NCBI GenBank assembly: GCA_003165595.1
Contig: PLWQ01000004.1
Coordinates: forward strand, 8,178-72,177
Reading direction: 5' to 3'
DNA length: 64,000 nucleotides
Source of the DNA: Fibrobacterota bacterium
GTDB lineage: Bacteria; Fibrobacterota; Chitinivibrionia; Chitinivibrionales; FEN-1185
A model generated the notes under the pieces. That model was given only the letters and a program-made list of their open reading frames with translations. It did no database searches and was not told where the DNA came from. The position numbers and the translations under genes were made by a program. This document shows positions 1 through 64,000 of this stretch, in pieces; positions within the stretch are counted from its first letter, which is position 1; every line of letters begins with the position of its first letter.

Positions 1-667
1 TCTTGATGGACGCGAAGCGTTGATCGTTTGCCTCAACCACGGTCCAGGGTGCAAAGGGGCTCGACGTGCGTTGAAGCATGTCTTCTACACATTTCTTGAA
101 ATTGTCGTAATGCTTGTGCTGTTTCCAGTCGTTTTTCGACACCTTCCAAGCTGTGGAAGGATTTTCCAGCAGCGCCTCGAAGCGTTTCTTCTGCTCCTTC
201 TTGCTGATATGCAGGAAGAATTTGATGATGATTACGCCATCATCCGTCAATTGGCGCTCGAATGTTTGTATCTCGCAGAAAGCTCTGCGCCAGTCCTCTT
301 TGTCGGCGATCTTCTCGACGCGGTCGTGCAGGACGCGGCGGTACCAGCTTCTGTCGAATATGGCAATGCGACCGGCGGCAGGGAGTCTGAGCCAGAAACG
401 CCACAAAAACGGTCGCATGTATTCCTCTTCGGTGGCTGCCTTGGTGAGGTTTACGTTGAATCCGCGGGGATCGAGCGACACAATGAGGTTGTTGATTTGC
501 GTGCCCTTACCGGCTGCACCCCATCCCTCGAAGATGATGACGACGGGAGTGCCTTTTTCACGCAACGCCCGCTGCAATTCGCCGACCTTGATTTGGAGCG
601 CGGGCATGCGGGCTTTGTATTCCCGTTTGTCGAGCTTGTTTGAGAGATCGACCTCTTCGAGAGACAT
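1..667 (-). CDS. Polyphosphate kinase 2 family protein (partial, runs off left edge)
   Basis: PPK2-family kinases move phosphate between inorganic polyphosphate and nucleotides in the cytoplasm. The minus-strand frame starts at ATG 667, six bases after a good ribosome binding site (TAGGAG), and stays open to the window edge, giving 222 residues without the C-terminus. Residues 47-56 read EGWGAAGKGT, the PPK2 Walker A loop. Residues 105-109 read DRSWY, the Walker B/lid signature of the family. The residue after the tryptophan of the loop is Gly rather than the more usual Asp, and the DPRGF that follows resembles polyphosphate:AMP phosphotransferases. Substrate (AMP, ADP or GDP) cannot be decided from this part. 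The gene is divergent from tRNA-Leu and mutL. Confidence 0.88.
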   Translation of the reverse strand, partial: MSLEEVDLSNKLDKREYKARMPALQIKVGELQRALREKGTPVVIIFEGWGAAGKGTQINNLIVSLDPRGFNVNLTKAATEEEYMRPFLWRFWLRLPAAGRIAIFDRSWYRRVLHDRVEKIADKEDWRRAFCEIQTFERQLTDDGVIIIKFFLHISKKEQKKRFEALLENPSTAWKVSKNDWKQHKHYDNFKKCVEDMLQRTSSPFAPWTVVEANDQRFASIK

Positions 668-916
668 CGTTCACTCCTATTGTTTGAAAATGGCAGAAAC
701 TGCAGCGACCAAAGAGATCCATGATGTGTCGGTTCACCCCGCAGCACCAAGCCGGTGCGCGGGAGTTTGGCGTCATTGTGTGCGGCGCAGCAGGGTCACA
801 GTCTGAAATCAATGCGCATAAGTACTTATAGCATTGCGGATTTCAAAATCCAAGCATTTTTGTTATCTTTCTCAAAATCAGGCGCATGATATATTTTTAC
901 TGCCGGAACAAGAATT

Positions 917-1000
917 GCGGAAGTGGTGGAACTGGCAGACGCGCTAGGTTCAGGGCCTAGTGAGAGCAATCTCGTGGGGGTTCAATTCCCCCCTTCCGCA
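917..1000 (+). tRNA. tRNA-Leu (anticodon CAG)
   Basis: An 84-base cloverleaf is visible. The acceptor stem pairs GCGGAAG with CTTCCGC, followed by an encoded A rather than full CCA. The anticodon stem CTAGG/CCTAG encloses the loop TTCAGGG with anticodon CAG at 951-953. A long variable arm (TGAG..TCTC) marks it as class II, as expected for Leu. The T arm GGGGG-TTCAATT-CCCCC is intact. It lies 46 bases before the mutL start, so mutL may share its promoter. Confidence 0.95.
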
Positions 1001-1046
1001 TTTTACCTCTTCATCATACTGTACCTTCTTCCCCACGTATCTACCA

Positions 1047-2873
1047 ATGCAAACCAGTGATCCCCGCATCGAAGTGCTCCCGCAAAATGTCGTTGAAAAA
1101 ATTGCAGCTGGCGAGGTCGTTGAGCGTCCTGCATCGGTTCTTAAGGAAATCGTCGAGAATTCGATAGATGCTGGTGCCACTTCGATAGAAATTGTTGTTG
1201 AGGATTCTGGTTTTGCACTTGTACAAGTAACCGACAACGGCTGTGGCTTGTCTTGCGAAAATCTTGAAAGAAGCGTGCTCCGGCATGCCACAAGCAAGAT
1301 CCGCAGCGCGGACGATCTGTTTGCAATTACGACAATGGGCTTTCGCGGTGAGGCGCTCGCGAGCATCAGCGCGGTGAGCAAGACAACCATTTCAAGCAGT
1401 AACGCCGAAAGCGGCTTGGGCTATTCTCTTGCATGTGAAGGCGGAATTGCTTCGCCAATAACGCCGGTATCCCATGTGCGCGGAACCACGGTTTCCTGCC
1501 GCGATCTGTTCTACAACGTGCCTGCTCGGAAGAAGTTCATGAAGACGCGCAAGGCCGAACGTCTTGCACTCGTAAAGGTTTTGGAACAGGTGGTAATCCC
1601 GTTCCCCGGCATCCGTTTTACGGCAACCATCGACGGCAAGAACGTGTTTGAGGTGCCGGCTGCCGACAGCCTGCTTGCTCGCATTTCGCAGGTCGCCGGC
1701 GTGGAGTTCGCCAAGTCCCTTGTCAAGGCGCAGGGGAGCACGAAAGGAATGGACGCGGTTCTCTTTTTCCCGCTGAGCGGAAACGATCTGGCACGCCCGC
1801 GGTATCAGAACCTGTATGTTAATTTGCGAAAGGTCGACAACGATTCCGTCTTGTACGGCGTGCGTCAGGCATTTACCCAGCTCATGCAACGCGATGCGCG
1901 TCCGTCGTTTTTCTGCTTCATCGACGTCGATCCGGCAGCGATCGACGTCAACGTGCATCCTACCAAGCAGAAAGTGAAGTTCGAAAACGAGCGCGACTTG
2001 TTCGGCTTTATCTACGGAACCGTCGCGCGGGTGCTCAAGCCGGCGCCCGACAGCGGATTCGCCCCGGCCGCGCAGCGGCGGCCGGCCAACGGCGGCGGTC
2101 CAGGCGAAAGGGCATCGTATCAGCAGCAAACGGAAGCCGCGCGCCAGGAACAGGCTCCATCGTCAACCGGGGAACAGGGCGACACCTCGTACGGCCAGAC
2201 CATCCTTGCCTTTCCCCGCAGGGATTCGCAGGCGGAAAAACTACTTGAACCGGCGGGTGAGGAGAGGATACAATTAACGGACAGCACGGAAGCTTCCGCG
2301 TGGAACCTGATATCGTGCTATCAGATTCACGAGATGTTGATTCTCGCGCCTATCAAGAACGGGATTCTCCTTATCGATCAGCATGCCGCGCATGAGAGAA
2401 TCCTGTACGAACAGGCGCTTGAAGATCTCAAGGACAAGCGTTCCACATCTCAGCAGCTTCTTTTTCCCATTGTCCTGAGGCTCTCCGCAACCGAGAAGGC
2501 GGTGTTCGAGTCGTCTGGTGAATACTTTATGGCGTTCGGGTTCGATATTCAGGATTTCGGCGGATCCGACGTGTCAATTTCGGCAACGCCGTCGTTCATG
2601 ATAAATGGGGATGTCGAGCATTCGGTGCGGGACATGATCGGGTACCTGCTCGACGAGAAAAGCGTGGAGCATTTTCCTGAACCGCACAAGCGATATGCGG
2701 CGGCATTCGCGTGTGGCGCGGCCATCAAGGCGGGCCAGAAGCTTTCCGAAGAGGAAATGAACGCGCTGCTCAACAGCTTGTTTTCTTCAAAGAACCCGTA
2801 CACGTGCCCGCACGGCCGACCGACGGTGGTCCGGATTTCCCTCGACGAACTGTCGAGAAGGTTCCTGCGGTAA
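1047..2873 (+). CDS. mutL: DNA mismatch repair protein MutL
   Basis: MutL couples mismatch recognition by MutS to strand incision. The 608-residue protein starts at ATG 1047 (MQTSDPRIEVL). An in-frame upstream extension would run into the tRNA, so it was rejected. The N-terminal GHKL ATPase shows ENSIDAGA, DNGCG and GFRGEAL. A low-complexity linker (about residues 335-425) precedes the C-terminal dimerisation domain. That domain carries DQHAAHERILYE, the metal-binding motif of endonuclease-active MutL proteins, plus CPHGRP near the end. This fits methyl-independent repair without MutH. No clear Shine-Dalgarno precedes the start. The STAS gene begins 9 bases downstream. Confidence 0.97.
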   Translation: MQTSDPRIEVLPQNVVEKIAAGEVVERPASVLKEIVENSIDAGATSIEIVVEDSGFALVQVTDNGCGLSCENLERSVLRHATSKIRSADDLFAITTMGFRGEALASISAVSKTTISSSNAESGLGYSLACEGGIASPITPVSHVRGTTVSCRDLFYNVPARKKFMKTRKAERLALVKVLEQVVIPFPGIRFTATIDGKNVFEVPAADSLLARISQVAGVEFAKSLVKAQGSTKGMDAVLFFPLSGNDLARPRYQNLYVNLRKVDNDSVLYGVRQAFTQLMQRDARPSFFCFIDVDPAAIDVNVHPTKQKVKFENERDLFGFIYGTVARVLKPAPDSGFAPAAQRRPANGGGPGERASYQQQTEAARQEQAPSSTGEQGDTSYGQTILAFPRRDSQAEKLLEPAGEERIQLTDSTEASAWNLISCYQIHEMLILAPIKNGILLIDQHAAHERILYEQALEDLKDKRSTSQQLLFPIVLRLSATEKAVFESSGEYFMAFGFDIQDFGGSDVSISATPSFMINGDVEHSVRDMIGYLLDEKSVEHFPEPHKRYAAAFACGAAIKAGQKLSEEEMNALLNSLFSSKNPYTCPHGRPTVVRISLDELSRRFLR

Positions 2874-2882
2874 GGAGGAAAA

Positions 2883-3575
2883 ATGTTAATGGTTGAAAAG
2901 ACGGGCGAGGGCAGCATCGTCAGGTTGCCGGCGCAATTCGTCCAGGCCGTCTCGCAATCGTTTCTGGCATCGCTTCGAAAGGAAATAGCAAACGGTGCGA
3001 TCCGCATTATTGTTGATTTCAAGGAAACGGATCTTATCGACAGTTCTGCCATCGGCGCGCTCGTCTCCATTGCCAAGGACGCGCGGACGCGCGGCGCGTC
3101 GATGTACATCCGTAATCTCAACGAGGAGATTCGGGAACTTTTCCTCGACACCGGGCTCGACAAGATCTTCAACGTCGAGACCGACGGCAAGGTGCAAAGC
3201 GCGGAGGTCGACATCTTTGAGAAATCGGTTGACATCCGGCTCGACATCAAGACCGAACTCGTGGACAATGTCTGTATTCTCCACCTTGCCGGCGTCATGA
3301 ACCACCCGCAGGGATCGCGCTTTTTCAAACAGCAGTTCCTGCTGGCAATGGCCCAGTACAAAAAGATTCTGCTCGATCTGGAGGAACTCACTTTTTTCGA
3401 CAGCTTGAGCGTCAGTGTGGTCCTCAACATGAACAAACTGATAAAGGAAACGGGCGGCAGCATGCGGCTGTGCGGCGCCAACTACATTGTCAACGACCTG
3501 TTCAACACCCTCAATATCAACCAGATCATCCCGATTTACAATGTCGTCACCGACGCGCTCGGCGACTGGGTATAG
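2883..3575 (+). CDS. Tandem STAS-domain protein (anti-anti-sigma-like)
   Basis: This 230-residue soluble protein has two consecutive STAS folds. The first (about 1-100) contains DLIDSSAIGALVSI, with Ser in the position phosphorylated in SpoIIAA-type anti-sigma antagonists. The second (about 115-230) has the degenerate counterpart TFFDSLSVSVVLNM. STAS proteins bind anti-sigma kinases or act as regulatory modules; no partner kinase is adjacent. A strong ribosome binding site (AAGGAGG, 2872-2878) overlaps the mutL stop codon, so it is probably co-translated with mutL. The tandem arrangement is less common than the single-domain form. The function is inferred only from the fold. Confidence 0.8.
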   Translation: MLMVEKTGEGSIVRLPAQFVQAVSQSFLASLRKEIANGAIRIIVDFKETDLIDSSAIGALVSIAKDARTRGASMYIRNLNEEIRELFLDTGLDKIFNVETDGKVQSAEVDIFEKSVDIRLDIKTELVDNVCILHLAGVMNHPQGSRFFKQQFLLAMAQYKKILLDLEELTFFDSLSVSVVLNMNKLIKETGGSMRLCGANYIVNDLFNTLNINQIIPIYNVVTDALGDWV

Positions 3576-3590
3576 GGGAGGACGGCACGC

Positions 3591-4895
3591 ATGGCCACCG
3601 CCGTGCTCTTAAAATCCATCGGATGCCGCACCAACCAGGAGGAAATGGCCGCTCTTGGCTCGCAACTTGCGGAACGGGGGCATTGCGTCGTCGAAACCAT
3701 CGAGGACGCCGATATCGTTATTGTCAACACCTGCATGGTAACATCCGCCACCGAAGCCAAAACGCGGCGCTTTATCTCGGCGCTTTCACGCGCACGGCCC
3801 AACGTGAGAATTTGCGTCACGGGCTGCCTGGCGCAGCATTCGCCGCTCGACATCAAGCGCCGGCTTCCCGTCACCTGGGTGGTGGGAAACGGCGAGAAGC
3901 GCGATATTCCGGCAATTCTCGATGATGAGACCGGCGGGGTTTTTCACAGCGACATCGGCGGACGCGGTCCTTTGCGTCTCTCGACTGCAAACATGTCCGC
4001 CGCGGACCGCGAGCTCGGCCGCACCCGTTACTTTCTCAAGATCCAGGAGGGCTGCAATTGCCGTTGCGCGTATTGCATCGTGCCGCTCGTGCGCGGGCCG
4101 TCGACGAGCGCGGCGTTCGGCGATGTGGGCGCTGCGGTGCGGCGCGCCATCGACGCCGGGTACAAGGAAATCGTTCTCGCCGGCACTCACATCGGCCAGT
4201 ATTCCGATAAGGAAAGAGGCTCGTTTGCCGATCTGGTCGCCGCGCTTGCCGATTTCGCGGGCGATTTCCGGCTTCGCCTGAGCTCGCTTGATCCCCGCGA
4301 GCTCTCCGATTCCCTTCTGGAAACAATCGGCACGCATCCCAGAATGTGCCGTCATCTGCACCTGAGCGTGCAGAGCCTGTCTCCCGAGGTGCTGTCGGCC
4401 ATGAACCGTCCGGTACGCGATTTCGACGGGTTCGTGAGCAGGATTGCCTCCTTTAGACGGCGTTTCCCGCTGGTCGGCCTGGGGGGTGATTTCATCGTGG
4501 GGTTTCCCCGCGAAACGGAACGGCAGTTTCTCGCCACCAAGCAGGCCATTACCGATGTCGGGTTCAGCTACGGCCACGTTTTCCGCTATTCGATGAGGCC
4601 GGGCACGGCCGCCGCGTCGTGGGACGGCCAAATTGACGAGAAGGAAAAGAACGCCCGGAGCGCCTCGCTTCGCGATACGCTGGATGCGTCTCATCGGGCC
4701 TTTATAGATGCGGCCGCCGGCGCCGTCCACACACTGCTGGTAGAATCGACCGATCCGGTGTTGGGCCTCGCCTCCAACTATCTGCGCATGGAGGCGCCAG
4801 CCGCCCGTGCGCCCAAGAACTCGTGGCTGCGGGTTTCCATTGCCGGGCTCAACCCGGACAACGGCAGGTGCATTGCCGTGCCCGTGAAAGCATAG
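3591..4895 (+). CDS. mtaB: tRNA t6A37 methylthiotransferase MtaB (MiaB family)
   Basis: MtaB is a radical-SAM enzyme that converts t6A at position 37 of tRNAs to ms2t6A. The 434-residue protein shows the three N-terminal cluster cysteines (C12 in IGCRTNQ, C48 in VNTCMV, C79 in VTGCLA). The radical-SAM CxxxCxxC follows at C155, C159 and C162. The C-terminal 70 residues correspond to a TRAM-like region. The short GCRTNQEE N-terminus fits MtaB better than MiaB or RimO, but the subfamily call is by resemblance only. GGGGAGG lies 9 bases before the ATG. It sits in a same-strand run from mutL to the HDOD genes with gaps of 7-15 bases. Confidence 0.88.
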   Translation: MATAVLLKSIGCRTNQEEMAALGSQLAERGHCVVETIEDADIVIVNTCMVTSATEAKTRRFISALSRARPNVRICVTGCLAQHSPLDIKRRLPVTWVVGNGEKRDIPAILDDETGGVFHSDIGGRGPLRLSTANMSAADRELGRTRYFLKIQEGCNCRCAYCIVPLVRGPSTSAAFGDVGAAVRRAIDAGYKEIVLAGTHIGQYSDKERGSFADLVAALADFAGDFRLRLSSLDPRELSDSLLETIGTHPRMCRHLHLSVQSLSPEVLSAMNRPVRDFDGFVSRIASFRRRFPLVGLGGDFIVGFPRETERQFLATKQAITDVGFSYGHVFRYSMRPGTAAASWDGQIDEKEKNARSASLRDTLDASHRAFIDAAAGAVHTLLVESTDPVLGLASNYLRMEAPAARAPKNSWLRVSIAGLNPDNGRCIAVPVKA

Positions 4896-4902
4896 GCGCG
4901 CC

Positions 4903-5787
4903 ATGAACAGCCCATCACGTCCGGGCGGGCGGTATCAGCGGATAGTCGAGAATATCCATCAGTTGCCCGCGCTACCCTCCATCGTGTCGAAACTCATCTC
5001 CGTTGTCAATTCTCCCGATACCTCGGCCGAGGATGCCGCCGGCCTCATAGAAAAAGATCCCGCGCTCACCACCAAAGTGCTCAGACTCGCAAACAGCGCG
5101 TTTTACGGCATGCCGCGCAGCATTTCCTCCGTATCGAGCGCCGTCGTAATTCTCGGGTTCAACACGCTCAAGTCGCTCGTGCTCGGCGCCTCGGTTGTGA
5201 ACCTGTTTCCCGAAAAGGGCGGGGCGTCGGCCTTCGACAGGGTGCGGTTCTGGAAACACTCCATTGTCTGCGGCATGGCCGCCAGAGACATCGCCCAGAG
5301 CATCATGGGAGTGACGTTCATGGACCCGCAGAGCGCGTTTTGCGCCGGCATCATGCACGACATCGGCAAACTCATTTTCGAACTGTTTACCGCACAGGAC
5401 TATGCAAAGGTGTGCGCATATTCGCGGGAACACGCGGTTCCGGTTTCCGACGCGGAAAACGCGCTGTTGGGAACCACGCACGCCCAGATCGGCACCATAC
5501 TCGCCGATAAGTGGGCGTTGCCCATTGAACTCGAACAGACAATCGTGTATCACCACAATCCGGACGCGGCGCAAAAGGCCGAATCGGTTGTCGCCGTCGT
5601 GCACCTCGCGGACGTCATTTCGCACAACCTCGACTGCGGTCTGTGGGACAAGGAAGCGCCGCCGGCGCAATGGGCGCTGGCGCAGGAAATGCTGGACATC
5701 GACGATGCCCGCCTGGGCGCCATCGCGGGGTCCATCGGCCGTGAAATCGGCACGTACAACGAGTTTTTCTCCATAATCAATTCTTGA
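4903..5787 (+). CDS. HDOD domain signalling protein, copy 1
   Basis: This 294-residue protein is a stand-alone HDOD domain, a catalytically degenerate relative of HD phosphohydrolases used as a signalling adaptor. Visible hallmarks are LPALPSIVSKL, a KDPALTTKVLRLANSAFYG segment and HDIGKLIFEL, with YHHNP further on. It begins 7 bases after mtaB stops, with no obvious ribosome binding site, so translational coupling is likely. A second HDOD gene follows 9 bases downstream. HDOD proteins are often linked to two-component or cyclic-di-nucleotide signalling, but no effector is nearby. Confidence 0.88.
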   Translation: MNSPSRPGGRYQRIVENIHQLPALPSIVSKLISVVNSPDTSAEDAAGLIEKDPALTTKVLRLANSAFYGMPRSISSVSSAVVILGFNTLKSLVLGASVVNLFPEKGGASAFDRVRFWKHSIVCGMAARDIAQSIMGVTFMDPQSAFCAGIMHDIGKLIFELFTAQDYAKVCAYSREHAVPVSDAENALLGTTHAQIGTILADKWALPIELEQTIVYHHNPDAAQKAESVVAVVHLADVISHNLDCGLWDKEAPPAQWALAQEMLDIDDARLGAIAGSIGREIGTYNEFFSIINS

Positions 5788-5796
5788 GGGCACGCC

Positions 5797-6681
5797 GTGC
5801 CGCGGGACCGCACCATGGACAAACCGCAGGAAAACTTTCCCTCGTCGCTTATCGCGGCCATAGACGGAATTCCCGTTCTGCCGCCGCTGGTGGCGCGGAT
5901 CGGCAGCGTGGTCTCGAATCCGGAGTCGTCGGTCGACGCCATCGTGTCGGCGCTCAGGATGGACCCCATACTCAGCGGCAAGGTGCTCAAACTTTCCAAC
6001 TCGGCGTTCGTGGGGATTCCCCGCACTATTTCGTCGCTTAAGAACGCCGTTGTCCTGCTTGGACAAAAGAGAATACATTCGCTGGTGCTTGCGTCCGGCG
6101 TCACCTCCGCGTTTCGCAACCGCGATAGCGTGCCGTTTGCGATTCACAATTACTGGAAACATTCCTCGGTGGTTGCCGCCATTGCCGAAACAACGGCAAA
6201 GCATCTCAAACGCTACGAGGCCATCGAAACCGAGGAAGTATTTGCGGCCGGGCTTCTGCACGACATCGGCAGGATGGTGCTCGGCTGTTTCTTCGCAAGC
6301 ACGGTCGAGACCGCGCGCGACCTGGCCTCCAGGGAAAAAGTGCCGGTGCACGAAAAAGAGACCGCCCCGATGACGCATGCCGGCGTGGGGGCTTTGCTGG
6401 CCGATCATTGGAATTTTCCCCGGGCTCTCCGGGACGCTATTGCATACCACCATTGTCCCGGGTGCGCCGGCGACAATGTCCGGCTGGCGTCCATAGTGCA
6501 TATTGCCGATATCCTTGCGCATGTCGTCGGCGCGCACACCTTCGACACGGAAGCGATTCCGCGGCTCTCGCCGGAGGCGCAGTCGCACGTGCAGCTTCCT
6601 CCCGAACGGCTCAAGGTGATCGCCGACGAAACATTGCAAAATGAGAAGAAGCTGGAGTCTTTCCTCAGTTTTCTGGCGTAA
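5797..6681 (+). CDS. HDOD domain signalling protein, copy 2
   Basis: This second 294-residue HDOD protein is a diverged tandem paralogue of the preceding gene. It keeps the same order of motifs: IPVLPPLVARI, MDPILSGKVLKLSNSAFVG, LLHDIGRMVLG and AYHHCPG. The GTG at 5797 is preferred because TTGAGGG lies six bases upstream. ATG at 5815 is the alternative and would remove six residues. The near-identical lengths and tight spacing point to a tandem duplication. Whether the two proteins act together is unknown. Confidence 0.86.
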   Translation: MPRDRTMDKPQENFPSSLIAAIDGIPVLPPLVARIGSVVSNPESSVDAIVSALRMDPILSGKVLKLSNSAFVGIPRTISSLKNAVVLLGQKRIHSLVLASGVTSAFRNRDSVPFAIHNYWKHSSVVAAIAETTAKHLKRYEAIETEEVFAAGLLHDIGRMVLGCFFASTVETARDLASREKVPVHEKETAPMTHAGVGALLADHWNFPRALRDAIAYHHCPGCAGDNVRLASIVHIADILAHVVGAHTFDTEAIPRLSPEAQSHVQLPPERLKVIADETLQNEKKLESFLSFLA

Positions 6682-6769
6682 TGGAAGGGCGTGGAATTAT
6701 TTTTCCTGCGATGTTCGCGCAATGACGAGGCCGCTCACGGCTTTTTAACAATTCCGCAGTCAACAAACC

Positions 6770-7687
6770 ATGAATATTCTCGACCGGCTCAAGGACGGGC
6801 TTAAGAAGACGAGGACCCAGATCGCTTCGGCGCTTTCGGGCGCGTCCGGCTCATTCGACGACCGGTTTTACGATGCGCTCGAAGATGCGCTCATCCTCGC
6901 CGATATCGGCCTCGAAACCAGCACCGATCTCATCGCCAGGCTCAAGAGCGAAATCGCGGGTCGGGGAATCACCACGCCGGCCGCCGCATACGCCGCCCTC
7001 AAGACCCTGCTGGCGGGCGACCTGGCCGTCACGAAGCTCCCCGATGAGTTCCCGCCGAAGCCGTGGGTGATCCTCGTGGTCGGCGTCAACGGCGTGGGCA
7101 AGACAACTACCATCGGCAAACTCGCCGGGGAATTCGGCGCCGCGGGCAAGAAGGTGATGCTCGGCGCGGCCGACACGTTCCGGGCGGGCGCCGTGGAGCA
7201 GCTCAAGATATGGGCGCAGCGCACCAAAGCCGATTTCGTTTTTCAGCAGGATGGGGCCGATCCCGCTTCGGTCGCATTCGACGCCATGGAGGCTTCCAAG
7301 GCGCGCGGCATAGACGTGCTCATTCTCGATACCGCTGGCAGGCTTCAGAACAAGACCAATCTCATGAACGAACTTTCGAAAATCGTCCGTGTCATCAAGA
7401 GGAACCTGCCGCAAGCGCCCAACGAAGTCCTGCTCGTGGTTGACGCAACCACCGGTCAAAATGCGCTCAACCAGGCGAGAGTTTTCAACGAAATAATCGG
7501 GGTTACCGGATTCGTCATTACAAAGCTCGACGGCACGTCAAAGGGCGGGATTGCGGTTGCGCTTTCAAAAAACTTCGGAATTCCCGTGAGAAAAATAGGG
7601 GTGGGCGAGGGGGTCGACGATTTGCAGAATTTCGATCCCGTCTCCTATGTCGATGCACTGCTGGGCGACCTCCCGGACAGGGTCTAA
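6770..7687 (+). CDS. ftsY: Signal recognition particle receptor FtsY
   Basis: FtsY is the SRP receptor GTPase that docks ribosome-nascent chain complexes at the inner membrane. The 305-residue protein is the NG domain with almost no acidic A domain. It has the P-loop GVNGVGKTTT, DTFRAGAVEQL, the G3 DTAGRLQNK, and TKLDGTSKGG. The short N-terminus (MNILDRLKDGLKKTR) is amphipathic and could serve as the membrane-targeting helix. No ribosome binding site is evident. An 88-base gap separates it from the HDOD pair. Confidence 0.96.
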   Translation: MNILDRLKDGLKKTRTQIASALSGASGSFDDRFYDALEDALILADIGLETSTDLIARLKSEIAGRGITTPAAAYAALKTLLAGDLAVTKLPDEFPPKPWVILVVGVNGVGKTTTIGKLAGEFGAAGKKVMLGAADTFRAGAVEQLKIWAQRTKADFVFQQDGADPASVAFDAMEASKARGIDVLILDTAGRLQNKTNLMNELSKIVRVIKRNLPQAPNEVLLVVDATTGQNALNQARVFNEIIGVTGFVITKLDGTSKGGIAVALSKNFGIPVRKIGVGEGVDDLQNFDPVSYVDALLGDLPDRV

Positions 7688-7751
7688 ACTCGCGGAATCG
7701 CCTGTTTGGAGAAACCGAGCTTGGTGCGGCCCCATATCACAAGGAGAGTCA

Positions 7752-7952
7752 ATGGCACTTGACGAAAGCAAATACGAAACGATGAGGTTCATGCGGTGCA
7801 AGCAATGCGGGAATGTGTATGCGTCGGGCTTCGACGACACTCCCGAATGTCCGGAGTGCGCCTCGCACCAGTCGATTATTTACAGGCCCGACGGCGCCAA
7901 GGAGGATAATAGCGGGGACGAAAAAGACGAGTCGAATACGCCGCGCCCGTAG
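7752..7952 (+). CDS. Small zinc-ribbon protein
   Basis: This 66-residue protein carries one rubredoxin-like zinc ribbon: CKQCG early and CPECA about 20 residues later, followed by an acidic tail (KEDNSGDEKDE). The start is ATG 7752, ten bases after AAGGAG; a longer in-frame extension upstream lacks a binding site and overlaps the ftsY trailer. No specific function is recognised. Similar mini ribbons are common near housekeeping genes and are thought to be structural or nucleic-acid-binding. Confidence 0.72.
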   Translation: MALDESKYETMRFMRCKQCGNVYASGFDDTPECPECASHQSIIYRPDGAKEDNSGDEKDESNTPRP

Positions 7953-7975
7953 CCGTGCGCAGTTCACACCCGGCG

Positions 7976-8137
7976 CTATTCCTCTTCGTACATCTCCGTT
8001 ACCTTCTTCTCAACAAGACGCACCGTGTCCACGATCTTCTTTTCCATGCCGATCAGGCTCACGCTCGCCATCACCAAGAAAATGAGCAGGCAGGCCGACA
8101 GGCAGCCGACAACAAAGACTTCCATGAGTACTTCCAT
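7976..8137 (-). CDS. Possible 53-residue single-pass membrane protein
   Basis: A short minus-strand frame reads MEVLMEVFVVGC, then a hydrophobic stretch (residues 7-30, rich in V, L, I and A). A charged amphipathic tail (EKKIVDTVRLVEKKVTEMYEEE) follows, ending at TAG 7976. Hydrophobic segment followed by a heptad-like charged helix is a sensible protein pattern, unlike the overlapping frames. GAGGAA sits immediately before the first ATG, so the second ATG (8125) is a possible start. It is convergent with the zinc-ribbon gene. No family is recognised. Confidence 0.42.
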   Translation of the reverse strand: MEVLMEVFVVGCLSACLLIFLVMASVSLIGMEKKIVDTVRLVEKKVTEMYEEE

Positions 8138-8251
8138 TTCCTCGGGCTGTTTTTGAAATTTCCTTTGGCATCTTGAGTGTACCGTAAGGGGGGAAATTCT
8201 GCAAGGCCCGGTTGGGGAAAATGTCCAATAAATAAATTGAATTGGCTTATG

Positions 8252-8701
8252 CTATTTAGCTGTGTTTTGGCCCAAATACGGTGAGAAACCGGTAATCTCT
8301 GATTTTCTTTCGACCGCATTTTCCATGTCCTTCAATATGCCAGATTGTGTCTGGCGTTTTGATCCTTTCGCCAATTCGCCAGATCCGATCTGGCGAATTT
8401 CAGGACTTCGTGAAGAATAGGTCAAATAGAAAGTCCTGAAATAACGCAAATTTGTTGTGGAAAACCCTCGGCCATACTTCTGGCTAAGCTTTTCAGATAA
8501 TTCTTCAATCACCTTTTCGCCGTATCCTGCGCGGTTCTTGCCGCCCTGAATCTCCTGAACGATTTCACGTCCGATAAGCCAGTAAGCAATAACCATATTA
8601 CTATTCACAGACCGAAGGACATTCTTTCTCGCTTGTTCGAGAATAGTTGCGACTCGTTTGAAAAGCGAGTCTGCCTTCTTGGCGACATTCTTCATATTCA
8701 T
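8252..8701 (-). pseudogene. Truncated DUF1016 (YhcG-like) nuclease gene, N-terminal domain only
   Basis: The 149-residue product matches the N-terminal winged-helix part of DUF1016/YhcG proteins (AYWLIGREIVQEIQGGKNRAGYG, LSQKYGRGFSTTNLRYFRTFY). Full members are about 340 residues with a C-terminal PD-(D/E)XK nuclease, which is missing here. The frame ends at LGQNTAK where family members continue with LGW-T/S-HY. The start ATG 8701 has AAGGA six bases upstream. Two palindromes are embedded in the 3' part. A remnant is more likely than a functional gene, but a stand-alone DNA-binding domain cannot be excluded. Confidence 0.72.
8339..8399. repeat. Two REP-like palindromes inside the DUF1016 remnant
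   Basis: Two inverted repeats share the same half-site. At 8339-8355 GCCAGA and TCTGGC flank a 5-base loop. At 8373-8399 AATTCGCCAGATC and its exact reverse complement (13-base arms) surround a single base. In the protein they encode the SGELA/SGILKD-like segment. This resembles insertion of short palindromic elements into a coding region without breaking the frame. Confidence 0.8.
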
Positions 8702-8843
8702 TTCAATCCTTCAAATAGCTGGTATGAATTCATGCAGTGGGTAACTATGAAAAATAAACGCCTGCCCGTTCAATTCACAGCTTATTCCAGCCAGTACTAA
8801 ATGGCGGCGGCCTATTCACCAATGGTGCAAATTCATGCTCGCA

Positions 8844-9118
8844 CAACGTTCCAGGCATGCCGAAGTTGCTGCATCGCCAACATGATACCGCCAGCGAAGC
8901 GCGGACGTTGACGGAGGCGTTAAACGGGCCATTTGCCGAAGGCCGAGGGCGGTTGCCGCCCGATGCTTGCTTTGTTTGTTGCAGGCTGGAAATTTAAACA
9001 CCACCATAGTTTAATGTCTTTCTGCGGCGGCTCCGGAGTCTTCGACGTCCCGATTCATTTCGGGATTTGTACGTCAGCCTTTTTTGTCTTTCGGCCCGTT
9101 TCTTTTCTGGCGGCGTAT
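8844..9118 (+). repeat. Island repeat copy A
   Basis: This non-coding stretch fills most of the 540-base gap between the DUF1016 remnant and the reverse transcriptase gene. It aligns by eye with copy B (17536-17765, same orientation) and the inverse of copy C (21089-21250). Shared blocks, in order: CAACGTTCC, CCGAAGTTGC, a short hairpin (here GGGCGG-TTG-CCGCCC, 8947-8961), a GTTTGTTGC block, GCGGCGGC, a CGGCCCGTT block and GGCGGCG. Similarity is patchy, so the copies have diverged. The nature of the element (attachment site, MITE or regulatory RNA) is unknown. Confidence 0.65.
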
Positions 9119-9241
9119 GTCTTTAATTGATTTATGATTTCTAAGGGGTGCCTTCTTGTTTATTCTGGTTTTATGTCTGGCCGCGCCCCTTTTCCGCCCG
9201 AATACATGACGTGCGCGGGCGATGCTATTTAAAATTATTTC

Positions 9242-10795
9242 TTAGGTTTTGCTTCTATTAAAAACATCAAATGTATTAGCTAAATTCTGTGATTGATTTT
9301 CAGAAGGATTTACAAATAATGGTATTTTTGTATCTGTAAAAATATCTTGTCTTTCTGTTAAAATGGTTCTCAAAAACGGGTCACCATCTGCATTGAGTTT
9401 ATTGATCGATTCAGTCATTCCAAGCTGAAGATGTTTTGAAAGAAAGACCATCCAGATCAATTCAAAATTAGAATTTTTATCTGCTGCAAAAGCCATTTCA
9501 GCCTTAATCAAATCAGTAAGTATCAACTTTAAATTATGTTCTTCGTCATATTCTTTGTAAATTGCTGCTATTATTGCTATAACAAGACAAATGGTCTTTT
9601 CTGATTCACGTTTGAGCAGCATAAGTAAGCTAAAGACCTTCAACAATTGCTTTTTACGTGATTCGGGTCTATGGGAAAATTGAATTTTGAGTTCATGTTT
9701 TCGATTGAACAGCTCACTTAGAAACTTTTCCAATAAACTTGTTCCTGGAAAATGCCTATGAATATCAAGAGCTTTCAATAAAGTATGTTCAAACTTAGAA
9801 AACGGAACAGTATTGACCTTCCGCAAGGATAACGGATAATATTCCCGGTCATGTTCGCGATAAAGTCCTTCGGGTAAGTTGTGAACCTTCGTCTTATGTT
9901 CATTAATAAGAAGATTAAAAGCAGATAGCTCGTCGGCAAGACATTTGGATATTTTCTTGGCTTGTCCTTCGTTGTCGCAAAGGATTCGGTAGTCATCTTT
10001 AAAACGTGTTGCTAAAAAATGGATTCCGAGATATTTCAATTTAATGGATATGTTTCTGTCAATACGAGCAAGCACAATTTCAGCGATCAAATCACTTAAG
10101 GCAGAGCCTACTGGTATCCCATTGGTTCGTTTATCGTTTGCAGATTGAATCAACTTGTCGATTTTGCAGCCTGTCAATAAGATGTCTTTGTCATTTAACG
10201 CTTCTTCTCGACCATGCAAAGCCCAACCTATACTATGCGTGTAAATAGAATTATAAAAATTTGTTATGTCTGTACGTATGAGAAATCTGAAATTATGCGC
10301 TTCAGCAACAAGATCTTTTTCTGCCATTTCAATCCACTCATAAATCATTCTGCCTGCGCGAAGTTTACTAAGATTACCGTTTGATTTGGAATCCAATGGA
10401 AGTGGAAAGCTATAAGAGTAAATTGCAAGGTCTTTATGGAATAAATGAGCGACGATCGCGTCCCAATCCTGAAGAATCCAGTAAACAATATCGTGGTAAT
10501 TATGAGGATGCTGAATGGCGAATATTCTTGAAGTCAAATGCGACTTTGGATACGAAATAGAAACCAGATGTCGGCGAGGTAATTTCTTTAAATCCTTATG
10601 AAATGGCTCAATATTCAACCCGAAAGAACCAATTTTGAAACATGGCGGAAGGACATAATGTTCGGGAAAATAACCTTCGTTTAAAAGCCAATCGGCAATT
10701 TTATCTTTAGAGATGCCAGTTAAGAGTCTTTTGGAATTATGAAAATGCGATTGTGGCAAAGGCAGAAAATCGTTATTATCTAAAATTGCTGCCAT
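9242..10795 (-). CDS. Reverse transcriptase (defence-associated/unknown-group type)
   Basis: This 517-residue protein is an RNA-directed DNA polymerase. Motif A is RTDITNFYNSI (catalytic D176), motif B is GIPVGSALSD (about 227-235), and motif C is RFKDDYRIL (FKDD at 265-268, replacing the usual YxDD). INEHKT follows as the motif D/E region. About 170 residues lie N-terminal and 220 C-terminal to the core, with no recognised intron maturase, HNH or DGR features, so an Abi/UG-type (DRT-like) RT is the best guess. Its ATG lies 5 bases after the hsdR stop, making it the last gene of the type I R-M operon. The gene is AT-rich compared with the housekeeping flank. The specific UG class cannot be assigned by eye. 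Confidence 0.87.
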   Translation of the reverse strand: MAAILDNNDFLPLPQSHFHNSKRLLTGISKDKIADWLLNEGYFPEHYVLPPCFKIGSFGLNIEPFHKDLKKLPRRHLVSISYPKSHLTSRIFAIQHPHNYHDIVYWILQDWDAIVAHLFHKDLAIYSYSFPLPLDSKSNGNLSKLRAGRMIYEWIEMAEKDLVAEAHNFRFLIRTDITNFYNSIYTHSIGWALHGREEALNDKDILLTGCKIDKLIQSANDKRTNGIPVGSALSDLIAEIVLARIDRNISIKLKYLGIHFLATRFKDDYRILCDNEGQAKKISKCLADELSAFNLLINEHKTKVHNLPEGLYREHDREYYPLSLRKVNTVPFSKFEHTLLKALDIHRHFPGTSLLEKFLSELFNRKHELKIQFSHRPESRKKQLLKVFSLLMLLKRESEKTICLVIAIIAAIYKEYDEEHNLKLILTDLIKAEMAFAADKNSNFELIWMVFLSKHLQLGMTESINKLNADGDPFLRTILTERQDIFTDTKIPLFVNPSENQSQNLANTFDVFNRSKT

Positions 10796-10800
10796 GAGGA

Positions 10801-13107
10801 CTACGCCGCTTTCTCATACAAATATTTCTGAAAAGCAATAAATGTCTGCCGAATCTTGTCTGTTCCGCCAAGTGCCTCTGCCGCATCGCTTATTTCGTGA
10901 TACTTAAGCTTGAGCAGATCGGGCAGTTTTTCTTGGTCGAGCTCCTCAACACCGGTTTCAATATATTTCGACAATACGAATTCCAGAAATTCCTTTTGTT
11001 TCGCATCCAGGCCGTTGAAAATGCGCGTTTCTGCCAGTGTCACCCGTTGTTCTCGTGTTATCGGCTTAACGGCAAACGAGACGTATTCCAGGACATCGAA
11101 CAGGTCGCTTTTTTCGGCGTTAATTAGCCGCTGAAGTGTCGAGAGTTCATCTTTGCCGAACCCTGCATCTGCTATCTTTTCCAAAAAGGTTTTCCTGGTC
11201 GCCGGAACAGACCATATTTTCCGCAGTTCATCTTCATTTTTAAAAAAGGCAGGCAGTGCACCGTAAAGGCTTTTCAGGAATTCCTCAACGGAAATTGGCT
11301 TGCCGTCAGGGCTCCAGAACGAAGTTGCGATCATGTGCTGGATTTCACGCTCTTTGCCATCCCGCAATTTAATCCTGAGCTTGGCCTTTGGCGGCGGCGG
11401 TTCAGGTGGCGGATTTTCCGGGCCGGGTCCTTTGGGTGGTTTGGGTTTTTTTGGTTCCAGTTCTACCGGCTCGCCGTCCCATTCGGGGTCGGAAAAATGG
11501 TGGTACGCATCAACGAAGTCGTAGATAGTAAAATATTCTTTCCCGTCAAAAAGGCGAGTGCCGCGCCCGATTATCTGCTTGAATTCGATCATCGAATTTA
11601 TGGGGCGCATCAGAACGATATTGCGGATATTGCGAGCGTCAACACCTGTGGAAAGCTTCTGTGAAGTGGTCAGAACAGTAGGTATGGTCTTTTCATTGTC
11701 CTGAAATTCCCGGAGGTATTGCTCGCCGATACCTGCGTCATTTGCCGTGACACGCACGCAATAATTCGGGTCTTTACTTTCTTTAAATTGGTTGATCAAA
11801 TCCCTAACGACAGCGGCATGAGCCTGAGTTGCACAAAAAACAATGGACTTTTCCTTCTGATTGGCTTCGTCCAGGAAGATATTGACTCGTTTGGATTCTC
11901 GTTCCTTGATCTCAATGATTTTGTTAAAATCCGGTTCCTCATATAGCCTGTTTTCTTCGACTTCTCCTTCGATAACCTGGTCGTCCGGAGTGAAAATGTA
12001 ATCGTCAAGCGTTGTCTTTATTCGTTTGACCTTAAACGGCGTAAGAAAACCGTCATTGATACCCTCTTTAAGAGAATAGACATACACCGGTTCGCCGAAA
12101 TATTTGTATGTGTCAATATTTTCCACGCGCTTGGGTGTTGCGGTCAATCCTAATTGCACGGCAGGAGCGAAATATTCAAGAATGCCGCGCCAATTACTTT
12201 CATCATTTGCGCCGCCTCTATGGCATTCGTCGACAACAATAAAATCAAAATAGTCGGCAGGGTATTCTCCAAAATAGGGAACCGGGTTTCCGGTCATATC
12301 CTTACCACTCATGAAAGTCTGAAAAATGGTAAAGAAGATACTACCGTTGGTCGGAACATTTCCGCGTCTTCGAATTTCATCGGGCTTGATTCGCACCAAA
12401 GCATCTTCGGGGAAAGCTGAGAATGCGTTGAATGCCTGATCCGCAAGGATATTCCTGTCCGCTAAAAACAGAATGCGCGGGCGTCGACTGCCATCGCGTT
12501 TCAGGTTCCAGCGCGTATAAAAGAGCTTCCATGCAATCTGAAAAGCAATAAAGGTTTTGCCGGTTCCGGTAGCCAGCGTTAAAAGGATTCGATTTTTCTC
12601 TTCGGCCATGGCTTTAAGTGCATTATTGACTGCGATTTCCTGATAATAACGGGCGCTTTTTGTGCCACCGACATCTTCAAAGGGAACTGAATCGAACTTG
12701 TCTTTCCACTCGTATTGCTTTGCAAAGGTTTTTTTCCAGAGTTCGGCGGGCGTTGGGAAGGAACGTATCGTTTTCTCTGTGCCGGATTTCATTGAAATTT
12801 CATAAATCGCTTTGCCATTTGAGGCATAGGTGAAATCAATGTCCAGTTTCGTTGCATAGGTTTTAGCTTGGGCTACTCCTTCGCCGACTTCCTGTCCGTC
12901 GCTTTTTGCCTCGATAACGCCGATCTTAATGTTTTTGTAAACAAGAACGTAATCGGCTATCATCGGTTTAGCCCGGCCACCGCCGACCTGGATCTTTCCG
13001 GCGGTTATGTGGTGTTCACGAAGGACTTTTGATCCTTCTACAACACCCCAGCCGCTGTCCTTGAGGGCCGGGTCAATAAGTTCTGCTCGGGTTTCTGATT
13101 CGTTCAT
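10801..13107 (-). CDS. hsdR: Type I restriction endonuclease subunit R
   Basis: HsdR is the DNA translocase and nuclease of type I restriction enzymes. The 768-residue protein begins with the PD-(D/E)XK nuclease (D52 in ADYVL, then VIEAK at 65-68). A superfamily II helicase follows, with Walker A LATGTGKT (178-185) and VVDECHRGG (DECH 293-296). Motif VI-like QIIGRGTRL is present, with an EcoEI-type C-terminal region. A proline-rich linker (GPGPENPPPEPPPPK) separates motor and C-terminal domains. It starts 3 bases after a 34-residue mini-ORF and is followed after 5 bases by the reverse transcriptase. Nuclease and motor residues look intact. Confidence 0.95.
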   Translation of the reverse strand: MNESETRAELIDPALKDSGWGVVEGSKVLREHHITAGKIQVGGGRAKPMIADYVLVYKNIKIGVIEAKSDGQEVGEGVAQAKTYATKLDIDFTYASNGKAIYEISMKSGTEKTIRSFPTPAELWKKTFAKQYEWKDKFDSVPFEDVGGTKSARYYQEIAVNNALKAMAEEKNRILLTLATGTGKTFIAFQIAWKLFYTRWNLKRDGSRRPRILFLADRNILADQAFNAFSAFPEDALVRIKPDEIRRRGNVPTNGSIFFTIFQTFMSGKDMTGNPVPYFGEYPADYFDFIVVDECHRGGANDESNWRGILEYFAPAVQLGLTATPKRVENIDTYKYFGEPVYVYSLKEGINDGFLTPFKVKRIKTTLDDYIFTPDDQVIEGEVEENRLYEEPDFNKIIEIKERESKRVNIFLDEANQKEKSIVFCATQAHAAVVRDLINQFKESKDPNYCVRVTANDAGIGEQYLREFQDNEKTIPTVLTTSQKLSTGVDARNIRNIVLMRPINSMIEFKQIIGRGTRLFDGKEYFTIYDFVDAYHHFSDPEWDGEPVELEPKKPKPPKGPGPENPPPEPPPPKAKLRIKLRDGKEREIQHMIATSFWSPDGKPISVEEFLKSLYGALPAFFKNEDELRKIWSVPATRKTFLEKIADAGFGKDELSTLQRLINAEKSDLFDVLEYVSFAVKPITREQRVTLAETRIFNGLDAKQKEFLEFVLSKYIETGVEELDQEKLPDLLKLKYHEISDAAEALGGTDKIRQTFIAFQKYLYEKAA

Positions 13108-13110
13108 TAT

Positions 13111-13215
13111 TTATTCCGCCCAGCTTTTTGCTACTTTCAGCAGTAGGTTCCAAAATGGAACTAACTGAATTTCCGTGAAATTATTATTAGCTGCGAGTGC
13201 CTTTTTGCTTTTCAT
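13111..13215 (-). CDS. Possible 34-residue mini-protein between hsdS and hsdR
   Basis: A complete short frame starts at ATG 13215, five bases after the hsdS stop, and ends with TAA 13111, three bases before the hsdR start. It exactly fills the otherwise empty gap. The product (MKSKKALAANNNFTEIQLV..) has a basic N-terminus and an amphipathic C-terminal helix ending KVAKSWAE. No ribosome binding site is close, so expression would depend on coupling to hsdS. It could also be leader sequence for hsdR. No family is recognised. Confidence 0.35.
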   Translation of the reverse strand: MKSKKALAANNNFTEIQLVPFWNLLLKVAKSWAE

Positions 13216-13220
13216 TTTGT

Positions 13221-14723
13221 TCACGATGCGGTTCCTGTCAAGGCGCCAGAGAAGGCTTTGCGTAGTAGCGCTGTTTTAAGTAAATCAAGATTTGATAGTT
13301 TCTTCTGGTAAATTGATTCAAGATTCTTGGTTTCTGCTGCCAGCCTATTCAGCTTGGAGACGATCTCAACCTGCACTTTAAGAGACGGAAAAGGAAAATT
13401 CTGATTTTCAAAAGTTGCCATATTGATATTATCCCGCGCAGTGCCTTTTCCACATTCTTTGAGAAATGCCTTGAAGGATTGAAGCAGATATTCGACATAC
13501 TCGTTATTTGCTTTCTTCTCGTCAACGATAATACCAATTACACTATCGGGGAAACATGCATCAAAGTCCAAAATCGCAGTCTCTCCAACATTTGCGCCAA
13601 CTATTGCGATACAGACAGTGCCTCTGGGCCATAATTTACTTTGGGCTAACCCCATTTCATTATACGTTTGGGTGTAGGATTTTATCCAATGCGAAGAATT
13701 GCCAACATCGCCAGTTTGAATAAGCGGGTAAGAACCTCCAAGAATCTTTGAGTCACCTCTGGGCCTGTGTCTTGATTTGCCTCTCCCAAATTCAATTGAG
13801 ATGCTAGAAAGGTTTTTAAGGCTCCATTGAGCCCCAGGGTTGGTAAAAAGACTTTTTAGATATGAATTGAATATTTCTCGGGAATTCGCCAGATTCTTCT
13901 CCGCGATTTCTTTCGCGCGGGAGATGCCGGAAAATGCTTCGTCGAGTATGGCGACGATGCGTTTTTGTTCAGGGAGCGGGGGAAGAGGAATTGTTATGCT
14001 TTCAATTTGAGATTTATTGATAGAAGGAAACACTGCACCTGCATTGCCGACAATTTCTGACTCCTGTTTCACTAGAAAATTGAAAAGGTATTCAGGTTCA
14101 ATGCCCTTGCCGGGCCTGATTGCTGCCAAACCACGTCCGATGCATATCTTTTTCGTTGAAAAGTTTACAGGGCCAACAGGAGCTCTAACCGACATTAAAA
14201 TGTCACCAGCAAGTGCTTCTTTTGTTATCTCGGTTGTCCACGTAGTCGGTTCGGAAATGAACCTTTCGCCAAATTCTTTCTTACCTTGGTAGAAAGGTGT
14301 ACCGTTTCCAACATTATTGTAGTACTTTCCTTCGGGTGATTGGCCTGCAATCACAATACACACATCCCCAAGTTTCTTTTGTTCCCACCCCTTTCCCGCT
14401 CCAACCCCTGCATCCTCTTCTCTACGATAAAACTCCTTCCCCACTCTGTCAATATGCTCTCTCAGCTTGTCATTCTTCAACGAATCATAAGCGGAAATAT
14501 CAAAGGTGTACGGCAAGAACGATTCATCAAGCGCGTCGAGCACGTCGGCAATGGTTTTCGTGTTGATATTGCCAAAGAGCGTCAAATCGATATCCGACCC
14601 TTCGCGGTAATTGCCCTTCGCGCGGGAGCCGTAGATGACCGCCTTTTCTATCTCGTGATAGCGCCTGAGAATGGCGTGTATTTTGGCCATAGTAGAATTG
14701 TCAAGTCCAAACAAAGGTTTCAC
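13221..14723 (-). CDS. hsdS: Fusion of MNT-type nucleotidyltransferase with type I specificity subunit HsdS
   Basis: Residues 1-100 form a minimal nucleotidyltransferase, the antitoxin half of HEPN/MNT pairs. YGSRAKGNYREGSDIDL (G32-S33, D44, D46) is the GSx10DxD motif and D75 is a plausible third carboxylate. Residues 113-500 form a two-TRD HsdS: WEQKKLGDV.., PLPPLPEQKRIVAILDEAF as the first conserved helix, WSLKNLSSI.. as the second TRD, and a terminal LLKTALLRKAFSGALTG. The GTG start at 14723 overlaps the HI0074-like stop (GTGA), so partner and fusion are translationally coupled. MNT and HsdS are normally separate proteins. The fusion may tether the TA module to the R-M complex; that is inference. 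Confidence 0.9.
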   Translation of the reverse strand: MKPLFGLDNSTMAKIHAILRRYHEIEKAVIYGSRAKGNYREGSDIDLTLFGNINTKTIADVLDALDESFLPYTFDISAYDSLKNDKLREHIDRVGKEFYRREEDAGVGAGKGWEQKKLGDVCIVIAGQSPEGKYYNNVGNGTPFYQGKKEFGERFISEPTTWTTEITKEALAGDILMSVRAPVGPVNFSTKKICIGRGLAAIRPGKGIEPEYLFNFLVKQESEIVGNAGAVFPSINKSQIESITIPLPPLPEQKRIVAILDEAFSGISRAKEIAEKNLANSREIFNSYLKSLFTNPGAQWSLKNLSSISIEFGRGKSRHRPRGDSKILGGSYPLIQTGDVGNSSHWIKSYTQTYNEMGLAQSKLWPRGTVCIAIVGANVGETAILDFDACFPDSVIGIIVDEKKANNEYVEYLLQSFKAFLKECGKGTARDNINMATFENQNFPFPSLKVQVEIVSKLNRLAAETKNLESIYQKKLSNLDLLKTALLRKAFSGALTGTAS

Positions 14724-15142
14724 TCGTGTTCCTGCTCGTGAAGAGATGTAAACTTCTCCGTAAGGCTTTTGAATGCCGGAAAGAATTTATCGGTAATTGA
14801 ATCCAACACCTCATCTGCAAGGGCTTCATCATACGTGTGCGAGGTAAGGTTTCGCGCTTTTATCATTTCCATCCAGATTTCCCCATCGGAAACAAGCCCG
14901 GATTTGAATGCCTGTCGGGTAGTGTCTTTGGAACCGATGAGCGTGGTATAGCCCTGTTCCGCGAGATAGTCTTTCATCAGGTTCCACGCCAATTCATGCG
15001 TATATTCAAAGCCTTGTATGAGCCCCTGTTTTTCAAGTTTGCTTAACGCGCGCTCCTTTGCGAGCGAGACAGCGCTCTCCAGTTCCCGGAACGCCTGCAT
15101 ATAATTATTAAACCGCTGTATCCAACGCACATCAGTAGCCAT
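14720..15142 (-). CDS. HI0074-family HEPN protein (nucleotidyltransferase substrate-binding / HepT-like)
   Basis: This 140-residue all-helical protein matches the HI0074 family, partner of MNT nucleotidyltransferases. FEYTHELAWNLMKDYL is the family's core helix. ARNLTSHTYD holds R97-N98 and H102-x-Y104, the RNxxxHxY form of the HEPN RX4H nuclease motif. In HepT/MntA systems the HEPN protein is an RNase toxin that the nucleotidyltransferase silences by AMPylating the tyrosine; here that tyrosine is present. It overlaps the MNT-HsdS fusion by four bases and lies 14 bases after hsdM. Confidence 0.9.
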   Translation of the reverse strand: MATDVRWIQRFNNYMQAFRELESAVSLAKERALSKLEKQGLIQGFEYTHELAWNLMKDYLAEQGYTTLIGSKDTTRQAFKSGLVSDGEIWMEMIKARNLTSHTYDEALADEVLDSITDKFFPAFKSLTEKFTSLHEQEHE

Positions 15143-15156
15143 ATTAAAATGCCTCC

Positions 15157-16617
15157 TTATTTTTTTACTAGCTCCTGGATTGTCTTTAGAATCTCCACAC
15201 TCTCCCTGTCCAATTCTTTCATCTCATCAATAATCTCCTTCGGGTCACGGAGCTCGGTTTCATCTTTTCTGTTCGGATTCTTCACCGACAAATCCCACGC
15301 CCCGCTATCCACGTCAGATATTTTCACACACCACGAATTGGGCGAATCCGCCTTCGTCTTTTGTAGTCTCACAAATTCCGAGAGGTCATTTTCATTCAGC
15401 GGATTGGTTTTGCCCAAATTTCTGTCAAGATTAAGTTGGTAATACCAAACCTTCTTTGTCGGTTTTCCTTTTTCAAAGAAAAGAACAACGGTTTTTACTC
15501 CTGCACCGGTGAAAACGCCTCCGGGCAGGTCAAGTACGGTATGAAGGTCGCAGCTTTCTAGAAGCATTTTCCGCAAAGAGACCGACGCATTGTCGGTATT
15601 TGACAGAAAGGTATTTTTAATGACTATGCCAGCGCGACCACCTGCCCTTAGGATCTTTATATAGTGCTGAAGAAATAGAAAGGCGGTTTCGCCTGTTTTT
15701 ATCGGAAAGTTTTGCTGAACTTCGGCCCGCTCTTTACCGCCGAATGGGGGATTTGTCAGAACTATATCGTAGCGGTCTTTTTCCTGAATATCCGCAAGGT
15801 TTTCTGAAAGCGTATTGGTGTGAATGATATTCGGAGCTTCAACACCATGCAAAATCATATTCATGGTACCAATGATGTACGCTAAGGACTTTTTTTCTTT
15901 CCCGTAGAATGTTCTTTTCTGTAAGGTCTCAATATCTTTGGTCGTTAGGTTCTTACTGGCTTTGAGGTATTCGAAGCCTTCACATAAGAACCCTTCCGAA
16001 CCACCGGCACCGTCATAAATAGTCTTCCCAATTTCAGGTGCAACAACCTTTATAATGGTTTTTATAAGAGGGCGCGGAGTGTAATATTCGCCGCCATTAC
16101 GACCAGCATTACCCATATTCTGAATTTTAGCTTCGTACAGGTGGGACATCTCATGCTTTTCCGCATGAGAACGGAAGCGGAGTTCGTCTATCAGGTTAAT
16201 GACTTCCCGAAGATTGTAACCGCTCTGGATTTTGTTCTTAAGCTCGCTGAAAATTTCACCGATTTTGTAGATGATCGTGTCGGGGCTTTCTGCATCGGTT
16301 TTGAACTTTTTCAAATAGGGGAAAAGCTTATGGTCAACAAAATCCTTGAGATCGTCGCCGGTTGATGCTTTATGATGGTCAAGCTTGCCGTCTTTTCCCT
16401 TGGGCATTGCCCATTTTTCCCAACGATATTGAGCGTCGATGATTTCCGTGTATGGTTTTCCGGAAAGTTCGGAAGCGGTTTTCTTGTCTTTTTCGAAATC
16501 GTCAAGATACTTGAGAAAAAGAATCCATGATGTTTGCTCAACATAGTCAAGCTCACTGCTGCAACCTGCGTCTTTGTGGAGAATGTCGTCGATGTTTTTG
16601 AAGGTTTGTTCGAACAT
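15157..16617 (-). CDS. hsdM: Type I restriction-modification methyltransferase subunit M
   Basis: HsdM supplies N6-adenine methylation for the type I complex. The 486-residue protein has the N-terminal helical HsdM_N domain (1-125) and the N6 methylase domain. NPPF sits at 289-292 in LTNPPFGGKE and TMNMILHG at 251-258. SAM motif I reads YDGAGGSEGFL (201-211), whereas most HsdM proteins have DP-x-x-G-S/T-G-G-F. Pro is lost and Glu replaces Gly, so reduced activity is conceivable. It follows the HEPN-like gene after 5 bases and precedes the HI0074-like gene by 14 bases. Confidence 0.94.
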   Translation of the reverse strand: MFEQTFKNIDDILHKDAGCSSELDYVEQTSWILFLKYLDDFEKDKKTASELSGKPYTEIIDAQYRWEKWAMPKGKDGKLDHHKASTGDDLKDFVDHKLFPYLKKFKTDAESPDTIIYKIGEIFSELKNKIQSGYNLREVINLIDELRFRSHAEKHEMSHLYEAKIQNMGNAGRNGGEYYTPRPLIKTIIKVVAPEIGKTIYDGAGGSEGFLCEGFEYLKASKNLTTKDIETLQKRTFYGKEKKSLAYIIGTMNMILHGVEAPNIIHTNTLSENLADIQEKDRYDIVLTNPPFGGKERAEVQQNFPIKTGETAFLFLQHYIKILRAGGRAGIVIKNTFLSNTDNASVSLRKMLLESCDLHTVLDLPGGVFTGAGVKTVVLFFEKGKPTKKVWYYQLNLDRNLGKTNPLNENDLSEFVRLQKTKADSPNSWCVKISDVDSGAWDLSVKNPNRKDETELRDPKEIIDEMKELDRESVEILKTIQELVKK

Positions 16618-16622
16618 GCAAA

Positions 16623-17414
16623 TTATTCCTTGTGATTCTTAAAGATGTTTGGTCGTGTCCGTCTGATAAGTGAGTCAATGAACTGAAAATAGGGAATTGC
16701 GTTTGCCTCAGCGTGTTTAACTTGCGCAATGCCCTGAATCATCGGTAACGATGCAATTCTCGTAATACTGGTTTCTTCAAATTGCAAACCTTGTTCTGTA
16801 ACCTTCGCGCCGGTTAGGGGTATGCTAATTTCGCTATGAGTTTTTGATGAATCCGCGTGGCTATAAGCATTTCGTAAACATTCACGAATCCTATTTAGTT
16901 CTTTTTTGTCTTCTTTTGTAATGATACCTTGAGTGCAGGCGGCATTGATGTTTTTGTCCATATTGTTTGAATTGTACGCTGCTGTAGATTGAGCGGTCGC
17001 ATTTGTGAGTTTTTCAATAAGATCCTTCCCTTCGGAGCTAAAATTGGCATTTTTGTAAATCAGAGCGATTTTAAGATATTTTTCAATCATGTGGTTGGTT
17101 AAGGTTATCGCAGCCTGACATAAACCGAAGATAATACAAATACAAATTTCATTCCGAAGTGGATTTACTTCTGTATCGCCTTCATAGGAATTCTTGAATA
17201 TTTCGCGGATTACAGGATAATTTGAGAAGATATTCTTCTGCCTGGACTGAATCAGCTCATTAACTTCTGCTAAATATTTTGTTTTTGTATCTTCATCCAT
17301 ATTTTCTTGTTTTTCCTTCGCCCGCTTAGGACGAGCGGGCTTGTCTTCGGGCGCGGCTTTTATTAAAATAGCCTTTGCATTTAAGGGCTTTAACTTCTTT
17401 CTTAATTCCGGCAC
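16623..17414 (-). CDS. HEPN-like protein heading the R-M operon
   Basis: No named family is recognised for this 263-residue, mostly helical protein. The region 80-190 is hydrophobic-helical and ends in RECLRNAYSHAD, where R181-N182...H186 fits the RX4H nuclease motif of HEPN domains. The GTG start at 17414 is uncertain: the first 38 residues are Lys/Pro/Ala-rich. ATG at 17300 (MDEDTKTKYLAEV) is an alternative with AAGGA about 12 bases upstream. It is the first gene of the operon, 5 bases ahead of hsdM. A role as a toxin or sensor is inferred from motif and position only. Confidence 0.62.
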   Translation of the reverse strand: MPELRKKLKPLNAKAILIKAAPEDKPARPKRAKEKQENMDEDTKTKYLAEVNELIQSRQKNIFSNYPVIREIFKNSYEGDTEVNPLRNEICICIIFGLCQAAITLTNHMIEKYLKIALIYKNANFSSEGKDLIEKLTNATAQSTAAYNSNNMDKNINAACTQGIITKEDKKELNRIRECLRNAYSHADSSKTHSEISIPLTGAKVTEQGLQFEETSITRIASLPMIQGIAQVKHAEANAIPYFQFIDSLIRRTRPNIFKNHKE

Positions 17415-17535
17415 CCCCCTGAATTTCTTTGTCTTTTTCCTGCGCCGCCTTTTTCTGTCATTAAACGGGCTGGTCTGGATTTACTCTATTTTCTAGCCGC
17501 CGCCTATCAAGTTCATTGTTTAAATTTATTGACTG

Positions 17536-17765
17536 CAACGTTCCACGCACCGCCGAAGTTGCCGCATTGGCGACATGACGCCGACACGAAGTTGACGGCG
17601 ACGGAGCCATCAAAGCGGCAATTTGGGGCGGCTTTGCGCCCGGCATGCGAGTGTTGTTTGCTGTATGTAAAGCACCTGCCGTCGTTTAATCTGTTTTCGG
17701 CGGCGGTCTTCTGCCTTTTTCTTCTTTGCCTTTTAGCCCCCGTTCTTCTTCTTTTTGGCGGCGGC
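17536..17765 (+). repeat. Island repeat copy B
   Basis: This copy fills the 380-base gap between the R-M operon and the helicase operon. It is in the same orientation as copy A and inverted relative to copy C. Exact or near-exact words shared with copy C include GTTGTTTGC, TATGTAAAGCAC, CGGCGGCGG and AGCCCCCGTTC. A hairpin GGGCG-GCTTTG-CGCCC (17626-17641) sits where copies A and C also have hairpins of different sequence. Just upstream, 17462-17470 (TAAACGGGC) matches a block in copy A (8931-8939) but in a different order. No protein-like frame is convincing here. Confidence 0.7.
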
Positions 17766-17794
17766 ATTCCATTATTTTCTATTCTTAACGGACT

Positions 17795-20170
17795 CTATTC
17801 TTGAGAAATGTAGCCCGCTCGAACCGCGTTACCTAATACAGGGCTTAATTGGGCATCTTTAGAAATCATGATAATTAGTTGATAGCGTGCTCGTGTGAAT
17901 GAAAGGTACATCTCCCGGTATGCTTGTTGTTCAAGGGTTGCAGAAAGTCCACTATGAGGTCCTACATTGGGTGGTAAGATGCCCTTTTCGAGACCTACGC
18001 ATATTACAGCATCATATTCTTGGCCACCAACAGTTTCAGGCCGGGCAATGACAATTATCGGATGGTTTCTTTCAATGGTTTCACCCCTTTTCAGCTGTAT
18101 ATGAACATTGAGTTCGCGGTTACCTTTCATAAAGAACTCCTCAATCTCATTCCAGTATTTGTCCGCATGAACAATAATTGCGATTTGTCTGGTGTTGATT
18201 CTGCGCAATTCCCTTATGACACGAAGGAGCGCCTTTGGCAAGTTGGCTGTTTCCCCCTGATTAATTACCTTTGGCTTAGAAGCCAAAGGATGGTCAGATG
18301 ACGCAAGAGAAAGCGTTCCAGAAGTGAAATCAGGAAACTCAGTCGTGAAAAGATCTGTAGTTCGCTGAATAACGAAAAATGCTAAAGATAGGATTTCTTT
18401 CGTACTACGGTGGACAGTATTAAGCATTTGATTGGAAATGTTCTCAATGCCGAGTCGACCGAATCCTGCAGAAATGGCACCACGAAGCTCTTGGGCCTCA
18501 TCAAGAGCAAGCGCAATAGGAAGGTAAGATTTATCGCCCTTCGTAAGTAGATGAAAAAGTAATCGTTCATTTTCATTAAAGAGCTGCGCTTCGTCAACTA
18601 ATAAGAAATCATATCCACTTCGTTTTCGTTTCATCTCCCAAAGAGGGGTTCGAAAATGCCCAAGAACAGATAATGCAATGTCGTCTGAATCAAGAACCTC
18701 GTATTCTTCAAACATCTGTCGGTTGTATTCAACAAAAACATCGAATACTACGCTACGCTCATTCTGAGTTAGATGCCCATGTAGGCGACTGAGGGGTTTC
18801 TCTGATTCAACGTATCGCTTTCGATTATTAACCAAATCTCTACCTTTAATTGTAACCCCTATTTCTGAGCATATTAAATCCACAAAATGTTCAATTAAAT
18901 CTGGTTTATCGATTACTCGTGGAATTGTTGTCGATTTCTTCTCTTGGTCAACTTCTTCCTTGTCCCATTGATCTATTCTTAACCTCTTCTCGTCTAGCAC
19001 CTTCTTAAGACAATTAGATGCAACTTCCCTTTGGAACAGTTTGGTTTGGTATGCATCCTTATCTATAACTGACGTAGGTGAAGTACCCAATTCTTCTTGA
19101 CAATAATCATATAGCGTCGAAACTCTCAAATGAACTTCAGAGTTTGCTTCAAAATATTTTGCTGCGTCAAGAGTCCTAAAGCGCCCAATCACCGTATTCA
19201 CCATCTCGTTATTGTGCGAAATATAGAGAATCCTCCTCTGAGTCCTCTCTGCATCTGCCTTCGATAGGAGCCTCATTGTTAGGAGTTGCATAATGAGTGT
19301 TTTGCCTGATCCTGCTGCTCCCATAATTCGGAGTGGCTGCTTAAAGATTATATCAGATTCGGCAATCGCCCGCTGTTCTTGAGTTAAGGGAGAGGCGTCA
19401 GCCAGCCAGTGTTTAAAGTCCCAATCCGTTGTCATATAATCATTGGGTGATTGGGCATGAATCTCCTCAAGAGTTGGCAAAACAGAAATCAGGCTCTCTT
19501 CAGATTCTCTTGTTGCGGATTCGGGAGCAAATCTGTCTCGTATGCCCGTAAATAATTTGGTGTCAAGCGCTGGCCTTCTTAGTGATTGACTGAGAAGGTC
19601 ATGTGAATATTGAATCAACGTGGGCAGAATATCTCCCACAGAGGTTACAAGATCATGCAATCCATCCTTTGTGCCATTCCATGGGCCAACACATAGGATT
19701 GAACGTGACTCAAATCCTGCCTCTGACTTGAATAACCCCTCCTTATAACCAATACTGAATTGACGTGCTTTTTCCCCACGTCCAGCAAGGCAGCAGCTAA
19801 TATTGTCCTTTAGGGACCTGTGAATAATTGATTCGGGGAGCAAAAGGCCTTGGAGCCTTTGACTGATAACGAAGATGCACCTCTCAAAAACTTCTTGAGA
19901 TATTTCTTTCTGGGAAAACAGGCCTATCTGTGGGTCCAAGGAAATATGACCCCATTCTTCTATCCCAGTGGAGGATAAGTAGTCAGTGTTCCAAATTGCG
20001 AGGATCTGATTCTTATATGATGCAATGCGCAAGGCTCCTATTGCTAAAATAGAATCCTTGAGATTCGATACCTGCAACAATTTGGGCAATTCAGAAAATA
20101 AGGAATTGTGATACGACGGAGTACGAAGAAGCCATTCAGCAGTCTTCTGTGTAATGCTCAAGTATTTCAT
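17795..20170 (-). CDS. UvrD/Rep-like superfamily I helicase with unique N-terminal domain
   Basis: The 791-residue protein has about 250 N-terminal residues of unknown fold, then a UvrD-type motor. Q-motif LTQEQRAIA lies at 262-270, Walker A GAAGSGKT at 284-291 and Walker B LLVDEAQL at 523-530. A late ETVGGQEYDAVICVG and MYLSFTRARYQL form motifs V and VI. It lacks RecB-type nuclease motifs. It is the second gene of a two-gene cassette, starting two bases after its partner's stop. This resembles phage-defence pairs that join a SF1 helicase to an unknown effector, but no named system is recognised. Confidence 0.85.
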   Translation of the reverse strand: MKYLSITQKTAEWLLRTPSYHNSLFSELPKLLQVSNLKDSILAIGALRIASYKNQILAIWNTDYLSSTGIEEWGHISLDPQIGLFSQKEISQEVFERCIFVISQRLQGLLLPESIIHRSLKDNISCCLAGRGEKARQFSIGYKEGLFKSEAGFESRSILCVGPWNGTKDGLHDLVTSVGDILPTLIQYSHDLLSQSLRRPALDTKLFTGIRDRFAPESATRESEESLISVLPTLEEIHAQSPNDYMTTDWDFKHWLADASPLTQEQRAIAESDIIFKQPLRIMGAAGSGKTLIMQLLTMRLLSKADAERTQRRILYISHNNEMVNTVIGRFRTLDAAKYFEANSEVHLRVSTLYDYCQEELGTSPTSVIDKDAYQTKLFQREVASNCLKKVLDEKRLRIDQWDKEEVDQEKKSTTIPRVIDKPDLIEHFVDLICSEIGVTIKGRDLVNNRKRYVESEKPLSRLHGHLTQNERSVVFDVFVEYNRQMFEEYEVLDSDDIALSVLGHFRTPLWEMKRKRSGYDFLLVDEAQLFNENERLLFHLLTKGDKSYLPIALALDEAQELRGAISAGFGRLGIENISNQMLNTVHRSTKEILSLAFFVIQRTTDLFTTEFPDFTSGTLSLASSDHPLASKPKVINQGETANLPKALLRVIRELRRINTRQIAIIVHADKYWNEIEEFFMKGNRELNVHIQLKRGETIERNHPIIVIARPETVGGQEYDAVICVGLEKGILPPNVGPHSGLSATLEQQAYREMYLSFTRARYQLIIMISKDAQLSPVLGNAVRAGYISQE

Positions 20171-20172
20171 AA

Positions 20173-21048
20173 TTATTTTCCTCCCGTAATATTGGAAATG
20201 AATCTGGATATAGTATCGTCAGAAAAGTCTGGTGAACCGATTCGTGCATAAAGACAAATAAATCTTGTTAGCAGGTCATGCATGAAATGCGATTCAATTA
20301 CAAGAACTTTTAAAGGCCTATTCTTCGCAAATTCCCTTGCTGTTAGGAAATGAATTGAAAGCGAGTCTATCTGAGCTGCCCAATCTGTTATGTGAATATC
20401 CTGAGCAGAGTTGAACACCTCAATTGGAGCAGTTAAAGGATATCTAAATAGCACGAGCGAAGGCTCCTTGATAACGGACCACTCTACAGGATTGTTATCT
20501 GGAGGCAGGAAATGTATATCATTGGCAAAGCTGTTACGAACAATCCTTTGGAGGATTCTATCAATATTCTTACCAAAAAATACGGATAGACTTTGCATAT
20601 CCGCACTTGAAGATGTTCCAGACATCATGCTAGATAAATGGTTAAGACCTGATCGAATCCGTACCGTCAGATTACTGTTTTTTATGGTTTCCAGCTTTGA
20701 TATTTCATCTGCCAATCTGGCCACATCAGGCGCTGTTGGAAACTCGTTAGAAGGGACCAGTTCCTTTCCTTGAATAAAATTTACTGATTCTAATAAACCA
20801 AGCATGGTGCTTCGCAGTTCAGAGTAGAAACAGCGCGTTAATAGCCAATTACGTATAGGGATTATTGGCAAATAGGTAAGTGATTCAACTTTATCATTTG
20901 CAAGATCACACGCAGGGGTTATTATAAGTCCTGGAGCAGTATCGCATTTAAGCAAGCCATAGGTTGGCAAATTAGACCATATATCGCCATTTCTGTGAAA
21001 TAGAGATGGACTTGTGTCGTAAAAGCGGGTTGGACCTGCAAGCGCCAT
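20173..21048 (-). CDS. Uncharacterised partner of the UvrD-like helicase
   Basis: This 291-residue protein has no recognised family. The most distinctive part is near the N-terminus: GDIWSNLPTYGLL, then LIITPACDLANDK (C47, D48), predicted beta-rich and followed by a helical body. It has no signal peptide or membrane segment. It is the first gene of the two-gene operon and ends two bases before the helicase start, so the two proteins very likely function together. The TPxCDLA block resembles a conserved motif and could be a metal or catalytic site. Confidence 0.7.
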   Translation of the reverse strand: MALAGPTRFYDTSPSLFHRNGDIWSNLPTYGLLKCDTAPGLIITPACDLANDKVESLTYLPIIPIRNWLLTRCFYSELRSTMLGLLESVNFIQGKELVPSNEFPTAPDVARLADEISKLETIKNSNLTVRIRSGLNHLSSMMSGTSSSADMQSLSVFFGKNIDRILQRIVRNSFANDIHFLPPDNNPVEWSVIKEPSLVLFRYPLTAPIEVFNSAQDIHITDWAAQIDSLSIHFLTAREFAKNRPLKVLVIESHFMHDLLTRFICLYARIGSPDFSDDTISRFISNITGGK

Positions 21049-21088
21049 AGTTACCCCTATTGTGCATTTTATTCTGTATTGATTGCTT

Positions 21089-21250
21089 CGTCGCCGCCTC
21101 TTTGTTTTGAACGGGGGCTGTCTTTATCTTTAATATGCTTTGTGTCTTCCCGCCGCCGACTATAGTTTCATTGTGCTTTACATATTGCAAACAACTACCC
21201 GCATGATGTACTCTCAAAAACTCCCCAAAGCATATATCCTTATATGCTTT
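21089..21250 (-). repeat. Island repeat copy C (inverted)
   Basis: Read on the minus strand, this segment repeats the right half of copy B: a hairpin, GTTGTTTGC, TATGTAAAGCAC, CGGCGGCGG, AGCCCCCGTTC and GGCGGCG in the same order and similar spacing. Its hairpin (21227-21250) has perfect 10-base arms AAAGCATATA/TATATGCTTT around TCCT. Copies B and C form inverted flanks of the helicase cassette. Confidence 0.7.
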
Positions 21251-21290
21251 TCCAGCGTAGGCGGGTTCAAAAAGCATCTACTAGTATATA

Positions 21291-21680
21291 TTAACCCGTT
21301 TTTTCCTCAAATTTCACCACCCGCTCGCCGATCCCCAGCATTTTTACTTTATCGAGGTCGACTTTCCAAAGCCTTCTGTTACTGTAATACTGACCGCCTG
21401 CAATCTTGATTTTGTCCTTAAGGTCTTTTTCATGCCAGCCGATCCTTACGAAAGCGCCGGAGCCCGGTTTGGGTTTGGATTTCCAGGGAACTTCTTCGAC
21501 TATCAGTTCGACCGTTTTGTACCGTTTCCGGCTAGCTGTGTCATAGCGGTAGCGGACGCACACCAGTTTGTCGCCGTAGTAGGACACGAGTTTTTTCGTG
21601 CCGCGGTCGCCTGGTTTAAGTTTGAGTTTGACTTTCACGGAATCCCGTCTGTCGGTCTTCAGGGTATGCTCACAAATCAA
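21291..21680 (-). CDS. Hypothetical protein, 129 residues
   Basis: The product is basic and rich in beta-prone segments (KLKLKPGDRGTKKLVSYYGD, LVCVRYRYDTASRKRYKTVEL). It ends in a glycine/lysine-rich part (AGGQYYSNRRLWKVDLDKVKMLG). The real start may be GTG near 21638 (VKVKLKLKPG). Proteins of this style recur as orphans near mobile or defence genes, but I do not recognise a named family. It ends within the AT-rich island, next to repeat copy C. Confidence 0.55.
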   Translation of the reverse strand: MICEHTLKTDRRDSVKVKLKLKPGDRGTKKLVSYYGDKLVCVRYRYDTASRKRYKTVELIVEEVPWKSKPKPGSGAFVRIGWHEKDLKDKIKIAGGQYYSNRRLWKVDLDKVKMLGIGERVVKFEEKTG

Positions 21681-22117
21681 TTATTGGCATTCCCTCCCAT
21701 TGGGTGGTGATCGGCGCCAACCCCCCAGGGCGTCCCCGCTTTCCCGCCTCCATACATCTATAAATCAATTTCCGCCATCCCGCAAGGCAAGAAAAGACCC
21801 GCTCACTCTGTGGAGAGAGCTGTTCCCCTCTCTCTTCAGGTGAGGGGGCGGGGGAGAGGTTGGAGATGGAGGGGTCGCAATAAGCTTGGCCGGGGAACGC
21901 CGGGTTTGCACGGCGAATCTTTACTGTCAACTGTCAACTTTTGACTTTCAACTCTCTCCGTGTCTTCGTGGTGAGTCTTCTCTTCTTTGCGCCCTTTGCG
22001 GTGAGTCTTCTCTTGTTTTCTCTGTGTTCTCTGTGTCTCTGTGGTGAATCTTCTTTGCGTTATCTTCGCGTGCTTCGACGGGCTCAGCACAGGCCTTTGC
22101 GGTGAATCTTCCTGCCG
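21681..22117. repeat. Low-complexity intergenic repeats
   Basis: This 437-base gap holds no convincing gene. At 21970-22112 the word GGTGARTCTTC occurs four times, separated by CTCTGTGT-, TTTGCG- and CTTCGTG-rich words. This is the pattern of dispersed boilerplate repeats found between genes in many environmental bacterial genomes. Just before it, 21923-21951 contains tandem TGTCAACT/TTTGACTTTC words like those at 59993-60021. Confidence 0.6.
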
Positions 22118-22588
22118 TCAAGGATACGGAAATCGCATTCCGATCATCTCTACTCCATCCTTGTCTTCAAAATCTATTCTGCTCCTGTGCTGTTCTATAA
22201 TTGACTGCGCCCTTAAGGAGTAATTCCGCGGTCTTCCGAACGGGCTGGCTTGCTCCCCGCCATGCGCTAAAGGCCGGTCGTACGAGATGGCGATGCGGAG
22301 ATCGTGCATGTCGGACCACGAAAGCGATAATGTTATGCGGTTTTTTAGAGCGCGTTTTGAAGCCTGGTCCAGGAGCGACAAAAGAGCCTCGCGAAGCAGG
22401 GAGTCGTCAACCCAGACTTTGCATTTGTCGTCGATACCCGGAGCATGCAGGGTAATCCGGCTCGATGGGGAAGATGCCTTGCGATTGCATTCTTCCACGG
22501 CTTCCGCGCATATCGGCAATACCGGCTGTTTTTTTAGTTTCACGGCGACAGCCCCGTCGTTTCTTCCGGCGTTTTTGCGTGCGTTCAT
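22118..22588 (-). CDS. Degenerate stand-alone histidine-kinase ATPase (GHKL) domain
   Basis: The 156-residue product resembles the C-terminal ATPase half of a histidine kinase. VDDSLLREALLSLLDQAS is the N-box position (normally with Asn), then ITLSLSWSDMHDLRIAISYDRP as the central strands. GRPRNYSLRAQSIIEQHRSRIDFEDKDG replaces the usual GLGL-x-I-V lid and final strands. The N-box Asn and G-boxes are not preserved, so ATP binding is doubtful. No HisKA or sensor domain is present. It may be a relic or an adaptor that mimics a kinase. Confidence 0.55.
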   Translation of the reverse strand: MNARKNAGRNDGAVAVKLKKQPVLPICAEAVEECNRKASSPSSRITLHAPGIDDKCKVWVDDSLLREALLSLLDQASKRALKNRITLSLSWSDMHDLRIAISYDRPLAHGGEQASPFGRPRNYSLRAQSIIEQHRSRIDFEDKDGVEMIGMRFPYP

Positions 22589-22673
22589 GGCAATTCACCC
22601 ATCATTGCGGAGATCCTTTACATAAGTGTAACGATGTGGCGCGTCGTCTGCGCCGCCCGAGGTTTATAAGGGG

Positions 22674-22934
22674 TTATGCGTGTGCTTCCAGGCATCCGCA
22701 CGGTGTTCCATTACCCCTGGGAATGCTGGCAGCAGGTCGGGCCCGGCGGCTGTTCTCATCCTCGGCGTGGACAATCGTGCCGTTGTACATCCTGGCGTAG
22801 TGCTTCGCCATTGTCCAGCTCAACTTGGAAGGGGTGACGCCGAAGCGCTCCCGGTCCGGCTGCACAATAACAAGCCAGCAGACTCTGTCGAATATCTTGT
22901 CGAAAAAATATCTGATTGAGTTTATCATCGGCAT
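22674..22934 (-). CDS. Small uncharacterised protein, 86 residues
   Basis: ATG 22934 is preceded at ideal distance by GGAGG (GGAGGGATACCATG), which supports translation and decides the start against the longer frame. The product begins MPMINSIRYFFDKIFDRVCW, then VQPDRERFGVTPSKLSWTMAKHYARMYNG. It has no transmembrane segment or known motif. It is the third in a run of small minus-strand genes downstream of a MarR-type operator. Confidence 0.55.
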   Translation of the reverse strand: MPMINSIRYFFDKIFDRVCWLVIVQPDRERFGVTPSKLSWTMAKHYARMYNGTIVHAEDENSRRARPAASIPRGNGTPCGCLEAHA

Positions 22935-22969
22935 GGTATCCCTCCAAATGCTATTTGCAAATGGTGGTT

Positions 22970-23188
22970 TTACTTCTTTTTCGGTTCCGCCACGTTCCCG
23001 TACCGCAATGTCCAGCAATCCTCCCACCACAAACATGCATAGCGTGCGCAGTTCCCTACGCCTGTTCCAAAACAGGGCGTGTTGCCTTCTTTGATCTGGA
23101 TTGCGCGGATGAGTTCCGGCTTTGTAAGGTTTGGTGCATTGACAATGCCTTTCTTCTTTGCATTCCAAATGACCTTTGACAGCTTCAT
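22970..23188 (-). CDS. Small SAP-like, Cys-rich protein
   Basis: The 72-residue protein starts MKLSKVIWNAKKKGI and continues with LTKPELIRAIQIKEGN, the helix-turn-helix pattern of a SAP-type DNA-binding motif. A short Cys cluster (C39, C47, C52, C58 in PCFGT..NCARYACLWWEDCW) could bind metal. ATG 23188 is preferred because it begins the SAP motif; an upstream ATG at 23221 adds 11 unlikely residues. Similar small proteins occur in Deltaproteobacteria. It lies between two other small genes on the same strand. Confidence 0.65.
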   Translation of the reverse strand: MKLSKVIWNAKKKGIVNAPNLTKPELIRAIQIKEGNTPCFGTGVGNCARYACLWWEDCWTLRYGNVAEPKKK

Positions 23189-23208
23189 GGGGTTTCCCCG
23201 TGTTGGCG

Positions 23209-23538
23209 TTATGAAGGACAATGGTGACCATCCGGTTTGTTGGAAAGGTTGCGTGCACCGATAAATTCCTCCAAGTGCTTTTTCCGGGAAACACGAGGAA
23301 ACTGTCGCTTTCCGATGCGCCGCCCCGGCTGCCGGGACTTGTTGCTTGCGAAATGCGGTACCGATGCGGCCGGTTTCACCATACCCTGGCCTGCCCCGTC
23401 AATCGTACCAGGTTCCTCTTGAACTCGCGCTTTTACCATTTCTCTTCCACAGCAGAACACAGGGTACTTGGGCTGCTGCGAAAAAAACTTCCTGGGGTGC
23501 CCGCTCGTCACGGAGCACTCATAGACTATTTCAAACAT
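23209..23538 (-). CDS. Small Cys-containing protein, first gene after MarR operator
   Basis: ATG 23538 has GGAGG four bases upstream, fixing the start. The first 40 residues (MFEIVYECSVTSGHPRKF, then PVFCCGREMVK) look like a minimal zinc-binding unit: C8, H14, and C29-C30 in a CCGR-x-M knuckle. The remaining 70 residues are basic and possibly disordered. An operator palindrome lies 49-68 bases upstream, so it is probably controlled by the neighbouring MarR protein. Exact function is unknown. Confidence 0.6.
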   Translation of the reverse strand: MFEIVYECSVTSGHPRKFFSQQPKYPVFCCGREMVKARVQEEPGTIDGAGQGMVKPAASVPHFASNKSRQPGRRIGKRQFPRVSRKKHLEEFIGARNLSNKPDGHHCPS

Positions 23539-23586
23539 TGTGCCTCCACGGCGCCCTGTTTTGCCGCATTCGCCCTCTCGGCTAAA

Positions 23587-23606
23587 CATGTTGACCCATC
23601 AACATG
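23587..23606. promoter_or_regulatory. Palindromic operator, site 2 (probable MarR target)
   Basis: CATGTTGA and TCAACATG form perfect 8-base arms around CCCA. The same TGTTGA/TCAACA half-site occurs upstream of the marR gene. The site is in the gap between marR and the small-gene run, in promoter position for ATG 23538. Confidence 0.72.
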
Positions 23607-23636
23607 CAGCCGAAAAAAAGTCCATTATCCCGGTTC

Positions 23637-24101
23637 CTACCGCTGGCAATTTGTCGCTCCAAGGTGCAGGCACCTGACGGTTGATTTCTCGACAACGCCA
23701 AGAAATGCGCGCATTTCGTCCGCGGGAATTCCGTGGAAGACTTCTTTTTCCAGAGCCATCACATAATTCATGATTCTTTCGGAAAGCTCCCGCGCCTGTG
23801 GGGTTGAGAATACCAGCCGCTTTCTTCTATCGCGGGGGTCGTTTCGGAATTTGATGAGCCCGCGCACCTCAAGAGCGCGCAAGCCGCGCAGGATGCCTGC
23901 CCGGTGCTGGCGGCCTATGCGCGCGATTTCCTGCATTGAGCTGCCCTCATGCTGAATGGCGGCCATCAACAGAGGAAATTGCTCGTACGAGATCGGTGAT
24001 TTGTCGAAAAGCAGTCGCTGGTTGATGAGCTCGGCGAAGTGCTTCAGCATCTTCCTTACCATCGGTATCGTTGAGTGCTGATACTGCTCAAGGTGTTTCA
24101 T
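23637..24101 (-). CDS. MarR-family transcriptional regulator
   Basis: MarR proteins are dimeric winged-helix repressors that respond to small ligands. The 154-residue protein starts at ATG 24101 (MKHLEQYQHST); the longer frame adds residues without homology. The core shows EQFPLLMAAIQHEGSSMQEIARIGRQHRAG.., the recognition helix region, then the wing LIKFRNDPRDRRKRLVFST with the family's D-x-R-D-x-R-K pattern. A TGTTGAC palindrome lies 25 bases upstream of the start and a matching one lies downstream before the small-gene run. Autoregulation plus control of the small genes is inferred. Confidence 0.88.
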   Translation of the reverse strand: MKHLEQYQHSTIPMVRKMLKHFAELINQRLLFDKSPISYEQFPLLMAAIQHEGSSMQEIARIGRQHRAGILRGLRALEVRGLIKFRNDPRDRRKRLVFSTPQARELSERIMNYVMALEKEVFHGIPADEMRAFLGVVEKSTVRCLHLGATNCQR

Positions 24102-24125
24102 ACGCCGCTGAATATACAACAGGTT

Positions 24126-24141
24126 TGTTGACGTGTCAACA
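24126..24141. promoter_or_regulatory. Palindromic operator, site 1 (marR promoter)
   Basis: TGTTGAC and GTCAACA are perfect 7-base arms around GT, placed 25 bases upstream of the marR start. The half-site equals that of site 2 at 23587-23606, though the spacer differs (2 versus 4 bases). Confidence 0.72.
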
Positions 24142-24228
24142 TATAGATGCTGTTTCGCCGGATCAAAAGGCGGGCAGCTTGCGCTGGTAAAGGCCGTTTT
24201 TGCGTTGTGAAACAGGAAGATAGGTTTG

Positions 24229-25170
24229 CTAGCCCTGGGTTTGTTTCCGCAAGGCCGCCAGTTTTTCAAATAATGCGGTTTCTTCCGGTGTGAGACGGTC
24301 GGGCAGTTGGACTTCGATGGTCACGAAAAGATTTCCGAACGCTTCCTTCCTGCCGAAGACGGGCATTCCGAGTCCGCGGAGTCTGAGAACCTTATGGTTC
24401 GGCGTTTCCTTCGGGACATCGACCTTAACCGAGCCTTTGGGCGTTTTCACCAGCACTTTTCCGCCCAGCATCGCGGTGTATAATTCGACATGCAGGTCGC
24501 GATACAGATCGTTTCCCTCGCGGCGAAATTCAGGATGAGGCGCAATCTTCACCGTGAGGTAGAGATCGCCGTTCACTCCGCCGTTTGTGCCGTCCATGCC
24601 TTTGCCGGCCACCCGCAGCACCTGCTCGTTCGCGATGCCCGGGGGAATCTTCACGCTGATAGTCTGGTCGTCGAGCCGGATGAGCCGGGTGGAACCATGA
24701 AAGGCTTCTTTCAAGGAAATCGTCGTTTCCGCGTTGAGATCTTCACCCTTGAAAGCCGCGGACCTGGCCGAACGCCTTCTGCCGCCCCGGCCCCCGAACA
24801 GCAAGTCGAATAAGTCAACATCTTCGCCCGAGCCGAACATGGACTCAAAATCCTCGGCGCTCATCTTCTGCCTGCGCCTGCCTTCGTTGCCGGCCGCATA
24901 CTTCGACCAGTCAAATCCTCCCTGCTGGCTGCCGGATTCCTCGTAGTGTTTCCAATCCGCGCCGAACTGATCGTACTTCTTCCGTTTCTCAGGATCACTC
25001 AGGACCTGGTTCGCCTCGTTTATTTCCACGAATTTTTCGTTGGCCGCCTTGTCTCCCTTTGTCTTGTCCGGATGATACCGCAACGCAAGCTTCCGGTAGG
25101 CCTTCCTGATTTCGTCCTCGGTCGCGTTTTTGGAGACTCCCAGGATGCCGTAATAATCTTTGTAGTTCAT
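24229..25170 (-). CDS. CbpA-type DnaJ co-chaperone
   Basis: J-domain proteins stimulate DnaK ATPase. The 313-residue protein has an N-terminal J domain with HPD at 33-35 and a Gly/basic-rich linker (about 75-140). Two C-terminal beta-sandwich substrate domains follow (SVKIPPGIANEQVLRVAGKG, DLYRDLHVELYTAMLGGKV). The CxxCxGxG zinc-finger repeats of DnaJ are absent, which places it with CbpA. It is divergent from the histidine kinase. The 330 bases between them hold no gene, only a perfect hairpin CCGGTCA/TGACCGG at 25427-25448. Confidence 0.92.
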   Translation of the reverse strand: MNYKDYYGILGVSKNATEDEIRKAYRKLALRYHPDKTKGDKAANEKFVEINEANQVLSDPEKRKKYDQFGADWKHYEESGSQQGGFDWSKYAAGNEGRRRQKMSAEDFESMFGSGEDVDLFDLLFGGRGGRRRSARSAAFKGEDLNAETTISLKEAFHGSTRLIRLDDQTISVKIPPGIANEQVLRVAGKGMDGTNGGVNGDLYLTVKIAPHPEFRREGNDLYRDLHVELYTAMLGGKVLVKTPKGSVKVDVPKETPNHKVLRLRGLGMPVFGRKEAFGNLFVTIEVQLPDRLTPEETALFEKLAALRKQTQG

Positions 25171-25426
25171 TTTTGCGCTGACCCGTGGTTGATTGTTTCA
25201 AAGCCGGAACCGGCACAAGATGCCCCGCAGGTTCGCAGGAGCGGCTACTCCTGTAGTGTTGTATGCAGTCGTAGTCGTGGTACTGCGGGGTTCTTCACTC
25301 GGAAGAAGAATATAAGCGATAGCTGGGAGAAAAAACAGCTTTTCACGGGACTCGTGCGGACAGTATCGCCTGTTTGTGCTATGGTTGCAAACAAGAGTGA
25401 ATATATTTTGCAGTGAGCCCGCATCC

Positions 25427-25448
25427 CCGGTCAGCGCAGGGTGACCGG
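25427..25448. other. Perfect 7-bp hairpin upstream of histidine kinase
   Basis: CCGGTCA and TGACCGG flank an 8-base loop, about 50 bases before the kinase start. It may be an operator or an mRNA leader element. The rest of the 25171-25500 gap shows nothing else I can support. Confidence 0.4.
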
Positions 25449-25500
25449 TTGCCATTCTTCGAAGGTGATCGCCCGATTTCCGCCGTCATGGAGGCCTGTC

Positions 25501-27078
25501 ATGGACACAAGAAAAACAAACCAATCGACGGATGAATTCTCAATAGAGTTGGCCGAATCCCAACGGGCGGCTGCAATCGAGGCGCTGCGCGCGCGCGAGT
25601 CCTACCTGTCCGCTATTATCGAAAATCAACCAGGGCTGCTGTGGCTCAAAGACAGGGAGGGGAAGTTCCTTGCCGTCAATACTCAATTCGCAAATTCATG
25701 CGGCCTGGACAATCCGGAGCTGCTTGTCGGCAAGACGGATTTCAATGTCTGGCCCCGCGATCTGGCGGAGGGTTATGTTGCGGATGATGCCAGGGTTATG
25801 CAATCGGGAAAACCTTGTATGGTTGAAGAACCCATTTTTGATAAAGGCGATATCCGGTGGTTCGAGACTTTCAAGGCTCCCCTTACGGATAAACAAGGCA
25901 AGGTAATCGGCACAACCGGATACTCTCGCGACATCACCGAACGCAAACGCATGCAGGAAGAACTTCAAAAAGCGCAAAAACTCGAATCCCTCGGCGTTCT
26001 CGCAGGCGGCATTGCCCACGATTTCAACAATCTGCTTGCCGGAATATTCGGCTACATCGACCTGGCGCGCGGCGCGTCGAAGGATGCGAAAGCCATCGGG
26101 TACCTCGACACGACGATTGCCTCAATCAACCGGGCGCGAGCGCTTACCCAGCAATTGCTTACCTTTGCAAAGGGGGGCGCGCCGGTCCAGAAAATCACCC
26201 CGCTCATTCCGTTCATTCAGGAAACCGCGCAATTCGCGCTCAGCGGATCGAATATTTCATGCGGGTTCGAACTGGCGGGGAGTCTCTGGCCGTGCAATAT
26301 CGACAAAAACCAGATCGGCCAGGTAATCGACAACATCGTCATCAATGCGCAACAGGCCATGCCCGGCGGAGGGTCAATTGAAATAACGGCTCAAAATATC
26401 GTACGGGGAGAAAAAGAGCATCCTCCGCTTCCGAAAGGCAAGTATGTCAAGGTGTCGATCAAAGACTCCGGGATCGGTATAGCAAGGGAAATGATGCCCC
26501 GGATTTTCGACCCTTTCTACACCACCAAAACAAAAGGACACGGTCTCGGTCTGGCCACCTGCTATTCAATCATCAACCGGCATGGCGGTGCGATAGACGT
26601 TGAATCCGAATTGGGAAAGGGCAGCACATTTCATGTGTACCTGCCTGCTTCCATGGAATCCGTTGTTGCGAGTGAACCCGCCGTCGTGAGCCACACGGGC
26701 GGCGGAACGATCATTGTCATGGACGACGAGGAAGTACTTCGCAACGCCATCAGAAAGATGCTTGAAACGATGGGCTATTCCGTGGTATGCAAGAATGACG
26801 GCAGGGAAGTGCTGGACTTCTTTGCAAAAGAGACCAAGGCCAACCGTGCCGTTGCCGCCATGATTTTGGACCTTACGGTGCCCGGCGGATGCGGCGGAAA
26901 GGAAACAGTCGCACAGATCCGGAAATCGAACGGAGAAATTCCCGTTTTTGTGGCGAGCGGTTATACGGACGATCCGATCATGAGAAATCCGGCCGCCTAC
27001 GGTTTTACCGCAAGCCTTTGCAAACCGTTCACGATGGCGGAGCTTTCGGACATGCTCAACAGGAATTTGAAGATATGA
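25501..27078 (+). CDS. PAS-hybrid sensor histidine kinase with receiver domain
   Basis: This cytoplasmic hybrid kinase has 525 residues from ATG 25501, which has GGAGG six bases upstream. A coiled N-terminus precedes a PAS domain (about 35-150, ending TGYSRDITERKR). The HisKA region follows with LAGGIAHDFNNLL (H173). The HATPase has the N-box DNIVINAQQAM, the G1 DSGIGIA and GHGLGLATCYSI. The C-terminal REC domain (TIIVMDDEEVLRNAI.., phospho-Asp in MILDLTVPGG, Lys in SLCKPF) completes it. No transmembrane segment is seen, so the signal is intracellular. No cognate response regulator is adjacent. Confidence 0.93.
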   Translation: MDTRKTNQSTDEFSIELAESQRAAAIEALRARESYLSAIIENQPGLLWLKDREGKFLAVNTQFANSCGLDNPELLVGKTDFNVWPRDLAEGYVADDARVMQSGKPCMVEEPIFDKGDIRWFETFKAPLTDKQGKVIGTTGYSRDITERKRMQEELQKAQKLESLGVLAGGIAHDFNNLLAGIFGYIDLARGASKDAKAIGYLDTTIASINRARALTQQLLTFAKGGAPVQKITPLIPFIQETAQFALSGSNISCGFELAGSLWPCNIDKNQIGQVIDNIVINAQQAMPGGGSIEITAQNIVRGEKEHPPLPKGKYVKVSIKDSGIGIAREMMPRIFDPFYTTKTKGHGLGLATCYSIINRHGGAIDVESELGKGSTFHVYLPASMESVVASEPAVVSHTGGGTIIVMDDEEVLRNAIRKMLETMGYSVVCKNDGREVLDFFAKETKANRAVAAMILDLTVPGGCGGKETVAQIRKSNGEIPVFVASGYTDDPIMRNPAAYGFTASLCKPFTMAELSDMLNRNLKI

Positions 27079-27183
27079 AAAGGTCAAAGAAATGCAAATC
27101 CCCGGCACGTGCGAAAGGGACATGCCCCTTCTCCGCGAGAACGGCGCTTGTCTCGGGGAAAGTGGTTCACAAAGGAGTCCTTC

Positions 27184-29148
27184 ATGGCTGATCTCCCGGA
27201 GTCGGGTTCAAACAAGAATCGCCAAAAGAAACTCTGGGACAACGAGGATCCCAAGAAGGGCGCCGGGGTGCATAAGAAGCACGGCCCATTCTCATTTATC
27301 AATCCAAGGCAGTTCAATTTCTCCATTTGGTATTTCGTCGTAGCGTTCTTCCTCCTTACCGTCGCCAACCAGTATTTCGTTCGCCCGCCGGAGAAATCCG
27401 TTGACTATAGTGAGTTTAAGTCGCTGGTCCGGTCCGGAAAGATCAAACGCGTCGAGATGGCCGAACGTTCCCTCAAGGGTTATCCCTATACCAAGCAGCA
27501 GGCGCCGGCGGTCGGCAAGAAAGCCGGCACCGACTCGGCGCGGGAAGGCATATACCGGACGGTGCCGGTTGCCGATCCCCAGTTCACCCGCATGATGGAC
27601 TCAACCGGCGTGGAGTACTATGCCGTGCCGCAGAGCGACGGTTCGTGGATGGGCATCCTGGTCAGCTGGGTCCTTCCTTTCGTGATCATGATCCTGGTCT
27701 GGAACCTGATTACGCGCCGCATGGGCAAGATGGGCGGCGGGGTCATGGAGTTCGCCCAGAATAAGGCGCGATTGGTTGCCGAAGGTGACGTCAAGACTAC
27801 GTTTGCCGACGTCGCAGGTGCGGATGAGGCCAAGGAAGAGCTTGTCGAAGTCGTTGATTTCCTGAAGAACCCGGGCAAGTACACGGAGATCGGCGGCAAG
27901 ATTCCCAAAGGCGTGCTCCTTGTGGGCCCGCCGGGAACCGGCAAAACCCTTCTGGCCCGCGCCGTGGCGGGAGAGGCAAAGGTGCCTTTTTTCCGGATGA
28001 GCGGCGCCGACTTCGTTGAGATGTTCGTGGGCGTGGGCGCTGCCCGGGTGCGTGATCTCTTCCGTCAAGCCAAGGAGAAGGCGCCCTGCATCATCTTTAT
28101 CGACGAACTCGACGCCATCGGCAAGAGCCGGGCCCCCATGGCCGGCGGCAACGACGAGCGCGAACAGACGCTCAACATGCTGCTCGTGGAGATGGACGGG
28201 TTTGATTCGCGGACCGGCGTGATCCTGCTCGCGGCCACCAACCGGCCGGAAGTGCTCGACGCCGCGCTGCTGCGCCCGGGCCGTTTCGACCGGCAGGTGC
28301 TTGTCGACAAACCTGACCTCAAGGGACGCGAGGCGATTCTCAGGATTCATTCGAAGGATGTTCATCTCGATGAAAGCGTGGACCTCGCGGTGATCGCGCG
28401 AGACACCGCGGGCTTTGCCGGCGCCGATCTTGCCAACATCGTCAACGAGGCCGCGCTTCTGGCCGTCCGCGCAGGGAGGGCCAAAGTGTCCCAGCCGGAT
28501 TTCATGGAGGCCATAGAGAAGACAATCGCCGGGCTGCAAAAGAAGGGCAAGCTGATCAACCCCAAAGAGCGCCGCATCGTGGCTCACCACGAGACCGGCC
28601 ATGCGCTTACCGCCCTGTTCACTCCCGGCTCGGACCCGGTTCAGAAGATCTCGATAATTCCCCGCGGCTTCAGCGCGCTGGGCTACACAATTCAGACGCC
28701 GACCGAAGACCGTTATCTGATGACAAAGGACGACCTGCTGGGCAAGATAGACGTGCTGCTCGGCGGCCGGGCCGCCGAGCAGATCATTTTCGGCGAGGTT
28801 TCGACCGGGGCCGCCAACGACATCGACAAGGCCACCGACATTGTCCGCCGCATGCTCACGGACTACGGCATGAGCGAAAAGTTCGGCAACATGGTGCTGC
28901 ACAGCCGCAAGGGGCCTTCATTCCTGGGCGACACGGGCCCGGTCTCGCGTGAATACGCCGAATCGACCCAGCAGTACCTGGACGAGCAGACCGCCGCAAT
29001 CATCGGCCAGCGGTACCGGCGGGTGCTGGCCTTGTTGACGGAAAAGAAATTGATAATCGGGAAGATTGCCGGTATACTGCTCGAGAAGGAAACAATTAAC
29101 GAAAGCGAATTCCGCGAGATGGCGGGCGCGCCGAAGGCTGGCGCCTGA
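27184..29148 (+). CDS. ftsH: ATP-dependent zinc metalloprotease FtsH
   Basis: FtsH is the membrane-anchored AAA+ protease that extracts and degrades membrane and short-lived cytosolic proteins. From ATG 27184 (AAAGGAG six bases upstream) the protein is 654 residues. Transmembrane helices lie at about 47-65 and 157-177 with a small periplasmic domain between. Walker A GPPGTGKT is at 248-255 and Walker [12 protein letters not shown] at about 303-313. The arginine-finger region [18 protein letters not shown] is present. The zinc motif is HETGH (469-473) rather than the usual HEAGH, still HExxH. The N-terminal 40 residues are charged and longer than in E. coli. Confidence 0.97.
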
Positions 29149-29304
29149 CCATTACCCTGGATACGGTCGGCGAGGTTTGTTTACGGCTGCAGGTTTCCGT
29201 ACGATCGGCTTTTGGACGCTCAGGCACGGCGAAACATTCTCGGTTACCTGTCGTGCACCAATGGCCGTGGTTCTTTACCCTAACTTAACGAAAGACCACA
29301 ATTC

Positions 29305-30612
29305 ATGAGAAACAACATTGTACATCCCGGCGCAGACGAACTCGTCTACGAAATCAGAAAGATTGTCGAAGTCGGAGAAAATATTGAGAAGACGGGCGTT
29401 CAAATAGTCTGGGACAACATTGGAGATCCGGTTGCGAAAGGGCAGATCGTGCCTCAGTGGATAAAGGAAATTGTCGCGGCAACGGCCCTTGGCGACAATG
29501 CCAGCTACGGCTATTCGCCGACAAAGGGACTGCTTGCTACACGAGAATACATATCGTACGAACGCAATATTGAAGGCGGCGCTCAAATAACGCCGGACGA
29601 TATTCTTTTCTTTAACGGCCTTGGCGACGCCATTTCCACGGTCTACGATTACCTTAACAAGAGCGCACGCGTCATCGGCCCCAATCCGGCGTATTCAACG
29701 CACTCGTCCGCGGAAGCGGCTCATGCCGGTTCGCCTCACATTACCTATCGGCTTGATCCGAAGAATAATTGGTATCCCGATATCGACGACGTGAAGAAAC
29801 AGATTGCCGTACATCCCGATATTTCGGGAATTCTGCTGGTGAACCCCGACAACCCCACCGGCATGGTCTATTCCCAGGATGTCATACGGCAACTCGTGGA
29901 GGTGGCGGCGGAGAATGATTTGTTCATTATTTCCGACGAGATATATTCGAATCTCTGTTATGGGGGGGTTACTCACAAGAAACTTGCATCGGTGATCGGA
30001 AATGTGCCGGGCATCGCGTTGCGGGGAATTTCAAAGGAGTTCCCGTGGCCCGGCGCGCGTTGCGGTTGGGCTGAGTTTTACAATCGCGATAGAGACACGG
30101 CGTTTGCCCGCTACGCGAAAACAATTGTCGACGCGAAAATGCTGGAAGTGTGCGCAACGACATTGCCGCAGAAAGTATTGCCGCTCGTGATGGGTGATGC
30201 CCGGTATTACCCCTATCTTGCCCGGCGCAACGCCGCTTTCTGGGAAAAGTCCCAAGCCGCGCATTCAATCCTGTCGGCGGTCCCCGGACTGATCGTACAT
30301 AAGGCGTACGGCGCTTTCTACATGACCGTTCTTTTCGAAGATGGAGTTCTTCGCAAGGGACAGTTCCTGAAGCCTGCGAACGAAACGGCCGGCACGATTG
30401 TAGAACCATTGATTGAATCTGCGAGCTTTGACAAATGCTTCGTGTACAATCTGCTTGCTTCCCGTGGGATTTGTGTGGTTCCGTTGTCCTCCGGATTCAA
30501 TTCCGATCTGCAGGGTTTCAGGATAACGTTACTGGAGCCGGATATCACCCGCTTCAAAAACACGTTATACAGGATTGCCGAAGCCGTCAAAGAATACCTG
30601 GCGTCGAACTAG
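29305..30612 (+). CDS. Class I/II PLP-dependent aminotransferase
   Basis: This fold-type I aminotransferase has 435 residues. The substrate-binding N-terminus (IGDPVAKGQ), NPDNPTGMVYS, the Asp/Tyr pair SDEIYSNLCY and the Schiff-base lysine in GISKEFPWPGARCGW are visible. The sequence is close in style to alanine transaminase-like or AspC-family proteins, but substrate cannot be read from sequence. The gene stands alone between ftsH and a secreted LRR gene, with 156 bases of untranslated sequence upstream. Confidence 0.87.
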   Translation: MRNNIVHPGADELVYEIRKIVEVGENIEKTGVQIVWDNIGDPVAKGQIVPQWIKEIVAATALGDNASYGYSPTKGLLATREYISYERNIEGGAQITPDDILFFNGLGDAISTVYDYLNKSARVIGPNPAYSTHSSAEAAHAGSPHITYRLDPKNNWYPDIDDVKKQIAVHPDISGILLVNPDNPTGMVYSQDVIRQLVEVAAENDLFIISDEIYSNLCYGGVTHKKLASVIGNVPGIALRGISKEFPWPGARCGWAEFYNRDRDTAFARYAKTIVDAKMLEVCATTLPQKVLPLVMGDARYYPYLARRNAAFWEKSQAAHSILSAVPGLIVHKAYGAFYMTVLFEDGVLRKGQFLKPANETAGTIVEPLIESASFDKCFVYNLLASRGICVVPLSSGFNSDLQGFRITLLEPDITRFKNTLYRIAEAVKEYLASN

Positions 30613-30740
30613 GAAGCGCGCTCGGTCTCTTTTCTGTGGTCCCTGCGGCATGGACCGAAGTTGACTTTGACCCGCCTTAAACCTATATTACTGGAAAGCT
30701 TTACAAATAGCATTTGCATGATTCCCGCAAAGGGGGCTGT

Positions 30741-31439
30741 ATGAAGAAGGCAGTGCTTCTGTTCTGCAGTGCGATGGTTATGTCTGGATTCGCTCAGGTC
30801 AAGCCCGACGAAATGTCGGTGGTGCGCGCCATCCTCGACAGCGCCGGCCGCAGCGATGTCACGGTGGAAAGTGTGTGCAAAACGGACAAGGAAGGCAGGA
30901 TCATTTTCCTCGACCTTACCAACAAGGACATGGAAAAGGGAGGAATAAAGAGCATTCCCGGCGGGATCGGCAGGCTCACCGCGCTCAAGGAACTGCACCT
31001 CGCCCGGAACGAGGTCACGGCCCTGCCTTCGGAACTCGGGGCGCTTTCCGGCCTCACCACGCTCGACCTGCAATACAACCAGATCGCCGAACTGCCTGCC
31101 GAACTGGGGAAACTGCACTCCCTTGTGGAGCTTGACCTCCGCAACAACCAGCTTTCCCAGTTGCCCAAGGCGCTCTTCTCGCTCAATCACCTCCGGGTGC
31201 TCAAGCTTTCCAATAATAATTTCAAATCCATCCCCGAAGAAACGGGCCGGCTCGCCTCGCTGCGGGAATTGTACCTTTCCAGTAACAATCTCAAGACCGT
31301 GCCCGGCAGCGTTATCAGGATGAAGAGCCTCACGTATGTTGATTTCCAGGACAACAAATTCTGCGCCGCGTCGGCGGAGCTGTCGGCATGGCTCAAGAAA
31401 TGGGACAAAAGCTGGAAATCGAAGCAGCAGTGCAAGTGA
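30741..31439 (+). CDS. Secreted leucine-rich repeat protein
   Basis: The 232-residue protein starts at ATG 30741 (AAAGGGGG nine bases upstream) with a signal peptide (MKKAVLLFCSAMVMSGFAQ). After a 60-residue cap come about six LRR units of 23 residues: LKELHLARNEVTALPSELGAL, LTTLDLQYNQIAELPAELGKL and so on, of the bacterial LPxxLG type. A Cys-containing C-terminal cap closes the array. It is likely periplasmic or surface-located and mediates protein binding; no partner is obvious. Confidence 0.85.
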   Translation: MKKAVLLFCSAMVMSGFAQVKPDEMSVVRAILDSAGRSDVTVESVCKTDKEGRIIFLDLTNKDMEKGGIKSIPGGIGRLTALKELHLARNEVTALPSELGALSGLTTLDLQYNQIAELPAELGKLHSLVELDLRNNQLSQLPKALFSLNHLRVLKLSNNNFKSIPEETGRLASLRELYLSSNNLKTVPGSVIRMKSLTYVDFQDNKFCAASAELSAWLKKWDKSWKSKQQCK

Positions 31440-31561
31440 GGAGTTTGTTGCGCGCTCTTTGCGTGAGGAGTGCGGGTGATCGAATAGAAGAGGCTGCAAA
31501 GGACCAACAGGCTGCGGTAAGGCGGGGAGAGCTGGTGCGGTTGGGAATCCCCAATCGCTCG

Positions 31562-31716
31562 TCAGGCGCTTTCTTCCATGAATCCGGTCAATTCTTTCTC
31601 AACAAGCGAAAGAATTTCCTCCGATTTGCCACGATCCGGTTTTGGAGAAACTGCTCCAGCAATTTGTGAAGTCGCGAGAGTTCAATCTTGATTTCAGAAA
31701 TGGTTTCAGGCGACAC
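31562..31716 (-). pseudogene. Frameshifted remnant of MNT partner gene
   Basis: A GTG at 31716 overlaps the end of the upstream remnant and reads MSPETISEIKIELSRLHKLLEQ. The frame then breaks, and sequence in the -1 frame continues sensibly (SPKPDRGKSEEILSLVEKELTGFMEESA, stop at 31562). A one-base frameshift in a small helical protein explains both parts. The overlap with a nucleotidyltransferase tail suggests a decayed partner protein. The rest of the 31440-31945 gap holds nothing recognised. Confidence 0.45.
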
Positions 31717-31876
31717 GCTTCAAATTCCCGTGATATTTCAGGTGTTCCACAAAGGCGTTGTTCTCATCAAGATCAATGATGTCGATCTCCCGTTCGATTG
31801 CCCCAAAGGTGTCGCCCATTGCCATGAAGAACTTCTCTGGAAAGCTGTAATCACTTCCTGATGTGCTTATATACAT
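31706..31876 (-). pseudogene. C-terminal remnant of an MNT-type nucleotidyltransferase
   Basis: The 56-residue frame contains SFPEKFFMAMGDTFGAIEREIDIIDLDENNAFVEHLKYHG, which resembles the C-terminal part of minimal nucleotidyltransferases, where the third carboxylate lies in a D-x-I-D-L strand. The GSx10DxD N-terminal half is missing; upstream sequence is AT-rich and non-coding. It is probably a truncated TA antitoxin. Confidence 0.45.
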
Positions 31877-32026
31877 TAAATAGTTGTAAGGCTATAAGCA
31901 AAAAGATATTACAAGAGTAGTTGTAATCACAAAGACTGTTTATCATTGACTTCATGTGCCGGTTGCGGTATATTCAAGGAAGAACATTCTGTCAGGCATA
32001 TTTCACAAACCATCGCGGATTTTTCC

Positions 32027-32863
32027 ATGTCCGTCGACATTTACCAATACGACGACTTCAGGCTTTTCCTTGCGGATTGCTACAAAGACAAGAAGGCCGG
32101 GGACCCGGGCTGTTCCTACCGTACCTTCGCCGCAGAAGCCGGATTCTCCAATCCCGGCTTCTTCAACGATGTGGTGAAGGGCCGCCGGAAACTTAGTCCC
32201 GGCGCAACGGTCAAGATGATCAAGGCATTCGGGCTTTCCGCCACGGAGTCCGCCTATTTCGACCTGCTCGTGCGCTACGGGCAGACGCGTGACGACGGGA
32301 AACGCGCTGAGGTTTACAAAAACATCTTGTCACGCAGGAACCGCAGTTCGTTCACGCGTCTTAATCCGCTGCTCGCGAAATACTATCAGGACTATCGCTA
32401 TCCTCTGGTACGCTGCGCAATAGAGGCCTCGGGCTTTTCGGGCGATTATGCCCGTCTCGCGGAGTTCATCGATCCGCCGTTGCAGACCGCCGTGGTTGTA
32501 AAGATCGTGCGGGATTTGTGCGAATGGGGGATGGTTGAGCAGCACAGCGACGGCCGCTACGTCCTCACCCAGAAGCTTATTGAGCCTCCGGACACGCTTC
32601 GCCACCTGGTGCGGGAGCTCAACGGCGAATGGATAAAACATGCCTTTAGCGCGTTGCGCCGTCTGCCGCCCGAAAATCGCGATATTTCTTCGCTGCTGGT
32701 AACCGTCAGCGAAGAGAACTACCGGAAAATTCAGGAAAAGCTCAAGGATCTGCGCGACGAGATTTTCGCCATCGCCAGGGATGACATGAACCCGCAGACG
32801 GTTATGCAGCTCAATATTCAGCTGTTTCCCCGGTCACGCAAAAACGGACGAGGTCGCACATGA
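32027..32863 (+). CDS. TIGR02147-family regulator
   Basis: This 278-residue protein belongs to the TIGR02147 family, known as an expanded paralogous family in Fibrobacter. SVDIYQYDDFRLFLADCYKDK, FSNPGFFNDVVKGRRKLS (HTH-like) and the central YYQDYRYPLVRCAIE region are characteristic. The start is ATG 32027; the longer frame adds residues from the AT-rich leader. It overlaps the following lipoprotein gene by four bases (ATGA), an arrangement typical of these families. It presumably regulates or assists the lipoprotein, but its biochemical role is unestablished. Confidence 0.85.
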   Translation: MSVDIYQYDDFRLFLADCYKDKKAGDPGCSYRTFAAEAGFSNPGFFNDVVKGRRKLSPGATVKMIKAFGLSATESAYFDLLVRYGQTRDDGKRAEVYKNILSRRNRSSFTRLNPLLAKYYQDYRYPLVRCAIEASGFSGDYARLAEFIDPPLQTAVVVKIVRDLCEWGMVEQHSDGRYVLTQKLIEPPDTLRHLVRELNGEWIKHAFSALRRLPPENRDISSLLVTVSEENYRKIQEKLKDLRDEIFAIARDDMNPQTVMQLNIQLFPRSRKNGRGRT

Positions 32864-34200
32864 AATTGCACGTGCTCTGTTGTTTCTCCGTGGCCCTTGC
32901 CCTGACGCTCGGCTGCTCCAAAACCGGCGTTACGAACGTTGCCGGAGGCGGCGACGATTTCCCTAATTCCAAAACCGCAATCGCCTCGGCCCTTGCCCAG
33001 AACACGCAATTGTATTCGAACTGGAACCAGTTCGGCCAGGTGCCCGACAGCCAGACAACCGATCTGGGCGCCGCAGACTCGTTGATTACATCCGCGACGG
33101 CGACTCACGCCGGATTGGCAAAAGCGGCCGCGTCGCAACTTCAGACCGACAGCGTCTACTGGGACAAAGGCGACTCCAGCCAGGGATTCGTATACCTCTA
33201 CACGATCCGCGAGGACATCCAGACATTGATAAACGAAAAGAGGACAATCCGGTGGGACAGCCTCGCTCGGGACAGCATCACGGGAAATGAATTTGTCCTT
33301 GCCATTGCCGGGACAATCGAAAACAAGATTACCAAGACGGTGCTGGAGTACTATTTCTATGATACGGACCAAAACGGTTTTCTGGATCAGGCAATGATCC
33401 GGTATACGCAGTCGGTGTTAGGCCTGTACTTCCAGACCTCGGTGTGGGCAACCTCGGGAAACGACAACAACTTCACCAATCCCGCAAAACGCCGCATGAA
33501 CCGCATTCTCACCCTCGAGATATCGGGCGCCGACACCCTCCAGCTCACCGATCTTCGCGACGCCGACGGCGACAGCGCCATCTTCAGGCATGGCGTTGTC
33601 AACGGCGTCACGGCGACCATCGTAAAACGCAGTCTCTATCCGTTGCTTACGGGCCAGCCCGCGCTTTCCACAACGTCCCTTCGGGCAGCCCTGCCCGCAG
33701 CCGACTCCAGCCATTGGCAAATGCAAACGTTCCATTATACCGCGCTCTACACCGACGGCCATCGCGCGGTGGTGACCATTGCGGGCACCGGGGCCGATTC
33801 GCTGCTGGTGCCCGGCGACAGCGCACTTGTTTTGTACCAGCTTCTCAGCGCTCCGGGCGCCATATACGACAGCGCTTCGGCGCGATTCTCGGTGCGGTTG
33901 GGCGCATCGGTCAATAACAATGCCGGCAACGCACTGCTGGCGTATGCCATAACGGAATCCAACAACCACCAGGTCGTGCGCTACGTCCTCTATTCTTTTG
34001 TGTCCAGCGCCCCCATTTATGCCGCCACGCCTTCCGATTCCATCGGCGGGACCATTCATGCCGAAGTGCGATTCGACGACGGCACAAGCGGCTGGGCCAA
34101 CGCCGTATTCGGAAACGGGATCTTCGACGTCACCTATCATCCTCCGCGGGGCGATACCGTGACGTTCAGGAGTTCGATTGACGGAACGGTACTTCAATAA
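32860..34200 (+). CDS. Lipoprotein paired with TIGR02147 regulator
   Basis: The 446-residue protein has a lipoprotein signal peptide (MKLHVLCCFSVALALTLGC, lipobox Cys19). A short Gly/Ser-rich spacer precedes a large beta-rich body with repeated D-x-D/N acidic turns (YDTDQNGFLDQ, DLRDADGDSA) that could bind calcium. It is expected in the outer membrane or periplasm. Start and the upstream stop share ATGA, so translation is coupled. No enzyme motif is recognised. Confidence 0.8.
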   Translation: MKLHVLCCFSVALALTLGCSKTGVTNVAGGGDDFPNSKTAIASALAQNTQLYSNWNQFGQVPDSQTTDLGAADSLITSATATHAGLAKAAASQLQTDSVYWDKGDSSQGFVYLYTIREDIQTLINEKRTIRWDSLARDSITGNEFVLAIAGTIENKITKTVLEYYFYDTDQNGFLDQAMIRYTQSVLGLYFQTSVWATSGNDNNFTNPAKRRMNRILTLEISGADTLQLTDLRDADGDSAIFRHGVVNGVTATIVKRSLYPLLTGQPALSTTSLRAALPAADSSHWQMQTFHYTALYTDGHRAVVTIAGTGADSLLVPGDSALVLYQLLSAPGAIYDSASARFSVRLGASVNNNAGNALLAYAITESNNHQVVRYVLYSFVSSAPIYAATPSDSIGGTIHAEVRFDDGTSGWANAVFGNGIFDVTYHPPRGDTVTFRSSIDGTVLQ

Positions 34201-34669
34201 GTAATCTGCCAAAAACGGATATTTCCGGGCGCCCCGCTGCTATGCAGCGGCGTGACCTGTTCCGCCCTTCAACGCGATAAACGTGTTGCGCTCCGGCTCC
34301 AGGAAGATTCCCCAGCGCCCCCTCAGGGGGTTAGGGGGCGAACAAGTGTTCAAACGACCAGATTCCCGCCCTTTTTCTTGCGTGCTTTGTAATCAAAATA
34401 TTGTTAAATCATGACATTTATGTACGCCGTGAGATTCATTGAATCGAGCGACTAATATCAAAATTGGCACACTAGATGTATTATAAATGATTGATAAATA
34501 AAATCAATACATAGATTACCATTCATGACTTTCCAAGATCGTCCTTTAAAGTATTTTCGTGAATCGTGTAATCAAAATATGAAATACACATTGCATTTTG
34601 CCGGCTTCTTGGGTATATTTTAATCACGCGCGAACCAGTCACCCTTCACTTAACCTAAAGGAGTACCGT
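34201..34669. other. AT-rich intergenic region with GC-rich hairpin
   Basis: This 469-base gap contains no gene-like frame. At 34310-34343 a C5-TCA-G5 palindrome, followed by a TTAGGGGGCG echo, could act as a terminator for the upstream lipoprotein gene, though no clear T-run follows. The remainder is AT-rich and likely holds the promoter of the next lipoprotein. Confidence 0.4.
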
Positions 34670-35458
34670 ATGAAAAGAGTCTCTTCCATTCTCGCGGTCA
34701 CGGCAGTCGGCATGATGGCTTTTTACGGATGCAGCGGCAAGAACCCGGTTTCCAATACGTCGGGCGGCACTAACTACGCGCTGGTTTCGTCCTACGAAGA
34801 TGCATCATCGCAGGATATTGCGCAGGACGTCGGCGGATTGTCCCAGACGTTCGACTACGGCACCAAGGCAGCGGCAGCGCAGGCGAAACGGAGCGCCGAT
34901 GTGAGCGGCACCATTGCGTGGCAGAACTGGACCTATGCAAACAACTGGTGGTTCCGCGACGGCGAGGTTTCGCTTACCTCGGCCGACGGCGCCGTGGACA
35001 TTCTTGGTTCGGACAGCGTACAGTTTACCGATGCAAACAACGCGATAGTCCAGTATCCGCAGCTTGTGGACGTGCGCGGCTGCGAGGCGCACCATCACGC
35101 GGCAATGAACGTGTCGGGCACCGGCGGCGGGTACGTGGACGCGGCTCGCGATTGGGTTCTTTCCGGCAGCGTCGCAAAGGCGGCCGACACCACGCTCACC
35201 ATCAACGGGAGTCTCGTCCAGAGTTTCAAGGCGCAGAACGCTGCCAAGACCGCTTCGTGCGATTTCCAGGGAACGGCGACGGCTTCCGACATTGTCTACG
35301 ACAAACAGGGAACCGGCTGGTCCAAACCGGTCTCCGGCTCCGTGCGTCTCACCAGCCCCTATAAAACCATCGACATTACATTTACAAACGGCACCGCGCA
35401 TATCGTGGTTACCGCAACAAACGGCACGGTCACCAGGGACACGACTATTGCGCTGTAG
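34670..35458 (+). CDS. Lipoprotein, 262 residues
   Basis: ATG 34670 follows AAAGGAG (34657-34663) at seven bases. The signal peptide ends in a lipobox (MAFYGC, Cys21), then a Ser/Asn/Gly-rich spacer. The body is beta-rich with WQNWTYANNWWFRDGEVSLTSADG and a second half of repeated Ser/Thr-x-aromatic strands. It shows no enzyme motif. It is monocistronic, ending at a strong terminator 27 bases downstream. Confidence 0.78.
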   Translation: MKRVSSILAVTAVGMMAFYGCSGKNPVSNTSGGTNYALVSSYEDASSQDIAQDVGGLSQTFDYGTKAAAAQAKRSADVSGTIAWQNWTYANNWWFRDGEVSLTSADGAVDILGSDSVQFTDANNAIVQYPQLVDVRGCEAHHHAAMNVSGTGGGYVDAARDWVLSGSVAKAADTTLTINGSLVQSFKAQNAAKTASCDFQGTATASDIVYDKQGTGWSKPVSGSVRLTSPYKTIDITFTNGTAHIVVTATNGTVTRDTTIAL

Positions 35459-35484
35459 GCATAGCGGTTCCCGAAGTTCACACG

Positions 35485-35520
35485 AAAAAAGGCCTTCCCT
35501 TTGACGGGGGAGGCCTTTTT
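35485..35520. terminator. Bidirectional rho-independent terminator
   Basis: AAAAAGGCCT and AGGCCTTTTT arms, extended by C/G pairs, enclose a short loop and end in a T-run on both strands. It lies 27 bases after the lipoprotein stop and 102 bases beyond the end of the convergent PD40 gene, so it can serve both. Confidence 0.85.
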
Positions 35521-35622
35521 GCTATCGTGCGCCGTGGGCATGCCGCAAGTGGATCTTCTTTTGCAGCCATGTCCTGAGCGCTCGCAATAGCTCCGCGGTG
35601 CAGCGGAAATTCTGCGGCCGGG

Positions 35623-37152
35623 CTATTCCGGTTTCGGCGGCGCCTTGGGGGTTGCTCCGGTGACCGCCGGGACATCAACGTCGAGATGGTTGTACGAGTG
35701 TATGGCCGACACCAGCGCGCGCTGCGGTACGGTAAAGCGGGAAATGGCGAATTCGGGAATATTATACACCTTGATGAACGAATCGTAGAACCGGGGATCA
35801 TTCTGCGGGAGAATAAACGGCTTGGCGGCCTTGCCGTTCGCATCGATATGGGACAGATAAATTCTTCCCATGATGCCGCCGTTCCTCTTGCTTGTGAATG
35901 CGAGCCAGCGGCTGTTGGACGACCATGAGTGCCACGACTCCGACCATTGGCTGTTCAGGGCGAGCGGCTCGTACTTCCGCGTCGCAATATCCATGATGTA
36001 AAGATCGCTGCCCGGCTGCAAATAAGGCGACGGCCCGTACGGATGCATGCAGAACACGATGAACCTGCCGTCCGGCGAAACGCGCGGCTGGGTGATGCTC
36101 TTGCCGGTAACGTTGGCCGACAATACCGTATCGACCGCGCCCCAGGAATCGCTGTTCACGTCATACGGGATGCGCATCAGGCTGTAGCGTGTTCTTTTAA
36201 GATTCTCGGGCGGGTTGGTCTTGAAATCGCTCCACAAGAGCGGGGCGCTCGAAAAATAAAGGCATGTCCCGTCGGCCGACCAGCAGGGCCATGTTTCAAG
36301 CGCGGTTTCCTGGTAAATCTGCGGCACGGTGACGAGCTTGTGCTTGTCAACACGGTACACCTTGAGCCCGGAATTGAAATCGAACGCGTCGCGCGGATCC
36401 TTCCACGCGGCGTGGAAGCACTGGTCCACCTTGTTGACGGAGTATACAATCAGCTTGCCGCTCGGATGCCACGTGGTATAGCCGAACTTCGTGGGGATTT
36501 TTCCGACGGTCCCGTCCGTCACCACCAGCGCACTATTGCCGAAGTCCTGGGTCCGGATATGGAAGAACGCCCTGGAAGGATCGTTATTGGAAAAGGTGTG
36601 GCAGTTGCAGCACCCCGGGAAAAAGTTCAGCGCATTCAGCATTTCGGATTCTCTATTCGTTTCAAGGTTGCGCTGATACAGGCAAAGGTCCCGGGAATAA
36701 ATGTACAAAACGCTCAGGGTCCGGTACATGATATAGGGATCTGTCCGGTCGCCGGAAACCGCGTTCCTTATGGTCCCAAAGCCGCGCCATGATCCGTCGG
36801 ATTGTTTGATGCAAACATCGAAGCTCAGCGTATCGCCCTGGTTGTTCTGCAGAAGTTTGCGCCACGGTCCGGGTGGAATGCGAACTTCCGCATTCTTCGA
36901 AAAAACCGTTATCGGTTCTCCCTTTTTTCCACTGATGCGCGTGAGAAAACCGTTGCCGCTTTCTTCTATTACAAAGTTAAGCGGTCCGATATTCGGCGGA
37001 ATCGTGATATCCGTGTAATCGGGCTTGAGAACAGGAGTCCGGTCCGCTGCAGCGGCTGCACCCTGAATCGCGGTAAAATCCGGATGGCCGCCGCACCCTG
37101 CAATGCCGGAGATAAGACTGAACCCGATTAACAGAAGAACTTCCCGCCTCAT
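35623..37152 (-). CDS. PD40 beta-propeller lipoprotein with a heme c motif
   Basis: The 509-residue protein has a lipoprotein signal peptide (MRREVLLLIGFSLISGIAGC). A central CCNCHTF contains CxxCH, the covalent heme c attachment motif. C-terminal TolB/PD40-type blades follow (TTWHPSGKLIVYSVN, WSADGTCLYFSSAP, PRVSPDGRFIVFCMHP, WSSNSRWLAFTSKR). Similar proteins occur in Bacteroidetes next to polytopic membrane proteins, as here. Its start overlaps the membrane-protein stop by four bases. A periplasmic electron-transfer or sensing role is possible, but function is not established. Confidence 0.8.
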   Translation of the reverse strand: MRREVLLLIGFSLISGIAGCGGHPDFTAIQGAAAAADRTPVLKPDYTDITIPPNIGPLNFVIEESGNGFLTRISGKKGEPITVFSKNAEVRIPPGPWRKLLQNNQGDTLSFDVCIKQSDGSWRGFGTIRNAVSGDRTDPYIMYRTLSVLYIYSRDLCLYQRNLETNRESEMLNALNFFPGCCNCHTFSNNDPSRAFFHIRTQDFGNSALVVTDGTVGKIPTKFGYTTWHPSGKLIVYSVNKVDQCFHAAWKDPRDAFDFNSGLKVYRVDKHKLVTVPQIYQETALETWPCWSADGTCLYFSSAPLLWSDFKTNPPENLKRTRYSLMRIPYDVNSDSWGAVDTVLSANVTGKSITQPRVSPDGRFIVFCMHPYGPSPYLQPGSDLYIMDIATRKYEPLALNSQWSESWHSWSSNSRWLAFTSKRNGGIMGRIYLSHIDANGKAAKPFILPQNDPRFYDSFIKVYNIPEFAISRFTVPQRALVSAIHSYNHLDVDVPAVTGATPKAPPKPE

Positions 37153-39011
37153 GATTTGTCTCCGGCCGAATACCCGAAGGTAAAGAAGAAGAAATAGCTC
37201 GTTCCGAATTCTGAAATCAGCGCCGCCTGAGAAGCGGGGGAATGCGGATCATAGCTTCTCATCAGGTTGAGAAACCGCTCGCCCCGGGCAGCGGTGGCGG
37301 GGTCGGGCGCAAGCCTGGGCGGCACGATAACGGCGGCGGTGTCCCTGGACCGCTCTATTTCCAATGCCTCCTCGTAAAGCACCGGGATCTTCTTGTAATC
37401 GAAATCGTCCAGACGATACAGGTTCCGCGCCACCATGTCCGGACGGCGGGAAAGAAGATAATACGCCATCAGGTATTCAAAGGCCATCCGGTTATGGGGA
37501 TTGCTTTTAAGGAGATTGGACAGCACCGTCTCCGCGTCGACCCGGTCGAAAACGTAATCGGCAGTGTCCATGCACAACCGGAGACGGGCGACACGGCTAT
37601 CCCCGGAAAAATCCGCCTCACCGGCGCCGTGCGGTAGCGTCCGCGTGAGCCGACGGTATCCCGGCATTTGTTTCAGTTTGTTAAGATAGACATTCGCGCA
37701 TTCCCGGTTCCCTTTCGCAGCCTGGAGAATCGTGCGCCGGAACAGCAGGAACGGAAGCGGCCCCATGTTTTCCATTGCCTCTCCCGCGGTCTTTTCGGCA
37801 AAATTTACCGCACCCAGGTCCATGGCCGTTTCAAGGGCCGTTGCCCAGACAGGAAAGTAGATGCTGGGAGAATCTTTCCACAGCAAAAGCGGCTCAGGGT
37901 CTGCAACCTGGGGAAAGCAGAACATGTTTGTGCCAAGTTGACCGGTATGATACAAGGCGCGATACAGCGTATGGGATGTTATGAGACCGGTAGGAGTTTT
38001 CCGGGCCGGAAAATTCTCAAAAAGAAACGACCGTTTCTTTTGCAGAAGGTCGTTCCACAGACAATTGCGATCGCAATAGAGCACCGAGCCGAGCTCCCGC
38101 AGGGTCTTGGTCGTCCAGTCGGTGACAACCCAATGCATGGTGGCGGCAAGGCCCAGCAGCACCACAATTTCTCCTCCTGCACGCAGGAGCATGGCAACAC
38201 GCCCCTGGCCCGATTTCGTTTTGGCTATCCGGACCCGGTCCGCCAGAAGCGCAGCCAGGTCGGCCAGCAATGCGGAAAGCGGAACCGCGAGGAAGAGATA
38301 CAGCAGCGGCCGCCTGATATTTAAGATCGTGGCGTAATTGAAAACGCGGTCAAAGGGAAAAATGAACAGCCGTAACACAAACAGGACGATTGCCAGAACT
38401 GCGGACGTGCACAGGACCGGCACGATTTTCTTTTTCCGCAGGAGAAACTCATTGACTATCACAAGCACTCCGAAAAGGACGGCCGTAAAGCTGAATAAAT
38501 AGTATGCAGGAAGGAAGAGAATGGAAAAGACGGCGCAGCGTCTCGTCGCCGATTCTCCGGAGATGCGCTGGTAAATAAGAGCGAAGATGATCGATCCGAG
38601 CACCGAAAGGGCAGCCGGAAGGTACTGCATGTTATACCGTGCGAGGATTACCAGAAAGAGAATCGAGGGAACATAGTGCAATACGAAAAGGGACTTTCGG
38701 CGCACCAAAGTACAGAACGCTGCCGTCCCCAAGGACAGTCCGCCGGCGACAAGGGTGAGGAGCACTGCACCGGGCCAACCATGCGCGCAGGCCTCCACAA
38801 CAAGAGCAGCGGCGAGTTTTGCAAAACCTCCCGGCACACCTGCGATTGCCGCAGCATACTCCTTGCTTAATTCGAAAACAAAGGAATACTTGTTCACGCC
38901 GTTGAAAATAGAAATGAGGCCGGGGTCGATGTAGAAAAGCACGAAAAGGAAATAGGAAACAAAGAACAAGATCGCCGTGATGTATGGACGCGTCTTCATA
39001 GTTGTTGCCAT
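37149..39011 (-). CDS. DUF6057-like polytopic membrane protein
   Basis: The 620-residue protein has about 9-10 hydrophobic segments in its first 310 residues (TAILFFVSYFLFVLFYI, YVPSILFLVILARYN, AVLAIVLFVLRLFIF and others). A soluble C-terminal part resembles TPR helices (LLKSNPHNRMAFEYLMAYYLL). This matches Bacteroidetes proteins annotated DUF6057. A second in-frame ATG at 38999 is an alternative start. It is followed by the heme-motif PD40 lipoprotein with ATGA overlap, which implies a two-component envelope unit. Confidence 0.72.
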   Translation of the reverse strand: MATTMKTRPYITAILFFVSYFLFVLFYIDPGLISIFNGVNKYSFVFELSKEYAAAIAGVPGGFAKLAAALVVEACAHGWPGAVLLTLVAGGLSLGTAAFCTLVRRKSLFVLHYVPSILFLVILARYNMQYLPAALSVLGSIIFALIYQRISGESATRRCAVFSILFLPAYYLFSFTAVLFGVLVIVNEFLLRKKKIVPVLCTSAVLAIVLFVLRLFIFPFDRVFNYATILNIRRPLLYLFLAVPLSALLADLAALLADRVRIAKTKSGQGRVAMLLRAGGEIVVLLGLAATMHWVVTDWTTKTLRELGSVLYCDRNCLWNDLLQKKRSFLFENFPARKTPTGLITSHTLYRALYHTGQLGTNMFCFPQVADPEPLLLWKDSPSIYFPVWATALETAMDLGAVNFAEKTAGEAMENMGPLPFLLFRRTILQAAKGNRECANVYLNKLKQMPGYRRLTRTLPHGAGEADFSGDSRVARLRLCMDTADYVFDRVDAETVLSNLLKSNPHNRMAFEYLMAYYLLSRRPDMVARNLYRLDDFDYKKIPVLYEEALEIERSRDTAAVIVPPRLAPDPATAARGERFLNLMRSYDPHSPASQAALISEFGTSYFFFFTFGYSAGDKS

Positions 39012-39299
39012 AGAGTTGTATCGGGCCGCCGCTCTGTTCCAGAAAAACTACCTCTTCTTTCCCCCAGAATCAAGTCATTTGACCCCGGGTCAATCGACAG
39101 AAGCTTCATGGAATATGCACCGTTGTCTCGTGTGGGACCGCAGGTTCCGGCTGGAGGAGACAATACTTTTTCCTTGCTTCTAAAAAAAATTGTTGTAATT
39201 TACTAAGGTACAGCTTGCCGGAATCTGCATTGAATATCTGCATTGAGTTTTAGCGCTTAAAACAGACGGCGTCTCTACACCAAAAAAAGGGGGGGTAGG

Positions 39300-40796
39300 A
39301 TGAGCAAGTTCAGTTTTTTGTGGTTGCTGGTGATTGCGGGCATGGCTTTTTCCCAAACCGCAAACGTGGCAATTACCGGACACGTTACCGGTCCAAACGG
39401 GATTCCATTGACAAACACACTCGTGCGCATGGGTGTGGGATTGCTCTACACCACCACCGATTCCACCGGTTATTATTCGTTGGGCGGCCCGGTCAACACC
39501 ATACTGCCGGCCGGGACACAGTTGGGCACGGCATTTTCCCGGCCCTCTCTTGTTGCCGGCAGGGTATTGTTCAGCCTGCCGCAAAGTGATGCGCAGATCC
39601 GTATGAGCATGTACGACTTGAGCGGCCGGTTTATCAAGGACATCATGGACGGCCGTTTGGCAAAAGGCAATTACGCGGTGTCCGTCGACACCAGGAATAT
39701 GTCAAGCCAGTTTTATCTGCTCCGCCTCACCATCAACGGCGTTTCCCATGTCATGAAGCTCTCGTCCGTTACACGCAGCGGCGCAGGGTCCGTGGCGCAA
39801 AGCGCCTCCAGCGCCGAAGCGCGCCTGGAAAAACTTGCTGCCGTGATGGACACGCTCCATGCAACCGAGCCGGGATATTCGCTCGGCATCACTCCGATCC
39901 AGGCTCTTACCGGAACGTACGATTTTTCCTTGACAAAAACATCCACCTGGAACGGCGACACGGCCGGGTTCTGGGGTGATACGGCAAAATTCTCCGCTGC
40001 TGCGAAGGCGGCAGGACACCTGGTCTTCGCGATCATAAACAGAACCAGAATATATGCGGATAGTGAGATCTGGTGGGCAAACGGAGACGGCGGCGTACCT
40101 GTTCGGTTGAGCGATCAGCCGATAATTACCGCCCCGGGAAATGGAAGGACCTACATCATGGTTGGCTACAATGCCAAGGCCTCAACGCCATACCGGCCCA
40201 TGAACCAGGTCTGGGACTGGGAAGAGCACAACACCGGGGCCACCAGCTACAACGGCAATCTGACGCGCGTGGATTACTATGGAGCGCCTCTGGTCATGCG
40301 CCTGCACAGCACAGACGGCACCGCAGACCTAATCCGGGGCGAGCCTTACCACATGTTCTTCCAGACGCGCCAGTCGGTCTTCGACGAATACATGAACGAG
40401 GTCCCCTGGATGTGGGATAGCTGCGCGATCGTGGATGCGCCATGGAAGATTGTGAACCCTTGTTCGGTGCCGGCTTTCGAGACAGGCGGGTCGCAGGCCC
40501 ATTACTGGGACGCCTACGAAAAACAATGCAACGTGACCGCGGGAGCGTGCGTCGGCATCAATGATCCGAAGATATCCTCAGGGTTGTTCCGGCATGTTTT
40601 GGATCTGCCCGATGCTCAGCAGAAGGACTGGAATAATCAATATAAGAAAGCCCCTTGCAGTTTCTACGCGTATTTCATACACCGACGTGCTTTTGGACAC
40701 TGGCAATATGCCTTCCCGTACGATGATTATAACAATTGGTCGTCATTTGTCTACAGCGGCAAGGCGCAATGGCTGCTCATGGCGGTAGGATACTGA
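39300..40796 (+). CDS. Secreted GH64-like beta-1,3-glucanase with N-terminal regulatory and sorting-like domains
   Basis: The 498-residue protein begins with a signal peptide (MSKFSFLWLLVIAGMAFSQ). A carboxypeptidase-regulatory-like domain (20-65) comes next, then a Por-sorting-like block (MSMYDLSGRFIKDIMDGRLAKG..QFYLLRLT, about 100-150). From residue 235 the sequence resembles thaumatin-like/GH64 glucanases (NRTRIYADSEIWWANG, NGNLTRVDYYGAPLVMRL, EPYHMFFQTRQSVFDEYMN). The sorting-like module is normally C-terminal, so its internal position is unusual. It lies just upstream of the GH9 cellulase, consistent with a polysaccharide-degrading pair. The family call is moderately sure. Confidence 0.62.
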   Translation: MSKFSFLWLLVIAGMAFSQTANVAITGHVTGPNGIPLTNTLVRMGVGLLYTTTDSTGYYSLGGPVNTILPAGTQLGTAFSRPSLVAGRVLFSLPQSDAQIRMSMYDLSGRFIKDIMDGRLAKGNYAVSVDTRNMSSQFYLLRLTINGVSHVMKLSSVTRSGAGSVAQSASSAEARLEKLAAVMDTLHATEPGYSLGITPIQALTGTYDFSLTKTSTWNGDTAGFWGDTAKFSAAAKAAGHLVFAIINRTRIYADSEIWWANGDGGVPVRLSDQPIITAPGNGRTYIMVGYNAKASTPYRPMNQVWDWEEHNTGATSYNGNLTRVDYYGAPLVMRLHSTDGTADLIRGEPYHMFFQTRQSVFDEYMNEVPWMWDSCAIVDAPWKIVNPCSVPAFETGGSQAHYWDAYEKQCNVTAGACVGINDPKISSGLFRHVLDLPDAQQKDWNNQYKKAPCSFYAYFIHRRAFGHWQYAFPYDDYNNWSSFVYSGKAQWLLMAVGY

Positions 40797-40919
40797 TACT
40801 GTACAAAGAAGAGATGAGTGTTCCCGCACGTAAAGTCGCACCCCCGTGCGAATTTATGTGCGGGTATTTTGCTCCTATCCGGCCTTGTCCCCTCCAGAAA
40901 ATGTCGCAAAGGAGCACGT

Positions 40920-43556
40920 ATGCGAAGACAGGCACACTGCGCGCACAGAGCCGCATTTGTTGCAGGGTTCAGTCTATTGCTTTCATTCTTCCAGACGTTG
41001 CAGGCGTCAATGCTTGCAGAAGTCAAGGTGGTCGACAAGGATTACCTCCAGGTCTATTTCAAAGACGGGGATGTTACCTTTGTGGACAACGGTTTGGGGC
41101 CAACGGCTTTCCTTAATCTCGGCCACGATGCGAGCAATAACAACATTGTAACGTACGGTACAGCCCTCAACACCTCCACTGCCGTGGCGCCGGCCTCCTG
41201 GAAACTCACCTCAAGCGACGATGCCGCGTACGGGACCGCGGGCCTGGCGCCAACCACCTGTTTCCGGAAATCAAAACTCAATGGAATGTACGAGGGTAAC
41301 TGGGCCGGCAACGATTTTGCCTATTCGCACACCATGGAACACTCAATTTATCTGAAACTGCCGAGCTCCATGGTGCAGGGAAGAACCTACACCCTCCAGA
41401 TAAACGCAAGCACCAATACCGATTCCACATCAAAAACGTTCACCTACGACATTTACAACAGCCGTTCGGAGGCCGTGCATGTCAACCTCGTGGGTTATTC
41501 GACCGCCGCAAGCATCAAGGCCGCCGACCTTTACTGTTGGCTGGGCGATGGCGGCGCCAGGGATTATACGAGTTTCCAGGGAGACAGTATCTACCTGTAT
41601 AACACCGTTACCAAGGCGTCTCAGCAGGTGGGAACGATTGCTTTCTGGAAAGCAAGTGCCGGCGAAGCGCAGGGGTACAATTTTACGATGTCACCCGTGT
41701 GGAAGGCCGATTTTACCGGCTTTGCGACGCCGGGAACATACCGCCTGGTCGTTGCGGGCGTCGGCTGCAGCCAGGATTTCAAAATTGCCGATGATGTGTA
41801 TCATGATCCGTTCATGGTAAATGAGCGCGGCTATTTTTACATGCGCATCGGCCAGGACAGCGTTGGCATCCGGCCGGTTCCGCGCCGTCCGTTGTATATT
41901 CCTGGCGTCAACCCGCCCAGCACGGTAGTGTATATCACAACCATGCAGCCGACCAGTGCCAACTGGACCACATTCTCGGGCGGGGACGTTTACGACAATC
42001 CCGATGCGTGGGCGCCCTATTCCACGGCCAGAACAAACCCGCAGGCCATCGGCGGGCATGCGGATGCTGCCGACTGGGACAGAAATATGAGCCACATTTC
42101 AAACATCTACGACATACTCCTGCCTTTTATATTGACAAAAGGCGCAATTTCCGACGATAACCTCGGCATACCGGAGAGCGGAAACGGCATTCCGGACATA
42201 ATTGACGAAGCAAGAAACGAAGTGGATTTCTGGCTGCATCTGCGCGACGGACAGGCATACGGCTACGGCCTCACCAATCCTAACAGCAACAATGTTTTTT
42301 ACCAGGCCGGGGCCAACGCCTTGGCAGCATGGGCCAGCGCCGCCAATAGCGCAATGCTGGCCGAGGCATTCCGCATAGCAGGGCAAACTGTCTTGATGAA
42401 CGCTTACCGGGACTCGGCCGTCAATGCGTACAATTACGCCGGGGGACTCGCCGATCAGATGCTGGATTTCAAACAAGGCATCGGCGACGGAATCGTGCGG
42501 GGCAGAGACCTCAAGATGACGGCCGCGGCTTACCTTTACAATGTAACGGGAAATACGGTGTACGAAAATGAAATCAATTCCGAAAGTAAAGTTACCAATG
42601 CGACTTCCACAGTCATCGATGTCACCGCCTATAACCAGCTCTGGGCGACAGCCGCATATCTTTTCACCAACCGTGCCGTCAATTATCCGACGCTCTACAG
42701 CAACATGAAAGCCTCGATTATCAACGAGGCGAAGAGCAGCGAGGCCAACTACAGCACTTCCCGGCCGTCACGCCGTTCAACGGACAATAATACCGGCTGG
42801 TTCCATACCGAGCAGAATGTTCAGCGGACTATTTTGGCCCGTGCGGTTGCGACAGATCAGGCAGACAAAGACTTTTTCGAAAATGCCCTGATATTGGAAG
42901 CAGACTGGGGACTTGGCAGAAATCCGGCGAACATGATCCAGATGACAACCGCTACAACGCCTCTTTCATCAAAACGCAGTGTCGACGCCATGTACATCTC
43001 CGGTCAGAATGACGGAACCCCGGGCCAGCATCCCGGCATGACTCCGTACTTTAACGTCGTCGATTGGGGAGGCGGCATGGTTATGGGCAATCCAAGCTGG
43101 ATGACGGCCTTCAGCTATCCCGCCAATTCGACCTGGCCTGTTGGCGAGGTCTATTTCAATACCCGTTATGTGTACGCGCATTCCGAATTCACTCCGCAGC
43201 AGACCATGCGGGGTAAAATTGCTTTGTACGGTTTTTTATACGGCATTCGCACCGGCGTGAGCGTGGTACAGCCTGTTGGTCCGCGTTCCGAAGACGGGTC
43301 ACGGTTCCCGGGGCGGATTGCCATAAAGAAACTCTCAAATGGAAATGTCGGCATCTCCTTTTCCGGAGGGACCAAGCAGACGTGCGCGGTTATCAAGCTC
43401 CTGAATTGTTCCGGCAGGGTAGTTCGTGAAATCAAAAGCCGGAATATCCCGGCCGGGGGGCTTGTTCTCGAAACATCCTCATTGAGCAAGGGGATCTATT
43501 TGCTTGAAATGATGCAGGCTGGAGAACGGATCATCGATAAGGTGTCGATATTTTGA
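40920..43556 (+). CDS. GH9 cellulase (endoglucanase) with C-terminal sorting domain
   Basis: GH9 enzymes hydrolyse beta-1,4-glucans with inversion. The 878-residue protein starts at ATG 40920 (AAAGGAG eight bases upstream) with a signal peptide ending near LQAS. An N-terminal Ig-like domain (VHVNLVGYSTAASIKAADLY) precedes the (alpha/alpha)6 catalytic domain. GGHADAADWDRN (about 377) supplies the catalytic base and HSEFTPQQTMRGKIALYG the proton donor region. The last 75 residues (IKLLNCSGRVVREIKSRN, SKGIYLLEM) are a Por/T9SS-like sorting domain. A C/G-rich inverted repeat (40837-40863) lies in the leader. It is likely surface-exposed or secreted. Confidence 0.88.
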   Translation: MRRQAHCAHRAAFVAGFSLLLSFFQTLQASMLAEVKVVDKDYLQVYFKDGDVTFVDNGLGPTAFLNLGHDASNNNIVTYGTALNTSTAVAPASWKLTSSDDAAYGTAGLAPTTCFRKSKLNGMYEGNWAGNDFAYSHTMEHSIYLKLPSSMVQGRTYTLQINASTNTDSTSKTFTYDIYNSRSEAVHVNLVGYSTAASIKAADLYCWLGDGGARDYTSFQGDSIYLYNTVTKASQQVGTIAFWKASAGEAQGYNFTMSPVWKADFTGFATPGTYRLVVAGVGCSQDFKIADDVYHDPFMVNERGYFYMRIGQDSVGIRPVPRRPLYIPGVNPPSTVVYITTMQPTSANWTTFSGGDVYDNPDAWAPYSTARTNPQAIGGHADAADWDRNMSHISNIYDILLPFILTKGAISDDNLGIPESGNGIPDIIDEARNEVDFWLHLRDGQAYGYGLTNPNSNNVFYQAGANALAAWASAANSAMLAEAFRIAGQTVLMNAYRDSAVNAYNYAGGLADQMLDFKQGIGDGIVRGRDLKMTAAAYLYNVTGNTVYENEINSESKVTNATSTVIDVTAYNQLWATAAYLFTNRAVNYPTLYSNMKASIINEAKSSEANYSTSRPSRRSTDNNTGWFHTEQNVQRTILARAVATDQADKDFFENALILEADWGLGRNPANMIQMTTATTPLSSKRSVDAMYISGQNDGTPGQHPGMTPYFNVVDWGGGMVMGNPSWMTAFSYPANSTWPVGEVYFNTRYVYAHSEFTPQQTMRGKIALYGFLYGIRTGVSVVQPVGPRSEDGSRFPGRIAIKKLSNGNVGISFSGGTKQTCAVIKLLNCSGRVVREIKSRNIPAGGLVLETSSLSKGIYLLEMMQAGERIIDKVSIF

Positions 43557-43646
43557 TGATTACCGGGGAACACGCCGGGATGATTTGTTCCCGAAATATT
43601 GGCTGTGGTGCTCTTCGATACTTGGACACACGGAAGAGTCCGCGTA

Positions 43647-44279
43647 ATGTCTTCTGGTATTTACAACAGATATACCGGCTACCACAACCGCCGGTCGATC
43701 CGTCTTCGCGGATATAATTATTCACGCCCCGGTTATTATTTCGTCACCATTTGCATCCATGACCGGAAACAGAAATTATTTGGTAGTTTTGACAACGGTC
43801 CTGTAGGGGCAGGTTCCAAACCTGCCCCTGTCTTCAAACCCAATCAATACGCCCAAACCGTACAACAAACATGGCATGATTTGCCCAATCATATTTCGAA
43901 CATTGTATTGGACGAATTTATCATCATGCCAAACCATGTCCATGGAATCATTCGGATTTCCGATCATGATATAAATCGGGCGGGTTTGGAAGATCGGGCG
44001 GGTTTGGAACCCGCCCCTACGGTGGGATTACCGGAAATTGTACGGCAATTGAAAACATTTTCCGCCCGTCGAATCAATATACGACGAAATACCCCCGGAC
44101 AACCTGTCTGGCAACGCAATTATTATGACCATGTTATCCGTGATGAAAAATCATTGTATTTTATCCGTAAATATATCCGAGAGAACCCGGTGAATTGGTC
44201 TGATGATTCCGAAAGCCATATTGATAGAGAAATCCTGGAATCGAGATCCTTGCTACACTCTCCCAATCAACCTCAATAA
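43647..44279 (+). CDS. REP-associated tyrosine transposase (RAYT)
   Basis: RAYTs are single-copy HUH (Y1) transposase relatives linked to REP palindromes. The 210-residue protein from ATG 43647 has GYNYSRPGYYFVTICIHDR and MPNHVHGIIRI (the HUH HxH). YYDHVIRDEKSLYFIRKYI carries the putative catalytic Tyr. Two palindromes sit within the coding sequence (43805-43829 and 43996-44016) and add GAGSKPAP- and RAGLEPAP-type peptides without a stop. It overlaps the convergent ferredoxin gene by 27 bases. Confidence 0.88.
   Translation: MSSGIYNRYTGYHNRRSIRLRGYNYSRPGYYFVTICIHDRKQKLFGSFDNGPVGAGSKPAPVFKPNQYAQTVQQTWHDLPNHISNIVLDEFIIMPNHVHGIIRISDHDINRAGLEDRAGLEPAPTVGLPEIVRQLKTFSARRINIRRNTPGQPVWQRNYYDHVIRDEKSLYFIRKYIRENPVNWSDDSESHIDREILESRSLLHSPNQPQ
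43805..44016. repeat. REP-like palindromes inside the RAYT gene
   Basis: At 43805-43829, AGGGGCAGGTT and its complement flank CCA (11-base arms). At 43996-44016, GGGCGGGTT and AACCCGCCC flank TGG (9-base arms). The second is preceded by a near-exact direct repeat of ATCGGGCGGGTTTGGAA at 43975-43991. Both arms encode in-frame peptides. Confidence 0.85.
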
Positions 44280-45005
44280 CCCATGCAAGATCGTTAGCGG
44301 ATGCGGCGGGCATCCCGGAATGTAAAGATCGACCGGCACCTGCGAGCCCGCGCCGCCGTGCTGATGGGTAGAAGTGCGGTACAGCCCGCCGCTTATGGCG
44401 CATGCGCCGCAGGCGATAACAAGCTTGGGCGAGGGGAGCGCGTCATAGGTTTTCTTGAGCGCCACGCGCATGTTCTCGGTAACGGGTCCGGTAACAATGA
44501 GTCCGTCGGCGTGGCGCGGCGAGGCAACTACCTGAATGCCGAACCGGCCGATGTCCCAGACTATGGTGGAGAGCACGTTGATATCTGCCTCGCACGCGCC
44601 GCATCCGCCCGCGCTCACCTGACGCAGCTTGAGCGAACGACCAAAAAGTGAACGCAGCCTTGGCTCCAGCGGAGCGCAGGGGACCGGGCTATTTCCCGTT
44701 GTCAATAGATCGTTCCGGTTGCGCGCCGAAAGTTCAAAGCCCCGGCCGAAGCGCAGCGCTTGCGTCGGGCAGGCGGCCGCGCACTCTGCGCAGAAGGTAC
44801 ACGCGCCGAGGTCCAGGGACACGCCGCCCCCCGTTGAAACGGCGCTCGTTGGACACGCCCCGGCGCAGCACGTGCATCCGGCCTCGCAGGCTGCCGCGTC
44901 GAGCGACGGCATGCCGCGGAACCGGTCCGGAAGCGCGGGAATCTTTTTGGGATAGGCATTGGTGCGGTACCCCTGGTGCAGGCGTGCGAGCAGCGTTTTA
45001 ATCAT
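44253..45005 (-). CDS. Ferredoxin-NuoB-like fusion subunit of hydrogenase-related complex
   Basis: The 250-residue protein joins two modules that are separate in formate hydrogenlyase. The N-terminus (about 35-90) is a HycF-like 2[4Fe-4S] ferredoxin (CTCCAGACP, CTFCAECAAACP). The C-terminus (from about 130) is the HycG/NuoB small subunit with SAGGCGACEADI, GPVTENM, IACGACAISGG and PGCPPHP, the ligands of cluster N2. Such a subunit passes electrons between the soluble arm and the membrane. It is the last gene of the operon, 9 bases after the large subunit. Confidence 0.9.
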   Translation of the reverse strand: MIKTLLARLHQGYRTNAYPKKIPALPDRFRGMPSLDAAACEAGCTCCAGACPTSAVSTGGGVSLDLGACTFCAECAAACPTQALRFGRGFELSARNRNDLLTTGNSPVPCAPLEPRLRSLFGRSLKLRQVSAGGCGACEADINVLSTIVWDIGRFGIQVVASPRHADGLIVTGPVTENMRVALKKTYDALPSPKLVIACGACAISGGLYRTSTHQHGGAGSQVPVDLYIPGCPPHPLTILHGLLRLIGRV

Positions 45006-45014
45006 GCAATGTCC

Positions 45015-46514
45015 TCACAGGTCGTACCCGCAGTACGAAAGGTTGAAGCTCTTGTTGCACAGCGGGAAATCGGAGATCTGCTGGTTTCGCAGGGCGAAGG
45101 CGAGGCCGTTCCAGTTGTGAAACGACGGATCCACGATCTTGTACCGCGTCAGCCGGCCGTCGTCTCCGGTGACGGCGGCGTGAAAGACTTCGCCGCGCCA
45201 TCCCTCCACCAGCGACACGGCAAGCGAGTTCGGGGCAAGCGGTCCGCACGCGGCGCGCGTGCCTCCTTCGGGCAGGCCGGCGCAGAGTTCCTTTACAAAG
45301 TCGAGCGAATGCATGGCCTCGCCGAAGCGCACAAAGGCGCGGGCAAAGACGTCTCCCTGCTCATGCGTAACCACGGGAATATGGGAGAAACGGTACATGC
45401 CGTGCGCAAAATCCTGGCGCACGTCGGCGATGATGCCGGAGGCGCGCGCCGCAAGCCCCACAACGCCGAGCGTACGGCAATCGGCCTCCGTGAGAATGCC
45501 GGTATTCTCGAAACGGGCGAGTACCGACGATTTATTGAGAAGCAGGTCCATTGCGTTTGCGAAATCGGCCTTGACGGTTGAAACGGTTCGCGACAGATCG
45601 GCGAGCCGGCCACTATCGCAATCGAAGGCCGTGCCGCCTTCGCAGAGGATGCCCCTGCCGAACCTGCTGCCGCACAGGAGTGCCGTTGCGTTGAGCACGT
45701 CGCCCCTGATCCTGCCGCAGTACGAGGCGGTGGGCAGGAAACCGACGTCGCCCGCGAGCGCGCCGATGTCGCCGATATGGTTGGCGCAGCGTTCGAGCTC
45801 GATGGCGAGGGCGCGCAGGGCGTGAGCGCGCGGAGGGCCTTCGCATGAAGCAAGCGACTCCATAACCTGGCAATAGGCGGTGGTGTGGGCCGCAGTGGTG
45901 TCGCCCGCAGCCGTCTCGATGATTGCGCGAACAGCGTGCCGCGGCGCGCCCGCAACAAGCCGTTCGACGCCCCGGTGCTGGTAGCCGAGGGAAATTTCCA
46001 GATGGAAAACGTTTTCGCCGTGGCACTGGAACCGGAAATGGCCCGGCTCGATGACGCCGGCATGCACCGGCCCCACCGCCACCTCATGGACTTCTTCTCC
46101 GTCAACTGCAAAGAAGTCCGCGTCGCCGATGCGCCTGTCAAACAGATCGCGTCCGGACCCAAACGGGGCGCAAAAGCGCACCGGTTTGAACCACGGGTGG
46201 CCGGCGAACGAGATGCCATACTGTTCCGCGATTTCCCTTTCGAAAAGCTGCAGTTGCGGATACGACGATGCCAGCGAGGGCATTTCCGCACCGGCTTTGC
46301 ACGAGAAGAGGGCGATGGTTCCGTCCCGGGAGTGGGCAATGGCGGCGATCAGCCGAACGCGGGATCCAGACGGGCATCCGAAGTATGCTGCCACCCGCGC
46401 GCGCGAGTCGAGCTCTTCCTGCATCAGGGCGCAAAAGCTTCCCGTGTCGCACGCCGGGATATCTGCCAGCGGGACCGGAACGCAGTTGCGGATGTAAATG
46501 GGCCGGGCGCTCAC
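45015..46514 (-). CDS. NuoCD/HycE-like large subunit lacking NiFe ligands (Ehr-like)
   Basis: This 499-residue protein fuses a NuoC-like N-terminus (FEREIAEQYGISFAG, about 92-105) with a NuoD/HycE large subunit (GPVHAGVIEPGHFRF, EISLGYQHRGVERL). In true hydrogenases CxxC pairs follow; here L1 reads ETAAGDTTAAHTTAYCQ and the C-terminal L2 reads VDPSFHNWNGL, so both cysteine pairs are missing. The C-terminal DFPLCNKSFNLSYCGYDL is a pattern I associate with energy-converting-hydrogenase-related (Ehr) complexes. A proton/sodium-pumping electron transfer role other than H2 chemistry is inferred. It overlaps the hyfF-like gene by four bases. Confidence 0.87.
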   Translation of the reverse strand: MSARPIYIRNCVPVPLADIPACDTGSFCALMQEELDSRARVAAYFGCPSGSRVRLIAAIAHSRDGTIALFSCKAGAEMPSLASSYPQLQLFEREIAEQYGISFAGHPWFKPVRFCAPFGSGRDLFDRRIGDADFFAVDGEEVHEVAVGPVHAGVIEPGHFRFQCHGENVFHLEISLGYQHRGVERLVAGAPRHAVRAIIETAAGDTTAAHTTAYCQVMESLASCEGPPRAHALRALAIELERCANHIGDIGALAGDVGFLPTASYCGRIRGDVLNATALLCGSRFGRGILCEGGTAFDCDSGRLADLSRTVSTVKADFANAMDLLLNKSSVLARFENTGILTEADCRTLGVVGLAARASGIIADVRQDFAHGMYRFSHIPVVTHEQGDVFARAFVRFGEAMHSLDFVKELCAGLPEGGTRAACGPLAPNSLAVSLVEGWRGEVFHAAVTGDDGRLTRYKIVDPSFHNWNGLAFALRNQQISDFPLCNKSFNLSYCGYDL

Positions 46515-48028
46515 CGGAAAAGCCCTCCCGAAAGCGGGGGCAGAATTCTCGCGCCTTCCACAATGGACGAAGCATCACCGAGAAGCGCATAGAACCAGCG
46601 TGGCATGAACAGGCCGAATAAGATGAGTGCTCCCACGCACACTGCGACAAGCGCGACGTCGGGAAGGGAGCGGCGGGGAGGCGGGACGTCGGGGCATTTC
46701 GTTCCCATGGAGACATCAATCGCATGCCGGAGTGCGCTCACGAATACCACAATGGAGCCGAAGAAGAACACGGCAAGCGCGACGAACTTTCCCGCGTCCA
46801 GCGACGCCTTTACAAGCATGAATTCGCTCATGAATACCGAAAACGGCGCGACGCCGATGAGCGCCAGTATGGAGACGAAAAACGCCGTGCCCCACAGGGA
46901 ATTCGATGCGATGGCGCCGGTGATTCGGGTCATGTCGTAGGTCTTGTACTGACGGCCAAGGCGGCCCGCGGAGAAGAAGGCGAGCGTCTTGGACATGGTG
47001 TGGTTGAATGTGTGGTACAGTGCAGCCAGCGTTCCCAGCCCGCCTATCCCGAGTCCCAGGGCGATGATGCCCATGTGCTCCACGCTGTGGTAGGCCAGCA
47101 ACCGCTTGATGTTTTTTTGTGAAGGAATGAATATCGCGGCCACGATGATCGAGAGAAGCCCCAATAGCACGAGCATGGCATGAGCCCTGAGGCGCCAGCC
47201 CATTGCCGATTCGCACAGCGGCAGGTATCGCATGATGCAATACAGCGCGCAATTGAGCATAACGCCCGAAAACACGGCCGACACGGGCGTGGGCGCCTGG
47301 CTGTGGGCGTCGGGCAGCCACGAATGCATGGGCGCAAGGCCGGCTTTTGTGCCGAATCCGACGAGCGCGAACACGAACGCTGCGCACATGATGCGTCCGT
47401 CAAGCAAGCCGGCCCTGTCGGCCAGGGAGGTCCACAGGAGCGACTCTCCGGGGGGAAATGAGGCTGCGCGGGCCGCAACCGACAACAGCAGTGTTCCCAC
47501 AAATGCAAAGGCAATGCCCACCGAGCAGAGGAGCAGATACTTCCACATCGCCTCTATGGACGCGGGCCGTCCGTCCGAAAGGATGAGAAGGGCCGACACG
47601 AGGGTGGTGGCTTCGAGGCATATCCAGAGAATGCCCATGTTATTCGAACACAGCACGGCAATCAGTATTGTAAAGAAGGAATTCCAGAGCAGCGTGTACC
47701 GCCGCGCCCGCCTCGGTCCAAAGGCGCCCCGGTCGATGTCATCCGAAAAGTAGCCGACCGAATACACGGCGGACATGAAGAACACGAGGGAAACCAGGCC
47801 GATATGGTACAGGGACAGCGAATCGATAAACAGGTTGTTGGCGCATGCGAAAATACGGCTGGCGTGCCCTTTAAGGACAAAAACCGCTGCCACAACGGCG
47901 CATTCGAGCCCCGCGGCGGCCGCGCTGGCGCGGAGCGCAGCGCGGCTGGACAGCGGCAGGCAGCAGGCGGCAAGCCCGGCAAGTACCGGAGCGAACAGGG
48001 AAAAGATCAGGATTTCGCCGTGCATCAT
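46511..48028 (-). CDS. hyfF: Hydrogenase-4 component F-like (NuoM/N-like proton antiporter subunit)
   Basis: This polytopic subunit (505 residues, about 14 TM helices) belongs to the Mrp/NuoL-M-N family. ATTLVSALLI, LVGFGTKAGLAPMHSWLPDAHSQAPTPVSA and YHSVEHMGII hold the conserved Glu/Lys/His positions of the proton path. The start ATG 48028 overlaps the hyfE-like stop (ATGATG/TGA); an upstream extension is not supported. It belongs to a six-gene membrane complex operon. Confidence 0.88.
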   Translation of the reverse strand: MMHGEILIFSLFAPVLAGLAACCLPLSSRAALRASAAAAGLECAVVAAVFVLKGHASRIFACANNLFIDSLSLYHIGLVSLVFFMSAVYSVGYFSDDIDRGAFGPRRARRYTLLWNSFFTILIAVLCSNNMGILWICLEATTLVSALLILSDGRPASIEAMWKYLLLCSVGIAFAFVGTLLLSVAARAASFPPGESLLWTSLADRAGLLDGRIMCAAFVFALVGFGTKAGLAPMHSWLPDAHSQAPTPVSAVFSGVMLNCALYCIMRYLPLCESAMGWRLRAHAMLVLLGLLSIIVAAIFIPSQKNIKRLLAYHSVEHMGIIALGLGIGGLGTLAALYHTFNHTMSKTLAFFSAGRLGRQYKTYDMTRITGAIASNSLWGTAFFVSILALIGVAPFSVFMSEFMLVKASLDAGKFVALAVFFFGSIVVFVSALRHAIDVSMGTKCPDVPPPRRSLPDVALVAVCVGALILFGLFMPRWFYALLGDASSIVEGARILPPLSGGLFR

Positions 48029-48669
48029 TCCTTGAGGACCTCGAGTTCTTCGGTATTGATTGATTCGAATTGCCTGTTGATATGGTAGATAACGATGCAC
48101 ATGATAAAGACGCCCACCAGGAGATCGAGCAGTACGCCCATTTCAACAAGAACGGACTGCTGCGCAGACAGCGAGATTCCGAAAGTGTAAATTCCGTTTT
48201 CGAGCATGAGGTAGCCCACGATCTGCGAGACAGTCTCGGTGCGGGCGACAATGAGGAACAGCCCGACCGCGGCCAAGCACAGAGCAAGCGAGACAACCTG
48301 CGGGTTGGGAAAGAGCGGCGAGCGGGGAATCGCCGCGCCGATCCAGAACGCCAGCACGGAAATCGCTATGCCCGCGGCAATCGACGTTGTGTAGCCTACA
48401 CGCGGCTTTTCTTCGCGGTACGCTTCCACGCCGCGAAGTGCCCGGTTCAGAAGCAGCGGTATGGCAACGCCCTTGAGCAGCATGCCGCCTGCGCCGATTA
48501 TCACGGTGTGAAAGGAAAATCCTTCGGCCTGTGTGAAAAACGGAAGAAGTCCGAGCACCAAGCCCTCAAATGCGGCGATGCGGATAAGCGCGCGCAACCG
48601 GCTGGTACCGAGCAGGAAGAAATTTGATACGACAAGGACAACGATGAGCATGCTCATTGGATTGTTCAA
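48025..48669 (-). CDS. hyfE: Hydrogenase-4 component E-like membrane subunit
   Basis: The 214-residue protein has about 7 TM helices and matches HyfE, which contains a NuoK-like C-terminal part (VGYLMLENGIYTFGISLS, LLDLLVGVFIMCIVIYHIN). It overlaps both neighbours by four bases, indicating coupled translation. Family and order fit a hydrogenase-4-type membrane arm. Confidence 0.87.
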   Translation of the reverse strand: MNNPMSMLIVVLVVSNFFLLGTSRLRALIRIAAFEGLVLGLLPFFTQAEGFSFHTVIIGAGGMLLKGVAIPLLLNRALRGVEAYREEKPRVGYTTSIAAGIAISVLAFWIGAAIPRSPLFPNPQVVSLALCLAAVGLFLIVARTETVSQIVGYLMLENGIYTFGISLSAQQSVLVEMGVLLDLLVGVFIMCIVIYHINRQFESINTEELEVLKE

Positions 48670-49583
48670 GGCAAGGCTCCCTGTTGAGCAAGCAGGGCAA
48701 GCAGTGCGAGCGCGGCCGCGCCCGCCAAAAGTTGCGGAACGCGAAGCAACCTCAGGCGCGCGGTGACCGATTCGATTGTTCCTATGACGATGCCGATCAC
48801 AACCATTCCCGCGCTTGTGCAGAGTACATCAATCCAGACGGAAGCGGCATGAAGGGGCAGAAACGCGCGCACAGCAATGAGCCCGAACAGCCACAGCTTG
48901 AGCGATGCCCCATAGGTGATAAAGGCGAAATCCGGGCCGCCGTGGTCGAGCACCATCACCTCGTGAATCATGGTGAGCTCCAAATGGGTTGCCGGATCGT
49001 CAACAGGCAGTCTCGCGTTTTCGGCAAGCATGACTACCACGAGGGCAAAACCCGCCAGGAGCGCGGGAACCAGCGAGATCTGAGCGCCTTTCCCAATAGC
49101 GTCCTGGAAACAGAACGACTGCGCCGGCCCGGAAAGCGCAAGGAGGCATACGAGAAACACGGGCTCCACCAGCGCGGAGAAGAATACTTCGCGGCTCGCT
49201 CCCATTCCTTCGAACGGTGAACCCGTATCCAGCGCCGCGATCACGGTAAAAAACCTTACCACGGCCAGAAGATAGACAAAGAGCAAAATATCGCCGGAGA
49301 ACGACAGCACGGCTCCCAGGGCGCCAAACGGCATCAGCAGGCAGCACGCAAGGAGGGCGCCGAGCGATACCACCGGCCCTGCCCGAAACACCCACGAGGT
49401 GGTGGTGCTGTACACCGCGCCCTTTCGCAGTAATTTGAGAATGTCGGAATATGCCTGAAGGAGCGGCGGTCCTTTGCGTCCCGCAAAGAACGCCTTTGTC
49501 TTTGCGATAATACCGGTGAGCAGCGGTGCACAGGCCAGCGCAAGAGTGGGGGAGAGCGCGGTTGAAAGGCTCAGCGTGGCCAT
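48666..49583 (-). CDS. hyfC: Hydrogenase-4 component C-like (NuoH family)
   Basis: The NuoH-type subunit links the membrane and soluble arms. It has about 8 TM helices and the signature ENARLPVDDPATHLELTMIHE. GRKGPPLLQAYSDILKLLRKG matches the quinone-site loop family. ATG 49583 is chosen; ATG 49595 is possible, and both overlap the end of the hyfB-like gene. The total length of 305 residues is normal. Confidence 0.88.
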   Translation of the reverse strand: MATLSLSTALSPTLALACAPLLTGIIAKTKAFFAGRKGPPLLQAYSDILKLLRKGAVYSTTTSWVFRAGPVVSLGALLACCLLMPFGALGAVLSFSGDILLFVYLLAVVRFFTVIAALDTGSPFEGMGASREVFFSALVEPVFLVCLLALSGPAQSFCFQDAIGKGAQISLVPALLAGFALVVVMLAENARLPVDDPATHLELTMIHEVMVLDHGGPDFAFITYGASLKLWLFGLIAVRAFLPLHAASVWIDVLCTSAGMVVIGIVIGTIESVTARLRLLRVPQLLAGAAALALLALLAQQGALP

Positions 49584-51574
49584 ACGAAATTCCATACGAG
49601 AAGCGCAATGAGCGTCATTGCAATGTACAGTACATAGGCTTGTGTCTTGCCGCCCTGGAGCCAGCGCAGCTTCGACAGCATGCCGCCGGCGAGCCGGAAT
49701 ACCGGGGTGTACACATTGTCAAGCAACAGGTCCGGCACATGCGAGCGAAACGACCATCCTTTGGGAAATGTTGATGCGGGCATGTGTTTTGTCTGCACAG
49801 GCCCCAGAACATGCCGGAAGAACAATACGATAGGCTGTGCGAACGAAGAGGCCGTATACTGCATGCGCGGTCCGGGGACCGTGTAGCCGCAATCCCAGGT
49901 GGGCGAGGCGCCTACCGTTCGTTTGTGAAGCAACCCCTTCCGCAGAAGATATACTGCTCCCGTGCACGCCAGGAACAGAACGCAGCCGATTGCAATGCCT
50001 CTGAGGCTCGGCGCAAAGGTCGAAAGCTCCGACACAATGTCCGCTTTCGGCAGCGAGGTCAGGATGCACACAGGCTGCGCAAAAACAGGAACGAGCTTCC
50101 AGAACGCCAGGCCGATGATGCCGCAGAACGCTGCCAGCACAAAGAGCGGAATCACCATCCAGGGCCCGGCCTCGCCATGCGCCGCTGCGGCCGTTCTCGG
50201 TTCGCCCAGGAAGACCGTGCCGAATGCCTTTGTAAAGCAGGCGACCGCGAGGCCGCCGATGAGGGCGAGGCTGGCAATGGAAAGCGCGCATATCGCGAAT
50301 ACGGGTCCGTTGTGCGCCCCAATGCCTTTTATTGCCGCCGCGTACACGAGAAACTCGGATACGAATCCGTTGAGCGGCGGCAGCCCGCAGATTGCAACCG
50401 ATCCCGCAAGAAATCCCGCCGCGGTGAGCGGCATCTTCCTGATGACGCCTCCCAGCGCGTCGATGTCGGCGGTGCCCGTGGCATGAATCACCGATCCCGC
50501 GCCGAGAAAGAGGAGCCCCTTGAAGAAGGCGTGATTGACAACGTGGAGCAATCCGCCGCAGAAACCCAGAAAAGCAAGCTGGGGAATCCCGTAGCTTACG
50601 CCCAGAACGCCCGCGCCCAGCCCGAGCGCGATGATGCCGACGTTTTCCACGCTGTGATAGGCAAGGAGGCGCTTGAGGTCGTGCTGGCCGAGGGCGAGAA
50701 GCACACCGAGAATTCCCGAGACGCTGCCGATTGCGATAAGGGAAAAACCCCACCAGGCCTGGACATGTCCCAGGAGTGTTATCGAGCGAAGGATGCCGTA
50801 GATCCCCATTTTAATCATGATCCCCGACATCAGAGCCGACACGTGGCTCGGCGCGGCGGGATGCGCTTTGGGCAGCCACACATGAAACGGAACGAATCCG
50901 GCCTTGGACCCGAACCCGGCGAGGCCAATGGCAAAGAGCAAGCCTCGGAGCGCCGGAGAAAAGGCGTGATGCGCAATGGACGCAAAATCGAGGGAGCCGA
51001 CGCCGGCCCCCGCAACAAGAAAGAAGATGAGGAGGAATGCGGCGCCGATATGCGTGGCAATGAGATAAATCCACGCCGCTTCCCGCGAGCCTTCTTCTTC
51101 GTGGTTGTGGAGAACGCAGGCAAAGGACGACAGCGACATGATTTCCCATGCCACAAGAAAAAGAAGGCCGTTAGCCGCGACAACAACCAGCGCCATGCTC
51201 ACGCCGAGCGTATTGTAGTAGAACCAGGGAATGGCTGCATTCCGCTCTCGCGGCACGGGGCGGAGGTACTCCACGGCATACAATGCACCCAAACCGAACA
51301 GGACAAACAGAGGTATTAGGAATAATGCCGACAGCGCATCCATCGACATGGACAATGAGCCCAGCGGCATTGACCACGGCGAATTCCACGTTTCGGGCGC
51401 GGGCAAAAACAGGGCTCGCACGGCGCAGTAAAGACCGGCCGCCGCACCGGTGATCGCTCCGCCAGCGCCAAGGGCGGTCTGGAGTCGCGGCCACGGCTTG
51501 AGCAAAATCGCCGCAAGCGACGCCGCAACCGGAACAAAGACCGCAACGGCGAAAATTGCTGCGGTCGTATCCAT
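49571..51574 (-). CDS. hyfB: Hydrogenase-4 component B-like (NuoL family)
   Basis: The 667-residue polytopic protein has about 16 TM helices and the antiporter signatures WEIMSLSSFACVLHNHEE, FGSKAGFVPFHVWLPKAHPAAPSHVSALMSG and YHSVENVGIIALG. It is the first structural gene of the operon, starting one base from the end of the regulator gene. Together with the hyfF-like protein it would form the ion-pumping modules. Confidence 0.9.
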   Translation of the reverse strand: MDTTAAIFAVAVFVPVAASLAAILLKPWPRLQTALGAGGAITGAAAGLYCAVRALFLPAPETWNSPWSMPLGSLSMSMDALSALFLIPLFVLFGLGALYAVEYLRPVPRERNAAIPWFYYNTLGVSMALVVVAANGLLFLVAWEIMSLSSFACVLHNHEEEGSREAAWIYLIATHIGAAFLLIFFLVAGAGVGSLDFASIAHHAFSPALRGLLFAIGLAGFGSKAGFVPFHVWLPKAHPAAPSHVSALMSGIMIKMGIYGILRSITLLGHVQAWWGFSLIAIGSVSGILGVLLALGQHDLKRLLAYHSVENVGIIALGLGAGVLGVSYGIPQLAFLGFCGGLLHVVNHAFFKGLLFLGAGSVIHATGTADIDALGGVIRKMPLTAAGFLAGSVAICGLPPLNGFVSEFLVYAAAIKGIGAHNGPVFAICALSIASLALIGGLAVACFTKAFGTVFLGEPRTAAAAHGEAGPWMVIPLFVLAAFCGIIGLAFWKLVPVFAQPVCILTSLPKADIVSELSTFAPSLRGIAIGCVLFLACTGAVYLLRKGLLHKRTVGASPTWDCGYTVPGPRMQYTASSFAQPIVLFFRHVLGPVQTKHMPASTFPKGWSFRSHVPDLLLDNVYTPVFRLAGGMLSKLRWLQGGKTQAYVLYIAMTLIALLVWNFVWPR

Positions 51575-52279
51575 TTAGAATGTCTTTCCGGCAAACGAAC
51601 CCGGCGCATCGGTGACGGCATGCTCAGCGACGCGAAATGCGTTGAGAATTGTCTGCAAATTGTTTGAAGGAATGAGCGCGCCTCGCACTGCGTTGTTCTT
51701 TAGAGCAAACGAAAGCCGCGCCAGCAGGTGAAGATGGATGCGAGCGTTGGGGCTAATCATTGTAAAGACGGTGGAAACGGGGATCTTGTCTTTCGCGCCG
51801 AAATCGATCGGAGGTTCAAGGAAACACAGCAGGATCAACGGCGCCACGATATCAAGAACAATAGGGTTTCGGACATGGGGAATTGCAACACCGCCGCCGA
51901 TCGCGGTCGGCCCGAGTGATTCTCGCGCAAGGAGCGCCTGCAGAATGGCGTCGCGGCCCGCAACAGTGAGATCCGGTACGAGCCCGACCACTTCGCGCAG
52001 AACGTCGCGCTTGGTGCCCGAGCCCGGAATCGTGTGGACGCCGCCGCGTTCCAGCGCACCGGCGAGATCAGGCAGACCGGCCTGAGGCAGCCGGTCCCTG
52101 AACAGGTCCGGCGGAACGCCGACAGAATTCGAGATTGCCCATTCCAGAATCTCGGCGCGGTTGAAGAAATATGATTTCTTGAGACGATAGAACGGAATGC
52201 CGTTCCGCTTGATGAGGCGGTAAATCGTTTTTTCGGGAATGTTGAGAAGACCGGATGCGTCACGAACCGTCAGCTGCAT
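51575..52279 (-). CDS. HTH-PTS EIIA regulator upstream of the Ehr-like operon
   Basis: Residues 1-50 from ATG 52279 form an excisionase/MerR-like helix-turn-helix (MQLTVRDASGLLNIPEKTIYRLIKRNGIPFYRLKKSYFFNRAEI). A PTS EIIA type-2 (PtsN-like) domain follows, with GGGVAIPHVRNP holding the phospho-His. A GTG at 52318 would extend the protein by 13 residues. It directly abuts the hyfB-like gene in the same direction, so it probably senses PTS phosphorylation or nitrogen/carbon state to control the complex. This is inferred from position. Confidence 0.83.
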   Translation of the reverse strand: MQLTVRDASGLLNIPEKTIYRLIKRNGIPFYRLKKSYFFNRAEILEWAISNSVGVPPDLFRDRLPQAGLPDLAGALERGGVHTIPGSGTKRDVLREVVGLVPDLTVAGRDAILQALLARESLGPTAIGGGVAIPHVRNPIVLDIVAPLILLCFLEPPIDFGAKDKIPVSTVFTMISPNARIHLHLLARLSFALKNNAVRGALIPSNNLQTILNAFRVAEHAVTDAPGSFAGKTF

Positions 52280-52546
52280 TTCACAAAGAACGCTTTCATG
52301 TTTGGAAAAAAAGAGCACTAATATAATTCATGTGAGTGAGGGCTTCAATGTTGTGAGGGCAAATGCGGGGATACAGGAATCACGTTGGGGGGCGTTAAGT
52401 ACAGAAGCATAATGCGGATGCGGGTTTTCCCGTAGAAAACACTTTCTTGTCAAGCTGGTTGCAGTGTGGGTGATGGAGTGCTATATTGAAGGGTGAAAGA
52501 CCGGTCGGTTCGATCTGCAGAAATTCATTCGTTTGGCGGAGGGTTT

Positions 52547-53551
52547 ATGAAATCTGTCAATCGTCCCGCCCCGATGGCTGCAATGGTGCTGTTTCTTGCG
52601 GTTTGGGCCTGGCCGTACCCCGATCTTCCGTTCTGCCAGGCGCAATATCTCGGCGGCAACCAGTTTGGCGGTGCATTAATAACCTCCACCTATCGTGCCG
52701 TTGAGGTCGTGGCCACTTTGCGGGTGGATTCGCTGTGGAACACGTACGATTTTATGACGGGACACCGCTACTTCCAGAAGCTCAAGGTTCTTTCTGTGGC
52801 AAAAGTGGATACTTCCATTTTTACGAACGATGGTGCAGGATGGACAAACGCAACCGCTTCGCAGTTTTCCTACGACACGTCGCTTTTCAAGAGGACATTT
52901 GTGGACTCAACCTCGGGCCAGTGGCCGGGAGTGGCGCAGGGCGATACGCTGAGAGACGCTTTTGTCCTCCAGGAAAATTATCCTGACAACAACCGGTGCT
53001 TCTGGAGCATCGTTGCGGGCACCTGCGCATTCTTCCAACAGGCTGCCCCGCCGATTTCCATACAAGACGCGCTTGCGATATTCAACGACTACCTTGACAA
53101 GAACAACCTGTACCGAGGCTACAGGCCGCCTGCGGGCCCGCTGAAGCTGGGGCCGTTGTTCCTGTTCGGCCCCGGAGACTGCGGCTGGTCGCTTCGGGCC
53201 TATAGCGACGCCAATGCATGGTTCATAGAACATTCTGTGGGTGACGCGGATTGCCCGGCAGGGTGCACCGCAAGCACAACCACGCTTTACAAAGTAGCAA
53301 ACAGTAATGATGTTTTCGTCGTCGACTCAAAATGCGGTCCGTTCGGGTGTGCAGCGGGTGTTGTGAACCGGAAGCCGGCGGCCAGGAGGCCTGTCCTGAA
53401 TACCGCCGGATCCGCCGGAACGGATGCTTACGATCTTCGCGGCAGGCGAATCGCGGTACCCGCGGCATCGGTGAACAACGGAACTCCTGCGGGCGTGTAT
53501 TTCGTCGGGAAGCCCGGATCCGGGCTGGTAAGGAGACTCGTTGCTTTTTGA
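52547..53551 (+). CDS. Secreted protein with C-terminal sorting-like tail
   Basis: The 334-residue protein starts at ATG 52547 (GGAGGG three bases upstream). It has a signal peptide (MAAMVLFLAVWAWP) and a beta-rich domain with paired Cys (CGWS, CPAGC, CGPFGC). It ends YDLRGRRIAVPAASVNNG..GVYFVGKPGSG, resembling a short Por-type sorting tail. No enzyme family is recognised. It is divergent from the Ehr-like operon. Confidence 0.68.
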   Translation: MKSVNRPAPMAAMVLFLAVWAWPYPDLPFCQAQYLGGNQFGGALITSTYRAVEVVATLRVDSLWNTYDFMTGHRYFQKLKVLSVAKVDTSIFTNDGAGWTNATASQFSYDTSLFKRTFVDSTSGQWPGVAQGDTLRDAFVLQENYPDNNRCFWSIVAGTCAFFQQAAPPISIQDALAIFNDYLDKNNLYRGYRPPAGPLKLGPLFLFGPGDCGWSLRAYSDANAWFIEHSVGDADCPAGCTASTTTLYKVANSNDVFVVDSKCGPFGCAAGVVNRKPAARRPVLNTAGSAGTDAYDLRGRRIAVPAASVNNGTPAGVYFVGKPGSGLVRRLVAF

Positions 53552-53579
53552 CGATTGGCCGCGGCAACGGCTACAGCGG

Positions 53580-54506
53580 TTAGCCTGGGAATGGGCTATT
53601 CTTCCCGGCAAACTTTTTCGCAATCTCCCCTCCGTATAGCATGATCCCCAGGCTTGCCAGAATCAACGGAAATCCCATCCACAACAGGGGTGTGGCCTTT
53701 TCCTTTGCAAACAGCAGCCCGAGCAGCACGGCAATGAGCGGGTTGATAATGGCGTAGCTTACCACCCTGATTGACGGTTCGTGCTTGATAAGGTACGAAT
53801 AGCAGAAGAATGCCGCGCCGCCAGGCACCGTGAGATAGGCGCAGCCGATCCACGACCTGGCGCTAACCGCGGGCAGAATCGCGAGAATGGGATGATACAG
53901 GAACCCCGACAGTATCAGCGCGATCGATCCAGCGAACGTCATCTGGAGACCGCTGTTCACGAGCGTGTTTGCATGCACCTTCATTTTGTGGCCGAGGCTG
54001 GTTGCAAGCGACCAGCAGAACAGCCCTGCGATCACAACGCCGATGCCGGGGGTAAGCGATGATGCGATATTGTTCCCGTTGTAGAGGATGAGCCCCACGC
54101 CGAGCATGCCGCACAGCATACCGACGAGCCTGAATGCGGCTAGTTTCTCCCGGAAAATCACCCGGTTGAACAGTGCAACGCAGAACGGCGTGGCGGCAAT
54201 GGTGAGAGCGGCAAGATAGCTGTCGACGCTTTGTTCGGCAACGGATACCAGCCCGTTGCCGAGCAGCAGCAGAAAAACGCCGAGGAACAAAGCCGAAAGC
54301 AGTTCTGCGAACGAGGGAAATGTCCGCAACCTGCCGGTTGCAAGCGAGAGCGCCAAAAACGCTATCCCGCCGAGCAGGAACCGGAACCCCACAAGACAAA
54401 ACGGCGGCAGGGTCTCAACGCCCATCCTTATGAACAGGTACGTGGAGCCCCAGACGATGTAGATTGCGAGATAGGAAAGGACAATTTTGAAGGATGGTCT
54501 TTTCAC
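53580..54506 (-). CDS. EamA/DMT-family transporter
   Basis: DMT-family proteins have ten TM helices in two EamA repeats and export amino acids or metabolites. The 308-residue protein starts at GTG 54506 (AAGGAAC 6-7 bases upstream). The first repeat shows IVWGSTYLFIRMGVETLPPF and the second ends in IINPLIAVLLGLLFAKE. The longer ORF adds an N-terminus without homology. The gene is convergent with the secreted-protein gene. Substrate is unknown. Confidence 0.85.
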   Translation of the reverse strand: MKRPSFKIVLSYLAIYIVWGSTYLFIRMGVETLPPFCLVGFRFLLGGIAFLALSLATGRLRTFPSFAELLSALFLGVFLLLLGNGLVSVAEQSVDSYLAALTIAATPFCVALFNRVIFREKLAAFRLVGMLCGMLGVGLILYNGNNIASSLTPGIGVVIAGLFCWSLATSLGHKMKVHANTLVNSGLQMTFAGSIALILSGFLYHPILAILPAVSARSWIGCAYLTVPGGAAFFCYSYLIKHEPSIRVVSYAIINPLIAVLLGLLFAKEKATPLLWMGFPLILASLGIMLYGGEIAKKFAGKNSPFPG

Positions 54507-54556
54507 CTGTGTTCCTTGAAAACCATTTAAGGGAACCTCTAAGGATTGCCTTGATG

Positions 54557-54579
54557 TCATTGCGAGGAACGTAGCGACG
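54557..54579. repeat. Dispersed intergenic repeat motif
   Basis: The word TCATTGCGAGGAACGTAGCG followed by ACG is a boilerplate intergenic repeat seen across many bacterial genomes. It lies between the EamA and AcuC-like genes; nothing else is visible in this 192-base gap. Confidence 0.45.
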
Positions 54580-54698
54580 CGGCACCACGACTTCGACAGC
54601 ATACAACTGGTCTGCTAAAATACTTGAGGAAGAGAGAAAAATGAAGTGAGGCGCGGATGACGGTTGCCACACGGTGCCTGGCGCGGGCTTGGCGGCGG

Positions 54699-55835
54699 TC
54701 AGATCCCGTGCATCGGGAACACGGTTTTCTTGACATACTCAACGGTCGCCGCGACTTCCGAGGCGATCCTTTCCCGCTCGTCTCCCATTGCGTAGATCCG
54801 CTTGTCGCGAAGGCCGGCGCTCCATTCGGCGTTGCCGAGGAAGTCGCCGCCCATGCCGATTGACATGTCGGATTCCGGCTCTATGCCGCACATCACGGTC
54901 CACAAAAGCGCCCAGCCGCGGGCCGTGTGGTCGGGGGTGTAGCCGCCGCCGCCCACTGCAACAATGGGTGCGCCGTTCTTCATCACAAGCGGGACGAGGT
55001 CGGCAAAGGCGTTGTTGGTCATCTTGAAATGGGCAAGCGGGTCGGTGGACAATACGTCCATACCCAGTTCCAGAACGATCACGTCCGGGGAGAACGCGGA
55101 AAGTAGCGGCGGAACCACTTCCTTGAATGCGGCGCTGTATATGTCGTCGTCGGTGCCGGCCGGCATCGGAACATTGACGTTGAATCCGCGGCCGTCTCCT
55201 TCCCCGATTTCCGTTTCGAATCCGCCCCAGGGGAAAAGTGTCTTGCCGGATTCGTGAAGGGATACCGTAAACACGCGGGGGTCCCCGTAAAACGCGGCTT
55301 GCGTGCCGTTTCCGTGATGCACGTCGAGGTCGAGGCAGAACACCTTCTTGCCCGCGTTGGCGAGCACGAAGCACGCGATCGCCACGTCGTTGACATAGCA
55401 GAATCCGCCGGCCTGGTCGGCGCAGGCGTGGTGATACCCTCCCGACGGGTTGAACGCCATGCGAAAGCCCCGGTCCATCACCAGGCGCGCCGCGGTGGTC
55501 GTGCCGCCGGAGGCAAGGGTCGCATAGGTGTAGAGATCGGCGAAGATGGGAGTGTCCTGCGTGCCCAGGCCGGCGCGCAGGTCCGAAACGTCGAAAGAGC
55601 CGGTCGACACGCGTTTGAGGCGTTCAATATATCCGGCCGTGTGAAACAGGCGGAGTTCCGTCTCGGAAAGCGGCACGGGCGCGACCTCGCTGCGGTTGTC
55701 GCCCGTGAACGATCCGCTCGACAGGAGGATGCCCCGCGTGAGCCCCGCCCGCTCGGTCTTGAAGGGGCACGACTCGGGATAATGGTACAATTCCATCTCG
55801 GGAGAATGTACATATGCGAAAGTTGGCGAGCCCAT
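54699..55835 (-). CDS. Histone-deacetylase-family protein (AcuC-like)
   Basis: The 378-residue protein belongs to the arginase/deacetylase superfamily. GYHHACADQAGGFCYVNDVA, the zinc-binding DLDVHHGNGTQ, LELGMD and VGGGGYTPDH match AcuC, which removes acetyl groups from acetyl-CoA synthetase in other bacteria. The start at ATG 55835 is chosen; ATG 55868 is in frame. It is divergent from an ADP-forming acyl-CoA synthetase and a GNAT-fused CoA-transferase, consistent with acetylation control of acetate metabolism. That link is inference. Confidence 0.86.
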   Translation of the reverse strand: MGSPTFAYVHSPEMELYHYPESCPFKTERAGLTRGILLSSGSFTGDNRSEVAPVPLSETELRLFHTAGYIERLKRVSTGSFDVSDLRAGLGTQDTPIFADLYTYATLASGGTTTAARLVMDRGFRMAFNPSGGYHHACADQAGGFCYVNDVAIACFVLANAGKKVFCLDLDVHHGNGTQAAFYGDPRVFTVSLHESGKTLFPWGGFETEIGEGDGRGFNVNVPMPAGTDDDIYSAAFKEVVPPLLSAFSPDVIVLELGMDVLSTDPLAHFKMTNNAFADLVPLVMKNGAPIVAVGGGGYTPDHTARGWALLWTVMCGIEPESDMSIGMGGDFLGNAEWSAGLRDKRIYAMGDERERIASEVAATVEYVKKTVFPMHGI

Positions 55836-56019
55836 GGATGTCCGTCTTATTGTGTCAACATCCGGCATGCGCCCGGGGTCCGCTGCGCTCCGTTTGCCGA
55901 CAATGGATTACCGCCGCGCAGGATGTATTTTGTACGGCTTCCCCAACAAAATAAGTAGGGAAAATCTTCACGAATCATGATAAAATATACGCAAATCGCA
56001 GAATAAAAGGACGAGGAAA

Positions 56020-58128
56020 ATGAGTTTTGCCAAATTGCTCACCCCCGCATCGGTCGCGGTTATCGGCGCATCAACGAACCCCGACAAAGCCGGCTACGCC
56101 GTGCTTAACAACATTATTACCGGAAATTTCCCCGGGCCGGTATACCCGGTTAACCCCAAGGCCGACGAGATCCTCGGTAAAAAATGCTACAAGTCGCTCG
56201 CCGAAATCCCGGGCGAAGTCGACTGCGCCGTGATCGTTGTCAAGCGCGACCAGGTTGTTCCCGTGCTCAAGGAGGCGATAGACAAGGGCATCAAGGCCGT
56301 TATCGTCATTACCGCTGGTTTTGCCGAGACAGGCGAGGAAGGGAAGAAGCTGCAGCGTGAAATCTCCCAGATCGCGCGCCAGGCAGGCGTAACCCTTCTC
56401 GGGCCCAATTGCCTTGGGCTCATTAATCCGGTGCACAGGTTCAATGCCTCGTTCGGTCAGGCCATGGATGATGCGGGGCACATTGCCTTTGTGTCGCAGT
56501 CGGGCGCGCTCATCACGGCCATCCAGGACATCGCAGCCAACAACCGCATCGGGTTCTCGCTTCTCGTTTCCATGGGCAACAAGGCGGCTCTTGACGAAGT
56601 GCAATTTCTCGAAAATCTCCGCAACGACGACAATACGCGTGTGATCACGGCATACCTCGAAGACATTTCGCGCGGCCAGGATTTCATGCGCGTAGCCGAA
56701 CGACTGGGCAAGCAAAAACCACTGGTTATCCTCAAGTCCGGCCGCACCCAGGCCGGCGCGCGGGCCGCATCCTCGCACACCGGCAGCCTCGCGGGCGCCG
56801 ATGCCGCCTACGACAGCGCATTCGAACGCACGGGCGTGATCCGGGCCGAATCCATAGAGCACCTTTTTGACGTCGCCTCGGCGCTGGCATACCAGCCGCT
56901 GCCCGCCGGCGATCGCATGGCCATCGTCACCAACGCGGGCGGCCCGGGCATCATGATGTCGGACGCGCTAGAACTGGCGGGCCTCAAGGTCGCCAAGATC
57001 GACGAGGAGACAAGCACCAAGCTGCTTCAAATCCTTAACGCCGCCGCCTCGGTGCACAATCCGGTTGATGTCCTGGGAGATGCCAACGGCGAAACATACG
57101 GAAAAGCCATCGACATCCTTCTTGCGAGTGACTCCATTGATGGCCTCGTGGTCATCCTCACCCCGCAGAAAATGACCGACGACGTGGGCACGGCCAACGA
57201 AATCGTGCGCGTGTCGAAGAAATACAAGAAGCCGGTACTTGCTTGCTTTATGGGAGCAAACATCATCGCGAAAGGCGTGAGCATACTTCGCGAGAACCGG
57301 ATACCGCAGTATCCTATTCCCGAGCGCGCCGCAAAAACCATGAACGAAATGGTTTCTTACGCCCGGTATAAAGCGCGTCAGCTCCGGGTGGTGGAGCGCT
57401 TCGCAGTCAACCGCAACCCGGTGATCAAGATCCTGAGGTCGTACCGTTACCGCAACATGTTCGAGATCGGCGAATTCGATGCCAAGGCGGTGATGAAGGC
57501 ATACAACTTCGACGTGCCGCGCGGCATGCTCGCAACCACGGCCGGAGAGGCCGTCCGCTTCGCCAACGAAGTCGGCTATCCGCTTGCCATGAAGATCTCC
57601 AGCCCGGACATACTTCACAAATCGGATGTCGGCGGCGTGAGGATCGGCCTGGCCAGCGCGGGGGCCGTGGAAGACGCGTTTGAACTCATGATGCTTCGCA
57701 TCAAGCGGCGAATGCCCGAAGCGGAGATTCGCGGCATGCTGCTCGAAAAAATGGCCATGGGCGGCAAGGAAGTGATTCTTGGCATGAAGCGCGACCCGCA
57801 GTTCGGCCCCATGCTCATGTTCGGGTTGGGCGGTATTTTTGTGGAAGTGCTCAAGGACGTCACCTTCTCCCTTGCTCCCGTTACCGCCGAAGAATGCCTC
57901 TCCATGATACAATCCGTAAAGACATACAAACTTCTCAAAGGCGTGCGCGGCGAAAAGCCCGTCGACATAGATGCAATTGTGCTCAACCTGCAGAGGATGT
58001 CGCAACTCGTGATGGATTTTCCGGAAATCGAGGAAATCGACATCAACCCGCTCAAGGTCGGGCAGGAGGGCGACGGCGCCGTGGTGGTCGACGCGAGAAT
58101 AATTCTAACAAAGGAGCTGGGGCAATAA
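56020..58128 (+). CDS. ADP-forming acetate/acyl-CoA synthetase (fused alpha-beta)
   Basis: This enzyme interconverts acyl-CoA, ADP and phosphate with the acid, CoA and ATP. The 702-residue protein has an N-terminal CoA-binding domain (VAVIGASTNPDKAGYAVL), a ligase/CoA region with the phospho-His block SSHTGSLAGADAAYD, and a C-terminal ATP-grasp domain (about 480-702, VGYPLAMKISSPDILHKSDVGG). The fused form is found in many bacteria and protists. It overlaps the next gene by one base (TAATG). Confidence 0.9.
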   Translation: MSFAKLLTPASVAVIGASTNPDKAGYAVLNNIITGNFPGPVYPVNPKADEILGKKCYKSLAEIPGEVDCAVIVVKRDQVVPVLKEAIDKGIKAVIVITAGFAETGEEGKKLQREISQIARQAGVTLLGPNCLGLINPVHRFNASFGQAMDDAGHIAFVSQSGALITAIQDIAANNRIGFSLLVSMGNKAALDEVQFLENLRNDDNTRVITAYLEDISRGQDFMRVAERLGKQKPLVILKSGRTQAGARAASSHTGSLAGADAAYDSAFERTGVIRAESIEHLFDVASALAYQPLPAGDRMAIVTNAGGPGIMMSDALELAGLKVAKIDEETSTKLLQILNAAASVHNPVDVLGDANGETYGKAIDILLASDSIDGLVVILTPQKMTDDVGTANEIVRVSKKYKKPVLACFMGANIIAKGVSILRENRIPQYPIPERAAKTMNEMVSYARYKARQLRVVERFAVNRNPVIKILRSYRYRNMFEIGEFDAKAVMKAYNFDVPRGMLATTAGEAVRFANEVGYPLAMKISSPDILHKSDVGGVRIGLASAGAVEDAFELMMLRIKRRMPEAEIRGMLLEKMAMGGKEVILGMKRDPQFGPMLMFGLGGIFVEVLKDVTFSLAPVTAEECLSMIQSVKTYKLLKGVRGEKPVDIDAIVLNLQRMSQLVMDFPEIEEIDINPLKVGQEGDGAVVVDARIILTKELGQ

Positions 58129-59987
58129 TGATCGATTGGAAAGAACGATATAAGAGCAAAATTACCAATGCCGGGAACGCCATTTCGCGCATCCGGCCCG
58201 GCGCACGCATTTTTATCGGCACCGGATGCGGGCAGCCTCAGGTGCTGGTGTCCGAACTCGTGTCGAGCAACAACGACATCATCGATGCGGAAATATATCA
58301 CCTGCTTACCCAGGGCGAAGCGCCCTACATCAGCGAGGAATACGCCAAGAAATTCAGAACATGCAGTTTCTTTCTTGCGCCCAACGTGCGCGAGGGCATC
58401 GTGAGCGGCCGGGGCGATTACGTTCCCATTTTCCTCTCCGAGATTCCTTCGCTGTTCAAGCTCGGCCGCATTCCGCTCGACGTCGCGCTTATCCAGACCA
58501 GCCCTCCGGACAAGAACGGAAACCTGAGCCTCGGTATATCGGTCGACATCGTGAAGGCCGCCGCGGAAAACAGCCTTTTGGTTATCGCTGAAGTCAACGA
58601 AAAGATGCCCCGCACCTACGGCGATTCGTTTATCCCGGTTGACCTCGTTGACGCCATGGTGGTAAGCGATCGCGACATCCTCGAATACAGGCTCCCGGAA
58701 TCGGATGCCACCATAGACGCCATCGCGCGCAACGTGGCTTCCCTGGTGGAAGACGGATCCACCGTGGAGGTGGGGATCGGCAACATTCCCCAGGCTGTTC
58801 TCAGGTATCTGGGCGAAAAGAACGATATCGGCATTCACACCGAAATGTTCAACGATGCGATAATCCCTCTTGTTGAAAAGGGAAATATCACCGGCAACCG
58901 CAAGACAATCAACCGCGGCAGGGTAACGGCAAGCTTCTGCCTGGGCACGCGGCAGCTCTACGACTACATCAACGAGAATACCATTTTCGAATTCCGGCCT
59001 TCCGAATATGTCAACGACCCCTTCGTTATCGCCCAGCACAACAAGATGGTCGCCATCAATGTCGCGATAGAGGTCGACATGACCGGCCAGGTGTGCTCCG
59101 ACTCCATCGGGTTCAACTTCTACAGTGGCGTGGGCGGCCAGGTGGACTTCAACCGGGGCGCGGTGCGGTCCAAGGATGGAAAAGCAATTATTGCCCTGCC
59201 GTCAACCGCGAAGAACGGGACGGTGTCCCGCATCGTGCCGCGACTCACCGAAGGCGCCGGCGTCGTGCTCACCCGCGCCGACGTGCATTACGTTGTTACT
59301 GAGTACGGCATTGCCGAATTGTTCGGACGCAACATCCGGGAGCGCGTGCTCGCGCTGGCGCAGATAGCTCATCCCGATTTCCGGAACGAAATACTCAAAG
59401 AGGCCAAGATGCGCAATTACATTTATGCGCACCAGAAGGAACTGCCCGCAACCGGCGCTCCGCTTCCCGGCGAATTCGAAGTTGTAAAGCCGTTGTCCGA
59501 CGGCACGCAACTCGATTTCCGGCCCATTCGTCCCACCGACGACAAGCTCCTGCGCGATATGTGCTACGCGCTTTCGGAACGGTCGATTGCGTTCCGGTTC
59601 TTCAAGCCCATCAAGGCGTTCCCGCACCGTTTTGTCCAGGACTTTACAAACTGCGATTTCTCCAAAGATATGGTGATTGTGGGCCTTATCCAGGACATGG
59701 GCGGCGAACAGATGGTCGGCTTGGGCAGCTACCACTTAAACAAGACCACCAACAAGGCCGAAGTGTCGTTTCTGGTGCGCGACGAGTGGCAGGCCAAGGG
59801 CATTGGCACCGACCTTCTCGACATGCTCACCGATATCGCGAAGAAGCGCGGGGTAACGGGCTTCGATGCCGAGGTGCTGGAACAGAACCAGCCCATGCTT
59901 GCCGTGTTCTACAATTCCGGCTTCAAGGTTTCCACCAAGAAGATGGAAGACATGTATCATATTACCTACAATTTCAAGGATTCCTGA
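58128..59987 (+). CDS. Acetyl-CoA hydrolase/transferase fused to a GNAT acetyltransferase
   Basis: The first 440 residues form a class I CoA-transferase/hydrolase (GIGNIPQAVLRYLG, GIHTEMFNDAIIP, GVGGQVDFNRGA, VVTEYGIAELFGRNIRERVLAL). Residues about 460-619 form a GNAT domain (RPTDDKLLRDMCYALSER.., AEVSFLVRDEWQAKGIGTDLL). GNAT fusions may acetylate the enzyme itself or a neighbour. ATG 58128 overlaps the synthetase stop, so translation is coupled. With the AcuC-like gene nearby, an acetylation/deacetylation loop is plausible but unproven. Confidence 0.88.
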   Translation: MIDWKERYKSKITNAGNAISRIRPGARIFIGTGCGQPQVLVSELVSSNNDIIDAEIYHLLTQGEAPYISEEYAKKFRTCSFFLAPNVREGIVSGRGDYVPIFLSEIPSLFKLGRIPLDVALIQTSPPDKNGNLSLGISVDIVKAAAENSLLVIAEVNEKMPRTYGDSFIPVDLVDAMVVSDRDILEYRLPESDATIDAIARNVASLVEDGSTVEVGIGNIPQAVLRYLGEKNDIGIHTEMFNDAIIPLVEKGNITGNRKTINRGRVTASFCLGTRQLYDYINENTIFEFRPSEYVNDPFVIAQHNKMVAINVAIEVDMTGQVCSDSIGFNFYSGVGGQVDFNRGAVRSKDGKAIIALPSTAKNGTVSRIVPRLTEGAGVVLTRADVHYVVTEYGIAELFGRNIRERVLALAQIAHPDFRNEILKEAKMRNYIYAHQKELPATGAPLPGEFEVVKPLSDGTQLDFRPIRPTDDKLLRDMCYALSERSIAFRFFKPIKAFPHRFVQDFTNCDFSKDMVIVGLIQDMGGEQMVGLGSYHLNKTTNKAEVSFLVRDEWQAKGIGTDLLDMLTDIAKKRGVTGFDAEVLEQNQPMLAVFYNSGFKVSTKKMEDMYHITYNFKDS

Positions 59988-59992
59988 TAAGA

Positions 59993-60021
59993 AGTTCAAA
60001 GTTGAAAGTTCAAAGTTGAAA
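59993..60021. repeat. Short tandem intergenic repeat
   Basis: GTTCAAAGTTGAAA occurs twice in a row. It is reminiscent of the TGTCAACT/TTGACTTTC words near 21923-21951. Confidence 0.5.
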
Positions 60022-60071
60022 GCAGGCGCTGAGGGTGGTGCCTCCTTTTGCTCTCGCGGGAATTCCTCACG

Positions 60072-60659
60072 ATGAAAACCTTCTGGCTTTGTTTTGTTCC
60101 TCTTTTCGTTGCAGTTGACGCAATCGGCGTGCTGCCGCTGTTCATGAACCTTACGGACGGGGTTGACACCGGCCGCGTCCGCAGGATTGTGGTGCAGAGC
60201 GTAGTCACCGCGCTGGTGGTGTCCCTCGTGTTCTGCGCCATCGGGGAATTCCTCCTGAGCGTTCTCGGCATCACGGTTTCCGATTTCATGATCGCGGGCG
60301 GCACGCTTCTGTTCGCGTTGTCGCTCTACGACCTGCTTGCGCTCGAAAAACACCAGCGCAGGCTCGACGTGGCCAGCCTGGGCGCCGTTCCCGTCGGCGT
60401 TCCGCTCATCGTGGGCCCGGCGGTCCTGACTACAACAATTCTTCTGCTTCGCCAGGCGCCGAGCGCGGCGCTTGTGGTGGCTGCGGCGGTAGCGGTAAAC
60501 ATCCTTATCGCCGGCGTGGTGCTGTGGTTCTCAAACGCCATTATCCGTGTGATCGGGAAGACCGGGGCGAAAACGGTTTCGAAGCTCGCCAGCCTGCTGC
60601 TTGCCGCCATCGGGGTGATGATGGTGAGGAAGGGGATATTTTTGTTATTTGTCAAATAA
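60072..60659 (+). CDS. MarC-family integral membrane protein
   Basis: The 195-residue protein from ATG 60072 has six TM helices and the MarC family pattern (FVAVDAIGVLPLFMNLT, GGTLLFALSLYDLL, PVGVPLIVGPAVLTTTILLLRQ). Despite its name no drug resistance role is established for the family. It is followed by a 533-base non-coding region. Confidence 0.85.
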   Translation: MKTFWLCFVPLFVAVDAIGVLPLFMNLTDGVDTGRVRRIVVQSVVTALVVSLVFCAIGEFLLSVLGITVSDFMIAGGTLLFALSLYDLLALEKHQRRLDVASLGAVPVGVPLIVGPAVLTTTILLLRQAPSAALVVAAAVAVNILIAGVVLWFSNAIIRVIGKTGAKTVSKLASLLLAAIGVMMVRKGIFLLFVK

Positions 60660-60670
60660 AATGCTGTTGA

Positions 60671-60788
60671 GTGGGGGAGGTTTCCCCCTCGCTTCAGCCC
60701 GCGCTGCGCGCGGTCTTCCGCTACCCCCTCCTGGGTGGCCCCCAAGTGAGAGTAGTGGCAAGACAGCTGCTTCGGCTGGGGGGCACCC
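60671..60788 (+). repeat. Left arm of ~115-bp inverted repeat pair
   Basis: This segment aligns in inverse orientation with 61990-62103. Shared words include GTGGGGGA, TTTCCCCCTCGCT, TTCCGCTACCCCCTCC, AGTGGCAAGA and GGGGGCACCC. The pair flanks a structured non-coding stretch and the HAD gene. Confidence 0.8.
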
Positions 60789-60883
60789 GCGGGCAATTGT
60801 TAATTCAGTGAGAACTAATATCTTTACTCAGGCTTCGCAAACAAGACGAATTTCCGGTTCTTCTTCTCGCCATCAGCGCCGCC

Positions 60884-61114
60884 CCAGACGGCTTAAGGAT
60901 CGGCCGCTCGTGCTGTCCGAGCGCGCCCCGTCTGGCATGTACAAATGCTATTGGCTTTCGCCAAGGCGAAAGAACATACGGTTGCTATTTGGCGCGTGAG
61001 TTCACGAGCGGCCCGCAAGCCGGCTGGATCAGGCGGCGCTGCAGGCGCGGCGCGAGGTCCAGGGGTGCTCGCCGCTGAGCACCCCTGGCCAGGGTTCGGG
61101 AGTGGATCTCCCGA
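60884..61114 (+). other. Structured non-coding region between inverted repeats
   Basis: Four stems are visible in 230 bases: CCAGACGG/CCGTCTGG (60884-60935), CTTTCGC/GCGAAAG (60955-60972), a 12-base-pair hairpin around AGGGGTGCTC/GAGCACCCCT (61059-61088) and TCGGGAG/CTCCCGA (61096-61114). No protein-coding frame is convincing. A small RNA or the body of a non-autonomous element are both possible. Confidence 0.4.
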
Positions 61115-61192
61115 TTCTGACTAAGAGGAACCGCATGTGTTGGAAGGCGGCTGAGAAACCTACTCGTTTCACATTAGGGATATCTCTTACCA

Positions 61193-61849
61193 ATGAACTT
61201 TTCGTGCATCTTCGACTGGGACGGCGTGATCATTGATTCGTCGGAACATCACATCGAGGGATGGCGGAGGCTCGCCAAAGAGGAGAACCTTGTTTTTCCC
61301 GAGCATCTGTTCAAACAAAGCTTCGGCATGAAGAACGAGGAGATAATTCCTCAGTTGTGGAAATGGACCGACGATATCTCCGAAATCCGGCGCATCGACG
61401 GGAAGAAAGAGGCCATGTACCGCGATATCATGCGGGAGAAGGGACTCGTTGCGCTGCCGGGCGTGGCGGCCCTGCTTGCGTTGCTTGCGCAAAGAGGCGT
61501 TCCGTGCGCCATAGGGTCATCCGCTCCCATGGCGAACATTGCCGCCGGGTTGGAAATTCTTGGGTTCGGCGCGTATTTTTCGGAAGTGGTTTCCGGCGAA
61601 GATGTAAAACTCGGCAAACCGTCGCCCCAGATTTTTCTCGAGGCTGCACGGCGAATCGGAGCGGGGCCGGAACGATGCGTTGTGTTCGAAGACGCAAAGG
61701 TCGGGGTTGCCGCCGGAAAGGCCGGGGGCATGAAGGTTGTTGCCGTCACCAATACCTACGCGGCGAAGGAGCTTTCCGGCGCGGACCTGATTGTTGACAG
61801 TTTGGAACGAATAACGGTTGAGATTCTGGAAGAGCTGTTTCGGGAATGA
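61193..61849 (+). CDS. HAD-family phosphatase (beta-phosphoglucomutase-like)
   Basis: The 218-residue protein has the HAD motif I FDWDGVIID, motif II IGSSAP, motif III KLGKPSP and motif IV VFEDAKVGVAAGKAGG. The helical cap between motif I and II (about 15-85) marks subfamily IA. In motif I the second Asp position is intact (DWD). Substrate is unknown; relatives include phosphoglycolate phosphatase and beta-phosphoglucomutase. Confidence 0.85.
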   Translation: MNFSCIFDWDGVIIDSSEHHIEGWRRLAKEENLVFPEHLFKQSFGMKNEEIIPQLWKWTDDISEIRRIDGKKEAMYRDIMREKGLVALPGVAALLALLAQRGVPCAIGSSAPMANIAAGLEILGFGAYFSEVVSGEDVKLGKPSPQIFLEAARRIGAGPERCVVFEDAKVGVAAGKAGGMKVVAVTNTYAAKELSGADLIVDSLERITVEILEELFRE

Positions 61850-61989
61850 AGAATTTGTTGGAAATGGGCGCGAATGTAAGCTGGTCGAAATTGCAATGAG
61901 CAAGCTGCATTATGTTGCGGCCCGACGGGTTCTATCTGCTTCATACACTGCAACAGGCCCGTAGTGTTCTTCGGTAATCTGCAGCTCGT

Positions 61990-62103
61990 GGGTGCCCCCT
62001 AACCGAGGTTGATTCTTGCCACTATCCCAGCTAGGGGTGCACCCGGGAGGGGGTAGCGGAATGCCGCCGAAGGCGGCATGGAGCGAGGGGGAAACTTCCC
62101 CCA
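61990..62103 (-). repeat. Right arm of ~115-bp inverted repeat pair
   Basis: This is the inverse of 60671-60788, with a local hairpin GCCGCC-GAA-GGCGGC at 62064-62078. The two copies bracket about 1.2 kb. No transposase is inside. Confidence 0.8.
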
Positions 62104-62133
62104 ACTAATGATTACCAAGGTTTAATTGATATC

Positions 62134-63414
62134 ATGGAATCATCCTCCCAAATCTCCCAACGCCTCTTTTCCCGCACCACGCACGGCATCAAGCTCGGCC
62201 TGGAGCGGATGCGCGCCGCGGCCGACAGGCTGGGAAATCCCCAGCGCGAGTATCTTTCGTTCCACGTCGCCGGCACCAACGGCAAGGGTTCGGTATGCGC
62301 ATACCTGGAATCGTGCCTGCGAGGCATGGGGTTTCCCACCGGGCTGTTCATGTCCCCGCACATTGTTGACTTTGAGGAACGCTTCATCGTAAACGGCAGG
62401 CCGGTAACAAGCGATGCATGGGTGGCGGTGTATCGCGATCTCGAAACAACCATCGAAGAACTTGGCCTCACGTTTTTCGAAGCCGCCACGCTCATCGCTT
62501 TCGAGCTTTTCAAGCGCGAGAAGGTCCGGTGGGCCGTTTTCGAAACCGGCATGGGCGGCCGCCTTGACGCAACCAACATCCTCGCGCCCGGGGTGAGCGT
62601 TATCACGCGGCTGGCCATGGATCACCGGGAATTCCTCGGCAACGATCTTGCGTCCATAGCCCGGGAGAAACTCGGGATTGTCAAGCGGGGCGTCCCGCTC
62701 GTGATGGCCGAACCCGACGACCCTGCGATTCGCGAGCTCGCGACCGAATGGTGCTTGCGCAGCGGGAGCACGTGCGAGTTTGTGTCGCCCGGAATGGTGC
62801 AGGAAACCGGGCGCGCCGGCGGAGCGCCGTGGTTTAGGTATCACGATCAGCGGTTCGGCCTCCCGCTTGCGGGCGGGTATCAGGTTCAGAATGCGCTCGC
62901 TGCGGTGCGTGCGCTTGCAGCGGCAGGATTCGGGGACTTTGCCCTTGTCGCCGAAGGAATTCGCCGGACGCACTTGCCCGGCCGCTTCCAGGTTGCATCC
63001 ATCAAGGGCACAACCGTGATCTTCGACGTGGGCCACAATCCGGACGCGGCAGCCTCTTTTGCGGACACGTTCGCTGCTTTGTATCCCGGGGAGAAGGCGT
63101 GTATCGTCACCGGCATCATGAAGGACAAGGACGCCTCCGGCGTGCTTGAGCGCTATTGCGGCGTTGCATCGCGGATCATTCTCACAAGACCCGGGGTGGA
63201 GCGAAGCGCAACGACCGCGGATTTGCGGACAAAGATCCCCGCGGGTTTTGCTGGCAGGGTTGAGGAAATCCGATCCGTGGCAGAGGCGGTAGAGGTTGCG
63301 CTTGCTTCATGCGAAGAAAAGGTTTGCGTGGTGGGATCGTTTTACACGGTTGGTGAGGGAATGAAAGCGCTGGGGGTAGCGCCGTACGGGCAGGCCCGAT
63401 CGGTTCAACCTTAG
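62134..63414 (+). CDS. folC: Bifunctional folylpolyglutamate/dihydrofolate synthase
   Basis: FolC adds glutamate to dihydropteroate and folates. The 426-residue Mur-ligase-like protein has HVAGTNGKGSVCAYLES (P-loop), a TGMGGRLDATN segment, SVITRLAMDHREFLG, and the C-terminal FDVGHNPDAAASF. No ribosome binding site is clear ahead of ATG 62134. The gene is the last plus-strand gene in the window. Confidence 0.93.
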   Translation: MESSSQISQRLFSRTTHGIKLGLERMRAAADRLGNPQREYLSFHVAGTNGKGSVCAYLESCLRGMGFPTGLFMSPHIVDFEERFIVNGRPVTSDAWVAVYRDLETTIEELGLTFFEAATLIAFELFKREKVRWAVFETGMGGRLDATNILAPGVSVITRLAMDHREFLGNDLASIAREKLGIVKRGVPLVMAEPDDPAIRELATEWCLRSGSTCEFVSPGMVQETGRAGGAPWFRYHDQRFGLPLAGGYQVQNALAAVRALAAAGFGDFALVAEGIRRTHLPGRFQVASIKGTTVIFDVGHNPDAAASFADTFAALYPGEKACIVTGIMKDKDASGVLERYCGVASRIILTRPGVERSATTADLRTKIPAGFAGRVEEIRSVAEAVEVALASCEEKVCVVGSFYTVGEGMKALGVAPYGQARSVQP

Positions 63415-63423
63415 CTCACGGCG

Positions 63424-63440
63424 CGCCGGGCGGCCCGGCG
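63424..63440. terminator. GC-rich hairpin between convergent genes
   Basis: CGCCGGG and CCCGGCG pair perfectly around CGG in the 26-base gap between convergent folC and the downstream minus-strand gene. It lacks a T-run, so it may be a pause site rather than a full terminator. Confidence 0.5.
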
Positions 63441-63962
63441 TCAACGCTTGCGAGATGCCGCAGGCCTGAGCCCGGTCAGCCAGTTGTCGTTGACAAGCGC
63501 AAGAACCGTCACGCATCCGTTTGCGTATACCCGGTCGCCGATGTAGCTTCCTCCGGTAAGGGTATGAGCTCCCTCGGCGAGGCAATCCCTGCACAACGCT
63601 CGGGCGGTATCCGGAAACGGAATTGGCCTGCCGTCCCGTTCTATCCAGACATAGGCTATTCGTTCGTTTGATTTCGTTGTAAACGGACTCGATCTCGCGA
63701 ACACAAAGATATACCTCTTGTTCGGCTTATCGATGATCCTCTCGACAAATACTTCGGACTTGAAAACGGTAACATTGTCGCAATAGACAAATGGTTTAAT
63801 GCCTTTGCCTTCCAGGGAATCCGGCAAAGACAACAAATAGACTTTGATCCGTTTTTCAGAAATAAAACCGCACGTTCCGTCTTCCGGACAATTCAGGGCA
63901 AAGGAATATGCCATGCAAAGAAGAATGGGGAAGAGGAACCTGGCTTGTCTGGTTGGGTTCAT
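63441..63962 (-). CDS. Secreted hypothetical protein, 173 residues
   Basis: A signal peptide (MNPTRQARFLFPILLCMAYSFAL) precedes a mature part with paired Cys (CPEDGTC near residue 25, CRDC near 124). Beta strands such as IKVYLLSLPDSLEG and KRYIFVFARSSPFTTKS are visible. No family is recognised. It is probably periplasmic or exported. Confidence 0.7.
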   Translation of the reverse strand: MNPTRQARFLFPILLCMAYSFALNCPEDGTCGFISEKRIKVYLLSLPDSLEGKGIKPFVYCDNVTVFKSEVFVERIIDKPNKRYIFVFARSSPFTTKSNERIAYVWIERDGRPIPFPDTARALCRDCLAEGAHTLTGGSYIGDRVYANGCVTVLALVNDNWLTGLRPAASRKR

Positions 63963-64000
63963 GGATGAGACCTTGCTCTAGTACCGTGTAACGGTATAAT

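Follow-up and report, generated by a model that had tools for sequence, protein, structure and literature searches.

A UG14 reverse transcriptase gene behind a type I restriction–modification operon of a Fibrobacterota bacterium

A reverse transcriptase (RT) gene that starts directly behind hsdR raises two questions: to which kind of RT its product belongs, and whether the restriction–modification (R-M) genes ahead of it have any part in its function. The gene lies in a 64,000-nucleotide stretch of Fibrobacterota DNA (contig PLWQ01000004.1 of assembly GCA_003165595.1), which is referred to here as the window, and its surroundings are collected in Table 1.

Table 1. Features in and around the hsd–RT gene run, with positions in the window.
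Feature	Position	Strand	Evidence and remarks
UG14 RT (class 1 UG/Abi, DRT kin)	9242..10795	(-)	RT_UG14 1.5e-193, RVT_1, predicted fold, tree
hsdR, EcoAI/FtnUII-family type I restriction subunit	10801..13107	(-)	NCBIfam NF046051 817 bits (cut-off 550); PADLOC REase_I 462 bits
MNT-type nucleotidyltransferase domain (residues 14-103) fused in frame to HsdS (residues 111-496)	13221..14723	(-)	Pfam Polbeta 5.7e-15, Methylase_S 2.7e-42; PADLOC Specificity_I 543 bits
HI0074/HepT-like nucleotidyltransferase-binding (HEPN superfamily) protein, 140 aa	14720..15142	(-)	Pfam NTase_sub_bind 7.9e-46; TIGR01987 101.5 bits (cut-off 55.8)
hsdM, type I methyltransferase	15157..16617	(-)	Pfam N6_Mtase 7.9e-60, HsdM_N; PADLOC MTase_I 530 bits
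263-aa protein, first gene of hsd run	16623..17414	(-)	weak DUF4145 (HEPN-family): E 0.0021, 18.5 bits, below cut-off 23.1
Dispersed ~190-bp repeat, copy downstream of RT	8844..9033	(-)	fold z-score 0.55; further full or partial copies in the genome
Second window copy of ~190-bp repeat, beyond the hsd and RT module	17536..17640	(-), direct orientation	75% identity over 93 bp to 8844-8935

Family, motifs and predicted fold of the RT

The RT open reading frame is intact, running for 517 residues from an ATG to its annotated stop, and the minus-strand junction reads GCGGCG-TAG-TCCTC-ATG, which confirms the spacing of 5 nt between hsdR stop and RT start given in the initial annotation. By alignment, the RTs to which it is related start some 11 residues further in, and the gene may in truth begin at an in-frame TTG (10759); the gap to hsdR would then be about 41 nt, and the operon-like layout is the same with either codon. 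Pfam RVT_1 covers residues 139–305 (E 1.4e-10), the sole RVT_1 match in this genome. The frame is far from chance because it matches an RT family over its full length at 642 bits, the PADLOC profile RT_UG14 (PDLC03751) aligning by its positions 4–492/493 with residues 14–514. The next PADLOC profiles are Drt6 (232 bits), Abi-P2 (203 bits) and Drt4 (190 bits), and AbiK (109 bits), group II maturase (50 bits) and retron (40 bits) profiles score lower still; other genomic UG14 proteins reach 537–710 bits on RT_UG14, a range that includes the window RT. On the NCBIfam models of Drt4, Drt3b, group II maturase and St85 retron RTs the protein stays far below the cut-offs (for the Drt4 equivalog, 158 bits vs a cut-off of 450). 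The tree placement proposed with the initial annotation was carried out with reference RTs named by profile, and in this tree, where UG14 as a whole is not one resolved clade, the window RT groups with six UG14 RTs (support 100/99), apart from Abi-P2 (100/99), AbiK (100/100) and the group II RTs. On its sequence, then, the gene is a UG14 RT and kin of Abi-P2, DRT4 and DRT6: the view that it is of UG type, and outside the retron, DGR and group II intron classes, is upheld, and the view that its group is unknown gives way to assignment to a rare but already classified one.

Ten relatives with 35–61% identity were found in genomes labeled as Planctomycetota, Patescibacteria, Aminicenantes, Spirochaetae, Enterobacteriaceae, Acidobacteria and Cyanobacteria, and further ones turned up by profile in sampled genomes. 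UG14 is rare, with 0–2 matches per sampled group of ~245–345 genomes (the centre genome not counted) and no other UG14 gene in 167 genomes from the phylum to which the window belongs. Thirty pattern matches in viral contigs comprised no UG14 relative, the Enterobacter mori copy had no match in E. coli, and the plasmid and phage matches examined belong to other class 1 groups, mainly Abi-P2 and also AbiK and Drt6. The UG14 gene of Laspinema palackyanum (L011:7751-9271) carries an in-frame TAG and is possibly a decaying copy; that of its close relative from Phormidium (L008) is intact. The literature searched yielded no experimental study of UG14, which is one of the UG groups without a paper there.

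Motifs A (RTDITNFY, with D176), B (NGIPVG) and C (RFKDDYRIL, with D267/D268) are all in place, as originally read, and align across 15 UG14 RTs, the window RT included. D176, D267 and D268 are invariant in this alignment, as are R264, K266, Y269 and R270, and motif C reads RFKDDYR in 13 of the 15 and RYKDDYR in the other two. The FKDD box, at first taken for an anomaly, is by this alignment the UG14 consensus and ordinary for the family.

An AlphaFold model of the window RT was built on ten UG14 sequences (pLDDT 79.6, with low-confidence stretches at residues 1–9, 83–88 and 203–228) and compared with known structures. Among the 50 VIA-align matches listed are DRT6 (9wy8, Z 23.6, 425 residues, 3.4 Å), DRT4 (9vdo, Z 23.3), Abi-P2 (7r08, Z 23.2), UG15 (9l9s, Z 21.4) and AbiK (Z 17.5), all of which run from about residue 20–30 to residue 500 of the model; group II, retron and DRT2/DRT9 RTs are at Z 12.2 or less, and their matches mostly end near residue 316. 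Foldseek agrees with the class 1 matches. From about residue 332 the model is mainly helical, and this C-terminal part is predicted to be the alphaRep-type helical domain that replaces the thumb in class 1 UG/Abi enzymes. The long N- and C-terminal extensions, said before to match neither group II introns nor DGRs, thus fall within the class 1 UG/Abi fold, matched at Z 21–24 over ~425 residues with the helical C-terminal domain included.

The reading that we consider probable is that of a class 1 UG/Abi (DRT-type) single-protein untemplated polymerase, active in abortive infection and forming an interchangeable add-on to the R-M operon. The family, the integrity of the motifs, the predicted fold, the operon-like position, the non-conservation of the gene pair and the lack of a conserved intergenic space are results of the present analysis. 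Untemplated synthesis, protein priming, oligomers, the antiphage effect and co-expression are proposed by analogy with characterized relatives that are ~20% identical to the window RT. AbiK primes on Tyr44, has no thumb and forms a hexamer (PMC9508834); class 1 enzymes combine an alphaRep domain with template-independent synthesis, DRT3b priming on Y666 (PMC13174585); and DRT4 and DRT6 are single-gene systems that make random ssDNA (PMC13213688). Following these examples, the UG14 RT would act alone, like Abi-P2, DRT6 and DRT4, with a right-hand RT core that bears an alphaRep helical repeat instead of a thumb and assembles into trimers or hexamers, and would make ssDNA without a nucleic-acid template, primed on one of its own tyrosines. 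DNA building up in the course of phage infection would harm phage replication or the cell, resulting in abortive infection. The R-M genes ahead of the RT would supply co-expression and a first line of defense, and the RT would act alongside them or as a back-up, without R-M as its template. In 14 of the 15 UG14 RTs a tyrosine occupies position 42, in the loop that follows helices one and two, and the exception has an adjacent Tyr43; as a guess from the alignment, we put forward Tyr42 (Tyr43 in that one relative) as candidate priming site. In Enterobacteriaceae, UG14 is followed 0–3 nt downstream by a conserved gene of ~195 codons (L006:11525-12112 and L007:11516-12109, 42% identity, with a weak HEPN match in one), which is absent from the window, and some UG14 RTs may need the product of this gene as a partner. 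The authors of the DRT3 study point out that many class 1 UG RTs are uncharacterized and that their DNA products are unknown (PMC13174585).

The hsd operon and the genes beside other UG14 RTs

As can be seen from Table 1, the gene run is a stack of defense- or dormancy-type modules, in the order DUF4145-like (a weak match), hsdM, HepT-like, MNT-HsdS, hsdR and RT, in which hsdR is the same-strand gene immediately upstream of the RT, and a neighbor rather than a demonstrated partner. Built into the type I specificity subunit at 13221-15142 (-) is a pair that resembles HEPN-MNT toxin–antitoxins; among 145 plasmid records with a match to HsdS, the 20 best all leave the MNT part unaligned. The run is situated in an A+T-rich island (7900-21500, about 37–50% G+C vs about 60% in ftsY/ftsH), and a stretch from the same genus (G031 C45) matches the genes before this island, to about 7.9 kb, and not the island itself. 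Upstream of the hsd genes, 17795-21048 (-) encodes a UvrD-like helicase of 791 aa, weakly similar to GajB, and a 291-aa protein to which no Pfam family matches, possibly another two-gene defense module. At 8252-8701 (-) a 149-aa DUF1016 N-terminal fragment is encoded, likely a truncated YhcG-type nuclease gene, and a full-length member of the DUF1016/YhcG family is found elsewhere in the genome (L068:2414-3544).

The initial annotation had the R-M complex as possible template or partner of the RT, and conservation of the linkage was assessed from both sides. Fourteen independent UG14 loci (L008 and L011 taken as one) were searched with the hsd-operon proteins of the window as queries, using tblastn and phmmer, L037 being covered by phmmer and outside the tblastn searches; several loci end at contig ends, and neighbor counts are therefore lower bounds. 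No type I hsd gene was detected in any of the 14 by either method, the queries giving two weak sub-domain matches (E 4e-4 and 3e-8), both inside restriction enzymes of other types. Restriction or methyltransferase genes of other kinds adjoin UG14 in five of the 14: Mrr in L003, a helicase and Eco57I in L005, an Eco57I-type methyltransferase in L032, and Eco57I-type enzymes in L033 (two) and L034 (one). A UvrD-type helicase gene lies just upstream of UG14 in two more (L009 and L010), and at half of the loci the DNA examined contains no R-M and no helicase gene. The proposed comparison of neighbors thus has a divided outcome, in that type I genes are missing throughout but R-M or restriction genes of other types do recur, which looks like a shared defense-island life with optional stacking of operons. 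From the other side, no annotated RT was found near hsdR relatives (46–61% identity) on eight plasmids. Their gene runs instead hold PDDEXK nuclease, PIN/Phd, HicA, ATP-binding protein, AAA ATPase, SIR2 or Abi-family genes, and the RT therefore occupies what is a variable accessory slot. Neither count lends support to the R-M complex as template or partner, and we regard it as unlikely to be the template or an obligate partner of the RT.

What the position means is the one point on which our preferred reading differs from a plainer one, which fits the same biochemistry and to which we give somewhat less than an even chance: that the RT is a defense-island neighbor, recombined in behind hsdR and at most co-transcribed with it, and has no functional relation to it. 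G+C content rises from 35.5% in the RT to 46.7% in hsdR and about 60% in ftsY and ftsH as host genes, and the higher A+T content of the RT is consistent with its separate arrival. RT relatives and hsd relatives do not co-occur, and the settings of UG14 are varied, comprising a P4-like satellite (L006), the vicinity of proBA (L007), phage-type genes (L031) and housekeeping genes (L002 and L008). Against mere vicinity stands a recurring geometry, with UG14 on the same strand as a restriction or helicase gene and no more than about 105 nt behind it: 5 nt in the window, overlaps of 1 nt in L034 (with a type IIG-like restriction gene) and L009, about 62 nt behind an Eco57I-type enzyme in L033 and about 105 nt in L010. 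This recurrence hints at, and could reflect, selected co-expression; it is no demonstration of a complex between UG14 and restriction enzymes. Anecdotally, a DNA methyltransferase or Eco57I gene comes after Abi-P2 on Pediococcus and Lactiplantibacillus plasmids and AbiK stands beside hsdS, so class 1 RTs in general may be placed by restriction or methylation genes.

A closer bond is assumed if the RT is taken for an effector that guards the R-M system, silenced by the Hsd complex and set free once anti-restriction by a phage disables that complex, as PrrC is with PrrI. The tight spacing to hsdR, the HepT-like/MNT pair in the operon with its MNT fused to HsdS, suggestive of immunity–suicide coupling of the kind proposed in PMC3506569, and the positions in L034 and L033 fit such a role, but the PrrC–hsd linkage is described as conserved across bacteria (PMC3506569) and that of UG14 with hsd is not (0 of 14 loci, 0 of 8 hsdR relatives), and half of the UG14 loci show neither R-M nor helicase gene, for which reasons we hold it to be improbable. 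Slightly less probable still is a broader version, in which UG14, encoded in several lineages right behind a restriction or helicase gene, would be a restriction-coupled suicide polymerase, PrrC-like with DNA synthesis as the effector, its untemplated synthesis being freed once the first-line enzyme gives way or a phage inhibitor blocks it. The locus supplies an intact UG14 gene together with relatives recurrently found behind restriction or helicase genes, through which the stacking of abortive-infection polymerases on R-M operons becomes directly testable.

Intergenic DNA and the dispersed repeat

An Rfam scan of the locus returned no match and no intron. Across UG14 no intergenic gap is kept on either side of the gene (upstream, overlaps of 1 nt at L034 and L009; downstream, no gap at L006 and 3 nt at L007), which argues against a fixed site for an intergenic ncRNA; flanking DNA conserved among UG14 relatives was absent except for short stretches, mostly between near kin. 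An ncRNA within the coding region or encoded elsewhere is possible. With respect to the established RNA-templated classes, the window RT scores 39.6 bits on the St85 retron model (cut-off 235) and has 5 nt upstream and no Rfam match at its locus, and it scores 49.9 bits on the group II intron model TIGR04416 (cut-off 300). That the RT is not of DGR type also stands: no TR/VR-like pair occurs in 8.2–22.5 kb, where the longest gapless direct repeat is 35 nt at 80%. The one longer repeat, a gapped one (93 nt at 75%), lies in non-coding DNA.

This gapped repeat joins two copies of the ~190-bp element in Table 1, of which there are more in the genome (G000 C2:63634-63757, C2:66085-66323 and C32:50975-51157). 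The element is non-coding and elsewhere adjoins defense-type genes (Mrr, YhcG/DUF1016, AAA_15/DUF3696); its ends, judged by eye, misfit the RYYYAAC/GTTRRRY of an attC-like integron site, and its single strand folds no better than shuffles. The copy behind the RT is no RT-specific ncRNA, and a family-specific ncRNA template in 8702-9241 was rejected on the grounds that ~190 nt of this stretch are dispersed repeat and that no flank is conserved. An RT templated by a nearby ncRNA in the manner of retrons or DRT2/9, for which the 540 nt of non-coding DNA behind the gene (RNA fold z-score -2.0) might speak, is therefore very unlikely and the least probable of the readings, the repeat also lying beside other genes with its own fold unsupported, Rfam and flank comparison coming out as described, neither side of the gene keeping a gap across the family, and both fold and profile placing the RT in class 1.

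Comparison with known systems

PrrC, the anticodon nuclease of the PrrI type I R-M locus, shares with the window RT that it is an accessory effector gene in an hsd locus; for PrrC the linkage is conserved and the interaction has been shown (PMC3506569), whereas the window linkage is not conserved and an interaction would be hypothetical. AbiK of pSRQ800 has the class 1 fold (Z 17.5) and likewise adjoins hsdS on its plasmid, but it belongs to a clade of its own, and the window RT reaches 109 bits on its profile. DRT6 (UG12) and DRT4 (UG15) are single-protein RTs with a helical C-terminal domain (Z 23.6 and 23.3), and the DRT4 9vdo alignment reveals an N-terminal YFP...PPCF signature common to the window RT; both are about 20% identical to it, and the Drt4 cut-off of 450 is missed. 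Abi-P2 resembles the window RT from end to end in predicted fold (Z 23.2), provides the best PDB sequence match (7r08, 2.1e-28) and has RYRDDYRI in motif C where the window RT has RFKDDYRI, yet it forms a separate clade (100/99) and its profile scores 203 bits vs 642 for UG14. Closest are the UG14 RTs themselves, with a full-length match, [FY]KDD motifs, the same length and 35–61% identity to ten relatives, among which, in the loci examined, the window copy alone stands behind a type I hsd operon.
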